Shown piece by piece: positions 1-34,148 of a stretch of 34,148 nt of DNA. The stretch is taken from positions 10,962 to 45,109 of the forward strand of contig MGTD01000054.1 of NCBI GenBank assembly GCA_001799285.1, in the 5' to 3' direction. Numbering within the stretch: the stretch's first letter is position 1; every line of letters begins with the position of its first letter. Source of the DNA: Deltaproteobacteria bacterium RIFOXYD12_FULL_56_24. GTDB taxonomy: Bacteria; Desulfobacterota; Desulfobulbia; Desulfobulbales; Desulfurivibrionaceae. Below the pieces are notes generated by a model. That model was not told where the DNA came from and did not search any database. It saw only the letters and a program-made list of their open reading frames with translations. The translations under genes and the position numbers were made by a program.

Positions 1-1198
1 CCACCGTGGGATTGATCAAAAAGCCGTCCTTCACCCCGTCGAGCAGCGAGTAGCGGTAGGTGGGCTGGCTGTTCTCGCAGCCGAAGGTGCGGTAGGTGTC
101 CAGCAGCAGGCGGCGTTCGGCCTCGCGCGGGTCGCGGGAGGTGGGGGCGGCTTTGTCGAAGCGCCTGAGGTAGTCGCGTGGGGTGGCGGTGAGGCCGAGT
201 TTGTAGCCGATGAAGTAGTCGAAGACTGCGCGGGCGTTGCCGCCGATGGAGCGGTGGGCCTCGTCGGAGATGACCAGATCGAAGTCGGTCGGCGAGAAAA
301 GCCGCTGGTACTTGTTGTTGAAAAGCAGTGATTGCACGGTGGTGACCACTATCTCGGCCCGCCGCCAGTCATCGCGGTTCTCCTTGTAGATCACCGTCTG
401 GAAATCGGCGGAGAGCAGCGCGCTGAAGGCCTTCTTGGCCTGATCCTCCAGTTCGAGGCGATCCACCAGAAAGAGGACGCGCCGGGCATTGCCGGTACGC
501 AGGAAGAGTTTGATGACGGCGGCAGCGGTCAGGGTCTTGCCGGTGCCGGTGGCCATTTCGAAGAGAAAACGGTCATGGTCCTCCTTTACCGCCCGTTGCA
601 GAGCGTGAACAGCCTGCAACTGATAGGGGCGCAGGAAGCGCAGCTTGTTGGTCTGGATGTAGCCGGGCCGTTCCGCCTCATTGCGCCACGCCGCTTCGGC
701 TTGGTAGTTCGGGCGCTGGGTCAGGACGATGTAGTCGTCAGCGACTCGTTCCTCGACGAGCCGTTGCGGGTTGGGCAAAACCTTCTGGTATCCGATCACC
801 GAGTCCGGGGTGGGAAAGGAGGTAATGAGGTAGGGATTGCCGCGTTCCAGATCCCAGAAGTAGTGCAGGTTGCCGTTGGAAAGGATGACGAAGCGGCAAT
901 TCAGCGACTTGGCGTATTTGCGGGCCTGTTCCTTGCCGACCAGCGGGTTTTTGTCTTCCGATTTGGCCTCAAGGACGATGAGCGGGAAGCCTTTGGCGTC
1001 GAGGAGCAGGAAGTCGATGAAGCCCTTGCCGGTCTTTTCGAAGTTCTCTCCAAGGACATCCAGATCGGATGATTTGATGGTAATGCTGGGTTCGAGGCAG
1101 ATGTTCGCGGGGGAGCTTCCCTCTGGAAAAAAGCGCCAGCCAGCCGTTTCGAGCAGTTTGTTGATCTTAATCCTGGCTGTGGCTTCTTTATCTGGCAT
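1..1198 (-). CDS. hsdR: Type I restriction enzyme R subunit (HsdR), N-terminal part, runs off window
   Basis: The 399 visible residues are the N-terminal part of a type I restriction motor subunit; the rest lies beyond base 1. HsdR cuts and translocates unmodified DNA in complex with HsdM/HsdS. Residues about 1-110 are the HSDR_N nuclease domain, with D62 and an EAK triad (E77, K79) of the PD-(D/E)xK type. Residues about 185-345 are the SF2 helicase part: Walker A GTGKT (218-222), Walker B DEAH (312-315) followed by RSIGG, and motif III LTATP (336-340). The start at 1198 follows an AGGAA ribosome site. An overlapping ATG four bases upstream is in another frame. No hsdM or hsdS is in view; they may lie further left. 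The visible part shows no damage. Confidence 0.88.
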   Translation of the reverse strand, partial: MPDKEATARIKINKLLETAGWRFFPEGSSPANICLEPSITIKSSDLDVLGENFEKTGKGFIDFLLLDAKGFPLIVLEAKSEDKNPLVGKEQARKYAKSLNCRFVILSNGNLHYFWDLERGNPYLITSFPTPDSVIGYQKVLPNPQRLVEERVADDYIVLTQRPNYQAEAAWRNEAERPGYIQTNKLRFLRPYQLQAVHALQRAVKEDHDRFLFEMATGTGKTLTAAAVIKLFLRTGNARRVLFLVDRLELEDQAKKAFSALLSADFQTVIYKENRDDWRRAEIVVTTVQSLLFNNKYQRLFSPTDFDLVISDEAHRSIGGNARAVFDYFIGYKLGLTATPRDYLRRFDKAAPTSRDPREAERRLLLDTYRTFGCENSQPTYRYSLLDGVKDGFLINPTV

Positions 1199-1657
1199 TC
1201 ATTTTCCTAGATTCCGCCGCAGTTGGCCAAACATCATAACAGGTCATTCCATGATCTTGCCCATCATGCCAGAAATCATGATTGGCAGCAAGGGACTGTT
1301 GCCTCATCCCAAGCTGATCATCAACGGAATAACATGCGATTTCTTGTATGATCGAAGGGAACGTTGTTGTGCGAGTTGCAAAAAATCCTCTTGACGCAAT
1401 AAGGACGACGCACAAAAAAACCGCTCACGGGCGGATCATCTCCCGAAGCGGCTTATATTTTCCTGATTGTTGGCGACTGTTAGCGATACTCGGTCCCTGC
1501 ATGCCCTTCTCCCCGGTGGCATTCATTTGAACAGCGAGGAGGGCAGCTTAAACAACAGGACAGGGATTGACAAGCAAAAGTTGTTAGAAACAAACCTGAT
1601 TAGGGTGACTCTTCCGCAGAGGACTGGAAATATCATCCCCTGTATGATCTTTCGCTG
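1199..1657. other. Gene-free stretch upstream of hsdR
   Basis: No reading frame here has convincing protein character. It holds the minus-strand terminator at 1414-1451 and must contain the hsdR promoter, which I could not place with confidence. It looks like decayed sequence between hsdR and the helicase relic. Confidence 0.5.
1414..1451 (-). terminator. Intrinsic terminator on minus strand
   Basis: On the minus strand a two-part stem (CCGCT at 1421-1425 with AGCGG at 1447-1451, and inner CGGG 1428-1431 with CCCG 1442-1445) is followed by seven T residues (1414-1420). It lies between the helicase relic and hsdR, so it would end transcripts from the relic side. Confidence 0.55.
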
Positions 1658-1727
1658 TCAGGCCGGCATCTCCAGGGTCTTCGCGAGGTCGCGGTAGGAA
1701 TGCCGGTCGCCTGGCACCCCAGCACAG

Positions 1728-2027
1728 ACCGCCGAGCATCAGGGGAGCCGATTCCAGCAGTTGGGCGCGTTCATCATCGGCGAGAGCAACAACGGCATTG
1801 GAGCGTAGCGCCTCCAGGTCGGAAGTGAGTTTGTGGATAAACCTTCGCCAGAAGGCAAGAGACACCGACAGGGGGCTACTTTTGGAGCAGAAGCCGAGAA
1901 AGAACAGCCAGCTGTCCGGTTTGTCGGCATATCTTGCGTAAATCTCCTTTTGCAACGTGAGATTATGCTGATTGATCCCCCTGCCGGCAAGAGGAGTCCA
2001 CTCAAGTTGGATAGAGCAGTCCGGCAT
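1728..2027 (-). pseudogene. Relic of SNF2-family helicase (N-terminal region)
   Basis: About 100 residues resemble the N-terminal region found ahead of the SNF2-associated (DUF3670-type) domain in large bacterial SNF2 helicases: a PLSVSLAFWRRF segment (residues 52-63), DLEALR, and a LLESAPLMLGG segment (90-100) where intact members continue with a GAEYL-like motif. Here the match stops at that point. The frame then runs on with unrelated sequence to 1584, and a different frame gives a short plausible C-terminal tail ending at 1658. Upstream the frame is closed by a TAG at 2043-2045. The piece is therefore cut at both ends. Such helicases are common in phage-defence islands, which fits hsdR next door. 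The family call rests on remembered motif similarity only. Confidence 0.45.
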
Positions 2028-2109
2028 CAGTATGGCGGCACCCTATTCATTCTATATGTGCAATTTAACACCTCGTCACATCTGCGGTGAAATTACGCCT
2101 CAAACAAAT

Positions 2110-2142
2110 AAAGCCCGCTTTCCTTTACAAGAAGCGGGCTTT
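2110..2142. terminator. Bidirectional hairpin downstream of tRNA-Met
   Basis: An 11-bp perfect stem (AAAGCCCGCTT at 2110-2120 with AAGCGGGCTTT at 2132-2142) lies about 35 bases past the 3' end of tRNA-Met. On either strand it is short of a long T run, but its position suits termination of the tRNA transcript. Confidence 0.6.
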
Positions 2143-2175
2143 ACGAATGAAACCGGACAAAGCCGGATTATGATC

Positions 2176-2252
2176 TGGTGGCGATGCAGGGACTTGAACC
2201 CCGGACACTACGGATATGAGCCGTATGCTCTAACCAACTGAGCTACATCGCC
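2176..2252 (-). tRNA. tRNA-Met (CAT), elongator type
   Basis: A 77-nt cloverleaf on the minus strand begins GGCGATGTAGCTCAG. The anticodon loop CTCATAT is closed by ACGG/CCGT, the T arm has GGTTCAAGTCC, and CCA is encoded at the 3' end. CAT could also be tRNA-Ile2 or initiator Met. The fully paired G1-C72 end argues against initiator, and the anticodon stem resembles elongator Met. Confidence 0.9.
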
Positions 2253-2267
2253 GTGCAAAAGAAAGTA

Positions 2268-2298
2268 CTTATATTCAGGATTTTGCGGTAATTGTCAA
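2268..2298 (-). promoter_or_regulatory. Candidate promoter of tRNA-Met
   Basis: Minus-strand TTGACA (2293-2298) and TATAAG (2268-2273) are separated by 19 bases, slightly long for sigma-70, and lie 16 bases upstream of the tRNA. It sits directly after the groL terminator, so the tRNA is likely transcribed independently. Confidence 0.5.
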
Positions 2299-2302
2299 CC
2301 AC

Positions 2303-2345
2303 AAAAAAAGCCCCCGGTGTTTCCGCGCACGAAAAACCGGGGGCT
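2303..2345 (-). terminator. groL intrinsic terminator
   Basis: On the minus strand AGCCCCCGG (2337-2345) pairs with CCGGGGGCT (2309-2317) and is followed by a seven-T run. It ends the groES-groL transcript 36 bases after the groL stop. Confidence 0.85.
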
Positions 2346-2380
2346 GCTTACCGTAAAAGAAACGGCGCGAGGCGCGGCTC

Positions 2381-4066
<1,686 letters not shown>

Positions 4067-4112
4067 TCACAAAAAATTACACAACTTGCCGGAATAACGA
4101 TTAAACGTCCGC

Positions 4113-4406
4113 TTATTTGCCCTCAAGAACCCCGAGGACATCGTCCTCACGCATGATGAGGTAATCCTCGCCATCGAGCTTGACCTCGGTGCCGCCATAC
4201 TTGGAAAAGAGAACCCGATCTCCTGCCTTGAGCTCAACGGCTACCCGCTCGCCCTTGTCGTTGAGACGGCCCTTGCCCACGGCAACAACCTTGCCCTCGG
4301 CCGGCTTTTCCTTGGCGCTGTCGGGGATAAAGAGCCCACCCTTGGTTTTCTGCTCTTCCTCCAGTCTTTTGACCAGGATGCGATCATTCAACGGACGAAT
4401 TTTCAT
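4113..4406 (-). CDS. groS: Co-chaperonin GroES (10 kDa)
   Basis: This 97-residue protein ([18 protein letters not shown]) is the heptameric lid of GroEL. The mobile-loop region (about 18-30, [11 protein letters not shown]) and the C-terminal [11 protein letters not shown] are typical. An in-frame extension to 4553 exists, but GGAGG seven bases before the ATG at 4406 and family length settle the start. It is first in the groES-groL operon behind a roughly 140-nt leader with a strong hairpin (4508-4543). No CIRCE inverted repeat (HrcA site) is visible in the leader. Confidence 0.97.
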
Positions 4407-4507
4407 GTAATGCCTCCAGTTGTGTTTGGTAATGTATTGTGGGTAATCATGAAACGAAACAACGGGGCAACACCCGCCCGAAACGTTTCCCGATCCATAA
4501 ACGAAGC

Positions 4508-4543
4508 GGCAGGGAAGACCGTTTCGCACGGTACTTTCCTGCC
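4508..4543 (-). promoter_or_regulatory. Stable hairpin at the 5' end of the groES-groL mRNA
   Basis: A 36-base inverted repeat forms a 10-bp stem (GGCAGG..., one G-U), a two-base bulge, four more pairs and a small loop. It would be the first structure made after transcription starts near 4547. It could protect the messenger 5' end or act as a regulator-binding site. The structure is visible; the role is inference. Confidence 0.5.
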
Positions 4544-4553
4544 TTGATGGCAC

Positions 4554-4582
4554 ATAATATGTATCGGGCCTTGAAAAATCAA
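4554..4582 (-). promoter_or_regulatory. groESL promoter (sigma-70 type)
   Basis: Minus-strand TTGATT (4577-4582), a 17-base spacer and TATTAT (4554-4559), preceded by an A/T-rich stretch (4590-4610) that could act as an UP element. No good sigma-32 box pair was found. Confidence 0.65.
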
Positions 4583-4717
4583 GAGCAGCTATTTATTTTT
4601 TTTATAAAATGATATCAATCAGTTGTATTGTTATCCCGGCGCAACTCCTTTTCTCCCCAACAAAACTCAGGTAACCAATCACGGGGCAAACCCATAAAGG
4701 TCAAATAACCAAGGAAC

Positions 4718-4822
4718 AAGCGGTCACAGGGTGCCGCAGATTGCGGCAAGCGGGACGGCGATGCGTACTTTTGTACGTGAGCCGGACCGATCGCCGCAAG
4801 ATGTGGTGCCCTGTGACCGCTT
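4718..4822. repeat. 105-bp imperfect palindrome, copy 1 of a family of three
   Basis: The outer arms AAGCGGTCACAGGG (4718-4731) and its complement (4809-4822) are perfect. Stem pairing then continues through G-U wobbles and a two-base purine mismatch to GCGGC/GCCGC, around a central GCGTAC-TTTT-GTACGT hairpin. The inner part matches the elements at 14146-14251 and 20470-20575 while the arms differ. It begins seven bases after the ilvE stop and may also act as its terminator. It does not resemble a transposon end or attC site that I know. Confidence 0.75.
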
Positions 4823-4828
4823 ACAAAC

Positions 4829-5896
4829 TCAGAGCTTTATCACCCAGCCGTAAGGATCTTCCTTGGCCCCATACTGAATGGCCTGGAGTTCATCAAACAG
4901 CCGCTGAGACAAAGCGCCGGTTTTCCCGTGGTTGATCAAGCAATCCCGGCCCTGGTAATGCAGGGAGCCCACCGGCGAGATCACCGCCGCGGTGCCGGTG
5001 CCGAAGATCTCCGTAAGCGAGCCATCTTCCTGGGCCGCCAGAACCTCGTCGATGGTTATCCTGCGCTCCACTATGTCCAGGCCCCAGTCCTTGACCACCT
5101 GGATCACTGAATCCCTGGTGATTCCCGGAAGGATGCTGCCCCCCAACGGCGGGGTGATAATCTTCTCGCCGATGACGAAAAAGATATTCATGGTCCCCAC
5201 CTCTTCGATGTACCTCCGCTCCACGGCATCGAGCCAGAGCACCTGGGTGAAGCCTGCCTGCTGAGCCTCCACCGCCGCCATGATACTGGCCGCGTAGTTG
5301 CCCGCGGTTTTCACATGCCCCACCCCGCCGGGCACGGCGCGGACATATTTGTCGGTGACATAGATCTTGACCGGGTTGAAGCCTTCGGGATAGTAGGCGC
5401 CGACCGGACTCAGGATGACAAAGAAGAGATATTGCTTTGCCGGCCGCACCCCCAGGGCCGCCTCGGTGGCGATCATGGTGGGCCGGATGTAGAGCGTGGC
5501 GCCCTTGGCCGAGGGAATCCAGTCCTGATCGAGCCGCAGCAGCTCCTTGAGGGCGGCGAGGACCTTGTCCACCTCCAGTTGCGGCATGCAGAGCCGCGCC
5601 GCCGACAGATTCATCCGCGCGAGATTGTCCGCCGGCCGAAAGAGATAGATGCCGCCGTCCTTGCCCCGGTAAGCCTTCATCCCCTCGAAGATGGCCTGGC
5701 CGTAATGGAGAACCATGGCTGCCGGATCCAGGGAAAAATTCCGGTATGGCTGGATTGAGGCGTCGTGCCACCCCTTGCCTTCGGTGTACGACATGACCAG
5801 CATATGATCGCTAAAATGTCTACCGAAACCCAGGCAACTTTGGTCCGGCTTGCACTTTGCTTCTTTTTCCGTGACTCTTTCCAACTGTAGATCCAT
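4829..5896 (-). CDS. ilvE: Branched-chain amino acid aminotransferase
   Basis: This 355-residue PLP enzyme of fold type IV performs the last step of leucine, isoleucine and valine synthesis (2-oxoacid plus glutamate). The PLP lysine is K196 in GHVKTAGNYAAS. The phosphate/cofactor motifs EEVGTMNIFFV and GTGTAAVISPVG are present. The length and the N-terminal region (FGRHFSDHMLVMSY) match the longer BCAT type shared with eukaryotes and many anaerobes rather than the roughly 310-residue E. coli type. I start at 5896 because GAGG lies just upstream; a longer in-frame start at 5920 would include that ribosome site in its coding part. It stands alone on the minus strand. Confidence 0.95.
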   Translation of the reverse strand: MDLQLERVTEKEAKCKPDQSCLGFGRHFSDHMLVMSYTEGKGWHDASIQPYRNFSLDPAAMVLHYGQAIFEGMKAYRGKDGGIYLFRPADNLARMNLSAARLCMPQLEVDKVLAALKELLRLDQDWIPSAKGATLYIRPTMIATEAALGVRPAKQYLFFVILSPVGAYYPEGFNPVKIYVTDKYVRAVPGGVGHVKTAGNYAASIMAAVEAQQAGFTQVLWLDAVERRYIEEVGTMNIFFVIGEKIITPPLGGSILPGITRDSVIQVVKDWGLDIVERRITIDEVLAAQEDGSLTEIFGTGTAAVISPVGSLHYQGRDCLINHGKTGALSQRLFDELQAIQYGAKEDPYGWVIKL

Positions 5897-6108
5897 GCTC
5901 TCTTCCTCGAACAAAAACACTCCATTTCAACGCGGCATCGCCGGGTTTCCCGGCTTTCCCGACCATTATCGGCAAAAATCCTATCAAGAACCACAAATAT
6001 AAATGATAATCCGCTTCGCTGAAACAACTTATTGCAGCCGCCACGGTAAACGTGCGCATAAATGTCAAAAGCGGGGATGAGCCAGAGGGTAAAGTGAGGA
6101 AGAAAAGG

Positions 6109-6186
6109 TGGTCGGGGCGAGAGGATTCGAACCTCCGGCCTCCTGCTCCCAAGGCAGGCGCGCTAACCAGACTGCGCTACGCCCCG
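6109..6186 (-). tRNA. tRNA-Pro (TGG)
   Basis: A 78-nt cloverleaf on the minus strand begins CGGGGCGTAGCGCAG. The anticodon loop CTTGGGA is closed by CTGC.../...GCAG, the T arm is GGTTCGAATCC, and CCA is encoded. The TGG anticodon reads proline CCN codons. Confidence 0.95.
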
Positions 6187-6208
6187 ACGGACGATAATGG
6201 AAGCTGCT

Positions 6209-6237
6209 TTATTAGCACTCTGCCCGTGGCCGGTCAA
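6209..6237 (-). promoter_or_regulatory. Promoter of tRNA-Pro
   Basis: Minus-strand TTGACC (6232-6237), exactly 17 bases, then TAATAA (6209-6214), 22 bases ahead of the tRNA. Confidence 0.75.
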
Positions 6238-6321
6238 GAGAATTGTTTTTTGATCGGGATAAGGGGACGCAACGAAACGGCCAGAAACGTAAGAGATATT
6301 TCGCAAGGGCTCCTAAAAATG

Positions 6322-6350
6322 TTGACGCCCGGATGCGCACTTGCTATATT
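6322..6350 (+). promoter_or_regulatory. Promoter of tRNA-Asn
   Basis: TTGACG (6322-6327), 17 bases, TATATT (6345-6350), 23 bases upstream of the tRNA. It diverges from the tRNA-Pro promoter about 90 bases away. Confidence 0.8.
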
Positions 6351-6373
6351 GCCCGCGTTCCGTTGAATACTAA

Positions 6374-6449
6374 TCCTGGGTAGCTCAGTCGGTAGAGCAG
6401 GTGACTGTTAATCACCCTGTCGGGGGTTCGAATCCCTCCCCGGGAGCCA
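6374..6449 (+). tRNA. tRNA-Asn (GTT)
   Basis: A 76-nt cloverleaf begins TCCTGGGTAGCTCAG. The anticodon loop CTGTTAA has anticodon GTT, the T arm is GGTTCGAATCC, the discriminator is G, and CCA is encoded. Confidence 0.96.
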
Positions 6450-6458
6450 AGTAAATTC

Positions 6459-6494
6459 AAAGGCCGCCTTCTTAAACAGAGGCGGCCTTTTTTT
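6459..6494 (+). terminator. tRNA-Asn intrinsic terminator
   Basis: AAAGGCCGCCT (6459-6469) pairs with AGGCGGCCTTT (6480-6490), followed by a T run to 6494. It begins ten bases past the tRNA end. Confidence 0.9.
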
Positions 6495-6703
6495 GCGCCT
6501 TCACCACCAAGCAGCCCCCCTGCCGATTCCGCCCCCGCTTTAACGCCGCGAGGCGAAAAAATTTACCTTTTTGCCATGCCTCTCATTCGTAGTTATTTAA
6601 TGATACCGAGTGACAGCCAAAGGATGACAGGCTAATATTTAGCCATATTATCGTCTCGGTACCCAAGCACAAGAAACATGACCATCCACCCCGAGGAGGA
6701 CTT

Positions 6704-7849
6704 ATGTTTGATTTCACCTTTCACAATCCGACCAAAATTATCTTCGGCGCAGACAAGGAGGCCTTGATCGGCTCGGAACTGAGCGGTGCCGGGATCACCA
6801 GAGTCCTGCTGGTCTATGGCCGCAATTCGGTGGCCGGCAGCGGGCTGCTCGACCGGGTCATAGCCAGCCTTGGCAAAAGCAACATCGCCTGCAGCCAGTT
6901 TGGCGGGGTGGTCTCAAATCCGCTCCTTTCCCATACCAGGGAAGGGGTGGCCCTGGCCAAGCGGGACAAAGTCGAGGCTATCCTGGCGGTGGGCGGCGGT
7001 TCGGTACTCGACGAGGCCAAGGCCATCGCCGTCGGCGCTCTGGCCGAGGAGGATGTCTGGCAGTTCTTCACCGGCAAGGAGGTGGAGCGCGCCCTACCCA
7101 TCTTCACCATCCTGACCCTGGCCGCCACCGGCAGCGAGATGAACGGTAATTCGGTGATCACCAATGCCGAAACCCGCCAGAAATACAATATCTCCTCGCC
7201 CCACGCCTACCCGCGGGTCTCCATCCTCAACCCGGAGCTGACCCATTCCGTACCCCTTGATTACACGGCCTACGGAGCGGTGGACGCCATCGCCCACGTC
7301 TGCGAGGGCTATTTCACCAAGCAACCCGGCACCCACCTCCAGGACCGGCTGGTGGAAGGAATCATCAAAACGGTAATCGAAACCACCGAGCTGATCATGG
7401 CCGAGCCCGCCCACGCCAAGGCCCGCGCCTCCTTCATGTGGACCGCCACCCTGGCCTTGAACGGCCTGACCCCGGCCGGCATCGGCGCCTACAGCTTCCC
7501 GAACCACATGATCGAGCACGCCCTGAGCGGTATCTACAATATCCCGCACGGGGCCGGGCTGTCCATCGTCATGCCCGCCTGGATGAAATGGTATCTGCCG
7601 CAGAATCCTGGCCAGTTTGCGCGCTTTGCCAGGGAGATTTTCGGGCTGGATTCCGGGGAGGCGGGGATTGCGGCGCTCGAGCAGTGGTTTGTCAAGATTA
7701 ACTCGCCGGTGCGGTTAGCCGAGGTGGGGATTGCGGCAGCCGACATTGGAACCATCGCGAAAAACGCCGAAGGCCTTGCCCGCCAATGGGGTATTGGTGG
7801 AATCTACCCCAAGGCAACCATTGCCGAGATCCTGAGGCTGGCCGTGTAG
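6704..7849 (+). CDS. Iron-containing alcohol dehydrogenase (YqhD/butanol dehydrogenase type)
   Basis: This 381-residue cytoplasmic group III alcohol dehydrogenase reduces aldehydes or oxidises alcohols with NAD(P). The dinucleotide motif GGGS is at 97-100. The metal ligands of the family are all present: D194 and H198 in GAVDAIAHVCEGYF, H268 and H282. Spacing matches YqhD-like members closely. GGAGG lies 7 bases before the ATG. It has its own 200-base upstream region and no obvious partner gene. The final TAG stop (7847-7849) is part of a REP palindrome (7846-7867), so the C-terminus may have been set by that insertion. Substrate cannot be read from sequence. Confidence 0.93.
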   Translation: MFDFTFHNPTKIIFGADKEALIGSELSGAGITRVLLVYGRNSVAGSGLLDRVIASLGKSNIACSQFGGVVSNPLLSHTREGVALAKRDKVEAILAVGGGSVLDEAKAIAVGALAEEDVWQFFTGKEVERALPIFTILTLAATGSEMNGNSVITNAETRQKYNISSPHAYPRVSILNPELTHSVPLDYTAYGAVDAIAHVCEGYFTKQPGTHLQDRLVEGIIKTVIETTELIMAEPAHAKARASFMWTATLALNGLTPAGIGAYSFPNHMIEHALSGIYNIPHGAGLSIVMPAWMKWYLPQNPGQFARFAREIFGLDSGEAGIAALEQWFVKINSPVRLAEVGIAAADIGTIAKNAEGLARQWGIGGIYPKATIAEILRLAV

Positions 7850-7867
7850 GAGCGGCTTCAGCCGCGA
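7846..7867 (+). repeat. REP palindrome, left of RAYT
   Basis: A 22-base REP unit begins with the tetranucleotide GTAG, followed by GAGCGGCTTCAGCCGC, whose stem is GCGGCT/AGCCGC. It is identical to the arms at 8392-8413 and 8425-8446. Its TAG is the stop codon of the dehydrogenase gene. Confidence 0.85.
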
Positions 7868-7873
7868 TAACAG

Positions 7874-8347
7874 ATGGAAAAAACAGCACGCATTGCGCCG
7901 GGGCACCAAGCCTTGCGCAAGGGTAGGGTCACTGAATCCGGCAGGATCTACCATGTGATCACCTCCACACATGACCGGTATCCTTACTTTACCAGCTTTG
8001 CCCATGGCCGTTGCGTGGTCAGTGAAATGCGCCGGTTGGCTGAAGAGGGCTGCGTTGATTCGTTGGCCTGGGTTCTTATGCCTGACCACTTGCATTGGTT
8101 GTTTGCTCTTACCGTAAAAAATTCGTTGCCTGAAGTAATCCGCCTTTTAAAAGGCCGTTCCGCCTTTAGCCTGAACCGGATTTTACAGCGGCATGGACCG
8201 GTCTGGCAAAAGTCTTTTTATGATCATGCCCTGCGAAGGGATGAAGATGTCCGTCTGGCAGCGCATTATATAATTGCAAATCCGCTGCGGCGAGGATTGG
8301 TTGAGGATGTATTGGATTATCCTCTCTGGGATATGATCTGGTTGTAA
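7874..8347 (+). CDS. REP-associated tyrosine transposase (RAYT, Y1_Tnp/HUH)
   Basis: This 157-residue single-strand DNA nuclease is related to IS200/IS605 transposases and is thought to spread REP palindromes. The HUH motif is MPDHLHWLF with H72 and H74. A candidate catalytic tyrosine is Y116 in WQKSFYDHALR, and the family signature YIIANPLRRGLV is at 132-143. It looks intact. The gene is bracketed by REP units (7846-7867 and the pair 8392-8446), the usual genomic arrangement for RAYTs. No good ribosome site precedes the ATG, so expression may depend on readthrough from the dehydrogenase gene 24 bases upstream. It is a domesticated element rather than a free insertion sequence. Confidence 0.92.
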   Translation: MEKTARIAPGHQALRKGRVTESGRIYHVITSTHDRYPYFTSFAHGRCVVSEMRRLAEEGCVDSLAWVLMPDHLHWLFALTVKNSLPEVIRLLKGRSAFSLNRILQRHGPVWQKSFYDHALRRDEDVRLAAHYIIANPLRRGLVEDVLDYPLWDMIWL

Positions 8348-8391
8348 TCCCATTGAAATTATTGGGATTATCGCGATTGGTACCGCGATTG

Positions 8392-8446
8392 GTAGGAGCG
8401 GCTTCAGCCGCGATTCAGTGGGTTTCGCGGCTGAAGCCGCTCCTAC
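8392..8446. repeat. REP pair (BIME), right of RAYT
   Basis: Two perfect 22-base REP units face each other (8392-8413 and 8425-8446) across an 11-base spacer. Just before them CGCGATTGGTA occurs twice in tandem (8373-8394). The right-hand unit supplies the TAG stop (8443-8445 on the minus strand) of the radical SAM gene. Confidence 0.9.
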
Positions 8447-10158
8447 GGCACGTCGACGGCCGCCTTCTCTTCCCCAAAAAACACTATGTGCCGCTGGCGT
8501 TGATAGCCGGCAACACTCTCCTGTTCCGGGAGAAAGCAGACATAGCCTACGGGGGACGATTCCCCTTCGGCCAACCCCTCCGCCAACCCCACCGTCTTGA
8601 GTAGCGGGCCGGAAAACCGGGCAAAAATCCCCCGCTTGAAGAATTCGTTCCTGGTCAGCCTGGTATAGTGGGGCGGCAACTCTTCCGGCAGCCGGTGCCA
8701 TAGGTAATCCCTGATCTCCCTGGACGGCTCTGCGGCAAAGCAAGGCGGCAGAATCCTTTGCCCGCTTACCAGCCAGTCAAAGCGGAGCAGCTCGCAAAAA
8801 AGCTCCCGGTCTGGCCGGGTCCGGGCCAGCTCGACCAGCATCCTGTTCATGAGTTCCTGGGTTTTCGCGCACGAGAAAAAATCCGCCGCCTGGCAGACGG
8901 CGAGCAGTTGCGCAAAAAAACCAAAGGGCTCTTCGCCATTTTTCCTGAGATAACTCAGGGTGTTACGGAAAAACCGGTTGTTGTACATGGCCTCCAGGCA
9001 CTCTCCCAGCCAGTACAGACGGCGCAGCGAAGCATGGTCCAGCCAGCGGGTGGCCAGCACCGAATAAGGCGGGGTGCCTGAGCTTATCAGGCCGAACTCC
9101 TCCGTCTCCCGGCTGATCTGGGTACCGGGCAGAACCTTAAGCAACCCCATCTGGAGATGATGGGGCGCCATGGCAAAGGCCTCGTTCAGCGAGGTGCGGA
9201 AGGTTGCCTCGGTTTCCCGGGGCAACCCGAGAATCAGGTCAAGGTGCAGGTGGATGTTACCGGGGGCCGCCAGCCGACCGAGGTTCTCTTGAACCCTGCC
9301 CAGATCGAGCCGTCGGTTTACCGCGGCCAGGGTGGCCTGGTTGGTGGACTGCAAGCCGATCTCAAACTGGAAGCGGCCCTGGGGAACAGCCGCCAGAAAG
9401 ACCAGCATCTCTTCGTTGAACAGCTCCGGGGCGATCTCGAAATGAAAAAGAGTCTTTTCCGATTGGCCCGGCTGGGCGAGGAGCCAGCGCCAGATGGTCA
9501 GGGCGCGCTCGGGCAGGGCGTTGAAGGTCCGGTCCACGAAACGGATAATCTTTGGCTTATGGGCGAGAATTTCGGCCAGCTCCCGCTCCACCTCGGCCAG
9601 CTCCCGATAGCGCACCCCGTGCTCCACCGAAGAGAGACAGTAACTACAGGAAAACGGACAGCCGCGGGACGATTCGTAGTAGATATTGCGGTTTTCCAGA
9701 TGAGCGGCGTAATCGCTTTCCCGGTACGGCATGGAAAACGGGGGGGCACTGGCGCCCCGATACTCGGCTTGCAGGGTTCCCGCCGCCAGATCGCGGAAAA
9801 AATCATCCCCCAGCCCCTCCACCTCGCCCCGGACCACGGTGCAGCCGGCGGGCAGGCTTGCCATGAAGGTTGCCTCCGGCCCGCCCAGGATGATCACCGC
9901 CTCTGGCATGATCCGCCGCAGATCAGCAACGAGCCGCATGGTGTACTCGGCATTCCAGATATACACCGAAAAACAAAAAATCCGGGACTGGTCGCCGGTA
10001 ATCCGCACCAGGGTCTGGAAATAGGGGTCGTTGATGGTGAACTGGTGCAGGAGCAGGCGGCTTTCCGGCAGAGCTTGGGCCAGGGCGTTGCGCACCTGAA
10101 ACAGGGCCGGACAGGAATGGGAGTAACGGGCATTGAGGGTAATCAGGCTGATTTGCAT
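8443..10158 (-). CDS. B12-binding-domain radical SAM protein (DUF4080 type)
   Basis: This 571-residue protein has an N-terminal cobalamin-binding-like Rossmann region (about 1-130, LGGPEATF near 92), a radical SAM core with the 4Fe-4S motif CPFSCSYC (C167, C171, C174), and a long C-terminal region resembling DUF4080. This family is widespread in anaerobes, but its reaction is unknown to me. It probably acts in the cytoplasm on an uncharacterised methylation or rearrangement. The start at 10158 has only a weak ribosome site (AGGTTAG). The C-terminus ends at a TAG that belongs to a REP unit. It is convergent with the RAYT gene and has no operon partner here. Confidence 0.85.
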   Translation of the reverse strand: MQISLITLNARYSHSCPALFQVRNALAQALPESRLLLHQFTINDPYFQTLVRITGDQSRIFCFSVYIWNAEYTMRLVADLRRIMPEAVIILGGPEATFMASLPAGCTVVRGEVEGLGDDFFRDLAAGTLQAEYRGASAPPFSMPYRESDYAAHLENRNIYYESSRGCPFSCSYCLSSVEHGVRYRELAEVERELAEILAHKPKIIRFVDRTFNALPERALTIWRWLLAQPGQSEKTLFHFEIAPELFNEEMLVFLAAVPQGRFQFEIGLQSTNQATLAAVNRRLDLGRVQENLGRLAAPGNIHLHLDLILGLPRETEATFRTSLNEAFAMAPHHLQMGLLKVLPGTQISRETEEFGLISSGTPPYSVLATRWLDHASLRRLYWLGECLEAMYNNRFFRNTLSYLRKNGEEPFGFFAQLLAVCQAADFFSCAKTQELMNRMLVELARTRPDRELFCELLRFDWLVSGQRILPPCFAAEPSREIRDYLWHRLPEELPPHYTRLTRNEFFKRGIFARFSGPLLKTVGLAEGLAEGESSPVGYVCFLPEQESVAGYQRQRHIVFFGEEKAAVDVP

Positions 10159-10194
10159 TGTCTAACCTGCGAGAACCGGGTACATGTTTTATTG

Positions 10195-10217
10195 TAACGC
10201 AAAGGCGCAAAGACGCG
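10195..10217. repeat. Dispersed repeat 'AACGCAAAGGCGCAAAG'
   Basis: The same unit occurs at 33917-33936. A degenerate inverted partner (TTTGCGTCTCTGC, about 10262-10274) follows. It lies in the divergent gap between the radical SAM gene and lgt. Confidence 0.6.
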
Positions 10218-10332
10218 GGCATCGACTCCGAAGGTACACTATTTGGTTTTTATAACAATTCTATTTGCGTCTCTGCCCCTCTGCCTCAACTTTTCACTGT
10301 TAACTTTTAACTCTTCACTTTTAACTATCTCT

Positions 10333-11130
10333 ATGCTCCCCTACCCTCAAATTGATCCTGTTCTCCTCCACCTCGGCCCTCTTCAGGTCCGCTGGTACGG
10401 CCTGATGTATGTCTTGGGCTTTATTGCCTCCTATCTGCTGGTCCGCCATCAGATCAGGCAATACAAGCTTCCCACCCTGGCCAAGCATTTTGAAAACCTC
10501 AACCTGGTGCTGATCATCAGCCTGGTGCTGGGCGCCCGGCTTGGCTATGTTCTGTTCTACAACCCCGGCTACTATCTGGCCAATCCCCAGGATATCCTGG
10601 CAACCTGGCAGGGCGGCATGTCCTTTCACGGGGCGTTGATCGGCACGCTGGTGGGCGGCCTGCTCTTCTGCCGGATTAACAACCTTTCCTTCTGGCAGAG
10701 TGCGGATGTCTACATCATCACCATCCCCATCGGCCTTGGGTTGGGCAGAATCGGCAACTTCATCAACGGCGAACTATATGGCCGGATGAGCGATGTCCCC
10801 TGGGCCATGGTCTTCCCCGCAGGCGGGCCGATGCCCCGCCACCCGTCCCAGCTCTACGAGGCATTTCTCGAAGGGGTCGTGCTCTTTTCCCTGCTCTGGC
10901 TGTTGAAAAACCGCTATTGGCAACAGCGCTGGCCCACCGGCTCGCTTCTGGCTCTGTTTCTTATCTTTTACGGGATCTTTCGCACCATAGTCGAGCTGTT
11001 CCGCCAGCCCGATGCCCAACTCGGTTTTTTGTTCAACATGTTAACCATGGGCCAACTGTTAAGCAGCCTGATGATTGCCACCGGGCTGCTCATCCTGTTC
11101 CTGCGGCGAAAAAGCAGTGCCCCTGCCTGA
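10333..11130 (+). CDS. lgt: Prolipoprotein diacylglyceryl transferase (Lgt)
   Basis: This 265-residue inner-membrane enzyme moves diacylglycerol from phosphatidylglycerol to the lipobox cysteine of prelipoproteins, the first step of lipoprotein maturation. The Lgt signature GRIGNFINGELYGR is at 138-151. HGA at 99-101 corresponds to the essential histidine region, and RHPSQLYEA is at 169-177. About seven hydrophobic segments are visible. I start at 10333 by family length. The longer frame from 10243 would add a low-complexity stretch encoded by a TTAAC-rich repeat. No ribosome site is visible at either start, so translation initiation is uncertain. The M16 peptidase gene follows on the same strand. 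Confidence 0.94.
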   Translation: MLPYPQIDPVLLHLGPLQVRWYGLMYVLGFIASYLLVRHQIRQYKLPTLAKHFENLNLVLIISLVLGARLGYVLFYNPGYYLANPQDILATWQGGMSFHGALIGTLVGGLLFCRINNLSFWQSADVYIITIPIGLGLGRIGNFINGELYGRMSDVPWAMVFPAGGPMPRHPSQLYEAFLEGVVLFSLLWLLKNRYWQQRWPTGSLLALFLIFYGIFRTIVELFRQPDAQLGFLFNMLTMGQLLSSLMIATGLLILFLRRKSSAPA

Positions 11131-11269
11131 CCTTATCGCCAAGCGGAGAATGTTCAGCCGCCGTTCCTGCTGTTTAAAATTAGATGAAAATTTTACGGCA
11201 ACGACTTACAGTGCTCAAAATATATAACTACTTGAGTGAACAGTCTGCTCGCTACCGCAACAATAAAAA

Positions 11270-14149
11270 ATGGGATATAAGTCGTATATGGTTTGGCATA
11301 TGCTGCGGTTTCTACCTGACAGACTACAGTCTGATGCGAGGCGTGCTCCCGGTTTACGCGACCGATTGCCCCTACTCTTTTTCTTCCTTCTTCTCCTGTG
11401 TATGACCATGACTCCCACCTATGCCGAAGCTGTTGAACTCGCCCCGCACCTGCACAAAAACAAGCTTGCCAACGGCCTGACCGTTCTGGTCAAGGAGACC
11501 CCCGGCACCAAGGTGGCCACGGTCCAGATCTGGGTCAAGGCGGGGAGCATTTACGAGGAAAAGCATGAGGCGGGCATCACCCATCTCATCGAGCACATGA
11601 TCTTCAAGGGCACCCCCAGCCGCGGTCCCGGCGAGGTGGCCGGTGCCATCGAGGCGGTGGGCGGCCAGATCAATGCCTACACCTCCCACGAACACACGGT
11701 CTACCATGCCACCCTCTCTTCCCGGAATTGGGAAGAGGCTCTGGAAGTACTCTCCGACGCGGTGCTCAATTCGACTTTCGAATCCGGGGAGCTGGAGCGG
11801 GAAAAAAAGGTGGTGCTGGAAGAGATCAGCATGCGCAAGGACCGGGCCAATATCGTCCTGTTTCAGGAGCTCATGGCCCAGGCTTACACGGTGCATCCCT
11901 ACCAGCTGCCGGTAAGCGGCACGGCGGAGAGCGTCAGCGCTATCAGCCGCGACGACATCCTCCGCTACCTGAAAAACCATTATCACCCCGACAATTTTAC
12001 CGTGGTGGTGGTGGGAGATGTCCGGGGGCAACAGGTGGTGGACGCGGTGCACCGCCTGATGGCGGGCTTGCCGAAAAGTGACGCCAAGCCGCCCGCCACC
12101 CCCAGAGAACCACCTCAGCAGAAAGCCCGCCTCTTCGCCCTGACCGAAGACGTCAACCAGACCCAGCTGGCCCTGGCCTTTCCCGGTTCTGCCTTCAAGA
12201 GCCAGGATACAGCCATCCTTGATGTGCTGACCAGCATCCTCGCCAGCGGCGAGACCTCCCGCCTCTACACCCGGCTGCGCAACGACAAGGGGTTGGTCTA
12301 CCGCATCGACGGTTCGGCCTTTACTCCCCGCGATCCGGGCTTGCTGGAGTTCTCCGCCACCCTGGAAGCGGACAAGGTGGCCGCCGCCCTCACCGAGACG
12401 CTCACCGAGATCTTCCGCCTGAAACACGCCAAGGTGAGCGATGAGGAGCTTGACCGGGCCAAACGCAATCTGGAAAGCGACTTCATCTTCAACCTGGAGC
12501 GGGCCGAGGGCCAGGCAAGGGTTCTGGGCTCTTTCGAATTCCTGTCCGGAGATCCGCGGGAGGATAAATATCTGGCTCAGGTCCGGGCGGTGAGCAAGGA
12601 GGATATCCAGCGGGTCGCAGCCTTCTACCTCAAAGGCGAGCAGCTCACCGTGGGTACCATTGCCCCGCTTGGCACCGTCCTGACCTTGAATCAGGCGCAA
12701 CTGACAAAGATTATCGCCAAGGCCGATACCGCCGCCAAGCTTGGCCAGCCCGCCTCCCAGGTGGACGGCGCCTTTCTCACCGGGGTCCACCGCTTCCATC
12801 TGAAAAACGGCATCCGGCTCCTGGTCCGGGAGAATCATGAGGTGCCCACCGTTTCCATCCGAGCCGTCATGCCCGGCGGACTCCGCAGCGAGACCGGGAC
12901 CAGCAACGGCGCCTTCGCTTTTATCAGCGAACTCCTGCCCAAGAGCACGGAGCAGCTGAGCGCGGACGAACTGGCCAGAAAAGTGGCCAACATGGCCGGT
13001 TTTCTCGGCGGCTTCAACGGTAAAAACACCTTTGGCATCAAGGGCGACTTTTTATCCCGCTTCACCAACGAGGGGTTGGCCCTGATCCGGGACGTCCTCC
13101 TCACCCCGGCCTTCGCTCCGGCGGAGGCCGAGAAAATCCGGCCGGAGATGCTCTCCCAGCTCAAGAATCAGGAAGACTCCCTGCCCAGTCTGGCCTTCAA
13201 GGAATTCAACAAGCGGTTGTTCATGGGCCATCCCTATGGCCTCAACACCTTGGGCAACGAGACCACCATCGGCAACTTCACCGTGGCCGAGCTCAAACGG
13301 TTGTACGAACAGCACGCCCGGCCCGAAGCTCTGGTTCTAGCCGTGGCCGGCGATGTTGACGCGGAAAAGGTCCGGGAGACCGTGGAGCAGCTTTTTTCCG
13401 CCTGGAGCAAACCCCTGGCGGAAAAAACGTCAACAGGGGAAAGCGCCCTGCCCCCGGATGTGCCGGCCGGCCCGGATATTGTCAGCATCACCCGGGACAA
13501 GCAGCAGGTGCATATCGTCATCGGCTTTGTCGGCACCACCCTGAGCAATGAAGACCGCTACGGCCTCGAGGTGCTGGACACCGCCCTTTCCGGGCAGAGC
13601 GGCCGGCTGTTCACCGAGCTGCGTGACAAGCAGAGCCTGGCCTACAGCCTCTCCTCCTTCTCCCTGCTCGGCTTGGACACCGGCTCCTTCGGCATATATA
13701 TCGGTACCAGCCCGGACAAAAAGGATGCGGCGATCAAGGCTGTCTGGCAACAGCTCTACCGGGTGATGGAAGAGCCGTTAAGCGAGGAGGAACTGACCAA
13801 GGCCAGAAACGTGTTGATCAGCAATTACGCGCTGAGCCTGCAAACCCGCGGCAATCAGGCCATGGAAATGGCCTTGAACGAAACCTACGGACTGGGCCAG
13901 GATTTCGGCAACCGTTATGTCCATGCCCTTGAACAGGTGGATGCCAAAACCGTGCTGGGAATAGCCCGCAAATACATCCGACCCGGCAACTATGTGCAGG
14001 TCACGGTGGGGGCCGACTCCCTCATGCCGACACAGAAACCTGAGGCACCGCCGCATACCGAGGCCGCCCCCGTCATTATTCCAGCAAAAAAGACCGGAGT
14101 AACTATCCAGCTCAAGGACGGAAACGAACAAAAACAACCCAAACCGTAA
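11270..14149 (+). CDS. Periplasmic M16 zinc peptidase, two-domain (pitrilysin/PqqL-like)
   Basis: This protein of up to 959 residues contains two tandem M16 halves. The first has the inverted zinc motif HLIEH (105-109) and the distal glutamate E185 in VVLEEI, so it should be active. The second half (from about residue 510) has no HxxEH but retains the R...Y closing motif (SGRLFTELRDKQSLAYS), as is usual for the inactive partner half. A hydrophobic stretch (LLFFFLLLLC, 35-44) ending near TYAEA acts as signal peptide, so it probably degrades peptides in the periplasm. The true start is unclear: ATGs at 11270, 11288 and 11300 all lack a good ribosome site. Its stop TAA lies inside the palindromic element 14146-14251. 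Confidence 0.9.
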   Translation: MGYKSYMVWHMLRFLPDRLQSDARRAPGLRDRLPLLFFFLLLLCMTMTPTYAEAVELAPHLHKNKLANGLTVLVKETPGTKVATVQIWVKAGSIYEEKHEAGITHLIEHMIFKGTPSRGPGEVAGAIEAVGGQINAYTSHEHTVYHATLSSRNWEEALEVLSDAVLNSTFESGELEREKKVVLEEISMRKDRANIVLFQELMAQAYTVHPYQLPVSGTAESVSAISRDDILRYLKNHYHPDNFTVVVVGDVRGQQVVDAVHRLMAGLPKSDAKPPATPREPPQQKARLFALTEDVNQTQLALAFPGSAFKSQDTAILDVLTSILASGETSRLYTRLRNDKGLVYRIDGSAFTPRDPGLLEFSATLEADKVAAALTETLTEIFRLKHAKVSDEELDRAKRNLESDFIFNLERAEGQARVLGSFEFLSGDPREDKYLAQVRAVSKEDIQRVAAFYLKGEQLTVGTIAPLGTVLTLNQAQLTKIIAKADTAAKLGQPASQVDGAFLTGVHRFHLKNGIRLLVRENHEVPTVSIRAVMPGGLRSETGTSNGAFAFISELLPKSTEQLSADELARKVANMAGFLGGFNGKNTFGIKGDFLSRFTNEGLALIRDVLLTPAFAPAEAEKIRPEMLSQLKNQEDSLPSLAFKEFNKRLFMGHPYGLNTLGNETTIGNFTVAELKRLYEQHARPEALVLAVAGDVDAEKVRETVEQLFSAWSKPLAEKTSTGESALPPDVPAGPDIVSITRDKQQVHIVIGFVGTTLSNEDRYGLEVLDTALSGQSGRLFTELRDKQSLAYSLSSFSLLGLDTGSFGIYIGTSPDKKDAAIKAVWQQLYRVMEEPLSEEELTKARNVLISNYALSLQTRGNQAMEMALNETYGLGQDFGNRYVHALEQVDAKTVLGIARKYIRPGNYVQVTVGADSLMPTQKPEAPPHTEAAPVIIPAKKTGVTIQLKDGNEQKQPKP

Positions 14150-14251
14150 CTATCCAGCAGTGCCGTAGCTGCTAGGCAGAAGCCTGCGACGTGTGCTGGT
14201 GCCCATGAGCAGGCTGATAACAACGCAGATGCGGTGCTGCTGGATAGTTAC
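14146..14251. repeat. 106-bp imperfect palindrome, copy 2 of the family
   Basis: The outer arms GTAACTATCCAGCAG (14146-14160) and its exact complement (14237-14251) enclose a core sharing TGCCG.AG at the left, GAGC.GG..GAT in the middle and GCAGATGCGGTG at the right with the copy at 4718-4822. Central hairpin pairing is weaker than in copies 1 and 3. It contains the stop codon of the peptidase gene and ends six bases before the rpe ribosome site. A third GTAACTATCCAGC lies in the peptidase coding sequence at 14098-14110. Confidence 0.72.
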
Positions 14252-14266
14252 AGACCGGAGAATAAC

Positions 14267-14923
14267 ATGCTGCGCCCCATGATCGCCCCCTCCATCCTTT
14301 CCGCCGATTTCGCCAGGCTGGGAGAAGAAATAACCGCCGTGGCCAAAGCCGGAGCGGACGTGATCCATATCGACGTGATGGACGGCCATTTCGTGCCCAA
14401 CATCACCATCGGCCCGCTGGTGGTCAGAGCGGTGCGCCGGATCACCGACCTGCCTCTGGATGTGCATCTGATGATCGAAAACGCCGATGCCTATCTGGAA
14501 GACTTTGCCCAGGCCGGGGCGGACTGGATCACGGTGCATGTGGAGACCGGCTATCACCTGCACCGGACCATCCATCGCATCAAGGAGCTGGGCAAGAAAG
14601 CGGGGGCGGTGCTCAACCCGGCCACCCCGCTGACAAGTTTAGAGGAGATTTTGCCCGATCTGGACCTGGTCATGCTGATGACCGTCAATCCCGGCTTCGG
14701 CGGGCAGTCGTTCATCGAAAGCTCCCTGACCAAGATCACCCAGCTCAAAAAGATGATCGACGAGCGCGGCCTTAGCGTGGGCATTGAGGTGGACGGCGGG
14801 GTGAGCCCGAAAACCATCGGCGCCATTGCCGCGGCCGGAGCCAACATCTTCGTGGCCGGTTCCGCGGTGTTCGGCCAGGACGATTACGCCAAGGTAATCG
14901 CCGACCTCAAAGGGGCCTGCTGA
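14267..14923 (+). CDS. rpe: Ribulose-phosphate 3-epimerase
   Basis: This 218-residue TIM-barrel enzyme interconverts ribulose 5-phosphate and xylulose 5-phosphate in the pentose phosphate pathway. The family hallmarks are [15 protein letters not shown] near the N-terminus, the metal-binding H34-x-D36 in [14 protein letters not shown]67 in VHLMIEN, and the phosphate-binding segments [10 protein letters not shown] and VDGGV. A GTG start upstream at 14234 exists, but GGAG at 14257-14260 and family length support 14267. It follows the peptidase gene across the palindromic element, whose hairpin would sit in its 5' leader. A REP pair abuts its stop codon. Confidence 0.96.
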
Positions 14924-14925
14924 AA

Positions 14926-14972
14926 GGCTTCAGCCGCGATTCTGTGGTTATCGCGGCTGAAGCCGCTCCTAC
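14926..14972. repeat. REP pair after rpe, left unit truncated
   Basis: The right unit (14951-14972) is a full copy of the 22-base REP. The left unit (14926-14939) lacks the GTAGGAGC head. It lies directly after the rpe stop and before the hslO stop, between convergent genes, a typical REP location. Confidence 0.85.
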
Positions 14973-14984
14973 CCATCGGGATCA

Positions 14985-15890
14985 TCATTCTTCGTTACTC
15001 CCCCCGGTCCGTTCCCGCCAGAGTTCTGCCATCTCCTGCCGGTCAAAAAGGTAGGCGGTATTGCAGTAATGGCAACGGGTTTCCACGGGGAAGGGCCCGC
15101 AGCCCAGCTCCTCCAGGTCTTTTGCAGGAAGGGTGAGCAGGCGGGCGGCCATCTCTTCCCTGGAGCAGGAGCAGGCAAAAAGAACCGGGCCGCTGGCAAT
15201 GATTTCCGGCTGCAAAACCCCGAACTGCTTCGCCAGCAAAGCATCCGCTTCGCCGCCTTCGGCAAAATACCGGCCCAGGGAGGGCAACCCTGCCAGACAT
15301 TCCTCCAATTCCCCCAGCAGAACCGGCTCCACTCCGGGCATCGCCTGGAGGAGCAGGCCCCCAGCCCCAACCGGCAACCCCGCGCGGTCAAACTGGATGC
15401 TCAGGGCTATGGCGGTGGGGGTCTGCTCCGAGGTCTGGAAATAATGGCTTAGATCCAAGGCCAGATTGCCGTGCTCCAGCATGACCGTGCCGGTAAACGG
15501 CTGGCCGGCCCCTTCCAGCTGGGTGCTCACCGAGAGAAAGCCCGCGCCGAAAAACGGCGCCAAATCGAAGGATTCCAGGGGCTTTTCCACCGGGATCGGC
15601 GTCTGCCGCAGATAGCCGCGCACCTCGCCCGCCGCATTACCCTCCGCCACCAGCCCCTTGATCGGGCCGGAACACTCAACCCGCAGGGCCAGCCGGTCCT
15701 TGTCCCCCTTCAGGCTCGTAGCCAGCAGGGCCGCGGCCAGGCAACCATGCCCCAGCACCAGGGTTTCCAGCAGGCCCAATTTATGGCGGGCGCGCATCTC
15801 CTTGACCAAATCGGTTCCCCGCACCAGCACCCCGCGCACACCCTTGCCGCCCAAAAGGAAACGAAGGCGCTTATCCGCCGGCTGTTTCAT
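14985..15890 (-). CDS. hslO: Redox-regulated chaperone Hsp33
   Basis: This 301-residue cytoplasmic holdase is switched on when oxidants release zinc from its C-terminal cysteines. The four-cysteine switch is present: CSC (C240, C242) and CHYC (C273, C276), with an extra C264. The N-terminal substrate-binding part (about 1-230) has family segments such as GGEADALLAKQFGV. GAGG lies five bases before the ATG. The ATG overlaps the TGA of a frame-broken upstream gene in an ATGA arrangement, implying an ancestral two-gene operon. An oxidant-activated chaperone in an apparent anaerobe fits tolerance of oxygen exposure. Confidence 0.95.
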   Translation of the reverse strand: MKQPADKRLRFLLGGKGVRGVLVRGTDLVKEMRARHKLGLLETLVLGHGCLAAALLATSLKGDKDRLALRVECSGPIKGLVAEGNAAGEVRGYLRQTPIPVEKPLESFDLAPFFGAGFLSVSTQLEGAGQPFTGTVMLEHGNLALDLSHYFQTSEQTPTAIALSIQFDRAGLPVGAGGLLLQAMPGVEPVLLGELEECLAGLPSLGRYFAEGGEADALLAKQFGVLQPEIIASGPVLFACSCSREEMAARLLTLPAKDLEELGCGPFPVETRCHYCNTAYLFDRQEMAELWRERTGGSNEE

Positions 15891-16116
15891 AAATCCTCAA
15901 GATCCTGGGCGAATTCCATCTTACCCTCCTGAAGGGGCACGGCAAACACCCAGCCCGCAAACCCCGAAGCCTGCCGGGCGCGGCGAAGATTTTTCTTTCG
16001 GCTTGGCCGGACAGAGCTTGGTCTTCTTCCTTTTTCTGGAGCAGGGCAAAGATTACTCCGCGCCGCTCGCATTCCTGCTCACCCGTCTGCACATGGCCGC
16101 ATTTTGGACAATTCAA
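15887..16116 (-). pseudogene. Frameshifted small zinc-ribbon protein
   Basis: One frame starts MNCPKCGHVQTGEQECERRGVI, resembling the N-terminal zinc ribbon CPKCG...EC.RCGVIF known from small proteins of delta-type bacteria, but the fourth cysteine is arginine. Around 15960-15990 the likely frame changes to another that ends KMEFAQDLEDL and stops at the TGA overlapping the hslO start. The joined product would be about 75 residues. A true frameshift mutation or a base error in the assembly would give the same picture. Function unknown. Confidence 0.5.
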
Positions 16117-16207
16117 TCCCCCTCCTCCTTGGTCAACCGCCGGGCAACAGAGTATTGCCCCGATAGAAATCTATACACCATTGGCCAGACTCTCGACAAA
16201 TTTTTGC

Positions 16208-16246
16208 CGAAAAAAAAGCCCGCTTTCTCCAAGCAGGCTTTTTATA
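16208..16246 (-). terminator. Intrinsic terminator of the envelope operon
   Basis: On the minus strand AAAAAGCCTGCTT, a short loop, AAGCGGGC and then a run of eight T. It is also flanked by T residues on the plus strand, so it may work both ways. It lies about 180 bases past the end of the four-gene operon. Confidence 0.7.
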
Positions 16247-16407
16247 CCCAGAGGGTATAAGTTTGTTGAAATCGTAAAAAGCCACGATTACAACGGGTAT
16301 TAATGGGTAAGTGTCTGATTTTGTGTGGTGGGCCTGTAAACTTTTCAGGTTGTTACGAGTTCATCAAGTTTCGTTTGAGCAGACGATCTGCTCAACTCAG
16401 CTTTAAA
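16241..16407 (-). repeat. 59-bp repeat family, interrupted copy
   Basis: Minus-strand copy. TAAAGCTGAGTTGAGCAG, a different loop (ATCGT), CTGCTCAAACGAAACTT is at 16366-16407; the tail ATACCCTCTGGG follows only after a 107-base interruption. AAACTT (AAGTTT on the plus strand, 16259-16264 and 16366-16371) flanks the interruption on both sides. The tail here is a perfect TATACCC-AGA-GGGTATA palindrome. Confidence 0.65.
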
Positions 16408-16426
16408 TCGGGGTGCGGGGAAAAAA

Positions 16427-18265
16427 TTATTCGGGAAGCCCCCACAGCGCTGATTGCCGCTTGGAAACAGGGGTGATCCCGATCTCTTTGCTGGCCCGCT
16501 GACCGCCGGCGTCCGTGGCGGTCAGCCGAATAACGATCCTGGTTTTCTGCTCGCCGTGAAAAGAAGAGGGCACCATAAAGGAAACCACCGCGGCTTGCCC
16601 CGAGCGCTTCTCCAGGTATACCTGCGGGCCGGCCAGCTGCTCCCAGCTGTATTGCAAACCCCCGGGAGAATCATCCCTGGTGAGCCCGGCGTCCAACACC
16701 ACGTTTTCCCCCACCTTGTACGAGTCGGCCACCGGCCTCAAGCCAAGCACGGGTGGCTGGTCGTTGGCCTTGACCGTGATTACCACTTCCCGAATGGGGG
16801 AGACAACCCCGGCCGAGCTGAACCGATAGCGCACCACCTCCTTGCCGCCGAAATACCTGTCCGGCTCATAGAGATGATGGGCGTGGTCCAGCAAACGCAA
16901 GGCACCCCGCAGGGGCGGGCCGTCGAGAATTTCCACCGATGCCTTGGCGCCAAAAGACTTCCGGTTAGCCCCGGCCCAGATCTTTTTCCAGTCAATGGTG
17001 AGAGGGACGGTGCTCAAGGTTTGCAGATGCACATTATTCGCCCTCACCACCGGGCGCTCTACTACCGGTGGGCATTCTTTCGCTGCTTCCGCCGCCTCCG
17101 GTTTGACTTCCTCCGGGCCCATGACCACGACCTTGGCCGGGGCACTGGTCAGCTGCCCATCGGAAACGCGGAATTCAAAGCTGTCTTCCCCCGGGAAATC
17201 CTTGCTGGGCAAATAGGTGATCTTGGGCGGATCGCCGGAGAGCTTGCCGAAATTAGGAGGGGTCATAATTTCAAAGGTCAGGGGATCGCTATTTTCATCG
17301 GTGCCGGCCAGCTCGATTGGCAGGGCTTCGTTGGCCTGGGTCATGCGCCAGCGGGACTCGCCGGCCACCGGCGGCGCATTGGGGGGAGCAACGGGCGCGG
17401 CGACTGGCACCTCCTGAACGGGCGGCGGCGGAACCGGCACCTCCGCCTTCTTGCTGCTCATCAGGTACCAGAACCCGCCTCCGCCCATCAGCAAAACAAG
17501 ACAGAGCGCCGCAATGGCCAGATTTTTTTTCTTCCCCGCTTCAGGCGGATTATCACTGCCCGAGGCGGAGGGCTTTTCCCCGCTGTCATTCATAGTATCC
17601 TCCGCAAGAGAATTCTGCCCCGCGGCTGGAGAGGCCGTGGCAAAAAGATCTTCCTCGCCCACCCCTTCCTGCGATCCTGTGCCGACAGTCTTTATTTCAT
17701 CGGGGATATCAGGCAAATCGCCAAAATCGAACTCATCGTCATCAAACCCGCCATAATCCGGCAAACCAAGATTAGCTTCTTCAGATGCTCCGGCCCCTGC
17801 TTCTCCGCTCCCGGTCTGAACCACCTCGGCAAAACTCACCGTTTCCGGCTTGCCGGCCTCATCTTCTCCAAGCTCGGTAAAAAGAATGTCAGGATCATCC
17901 TGACCGGGAGCGTCTGGTTCAACGGAGCTCTCCACCGCGCCGGCAAAAAGGCCGTCAATGTCGGACTGGTTCAGCTCAAAATCATCGCCCGCCTCAGCCT
18001 CTTCCCCGCCGCCGAGCAGGGAATCTATATCGGACTGGTCCAGCTCGTCTAAATCTTCGCCTCCTCCGCCCGCCGCGAAATCAGCGGCGGCACCACTACC
18101 GTCTCCCAGAAGAGCGTCAATATCGGACTGATCAAAATCCCGGTTGGCATCCTGGCCAGGAGACGGCGCACTGGTCGGCGCTTCTTCCGCCGGAACACCA
18201 GGCTCATCTTCCGCCAGATCATCCAGCCAGTCGTCTATTTCAATCCCTGCTTTTTCTTCTGCCAT
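16427..18265 (-). CDS. Acidic single-pass membrane protein with SDIDxLL repeats and Ig-like domains
   Basis: This 612-residue protein is of unknown function. The acidic N-terminal half (1-245, likely cytoplasmic) carries three copies of (D/N)QSDIDxL(L/F) at 45-53, 76-84 and 99-107. A lysine-flanked membrane helix spans about 248-269, then a proline-rich linker. The presumably periplasmic part has a cadherin-like/Ig-like repeat (about 310-395, with the DGQLTSAP motif) and a PKD/REJ-like domain near the C-terminus (DDSPGGLQYSWEQLAGPQV). The start at 18265 is chosen for GAGGAAAAGG just upstream over an ATG at 18286. It is last in a four-gene operon with three FlgO-like secreted proteins, suggesting a scaffold for an envelope or flagellar assembly. 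Confidence 0.75.
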   Translation of the reverse strand: MAEEKAGIEIDDWLDDLAEDEPGVPAEEAPTSAPSPGQDANRDFDQSDIDALLGDGSGAAADFAAGGGGEDLDELDQSDIDSLLGGGEEAEAGDDFELNQSDIDGLFAGAVESSVEPDAPGQDDPDILFTELGEDEAGKPETVSFAEVVQTGSGEAGAGASEEANLGLPDYGGFDDDEFDFGDLPDIPDEIKTVGTGSQEGVGEEDLFATASPAAGQNSLAEDTMNDSGEKPSASGSDNPPEAGKKKNLAIAALCLVLLMGGGGFWYLMSSKKAEVPVPPPPVQEVPVAAPVAPPNAPPVAGESRWRMTQANEALPIELAGTDENSDPLTFEIMTPPNFGKLSGDPPKITYLPSKDFPGEDSFEFRVSDGQLTSAPAKVVVMGPEEVKPEAAEAAKECPPVVERPVVRANNVHLQTLSTVPLTIDWKKIWAGANRKSFGAKASVEILDGPPLRGALRLLDHAHHLYEPDRYFGGKEVVRYRFSSAGVVSPIREVVITVKANDQPPVLGLRPVADSYKVGENVVLDAGLTRDDSPGGLQYSWEQLAGPQVYLEKRSGQAAVVSFMVPSSFHGEQKTRIVIRLTATDAGGQRASKEIGITPVSKRQSALWGLPE

Positions 18266-18312
18266 AACCTTTTCCTCACCCGGCAATCAACAGAGCGCCC
18301 GACTTTTCCCTA

Positions 18313-18849
18313 CTAATAAATATAGTTATGGAGCGCCCGATAAACAGGTTCCGACATCTCGACATTCAGCACATAGTTGCGACGCTCGCCCCTGCTGTTG
18401 GCCGCGATAATATGAATTCGCAGATACCCGGCCACTTCCTGGAGAACCCCGGAAACCCGCTGTTCACCCTCGCCTGCCGCGGCAGGCCGCCACACCACCG
18501 GCGACTCATTGCCGATCACCGCCGCCACTTGCTCGGCCAGAGTCACACCAAGCAGGGAAACCCTCTGCCGTCTGGAAAATTCATCGAGAACAATAAAGGG
18601 CTCAACCGTCACCGGGACGGGAGCGAAAAAGCCGTGCAGCTGCTCCATGGCGTCACGACCAACCATGGTCACCATCCCGGTGAGCGATGAATATTCTTTC
18701 CGGCTGCTTGCGCCCTCGCTGGCCGAGCTTCGGGCTTGGGCCTCTTTTTCCATGGCCAGGGCGCCGTTGGCCCAAAAAACGCAGAGCGGCACAAGCAGCA
18801 CGGCCGGCAGCAGAAAAACCGTTTTTTTCGCGACTGCAGCTGTTTTCAT
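18313..18849 (-). CDS. Secreted FlgO-like protein C (divergent)
   Basis: 178 residues. A signal peptide (KKTVFLLPAVLLVPLCVFWANGALA, written here in description only as a basic start then about 20 hydrophobic residues) is cleaved near residue 32. The core at 83-113 (EPFIVLDEF...SLLGVTLAEQVAAVIG) is laid out like the FlgO segment FVDL...SSLGRYVAEQL of the first gene of this operon, though divergent. AGGGG precedes the ATG at 18849; an upstream ATG at 18867 has no such site. It begins 14 bases after the previous gene and ends 47 before the next. The family link is my reading of the pattern; function unknown. Confidence 0.7.
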   Translation of the reverse strand: MKTAAVAKKTVFLLPAVLLVPLCVFWANGALAMEKEAQARSSASEGASSRKEYSSLTGMVTMVGRDAMEQLHGFFAPVPVTVEPFIVLDEFSRRQRVSLLGVTLAEQVAAVIGNESPVVWRPAAAGEGEQRVSGVLQEVAGYLRIHIIAANSRGERRNYVLNVEMSEPVYRALHNYIY

Positions 18850-18863
18850 GCGCAACACCCCTC

Positions 18864-19682
18864 TCACTGGCCGATGCCCTTCACCGCAATTTTATAGGGC
18901 ATTTCCGGCGACTGGAACAAGGCGCGCAGATCCCGGTTAAGCGGCAGCGAGTAACGCCAGGAAATCTTGACCGCCCCGTCACCGATACGCACCAGACGAC
19001 CTTGAACGATCAGGGTCTTGCTGGTGTTGGCAAAGGTGGTAACCACCACATATTCAAGCTCAGGGGTTTTGCTTGCCAGCTCGCCGCTGTTCCGGGAGAG
19101 GATGAATTCTCCGGTCTGCGGAAGGATCATGATATCCTTGCCCAGGCGAAGCTCTGTCACCTTGAGGCCGCGATCCGCCAGGTCGGTAAGCAGGTATTCG
19201 CCTACGACCCGGCCAAACTCGGTGTCCCGCTTGAAATCGGAAATGGGCACCCCATTGACCACCGCAATCCTGGCGGTTAAATTCTTATCATCTCCTTGCA
19301 ACTCATAGAACACCTTGCCGGCCACTTCCTTGGTCATTTCCGCTAAAAGAATCTCCGTGCCCACGGTTTTTTCACTGCCCGGCATGTACTGATAGACATT
19401 GTTTCCGGTCGGCACCCGACGCACTTCGACGGGCTGACTTTTTGCCATGGCCTGCTTGTAAGCTTGATCCTTTGCCATGGCCTGCTTGTCAGCTTGATCC
19501 TTTACCGCCATGGCCTCCTCGGACTTGGAAAGCTTTCTCACCTTGAAAATGTCCGCGGATTCCGGGGTCGTGCCGACCTTTTCCTCCCGCATCATCTCAT
19601 TTTTCGATACCGCGCAGGAAACGTTTGCCGCCAGGAGCAATCCCAGACAACAACTTGTCATGTACAACACCCCTTTCTTCAT
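18864..19682 (-). CDS. Secreted FlgO-like protein B
   Basis: 272 residues. A short signal sequence ends in AANVSC at 23, near a lipobox but with an unusual asparagine at -3, so lipoprotein status is uncertain. A tandem decapeptide DQADKQAMAK/DQAYKQAMAK (62-81) reflects a 30-bp DNA duplication. The FlgO-like domain covers about 105-272 (FGRVVGEYLLTDLADRG at 156-172). GGAGG precedes the ATG at 19682. An in-frame upstream ATG at 19730 would read through a run of ten G, giving a glycine-rich extension. Second gene of the operon; FlgO in Vibrio is an outer-membrane flagellar accessory, but the role here is unproven. Confidence 0.75.
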   Translation of the reverse strand: MKKGVLYMTSCCLGLLLAANVSCAVSKNEMMREEKVGTTPESADIFKVRKLSKSEEAMAVKDQADKQAMAKDQAYKQAMAKSQPVEVRRVPTGNNVYQYMPGSEKTVGTEILLAEMTKEVAGKVFYELQGDDKNLTARIAVVNGVPISDFKRDTEFGRVVGEYLLTDLADRGLKVTELRLGKDIMILPQTGEFILSRNSGELASKTPELEYVVVTTFANTSKTLIVQGRLVRIGDGAVKISWRYSLPLNRDLRALFQSPEMPYKIAVKGIGQ

Positions 19683-19758
19683 AATCCTGTCCTCCCTGAA
19701 CCGTTGCGCCCCCCCCCCAGGAGAAGCCATGTTTCCTTGCAGCCCTGCGGCTATCTTA

Positions 19759-20442
19759 TCATAATTCGAATTTTTTCAGATGAAACGGCATCGGCTTTAT
19801 CTCGCCGACCGAAGCGGTGTCCGACAGCAGCTGCTCGGCCAATTGATTTCTCGGGATGATGGCGGTGGCAGAGGAGAGAAGTCTGGCGCTCCGATTGTCG
19901 ATGATTCTGGCGTTGATGACAATACTGTCTTTGTTGGGAGTATAGGTGCCGGTGAGCATGGCCCCGGCGGCCACCGTAGGGCTGACCTCGGCCGGATTGC
20001 GGGAAAGGCCAAACTCGCCGCGCTTTTCCTGGAGCATGACCGCCTGGCTTTTGCGGATCTCCACCACCTCGTATTGGCGCTGCTGCATCTCGCTCATCAA
20101 TTGCTCCGCCACATAGCGCCCCAAGGACGAGGTCCTGGTCAGCTTCTTGAGATCGACAAAGGTGCAGACCAGGATACTCTTGCCCGGAGCCCCGGTTTCC
20201 GCATCAGCATTGGCCAGATTGCGGAACAGCTCGTCGGCCAGCCCCTGGATCTCGTTTCGCAAGGCAACGGCTTCATTCACCGGGAGTACTGCGGGCGGCG
20301 GAGCAACATCCTCCGCCTTGGAGTGACTGAAGGGCCAGAAGGCTGCGGCCTGGCCCGGGGAAAAAAGCAGGGCAAGAACCATTATTTTCAGGAGAAAAGA
20401 AGGGGTCGGCCAGTCAGAACTTCGTTTGCTTGTCAATTGCAT
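19759..20442 (-). CDS. FlgO-family secreted protein A
   Basis: 227 residues. The signal peptide is about 1-34 (hydrophobic IMVLALLF, cleavage after GQAAA). The FlgO-domain core ILVCTFVDLKKL...SSLGRYVAEQLMSEM (89-119) and later GAMLTGTYTPNKDSIVINARIID match the family well. FlgO proteins sit at the outer membrane and support flagellar function in Vibrio. AAGGAG lies 11 bases upstream of the ATG. It is the first gene of the operon. The palindromic element 20470-20575 ends 27 bases before the start, so it is probably in the leader or overlaps the promoter. No flagellar structural genes are in view. Confidence 0.82.
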   Translation of the reverse strand: MQLTSKRSSDWPTPSFLLKIMVLALLFSPGQAAAFWPFSHSKAEDVAPPPAVLPVNEAVALRNEIQGLADELFRNLANADAETGAPGKSILVCTFVDLKKLTRTSSLGRYVAEQLMSEMQQRQYEVVEIRKSQAVMLQEKRGEFGLSRNPAEVSPTVAAGAMLTGTYTPNKDSIVINARIIDNRSARLLSSATAIIPRNQLAEQLLSDTASVGEIKPMPFHLKKFEL

Positions 20443-20469
20443 ATCTCGCCGTTCTCCTTTATTATGTGG

Positions 20470-20575
20470 TAATCGTTCAGGAACACCCCATCTTCGGGCG
20501 ATCAGCCAAGCTTACGTACACGAGGTACGCGGCGCCTGCCTGCTTGCCCGAACCTGGGGGACTCCTGAACAATTA
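20470..20575. repeat. 106-bp imperfect palindrome, copy 3 of the family
   Basis: The arms TAATCGTTCAGG (20470-20481) and CCTGAACAATTA (20564-20575) pair with one G-U. Read on the minus strand the core matches copy 1: GGCAAGC, GCGTAC...GTACGTAAGC, GATCGCC, AAGATGGGGTG. The arms are unrelated to those of the other copies, while length is the same to one base. Confidence 0.75.
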
Positions 20576-20750
20576 CAGCCCGTTAAACCTGCGGGTTATT
20601 GGCCCTTGGTGAACGGTTACATTATGTGACGCCGGAAAGGTGGTTCCGCGCCATCAGACGCCTTGGGGAAAAGAGTTCCCGGTTTGTCCTATCATCGGTT
20701 GACCGAGTCATTGTCTTTAACAAAAAATACGTTAAAAATTGAGAGGATAG

Positions 20751-20820
20751 GGGCTTTGAGGCTCTTCACCTCTCGCCTGCCGAAGCCCGGCAGACTCTCC
20801 GGCAACCACCTGTGGTATGG
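20751..20820 (+). ncRNA. Possible structured 5' leader
   Basis: GGGCTT (20751-20756) can pair with AAGCCC (20783-20788) around a GAGG/CCTC hairpin. CTGCCG (20777-20782) can instead pair with CGGCAG (20788-20793). ACCAC...GTGGT follows. The two folds exclude one another, as in riboswitches or attenuators, but no known class is recognised. Confidence 0.25.
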
Positions 20821-20910
20821 CCGTTGATCCAGACAGCTATATCTTGCGGAAAACCAAACCAGCTCAGGCCAGGAAATTTTTTTTCCGCCATTCGCCTAAG
20901 GGATGCGGCC

Positions 20911-21414
20911 ATGACCGAAAGAGAAAGTTTGCTGGCGGAAGAGCAGCTCATTGTCCGCCATTCCGGGGAGATCCCGGAAATCGCCTTCCACAGCTCCCTC
21001 TATTATCTCTGCGAAGACCCGGCCGGGCCCCAACTCAGCTTGACGGAAAAGGAGCTGGCTCTCCTGCGCCAGCAGGTTATAGCCCGTTACCAGGAGATCC
21101 TGCTGCGGGATCTCAGCCCGAAAAACCGGGACGCCCGCATCTACCGGGGCCTGAAACGCTGCCTTTTCAACTGGGAACGACTGGGTAAATTCTGTCTCCG
21201 GCAAGAAATAAAAATCGAGGCAGCGCTGCGCCAGGAGATTGCCGAGGCCTTGCGCTGCTTCCTGCGCCAGGAGGCAGACGAGGTCCGAGCCGGGCTGCGG
21301 CACTCCTGCCTCAACTGCACCAGGGATGAGCTGGAGGGGTTCGCCCGAGAGCTCCATGTCTTGCCGGAGCAGCTGCCGGAAGACATGGAGCTGCTGTTCT
21401 GCCAGCAGGGTTAG
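20911..21414 (+). CDS. Unknown helical protein
   Basis: I do not recognise this 167-residue protein. It has no signal peptide or membrane segment. It is rich in Leu, Glu and Arg with long predicted helices (about 50-140). A CLNC pair near 132-135 and other scattered cysteines are present without a clear metal motif. The start at 20911 follows AAGG, whereas the frame open from 20812 lacks one. Its stop overlaps by two bases the stop of the convergent nitrilase fusion gene, leaving no room for a terminator between them. Confidence 0.65.
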   Translation: MTERESLLAEEQLIVRHSGEIPEIAFHSSLYYLCEDPAGPQLSLTEKELALLRQQVIARYQEILLRDLSPKNRDARIYRGLKRCLFNWERLGKFCLRQEIKIEAALRQEIAEALRCFLRQEADEVRAGLRHSCLNCTRDELEGFARELHVLPEQLPEDMELLFCQQG

Positions 21415-22700
21415 TTAACTCTGCGGATTTTTTTGATGAGGGAGGTGGTGGAGTAGTTTTCCACCAGAGGAATGGAGAGCACCCGGCCGCCCGCGGCCAG
21501 CACCTCCGGGGCGCCGACAATCCTTGCCACCGGCCAGTCGCCACCCTTGACCAGTACCTCGGGCTTCAGGGTGGTGATCAGCCTGTGCGGCGTTTCTTCG
21601 CCAAAAATCACTACATGATCCACGCAGCCCAAAGAGGCCAGAATCCTGGCCCGGCTCTGCTCGTGGTTCACCGGCCTATCGTCGCCCTTGCCCAGAGCCC
21701 GCACCGAGGCATCGCTGTTAACCCCGACCACCAGACAATCACCCTCCCGGCGGGCCTGCTCCAGATAGGTGACATGCCCCTGATGCAAAATGTCGAAACA
21801 GCCGTTGGTAAACACCACCTTGCGGCCCACCGCCCGGTAGCGGGCTGTCAGGGCGGCTAGATCCTCCAGCTCGACAATCTTGTCCTGATCCGCAAAGCGG
21901 TAGGGGGCCGGCCCCACGGTATTGAAACGCTGCCGCAGCTCCTGCATTCGGGCCGGATCGATCCCGACCCAGGCAGCTTCCTCTCCGGCGCCACCCTCGG
22001 CCAGCACTGCACCGTCCGGGCCGATCACCAGGGAATGGCCGCCGAACCCGGTTTTTCCCGTTACCCCGCAACGATTGCAAGCCACGACAAAGATCTGGTT
22101 TTCGATGGCCCGCGCCATGGCCAGGGTCCGCCATTGCTCCCGCCGGGCCTCGGGCCACTGGGCGCTAATCACCAGCAGCCCCGCCCCTGCACCCGCCTGA
22201 GCTTTGGCCAACTCTGGGAAACGGAGGTCGTAGCAGACCAGCCCGCCCACCAGGCCAAGCCCGGTTGCCACCGGCAGAGGGTTGTCCCCGGCGGAAAAAT
22301 GCTGATCCTCAGCCATGGGGGCGAAGAGCTGCTGCTTGCGGATCGAGCCGGCCACCCCGTCCGGCCCCACGATATACAGGGTGTTGTAGATGTCGGAGCC
22401 CACCTCGCTAAGCACCTCCTCGGGCAAGGAACCGGTCAGATAAATCCCGTACTGCCCGGCCAGCCGCTGCATCTCCTCCAGCACCTCCACGGTCCGCAGG
22501 GCGAAATGCGGAAGGTGCTCGTAGGCAAAGCCGCAGCTCCACAGCTCGGGCAGGACGATGATGCCGGGACCAGCGGGAGCCAGCCGAAGCAAACCCGCCC
22601 GTACCACGGCGAGATTCGCCTCCGGCTCGCCCAGCTGCACGTCGAACTGCAAAAAACCCGCGTGGCATGGAGCAGAAATGGTTTCGCTGATCTTTTTCAT
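21411..22700 (-). CDS. Nitrilase-family hydrolase fused to RfaE2/HldE-type nucleotidyltransferase
   Basis: 429 residues, two enzymes in one chain. Residues about 12-265 form a carbon-nitrogen hydrolase with the Glu-Lys-Cys triad (E52 in VLPEL, K122 in RKQQLFAP, C156 in GLVCYDLRFPE), which hydrolyses an amide or omega-amide. Residues about 280-429 form a cytidylyltransferase-fold domain with TNGCFDILHQGH (298-309) and GGDW...STTSLI. It resembles the adenylyltransferase half of HldE (RfaE2), which makes ADP-heptose for LPS core. Both active sites look intact. The frame is continuous through the linker, so this is not a sequencing join by eye. The ribosome site is weak. No other heptose genes are near. 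Confidence 0.88.
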   Translation of the reverse strand: MKKISETISAPCHAGFLQFDVQLGEPEANLAVVRAGLLRLAPAGPGIIVLPELWSCGFAYEHLPHFALRTVEVLEEMQRLAGQYGIYLTGSLPEEVLSEVGSDIYNTLYIVGPDGVAGSIRKQQLFAPMAEDQHFSAGDNPLPVATGLGLVGGLVCYDLRFPELAKAQAGAGAGLLVISAQWPEARREQWRTLAMARAIENQIFVVACNRCGVTGKTGFGGHSLVIGPDGAVLAEGGAGEEAAWVGIDPARMQELRQRFNTVGPAPYRFADQDKIVELEDLAALTARYRAVGRKVVFTNGCFDILHQGHVTYLEQARREGDCLVVGVNSDASVRALGKGDDRPVNHEQSRARILASLGCVDHVVIFGEETPHRLITTLKPEVLVKGGDWPVARIVGAPEVLAAGGRVLSIPLVENYSTTSLIKKIRRVN

Positions 22701-22770
22701 AAAACAAGAATGACCCGCCCTGCCGGTTTTGTCAATATTGATGAAATAGCGTCCGCCTCCGTCCCCCTGA

Positions 22771-22829
22771 TAAAGCTGAGTTGAGCAGCTTGCCTGCTCA
22801 AACGAAACTTATACCCTCTGGGTGCAAAA
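22771..22829 (+). repeat. 59-bp repeat family, intact copy 1
   Basis: Identical over 59 bases to 33987-34045. It contains the hairpin TTGAGCAG-CTTGC-CTGCTCAA and ends CCCTCTGGGTGCAAAA. It lies directly upstream of the tRNA-Ala promoter. Confidence 0.85.
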
Positions 22830-22835
22830 TGCCCA

Positions 22836-22865
22836 TTGACGAACCGGCAGGTGATGGTTTAGAAA
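22836..22865 (+). promoter_or_regulatory. Candidate promoter of tRNA-Ala
   Basis: TTGACG (22836-22841), 18 bases, TAGAAA (22860-22865), close upstream of the tRNA; the -10 match is moderate and the gap to the tRNA is only eight bases. Confidence 0.45.
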
Positions 22866-22873
22866 ATAACCAT

Positions 22874-22949
22874 GGGGCTGTAGCTCAGCTGGGAGAGCGA
22901 CGCGTTCGCAATGCGTAGGCCAGGGGTTCGAGCCCCCTCAGCTCCACCA
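22874..22949 (+). tRNA. tRNA-Ala (CGC)
   Basis: A 76-nt cloverleaf begins GGGGCTGTAGCTCAG. The anticodon loop TTCGCAA has anticodon CGC, the alanine identity pair G3-U70 is present, the T arm is GGTTCGAGCC, and CCA is encoded. An AT-richer cassette begins beyond its 3' end. Confidence 0.95.
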
Positions 22950-23271
22950 CCACAACACTGCAAATGAATTCATCTCTCATCCCGTTTTTTCTCTGCGCAC
23001 AGGGCTGATAAATTTCTCTAACTTTTTTCCTCAAGACAGTTTCAAATAGAACAAGGAATAGGTTGAAACAATTGTTGAAATGCACGACATTAAGACGTTA
23101 AGATCCCCTCCTAACGCATATTACCTTGGCAATTTGTTTTGTAGACCCGCAGACTTCATGATATTAAACGACGGGTAGTGGAAAAATATCCAGACCTTGT
23201 GATCCTTAATGTATTCACCCTTGCCACCGCAAAGATTACTAATTTCAAATCCTCCACCAAAGGGCAATATT

Positions 23272-24144
23272 ATGTACCCAGCAAGCCCTTTACGCTACCC
23301 TGGAGGCAAAGGCTGCTTGGCCGATTTATTATCTAGCATTATTGACTTAAACGATTTGCGTGGTTGTGCTTATTACGAGCCTTACGCGGGTGGGGCTGGT
23401 GCGGCCCTTGAATTGTTGCGGAGCGGAATTCTTGGAGATATTTTTATCAACGATGCCGACGAACGGATCGGCGCTTTCTGGAAATCAGCTTTGGATGAAA
23501 GCCACCGTTTCGTAGATAAAGTCTTGGATGTCCCCTTGTCCATTGAGGAATGGCAACACCAGCGCAATATCTGCGCTAATCCCCAACTCCATAAACGTTT
23601 CGAGGTCGGCTTTGCAACGTTTTACATGAACAGGTGTAACCGCTCTGGTGTACTAACTGGGGCTGGCCCTATCGGCGGATACGGGCAAGCCGGGAAATGG
23701 AAGTTGGGCGTCCGCTTCAATCGTGAGGCTCTGGCTGAACGCATCCTTTGTTTGAGTCGCATGGGGGACTGTATACACGTTAGCAACCATGACGCATTAG
23801 ATTTTCTAAAATTAAGCCTTCCGCGTGGCAACGCACGAAAACGCGTGTTGGTCTATCTTGATCCCCCTTACGTGAACAAAGGTCAACGTCTTTACCTCAA
23901 CTCCTACGAGGCCCGTGACCATGCAAGTCTTGCCCGCTATATCACCGGCCAAGCTATCTTGCCTTGGATCATGTCATACGACGATACGGATCTAGTCCGT
24001 AAACTCTATTCCAGGCAGCAATTGGGAATGCTTCCCATTCGATATTCACTTCAGACAAAACGCAATGATTGTGAGTTACTAATTGCTCCGTGGCACTTGG
24101 CTTTGCCAAAATCGAGAATTGTTTCTATAGTCAAAGCGTTATAA
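23272..24144 (+). CDS. DNA adenine N6-methyltransferase (Dam/D12 class)
   Basis: 290 residues. The enzyme transfers a methyl group from SAM to adenine in a short DNA site. Motif X/N-terminal YPGGKG (9-14), motif I EPYAGGAGAA (36-45) and motif IV DPPY (197-200) are in the alpha-class order of Dam-type enzymes. Length is usual. The start at 23272 is supported by AAAGGG upstream and by MYPASPLRYPGGKG matching family N-termini; an ATG at 23209 has no support. Base composition is clearly more AT-rich than in the flanking housekeeping genes. It heads a three-gene plus-strand cassette and probably protects host DNA from the third gene's product. Target site unknown. Confidence 0.9.
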   Translation: MYPASPLRYPGGKGCLADLLSSIIDLNDLRGCAYYEPYAGGAGAALELLRSGILGDIFINDADERIGAFWKSALDESHRFVDKVLDVPLSIEEWQHQRNICANPQLHKRFEVGFATFYMNRCNRSGVLTGAGPIGGYGQAGKWKLGVRFNREALAERILCLSRMGDCIHVSNHDALDFLKLSLPRGNARKRVLVYLDPPYVNKGQRLYLNSYEARDHASLARYITGQAILPWIMSYDDTDLVRKLYSRQQLGMLPIRYSLQTKRNDCELLIAPWHLALPKSRIVSIVKAL

Positions 24145-24166
24145 AAAGCTTCCGAGAGGAATTTTT

Positions 24167-25282
24167 ATGAGTACTAAAGCAGCTATAGTCCCAGTCAAAG
24201 CTTCTGAGTTGCACTTCGACTATCAGAACCCTCGCTTGGCTGAATACGGCATCGGATTTTCGACGAAAGAAGAAGACATTCTTCAAATCCTATGGGATGC
24301 GATGGACGTGCGTGAACTGATCCAGTCCATCTCTGCCAGCGGATTCTTCCCTCATGAGGCACTCATTGTTGCCGAAGAAGGAGGTAAAAAAATTGTCATT
24401 GAAGGCAATCGACGATTAGCTGCCGTGAAGGTACTACTCTCTCCGTCCGTGGCCAAACTAAATGGCTGGGATATTCCGGCACCCTCGAAGGAAGTCCTAA
24501 ATAGTTTGGTGAATTTGCCGGCAATCATCTCTGACCGCTCAGATTCTTGGCGCTACCTAGGTTTCAAACATGTAAATGGGCCCGCTAAGTGGAGTAGCTA
24601 TGCCAAAGCGGCCTATATCGCCCAAGTCCATACAGATTTTGGTATCCCTTTAGCAGATATTGCCAATCAAATCGGTGATCGACATAACACCGTACAACGG
24701 CTTTTCAGAGGCCTAATGGTCCTTGCACAGGCAGAGAAGGAGAAAGTTTATGATCGGGAGGACCGTTTCCGTCAACGTCTTGCTTTCTCGCATCTCTACA
24801 CCGGACTTGACTATGAAGGAATAAGCACCTTTCTTGACATTGCACCAAAAGAGAGCGAGACGGATGCCCCTGTCCCGAAAGCAAAACTCAAAGAGTTGGG
24901 AGAATTGCTGGTTTGGCTTTACGGGAGCAAGAAAGAAAAGAAGACTCCGGTGGTGGAATCACAAAATCCCGACCTTCGTCGCCTTAACGCGGTAGTCTCT
25001 AGCAGGGAGGCTATTGCCGCCCTACGGGACGGCGTGGTACTTGCCAAGGCGTTTGAGATCAGCCTCCCTCCCTCGACAGTCTTTGAGCAAGCGCTGCTGG
25101 CGGCGAAACGGGAATTGACCACAGCTCGTGCGACATTAACAGCGGGATATGACCAATCGGAAGCTCTTCTCCGGATCGCGGGAACAATCGCCAATATTGC
25201 GGATGATATCTATACCGAGATGGACCGGAAGAGGACTCCCTCTATGAAGAAGCCCCGTTTGAGCGAAAATAGAGATGTTTAA
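24167..25282 (+). CDS. ParB/Srx-like nucleotide- or DNA-binding protein of the methylase cassette
   Basis: 371 residues. The N-terminal ParB/sulfiredoxin-fold domain has the diagnostic EGNRRLAAVK (79-88), the place of the GERRYRA box where ParB binds CTP. A helix-turn-helix-like segment follows (IPLADIANQIGDRHNTVQRLF, about 160-180). The C-terminal 190 residues are helical and unrecognised. GAGAGGAA sits seven bases ahead of the ATG, 22 bases after the methylase stop. It overlaps the nuclease-like gene by eight bases. It is not a partition gene: there is no ParA, and it sits with a methylase. A role as DNA clamp or target selector for the nuclease is inference. Confidence 0.75.
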   Translation: MSTKAAIVPVKASELHFDYQNPRLAEYGIGFSTKEEDILQILWDAMDVRELIQSISASGFFPHEALIVAEEGGKKIVIEGNRRLAAVKVLLSPSVAKLNGWDIPAPSKEVLNSLVNLPAIISDRSDSWRYLGFKHVNGPAKWSSYAKAAYIAQVHTDFGIPLADIANQIGDRHNTVQRLFRGLMVLAQAEKEKVYDREDRFRQRLAFSHLYTGLDYEGISTFLDIAPKESETDAPVPKAKLKELGELLVWLYGSKKEKKTPVVESQNPDLRRLNAVVSSREAIAALRDGVVLAKAFEISLPPSTVFEQALLAAKRELTTARATLTAGYDQSEALLRIAGTIANIADDIYTEMDRKRTPSMKKPRLSENRDV

Positions 25283-26240
25283 ACTCCCTGGCATTCCCAC
25301 TCCTCAATCGGAGGTGCACGATTTGGCTGATTTTGCCGAATGGCTGGCGTGGAAACAAGGAAGAGCGTCTTCCCGTGAAATCCTTGCCGCAATCGGCCGA
25401 CTTGATGATAATGACCACAATATCGGTTGTGACGATAACGCAGACGAACTTGCCGACGACCTTGATGAGGTGATGAACGAAATCGAGCGTCGTCAGACAG
25501 CATGTAATGGTGCGTACCCTTTCTCCTTGGGACTCGCAGGCACTGTCCTTGAAAATCGTCCCCCTTTGGGGGACTCACGAGCTGCTGTTTATTACTACCT
25601 GCTACTAGCCACCCGTTTAAACATGCAGAACAACCGAACACATGAAAAGATTGATGGAACCTTGTTGATGGAAGAACTTGGCGAACATGTTCTCGGCAAC
25701 TATCTCGGTGGGCGACGGATGAGCGTCAAATCCGGTGATACGGATGGCCCGAATTTCCGCCGGGCAATGAGTATGGTTTTTGGGACCCGCAACCCAGGCC
25801 GATTTCCTGATAAAGTTAGGGATCTGTGTTCAGCCGTGGGAGAGGGTGGGGCATTTCGAGCACTTGATACGGCATCTGTCGATGCGCAAGATGACAAACT
25901 AGACGTAGTGGCTTGGGTACCTTTTTCTGATCAGAAACCAAGCCAGTTGGTCCTCTTCGGCCAATGCAAAACTGGGACATCTTGGGAGGGACAAGTAACT
26001 CAACTGCAACCGGAGGCCTTCATTCGTAGATGGATGCGGGATCCTTTTTTGCTTACCCCTATACGAACTTTCCTAATTTCTGAGGCACCAAATCATGCTA
26101 AGTGGTGTGGAACTTGCCTATATGCCGGGCTTTTATTTGACCGGTGCCGAATCATCGACTTTTGTGCCGACTTGAATGATGACTTACTTAGTAGAATAAC
26201 CACATGGACAGATGCCGCAAAACAACAACTTTGCGCATAA
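25275..26240 (+). CDS. Candidate PD-(D/E)xK restriction nuclease of the methylase cassette
   Basis: 321 residues, not matched to a named family. The central segment LDVVAWV...LVLFGQCKTG has the spacing of a PD-(D/E)xK nuclease core: D210, Q230, K232, with Q replacing the common glutamate as in several restriction enzymes and Mrr-like proteins. The N-terminal part is acidic (DDNADELADDLDEV, 53-66). A cluster YYYLLLATRLN precedes the core. The start overlaps the end of the ParB-like gene (ATG at 25275, TAA at 25280-25282), implying translational coupling. With the Dam-type methylase first in the operon, a restriction-modification or other phage-defence role is the simplest reading. Confidence 0.6.
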   Translation: MFKLPGIPTPQSEVHDLADFAEWLAWKQGRASSREILAAIGRLDDNDHNIGCDDNADELADDLDEVMNEIERRQTACNGAYPFSLGLAGTVLENRPPLGDSRAAVYYYLLLATRLNMQNNRTHEKIDGTLLMEELGEHVLGNYLGGRRMSVKSGDTDGPNFRRAMSMVFGTRNPGRFPDKVRDLCSAVGEGGAFRALDTASVDAQDDKLDVVAWVPFSDQKPSQLVLFGQCKTGTSWEGQVTQLQPEAFIRRWMRDPFLLTPIRTFLISEAPNHAKWCGTCLYAGLLFDRCRIIDFCADLNDDLLSRITTWTDAAKQQLCA

Positions 26241-26351
26241 GCAATGGCGACGATCTTGGACGTCCATAAAATCATAAATGTCAGACAATAAGAGCATCAT
26301 CGCCCCATCAAGCCTTTCTACCTTTTTCCTCAAGTTTCTCACCCAACCTCC

Positions 26352-26385
26352 CGAAAAGCACAATAACAAACGTGTGCGCTTTTCG
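26352..26385 (+). terminator. Hairpin after the methylase cassette
   Basis: CGAAAAGC (26352-26359) and GCTTTTCG (26378-26385) form an 8-bp stem. There is no clean T run after it, so it is at best a weak terminator. Confidence 0.3.
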
Positions 26386-26425
26386 TCCGCCGTGCCACAC
26401 CGCAACCAACACCGGGAGCTTACCG

Positions 26426-27367
26426 ATGAACATCCCAACCTTGTCAGGCCATGGGCCGACCGCCGCCACCGACTACCAATCCCTGTACGCCGCCCCCTCC
26501 AGCAAGACCACCTTCGCCCAGGTCATTGCCGAGACCCAGTCGTCCTGGCTCTCCCTGACCACGGCAGAGGGCGATCGGGTTACCCTTTCGGATTTGAGTA
26601 TGAGTTACCAGCAAACCCAGGGCGTCGGCTTGGTTACGCCCACAGCCTCGGGGACGAGTGTCTCCAGCAGTTCCACCAGCGCCGAGTCCATGGGACTTTC
26701 GGTTCAGGGAGACCTCAATGCCCAGGAGCTGGCCGACATCACCAGGCTGGTGACCGAACTTACCTCCATCGCCTCTACCTTTTATGCCGGCGACTATGAG
26801 GGGGCCCTGAGCAAGGCGATTGATTTCGGCGATTTGGGCCTGGGCTCGGTCTCGTCTCTTGCCGCCTCCTTCAGCAGGCAAACAGTAACCCAGACCAAAA
26901 TCTCCAGCTACTCCTCCCTGCCGTCCATGGCAAACCTCAAGGATCTTTACGAAAAACTAGAGAAGGGCACAACGGCTGAGCCGGATTACGCCGCCTTGCT
27001 TGAGGCGCGCTGGCAGCAGATTCTCAAGACCCTGGATCAAATACAGGCAGAAACGCTGGATGGAGTATTCGCCCGCCGCGAAGAGTCCCAAGGCTTGGAG
27101 ACCGCCCCGGTCGCCCCACCCTCTCCCGAAAAGCAGCGGCCACCGGCAATTGAAGCGTCCCCTGTTCGCCGGGAGAACGAACCCTCAGCCCCGCCGCCGC
27201 CCGCCAGCCCGGCCCGGGCGCAGGGTCCCCGGCAGATGCTGGCCCGCCTGGAACAGCTCTTTAACGACCACCCGAAGCTCGCCCCCTTTGCCAAAAACCT
27301 GGCCGCCACGGTCATGGAGAATGGGGCGGGCCGGACCACCGACCACGCTCCGGCAGACCTCGCCTAG
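26426..27367 (+). CDS. Uncharacterised protein with a TAEGDRVTLS motif
   Basis: 313 residues, no signal peptide. The N-terminal segment SWLSLTTAEGDRVTLSDLS resembles the T.EGD.VTLS beta motif seen in a set of conserved uncharacterised proteobacterial proteins. A middle segment (about 130-160, FYAGDYEGALSKAIDFGDLGLGSVSSLAASF) also looks like that set. Then comes a proline-rich linker (about 235-275) and a short helical C-terminus. GGGAG precedes the ATG at 26426. Composition returns to the GC-rich pattern, so it marks the right side of the foreign-looking cassette. It is followed by the chemoreceptor gene. Function unknown. Confidence 0.65.
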   Translation: MNIPTLSGHGPTAATDYQSLYAAPSSKTTFAQVIAETQSSWLSLTTAEGDRVTLSDLSMSYQQTQGVGLVTPTASGTSVSSSSTSAESMGLSVQGDLNAQELADITRLVTELTSIASTFYAGDYEGALSKAIDFGDLGLGSVSSLAASFSRQTVTQTKISSYSSLPSMANLKDLYEKLEKGTTAEPDYAALLEARWQQILKTLDQIQAETLDGVFARREESQGLETAPVAPPSPEKQRPPAIEASPVRRENEPSAPPPPASPARAQGPRQMLARLEQLFNDHPKLAPFAKNLAATVMENGAGRTTDHAPADLA

Positions 27368-27502
27368 GCTTTCTTGCGCCGCCCCTGCAACCAACACCTT
27401 CCGTCGCCGGCAGGATCATAACCGCCGGACTACGCACGGACTTGACCTTGATCCCGCCTGCTTGCCATCCCTATCCAGTTGAGTAGTCGTGCTTTTTCCG
27501 TA

Positions 27503-27531
27503 TTGACAACCCATCGAGCATATGGGATGAT
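27503..27531 (+). promoter_or_regulatory. Candidate promoter of the chemoreceptor-cheW pair
   Basis: TTGACA (27503-27508), 17 bases, GATGAT (27526-27531), about 50 bases ahead of the ATG. The -35 is perfect, the -10 matches four of six. Confidence 0.4.
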
Positions 27532-27584
27532 TTAGCTGCTTTTTCTTGTGGCTGCTCTGGCCATCTCTTCAATCAGGAGGTTGC

Positions 27585-29219
27585 ATGAAAACACCCATGA
27601 CCATCAAACAAAGACTTGCCATCGGCAGTAGCATCATCGCCACTTTGCTCGCCATCACCGGAATCTACAACTATTTCGGGATCGGCCAGATTCTCCACCA
27701 CGGCGCGGAGGTAATCAGCGGCAACAAGCTCGACGCCGAACTGGCCCAGCGGGAGGTGGATCACCTGATGTGGGCCGGCAAGGTCCGCGATTTTCTGGAG
27801 GACGAGCAGGCCGAACAACTGGGAGTGGAGACCGATTTTCATAAATGCGGCTTCGGCAAATGGTACTACGGCGAAGGGCGTACAGAGGCTGAACAACTGG
27901 TGCCCGAGCTGGCCCCCCTGCTGGCCAGAATAGAAAAACCCCACCAGAGCCTGCACGAGTCGGCCCTCGCCATCCAGCAGACCGCCCAAGGAGACAAAAA
28001 AGAAGCCGGCCGGGTCTACGCCGCCCAAACCGGACCCGCCTTGAAAGAGGTCCAGGCTATCCTGAAAGAAACCCGCGAAGAGGCGAAGAAACACCTCGTG
28101 ACCGATGAAGCCATGGTGGCAACAGCCCGCACCGTGCGCCTCATTGTCGGCCTGCTCGCGGCCGTCGCCCTTTTAATCGCTTTGTTCACCGGCTGGCTGC
28201 AAAACCGGGTTATCTGCACCGCGCTGGGCCGAATCAGCACCGCGATAAAAGACGAGGCCGCCCAAGTTGCCGCCGCCTCCTGCCAGGTCGCCGGTTCCAG
28301 CCAGGGTCTGGCGGAAAGTGCCTCCGAGCAGGCCGCCTCCCTGGAAGAAACCTCCGCTTCCCTGGAGGAAATTTCCGCCATGACCAAACAGAACTCCGAC
28401 AATGCCGCCCAGGCCGATGTCCTCATGCGGGAATCCAATGCCATCATCACCCGGGCCGGCGCCTCCATGGCCGAACTCACTGCTTCGATGCATACCATTA
28501 CCAAGGCCAGCGAAGAGACACAGAAGATCGTCAAAACCATCGACGAAATCGCCTTTCAGACCAACCTGCTGGCCCTGAACGCCGCGGTCGAGGCGGCCAG
28601 AGCCGGCGAGGCCGGGGCCGGTTTTGCAGTGGTGGCCGACGAGGTCCGCAACTTGGCGATGCGGGCCGCCGAGGCGGCAAAGAACACCGCCGCCCTTATC
28701 GACGGCACGGTCACCAAGATCCGGGAAGGCGCCCAGCTGGCCACCGTAACCAACGAGGCCTTCAGTGAAATCGCCGGCAGCACCGCTAAATCCAGCGCCT
28801 TGGTGGGCGAGATCGCCGGGGCTTCCAGGGAACAGGCCCAGGGCATCGGCCAGCTCAACCAGGCCATGAGCCAAATGGACAGCGCGGTGCAGGCCAACGC
28901 GGCTACCGTCGAAGAATCGGCCTCCGCCGCCGAAGAACTGAACGGGATGGCGGTGGAAATGGAAGGACAGGTCCGCGAACTCCTGGCTCTGGTGGGGGAC
29001 CACGCCGAAGCAAGCCGACCGCTTTCCACCTGCAATATTCCCCCCCCGAAAAAGCGGCCCCCGGTAACCCCCAAGAAAAAAGCCCTGCCCAGCCGGCCGC
29101 AGCAAAAACCCGGCAAACCGGCGACCCCGGCAAAAGCCCTGCCTTCTCCGGCCAAGGCCCAGGCCGTTAAGCCATCCGAGGTCATCCCTTTTGATAATGA
29201 CGATTTCGAAGACTTTTAA
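27585..29219 (+). CDS. Methyl-accepting chemotaxis protein with periplasmic CZB zinc-binding domain
   Basis: 544 residues. Membrane helices at about 10-30 and 184-204 enclose a periplasmic region. That region carries the CZB pattern: H60, HKCGFGKW with C88, then H120 and H124, giving a 3-His/1-Cys zinc site. CZB domains sense zinc or oxidants such as hypochlorite. After the second helix come the coiled coil and the conserved signalling tip ([26 protein letters not shown] in outline). The tail (from about 485) is Pro/Lys-rich and ends NDDFEDF, with no NWETF-type CheR tether. AGGAGG precedes the ATG. cheW follows after two bases, so receptor and coupling protein are made together. Confidence 0.92.
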
Positions 29220-29221
29220 AA

Positions 29222-29722
29222 ATGGCCGAGCAACAGGAAAACAACAATCTGGAAGGCAAATACCTCTCCTTCCACATCGGTGCTGAAGAGTACGGGATCA
29301 GCATCCTCAAGATCCGGGAGATCATCGGGATGATGGCCATCACCGCCATGCCCCAGTCCCCGGATTATGTTAAAGGAGTCATCAACCTGCGGGGCAAAGT
29401 GATCCCGATCCTGGATCTGCGGAGGCGTTTCGGTATGGCTGCGGCGAAACAGACCGAACAAACCTGCATCATCGTGCTGGAAACCGGCCTCGCCCCACAC
29501 CGGATGATCTTGACCGGCATCGTGGTGGACTCGGTTTCCGAAGTCCAGTATATCAAAGCCGCCGACATCGAAGCCCCTGCCGCCTTCAGCGCGGAATTAG
29601 ACGGCAGCTACATCCTCGGCATGGCAAAAAGTAGCGGCGCGGTCAAGATTATCCTCGATATTGAGGCGGTTCTCGGCACCGATAAAATCGCGATGCGGGA
29701 AGAGATAAATCTGCCATCCTAA
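29222..29722 (+). CDS. cheW: Chemotaxis coupling protein CheW
   Basis: This 166-residue cytoplasmic adaptor links chemoreceptors to the CheA kinase. The SH3-like CheW fold is evident: YLSFHIGAEEYGISILKIREII, then YVKGVINLRGKVIPILDLRRRFG (the receptor/CheA-binding region) and ILTGIVVDSVSEV. It begins two bases after the chemoreceptor stop with only a weak ribosome site, so translation is probably coupled. No cheA, cheY, cheR or cheB lie nearby; the pair would plug into an array encoded elsewhere. Confidence 0.95.
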   Translation: MAEQQENNNLEGKYLSFHIGAEEYGISILKIREIIGMMAITAMPQSPDYVKGVINLRGKVIPILDLRRRFGMAAAKQTEQTCIIVLETGLAPHRMILTGIVVDSVSEVQYIKAADIEAPAAFSAELDGSYILGMAKSSGAVKIILDIEAVLGTDKIAMREEINLPS

Positions 29723-30152
29723 AGACGGGAGCTCTAACCTTTTTTTGCTCCCAGCAGCTTCCGCCCCGTTCCCATCCTATCCCTCTCCCGCAGGCAAGCG
29801 TTTGGCGCCGGGGGGAGAGGGAACTTCTTTGGCGTTTTACAATTTTCTAACCGGGCAAATCCGTATTTTTCAATATTGACAAACTGCCAGGAAAAATGAG
29901 ATGCTCCTTGAGGCTTCCAGGGGGCAATGATTCATGGTTTGCTGAAATCGTCAGCAACCGTTATCACACAGGCCATCTCCTTGTAATCCTGTGATTTTAT
30001 GTTAATGACCTGCTGTTTATCCCCTTTTTGCGACACCATCAAGTTTTGGCTGGATGAGAAACCAAAATAGGCCCAAAAATAGTTTTCCGGAGCAGCCCTC
30101 CAGGGCACAACGCGTTGCAGGCTTTACGTATCAAGACAGCAGAGGGACCGCC
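29723..30152. other. Gap with hairpins, leader of the diguanylate cyclase gene
   Basis: No gene. It holds GGGAGC...GCTCCC around a T run just after cheW, a CCCTCTCCC/GGGAGAGGG hairpin (29781-29821) that may end the cheW transcript, a TTGACA at 29876-29881 without a good -10, and two further stems, TTGCTGA-AATCG-TCAGCAA (29939-29957) and CACAGG/CCTGTG (29967-29993). Confidence 0.5.
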
Positions 30153-31982
30153 ATGTTCTCCATGGATTTTATCCATTCCATTCGCTTCCGGCTGCTGGCC
30201 AGTCTTTTTGTGCTCCTCGGGCTTTCCATCTCCGTTTCCATGTACGGGATCTGGGTCTTCGAGCGGGACCGGTACATGGTTATCGCTCAGTCTGAAGCCA
30301 CCAAGGCCGGCCAGACCATCGAAAAGGCCTTGCGCAGCGCCATGCTCCAGAACAACCGGGCGGCCATCCAAAAATCGGTCGATGACATCCATGCGATTGT
30401 CAAGCCCTCGGTGATCAGCATTCTTTCCTACAAGAACAAGGTCGAGATTTCCAGCGACAAATCCATGCTGGGCAGGAGTTTTGACCGGGACACCAACGCA
30501 AGCTGCACGGGCTGTCATATCACCAGAGGCGTGCCCCCCAAGCGCAGCGAGATTTTTCTTGAAACCGAGGCCGGGCCGGTGCTGCGCAATGTCATCAAGA
30601 TTCCCAACGGCCCGGAGTGTTACGGTTGCCACTCCCCTGAACAACAGAACTGCGGTATCCTGCTTTACGACGTCCTATTTACCGACACCATCGAGATGCT
30701 TCACACCGTGCTGGTGCGGATGGCTCTTACCGGCCTGATCTCCTTTGTTTTCCTGATCCTCGTCCTCTCGTTTATTATCCAGCGCTATGTGCATCGTCCG
30801 GTGAACCAGCTGATGGAAGGGTTCATCCATGTGGGGCAAGGAGATTTCAACTACTGGGTGGATGTGAACACCAAAGGGGAATTCCAGGAGATGGCCGACC
30901 TGTTCAATGTGATGGGGCATGCCATCCAGCGTTCTTTTGCCAAAATCAAGGAGAAAAACTGGGAAACCACCAGCCTGTATGCCTTTGTCCAGCAACTGAG
31001 CCGGGCCATCGAATGGACTCGACTGCGGCGGCTGATCACCGAGCTCCTCCAGGAAACCTTTAAAACCCGGGAGGTGGTGGTGTTTCTTTCCCGGGAGAAA
31101 CAGGAGCAGATGGTCTTCGAGGTCTCCTGGCGGCAGACCGACGACCCGCGCTACCACCATCGGGATTACGCCCTGCAGGTGGAAGCCGACGATCTTCCCT
31201 TCGGCACCTTCTTGGATTGGGAAAAATGGCGAAACGGGGAGTTGACCGACATCAACTTCAGCAGCAATGACACAAGGGCTGTCCTGCCCCTTGTTTCCAA
31301 AAATATCTCCCTCGGTCTGGTCTGCCTGCAACGGGAAGCCGCCCAACCTTTCAGCGGGGCAGAAAAACAGCTGGTTTTCGCGATCCGCGAGCAGCTGGCC
31401 ATTGCCCTGGCCAATGCCCGGCTGTATCGCCTGGCCATTACCGATGGCCTGACCGAACTGTACACCAGGCGGTACTGCGAAACCGCCATGCGGAAATTGC
31501 GGGAAGCCAGTGAACTAAACCCGGAAAAAGGCTTTTGTGTTCTGATGCTGGATATCGACCACTTCAAGCAGGTCAACGATACCCATGGCCACCAAGTCGG
31601 CGACGAAGTGCTCATTCAGCTTGCCGACCTTATCCGGGCCAGCATCCGCCAGGATGACGTGGCCTGCCGGTACGGCGGCGAGGAATTTATCATGCTGATC
31701 AGCGGCAACTTGAAGGTTGGCCGGGAAAGCGCCCTGCGCCTCCGCCGGGTCATCGAAAATCATCTGTTCATCAGCAGCACCGCGCCGCCGTTGCGCAACA
31801 CGGTCAGCATCGGGGTAGCCAGTTTTCCCCTGCACGGCAAGACCTGCACTGAGGTTATCGGCGCCGCGGACCAGGCCCTGTACGAGGCAAAGGAGCAGGG
31901 CCGGAACCGGGTGGTCTGTTTCGAAGATGAATCAGGCATCCCTGCCAATGTCAACACTTCCCCGGAAAACGGAGATTCATGA
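30153..31982 (+). CDS. Membrane diguanylate cyclase with two periplasmic haem-c motifs (HAMP-GAF-GGDEF)
   Basis: 609 residues. A membrane helix (about 10-30) is followed by a periplasmic domain with two CxxCH haem c sites, CTGCH (118-122) and CYGCH (156-160). A second helix (about 189-211), HAMP (about 212-265), a GAF-like domain (275-425) and a GGDEF domain follow. The active site GGEEF (508-512) and the product-inhibition site RQDD (499-502, RxxD five residues before) are intact, so it should make c-di-GMP from GTP and be feedback-inhibited. The haems point to control by redox state, oxygen or NO. GAGGGA precedes the ATG at 30153; an upstream ATG at 30054 lacks one. It overlaps the next gene by four bases (ATGA). 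Confidence 0.93.
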   Translation: MFSMDFIHSIRFRLLASLFVLLGLSISVSMYGIWVFERDRYMVIAQSEATKAGQTIEKALRSAMLQNNRAAIQKSVDDIHAIVKPSVISILSYKNKVEISSDKSMLGRSFDRDTNASCTGCHITRGVPPKRSEIFLETEAGPVLRNVIKIPNGPECYGCHSPEQQNCGILLYDVLFTDTIEMLHTVLVRMALTGLISFVFLILVLSFIIQRYVHRPVNQLMEGFIHVGQGDFNYWVDVNTKGEFQEMADLFNVMGHAIQRSFAKIKEKNWETTSLYAFVQQLSRAIEWTRLRRLITELLQETFKTREVVVFLSREKQEQMVFEVSWRQTDDPRYHHRDYALQVEADDLPFGTFLDWEKWRNGELTDINFSSNDTRAVLPLVSKNISLGLVCLQREAAQPFSGAEKQLVFAIREQLAIALANARLYRLAITDGLTELYTRRYCETAMRKLREASELNPEKGFCVLMLDIDHFKQVNDTHGHQVGDEVLIQLADLIRASIRQDDVACRYGGEEFIMLISGNLKVGRESALRLRRVIENHLFISSTAPPLRNTVSIGVASFPLHGKTCTEVIGAADQALYEAKEQGRNRVVCFEDESGIPANVNTSPENGDS

Positions 31983-33910
31983 AAAAGAAAGTTACCTTCC
32001 TGCCCGACAACCTCACCATCGAGGTGGAGGCAGGGGAAAATCTGCTGGCCGCCGCAGCCAAGGCCGGCCTCTATATTCAGGCCTCCTGCGGCGGCGACGG
32101 CGTCTGCGGCAAGTGCAAGATCAAAGTCGAACAGGGCGAAGTTGCCGCCAACAAGGTTATGCAGCTCTCGACTGAGGAGCATGCGGCCGGCTTCCGCCTG
32201 GCCTGCCAGTCATCGATCACCCAGGATCTGGTGGTTTCCATCCCTGCCGCGATCAGCAAGGACGGCAAGGCTCTCCGGGCCAAACCCAAAACCACCCGGG
32301 CCATCTCCGCCCGCTCGCTGGACGAGCTCATCGGCACTTGGCAGGTATCGCCACCGGTGGAAAAACGTTTTCTGGTCCTGGAGCCGCCGACCATTGCCGA
32401 CAATATCCCAGATCTCCAGCGTCTGATGCGGGCCATCAAAAAGAAGTGCCATGACTGCGCCGAACCCACCTACGATCACCCGGAGCTGTTGATGGAGCTG
32501 CCCTTCATTCTGCGGGAGGCAAACTGGCAGGTGACCGCAATCATGCTCCGCGGCAAGCGGTCCGAGGAACCGGACCGGATCATCGCCCTGGAACCGGGCG
32601 ACACCACGGGCAACCTCTACGGCCTGGCCGTGGACATCGGCACCACCACGGTCTGCGGGGTGCTGATCGATCTCAACTCCGGCGAGGTGATCGCCGAGGC
32701 CTCGGCCTACAACGAGCAGATCGGCTGCGGCGAGGATGTCATCTCCCGGATCATCTACTCCCAGCGGCCCGGCGGCCTGAAGGACTTGCAGGAGAAGGTG
32801 GTCCGCACCATCAACTCGGTGATCGAAACGGTCTGCCAAAAAGTGCAGATCAACCCCAGCAACATCAGCTACCTAATGGCCGCCGGCAACACCATCATGA
32901 GCCACCTGCTCCTGGGCCTGAACCCCAAGTATCTGCGGGAAGCCCCCTATGTGCCGACCTGCAGCCACTTCCCTCTAACCAGGGCGGCCGCGCTCGGCAT
33001 CCACGCCCACCCCTCGGTGCGCCTTTTCCTCTACCCATCGGTGGCCAGCTACGTGGGCGGAGACATCGTCTCCGGGGTCCATGCCTGCCAGATGTACAAG
33101 AGCCCTAAACTCACCCTGTTCATCGATATCGGCACCAACGGCGAAATCGTGGTGGGCAACGAGGAGTGGATGGTCTGCGCCGCCTGCTCCGCCGGTCCGG
33201 CCTTCGAGGGGGGCGGCATCAAGCACGGCATGCGGGCCAATGCCGGAGCCATCGAGAACTTCCATATCCACCCGGAAACCCTTGAGCCGATGATCATCAC
33301 CATCGACCGGATCAAACCCTGCGGGATCTGCGGCTCCGGGCTGATCGCCATTGTGGCCGAACTGCTGGAAGCCGGAGTCATCGACCAGCAGGGCAAGTTC
33401 AACCAGAGCCTTGACCATCCCCGCCTCCGCCAGGGGATCGACGGCTTTGAATATGTGCTGGTCTGGGGCAAGAACTCCCTGATGGGTGAGGATATCGCCA
33501 TCACCGAGGTGGATCTGGACAACCTGATCCGGGCCAAGGGCGCCATGTATGCGGGCTACATCACCCTGCTGGAATCGGTGGGCATGACCTTTACTGATCT
33601 GGACCGGGTAATCATGGCAGGCAATTTCGGGGCCTATATCGATCTGGAACAGGCGATCTGCATCGGGCTTTTACCGGACATCGACCGCGACAAATTCTAC
33701 TATCTGGGCAACGCCTCCATGCTGGGCTGTCAGATCAGCCTCACCGACCATGTCCGCTTCCGGGAGCGGATGATGGTAAGCTCGCTAATGACCAATATGG
33801 AGCTCTCGGAAAGCGCCCAGTTCATGGGGCATTATATGGCCTCGCTCTTTCTGCCCCACACCGACATGGCGCTGTTTCCTTCAGTACAAGATAAACTGCT
33901 CCAAAGCTGA
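31979..33910 (+). CDS. RACo-like reductive activator of corrinoid proteins (2Fe-2S + ASKHA domains)
   Basis: 643 residues. An N-terminal plant-type [2Fe-2S] ferredoxin has C37, C43, C46 and C76 (CGGDGVCGKC...ACQ). A linker and the long C-terminal ASKHA-fold ATPase of the RACo type follow, with the phosphate motif AVDIGTTT (217-224), DIGTNGE and a GSGLIAIVAELLEAG segment. These proteins use ATP to reduce inactive Co(II) corrinoid methyl carriers back to Co(I). The ATG overlaps the cyclase stop (ATGA), which is an odd operon partner. No corrinoid protein or methyltransferase is in view; a partner may lie beyond 34148. Confidence 0.93.
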   Translation: MKKKVTFLPDNLTIEVEAGENLLAAAAKAGLYIQASCGGDGVCGKCKIKVEQGEVAANKVMQLSTEEHAAGFRLACQSSITQDLVVSIPAAISKDGKALRAKPKTTRAISARSLDELIGTWQVSPPVEKRFLVLEPPTIADNIPDLQRLMRAIKKKCHDCAEPTYDHPELLMELPFILREANWQVTAIMLRGKRSEEPDRIIALEPGDTTGNLYGLAVDIGTTTVCGVLIDLNSGEVIAEASAYNEQIGCGEDVISRIIYSQRPGGLKDLQEKVVRTINSVIETVCQKVQINPSNISYLMAAGNTIMSHLLLGLNPKYLREAPYVPTCSHFPLTRAAALGIHAHPSVRLFLYPSVASYVGGDIVSGVHACQMYKSPKLTLFIDIGTNGEIVVGNEEWMVCAACSAGPAFEGGGIKHGMRANAGAIENFHIHPETLEPMIITIDRIKPCGICGSGLIAIVAELLEAGVIDQQGKFNQSLDHPRLRQGIDGFEYVLVWGKNSLMGEDIAITEVDLDNLIRAKGAMYAGYITLLESVGMTFTDLDRVIMAGNFGAYIDLEQAICIGLLPDIDRDKFYYLGNASMLGCQISLTDHVRFRERMMVSSLMTNMELSESAQFMGHYMASLFLPHTDMALFPSVQDKLLQS

Positions 33911-33916
33911 AACGCG

Positions 33917-33988
33917 TAACGCAAAGGCGCAAAGACAACATGTTGAAATAAGATGATTAAAACTTTGCGACTTTGCGGCTTTGCGTTA
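33917..33988. repeat. Inverted repeat 'TAACGCAAAGGCGCAAAG', complete
   Basis: Left arm TAACGCAAAGGCGCAAAG (33917-33934) and right arm CTTTGCGGCTTTGCGTTA (33971-33988) flank an AT-rich centre. The left unit also occurs at 10195-10217. Its right end merges into the 59-bp repeat. Confidence 0.7.
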
Positions 33989-34045
33989 AAGCTGAGTTGA
34001 GCAGCTTGCCTGCTCAAACGAAACTTATACCCTCTGGGTGCAAAA
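33987..34045 (+). repeat. 59-bp repeat family, intact copy 2
   Basis: Identical to 22771-22829 over all 59 bases. It sits between the RACo gene and the partial gene at the right edge, abutting the preceding inverted repeat. Confidence 0.85.
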
Positions 34046-34074
34046 AAATTAGTGCCCGCGAGTCATCAATTACC

Positions 34075-34148
34075 ATGGAAAACATAGAACCAGACCTGGC
34101 CGTCTGCCTGCGCCACAACCCGGTCCGTCCCGAAGGGCTTTTCCCCTT
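34075..34148 (+). CDS. Start of an unidentified gene, cut by window end
   Basis: An ATG at 34075 opens a frame of 24 codons (MENIEPDLAVCLRHNPVRPE...) that runs off the window. Composition is like the coding genes here, but the ribosome site is weak and nothing can be said about function. Confidence 0.4.
   Translation, partial: MENIEPDLAVCLRHNPVRPEGLFP

Follow-up and report, generated by a model that had tools for sequence, protein, structure and literature searches.

The BOX elements of Streptococcus pneumoniae, which are high-copy, modular, strongly folding and non-autonomous repeats with a parasitic rather than a host-serving distribution (PMC3049150), are in their behaviour the nearest analogue to the elements described here, although the two are unrelated in sequence and host. 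Inner modules can be added to BOX elements without disturbing the outer stem, and evidence from compensatory changes is not reported in the same paper, where the term is absent (PMC3049150). Other short, palindromic, MITE-like repeats that occur in many copies include ERIC, Correia/NEMIS and RUP (summarised in PMC3049150). REP/BIME palindromes with their REP-associated tyrosine transposase (RAYT) are likewise recognised by strand, but differ from our elements in having no target duplications, another sequence and a single-strand mechanism. ERIC, Correia/NEMIS and RUP have other ends, target duplications and hosts, and to our knowledge none of them has a single core that is conserved throughout an order and combined with exchangeable ends. 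The hairpins of MITEs are usually ascribed to long terminal repeats.

Insertion sequences of the IS66 family (both the classic tnpABC and the ISBst12 type) resemble our elements in their GTAA ends and in the length of the target duplication, 8 bp, which has also been tabulated for the IS66 elements ISPpa5a and ISPpa7 (PMC3281130). Here, we investigated three palindromes in a stretch of 34,148 nucleotides (the window) from a draft genome of the Desulfurivibrionaceae. Our main reading, to which we assign a probability of roughly 0.85, is that these palindromes are the hairpin part of IS66-family miniature elements (MITEs, non-autonomous DNA transposons), that their transposase is supplied from elsewhere, and that their fold is selected for the element's own cycle. 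The elements were not found described in the open-access literature that we searched.

Anatomy of the elements

Strong inverted repeats occur at positions 4718–4822, 14146–14251 and 20469–20576 (minus strand) of the window, and all three hairpins fold far better than shuffled sequences (z of −8.0, −6.4 and −6.2, respectively). The three palindromes recorded in the earlier note are real, as are the inner boxes that it described as common to them, and a covariance model of the family recovers all three copies. The length of about 105–106 bp given there for the element was too short. The palindromes form the right-hand two thirds of small elements (~153 bases) with IS66-type ends, and each of the three units in the window, 152–154 bp long, has a perfect 8-bp target duplication on both sides. 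A unit consists of a left end starting with GTAA, a spacer and a hairpin of 105–108 nt, the right arm of which is at the same time the right terminal repeat (ending in TTAC). The hairpin starts ~46 nt from the left end and is ~108 nt long; its left arm repeats the right terminal repeat in inverted form inside the element.

The first element (e1, 4671–4824, plus strand) is a complete MITE of family A with a type I core; its 154 bp run from GTAACCAATCACGGGG, the left terminal repeat at 4671–4686, to CCCTGTGACCGCTTAC (GTAACC and GCTTAC ends) between copies of the duplication AAACTCAG at 4663–4670 and 4825–4832. Its hairpin, comprising inner arm, core and right terminal repeat, occupies 4718–4824. 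The second element (e2, 14099–14251, plus strand), of family B and with a type II core, lies at the 3′ end of a gene for an M16-type peptidase; here the duplications AGACCGGA (14091–14098 and 14252–14259) enclose 153 bp starting with GTAACTATCCAGC, the hairpin being at 14146–14251. On the minus strand, the duplications ATTATGTG (plus-strand spelling; 20461–20468 and 20621–20628) enclose the 152 bp of the third element (e3, 20469–20620), which starts with GTAACCGTTCACC, belongs to family C, has a type I core and carries its hairpin at 20469–20576. The three complete units were delimited by their duplications and by comparison with further copies, and the three hairpins by the inverted repeat, the fold against shuffles and the covariance model.

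The terminal repeats of the three elements (GTAAGCGGTCACAGGG in e1, GTAACTATCCAGCAG in e2 and GTAATCGTTCAGGAAC in e3) all start with GTAA and are of one type. The outer arms had been thought unrelated to one another, which was wrong: they are variants of a single terminal repeat, with the inner arm tracking the outer. Nor is the centre of the second copy a weak version of the others, as had been proposed; it is a distinct core of type II. An imperfect 33-bp inverted repeat with a 6-nt loop at 33917–33988 of the window (TAACGCAAAGGCGCAAAG and onward) is of another kind and not of the MITE type.

Mobility and relation to IS66

We drew 232 distinct hairpins with their flanks from the window genome and related genomes. 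In 122 of them an 8-bp duplication, with at most one mismatch, links the right end to a GTAA-type end upstream, and these paired left ends lie nearly all 42–52 nt upstream of the hairpin, with a peak at 45–48 nt. The mirror arrangement was seen once among the 232 and a hairpin bounded directly by the duplication twice. The empty-site comparison, made for e2, found the site empty with an exact junction in all 16 genus-mates, the kind of site that the earlier note had proposed to look for in related strains. The peptidase gene of these genus-mates ends in AAGATCGGTGAATAA or similar, and in the window genome the insertion splits it between GGA and GAATAA, so that the M16-type peptidase gains a new tail. 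GTAA ends often lie at gene ends elsewhere too (e.g., at the loci L019 and L026, as at window position 14099), where the gene they land in seems to receive from them either a stop codon or a new C-terminal tail.

That the palindrome builds new arms from each insertion site is one reading of the second half of the earlier proposal of a mobile hairpin that rebuilds its arms. The mobility stands, within a longer IS66-type MITE; the rebuilding does not, as the arms are versions of transposon ends rather than of the surroundings. The arm sequence of the second copy, GTAACTATCCAGC, does recur 47 bp upstream, but this upstream copy is the left end of e2 itself, inside the 8-bp duplications. Arm construction from the insertion site is refuted by the family-wide identity of the arms, which are constant within families of dozens of copies each, and we give it next to no credence.

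In both their GTAA ends and their 8-bp duplication the MITEs agree with the IS66 family. In the same order, single-gene IS66 elements have the ends GTAACTATCCAGC, GTAACTATTCAGC, GTAACTGTTCAGG or GTAACTACTCACC and are flanked by perfect 8-bp duplications; the protein of one of them (P0001) belongs to the IS66 family (NF033517, E 3e-86), and from its single-gene layout and size we take this element to be of the ISBst12 group. Family B ends are identical over 13 bases to those of full-length elements (loci L137 and L151; GTAACTATCCAGC), an exact match confined to family B, the ends of the other families being merely similar. Classic IS66 elements of the order have GTAA and an inner ACCCCATCT in common with the right end of the MITEs. 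These ends, together with the length of the duplication and the matching ends of full-length IS66/ISBst12-type elements, point to our elements as MITEs of the IS66 family. Compared with the insertion sequences, the MITEs lack a transposase gene, measure only 150–160 bp and carry the hairpin core, which is absent from the ends of the full-length IS66 elements examined.

Given the 8-bp duplications, the empty site and the matching ends, we infer that an IS66/ISBst12-type transposase encoded elsewhere would act on the left and right ends, cutting or copying the element between them and inserting it at an 8-bp stagger. An IS66 transposase (PF03050, P0001) was not found in the window genome or the 16 genus-mates, searched as draft assemblies.

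The window also holds, at 7874–8347 (plus strand), a gene for a RAYT (NF047646, E 1e-40), which invites a reading of the hairpins as REP/RAYT palindromes or, as these likewise fold as single strands, integron attC sites. The REP units of the window are, however, a different palindrome: a perfect inverted repeat, GTAGGAGCGGCTTCAGCCGCGA, adjoins the RAYT gene at 8392–8446 and a second unit lies at 14926–14964, which together make a RAYT/REP pair of the ordinary kind, without relation to the MITEs. Insertion by a RAYT or an integron leaves behind no duplication of 8 bp. At the MITEs such duplications are present, and a bias to one replication strand is absent in a complete relative (75 of 147 copies). 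The duplications and the empty site contradict the REP/RAYT or attC identity, which we regard as extremely improbable. Elsewhere in the window, a three-gene cluster at 23209–26240 (plus strand) encodes a D12-type DNA methyltransferase that resembles PD-Lambda-5 B (E 5e-96), a protein of 371 aa that resembles PD-Lambda-5 A (E 2e-17) and a third protein, of 321 aa, without match; the cluster is probably a defence system of the PD-Lambda-5 type with an unrecognised third gene.

Copy number and distribution

The genome searched is a 3.04-Mb draft in 67 contigs, and the copy numbers given for it are lower bounds. The covariance model, built from 32 representatives, finds at least 150 copies in it (all matches listed have E below 2e-15), well beyond the dozens that the earlier note had named as support. 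DNA searches place e1, near full length and with 95–99% identity over the query, at 40 or more scored sites in the genome, the family of e2 at 40 or more, some of them broken by an insert, and e3 and a fourth family, D, at 40 or more as well. The MITEs are typically 152–156 bp long and contain no transposase gene.

Among relatives, a family D query has matches in 67 of 116 genomes and in 34 of the 49 sampled genera of the order, and the covariance model, with E-values that are rough and assemblies that are mostly drafts, in 26 of 394 sampled genomes from across the phylum, some of them beyond the order. Named carriers are Desulfobulbales and other deltaproteobacterial assemblies, including Desulfurivibrio, and one complete relative (G019; 3,097,763 bp) has at least 150 covariance-model matches. 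Some family D copies are 94–97% identical between different taxonomic families of the order, and this near-identity suggests recent horizontal spread. Two such loci (L093 and L094, in genomes G068 and G054) match family D of the window genome at 94–97% over 156 bp, in genomes of different families. The element was absent from viral contigs in an exact-pattern search and from plasmids in a search with one family consensus. Tandem arrays of hairpins, spaced ~110–120 bp apart with a short common linker (CCGGGTTGTTCT in L352), were seen at L352 (G024:C31:105900-106900) and L353.

Core types, end types and nested inserts

Two core types, both widespread, can be told apart: type I (e1, e3 and family D) and type II (e2). 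Type I cores bear the ends GTAAnCGTTCA (47), GTAAGCGGTCACAGGG (32), GTAACTATyCAG (11) and GTAACTGTTCAG (5), and type II cores GTAACTATyCAG (38), GTAACTGTTCAG (22) and GTAAnCGTTCA (14). Arm types and core types thus combine freely; either ends and cores have recombined or the ends have changed in parallel.

Extra small hairpins are inserted at the loops in several families. Their reading as a designed three-way junction is weakened by the module GTCAATCGTCGGCAG..GTGCCGAC: it is found by itself at other places as well as in another core type, so that a nested mini-repeat is the better reading. A tiny hairpin repeat, GTCAATCrTCGGCAG..GTGCCGAC, is found both alone and nested in both MITE core types (L254:916, L035:3003, L200:746, L209:2775, L230, L291 and L295). 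In several copies of family B (L054, L056, L058, L060 near 1622 and others), one and the same insert of ~53 bp, TAGCTGAGTTGAGCAGCTTGTCTGCTCAAACGAAACTTATACCCTCTGGGTGCAA, sits in the same place, from which it appears that the composite element was itself amplified. Related inserts adjoin family A copies (L003, L020 and L024), and at L016 (~2668, minus strand) a family B hairpin has kept its arms with its core swapped for another palindrome.

Selection on the folded strand

The 32 representatives come from the window genome and some 20 others; for them RNAalifold predicts 41 pairs, of which 27 show compensatory change. Changes on both sides of a pair fill 150 cells against 37.6 in shuffles, none of 500 shuffles reaching 150, an excess of the sort that the earlier note had called for, and sliding the partners by one base lowers the paired cells from 94% to 26–35%. 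As model and alignment were built from the same sequences, these covariation controls outweigh the model scores. The double-change excess is small within single families, the strong covariation coming from comparison between families, and copies related by descent are not independent, a kinship that the counting of events lessens but does not remove.

Single changes away from a standard pair, counted as distinct events across 12 families, are biased in both parts of the hairpin: G-U outnumbers A-C by 59 to 28 in the core (p 0.001) and by 26 to 9 in the arms (p 0.006). Unpaired sites have no C-to-T excess and no bias that would match this surplus, which points to the strand reading from the left end to the right end. 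The two-base purine mismatch noticed earlier is real and conserved (G.A in 27, and A.G or G.G in 28, of the 32 representatives), the core stem has a G.A in all 32, and a tandem U.G/G.U is kept in 28–29 of them. The inner arm matches the right terminal repeat at 12.7 of 14 positions, compared with 10.9 of 14 for the left against the right repeat. In family A it has lost the terminal GT and is thus unlikely to function as an end, but its full length still pairs with the right repeat.

Palindromes can gain matching changes through template switching during replication, and long ones are known to be corrected in this way. Copying of one arm onto the other could therefore have produced the compensatory changes in an ordinary MITE with no selection on the fold, and double changes are indeed found in the arms too (24 events). 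Such copying would, however, erase mismatches, whereas the G.A, A.G and tandem U.G/G.U pairs are kept in 27–32 of the 32 representatives, and G-U exceeds A-C on one strand; we therefore consider this origin unlikely. Selection on the hairpin's own fold, in the left-to-right strand, has been demonstrated statistically: in many genera, compensating mutations have preserved a one-strand fold, an unusual finding for elements of this kind. The one-strand surplus of G-U and the conserved non-standard pairs support the earlier suggestion that the fold acts as RNA or single-stranded DNA, both of which fit these sequence data alike.

What the fold may serve

By simple gene calling, 198 of the 232 copies (85%) are intergenic, often only a few tens of bases from a gene. 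This placement and the conserved fold would suit a host-serving RNA element (a regulator, processing site or terminator) that was spread by transposition. Against it, the copies show no bias to the direction of flanking genes (56 along, 69 against, 61 mixed), there is no T-run terminator, e2 is missing from all 16 genus-mates, and Rfam has no family match at the window elements or at 21 related loci; a host-serving role is accordingly rated as quite improbable. A direction bias would be expected of an RNA that regulates genes or of a mechanism at the replication fork, and none was seen relative to gene direction or, in the complete relative, to the replication strand; the fold is therefore most likely of use to the element itself, in its own cycle, and not to a host gene.

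In our main reading of the palindromes as the hairpin part of IS66-family MITEs, the right arm has to be compatible with the transposase, and the inner arm would change along with the right one so that the hairpin is kept; this would account for arms that vary from family to family around a constant core. The fold would act during the transposition cycle, as a transcript or as a single strand. A further and more tentative step, which we hold to be possible, is that this folded strand (RNA or single-stranded DNA), in which G.A and tandem G.U pairs are conserved, is required for the element to move or survive, and that the same core has repeatedly been joined to different IS66-type ends. If this were true, a single parasite could change from one transposase to another throughout a bacterial order and outside it.

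In these elements the hairpin is a structure in its own right, strand-specific and conserved, with ends that vary by family and a core that stays. The MITEs offer a clear case of a non-autonomous element at 150 or more copies in a genome in which no transposase was found for it, and they allow a test of whether a folded nucleic acid is used in the cycle of a DDE-type transposon.
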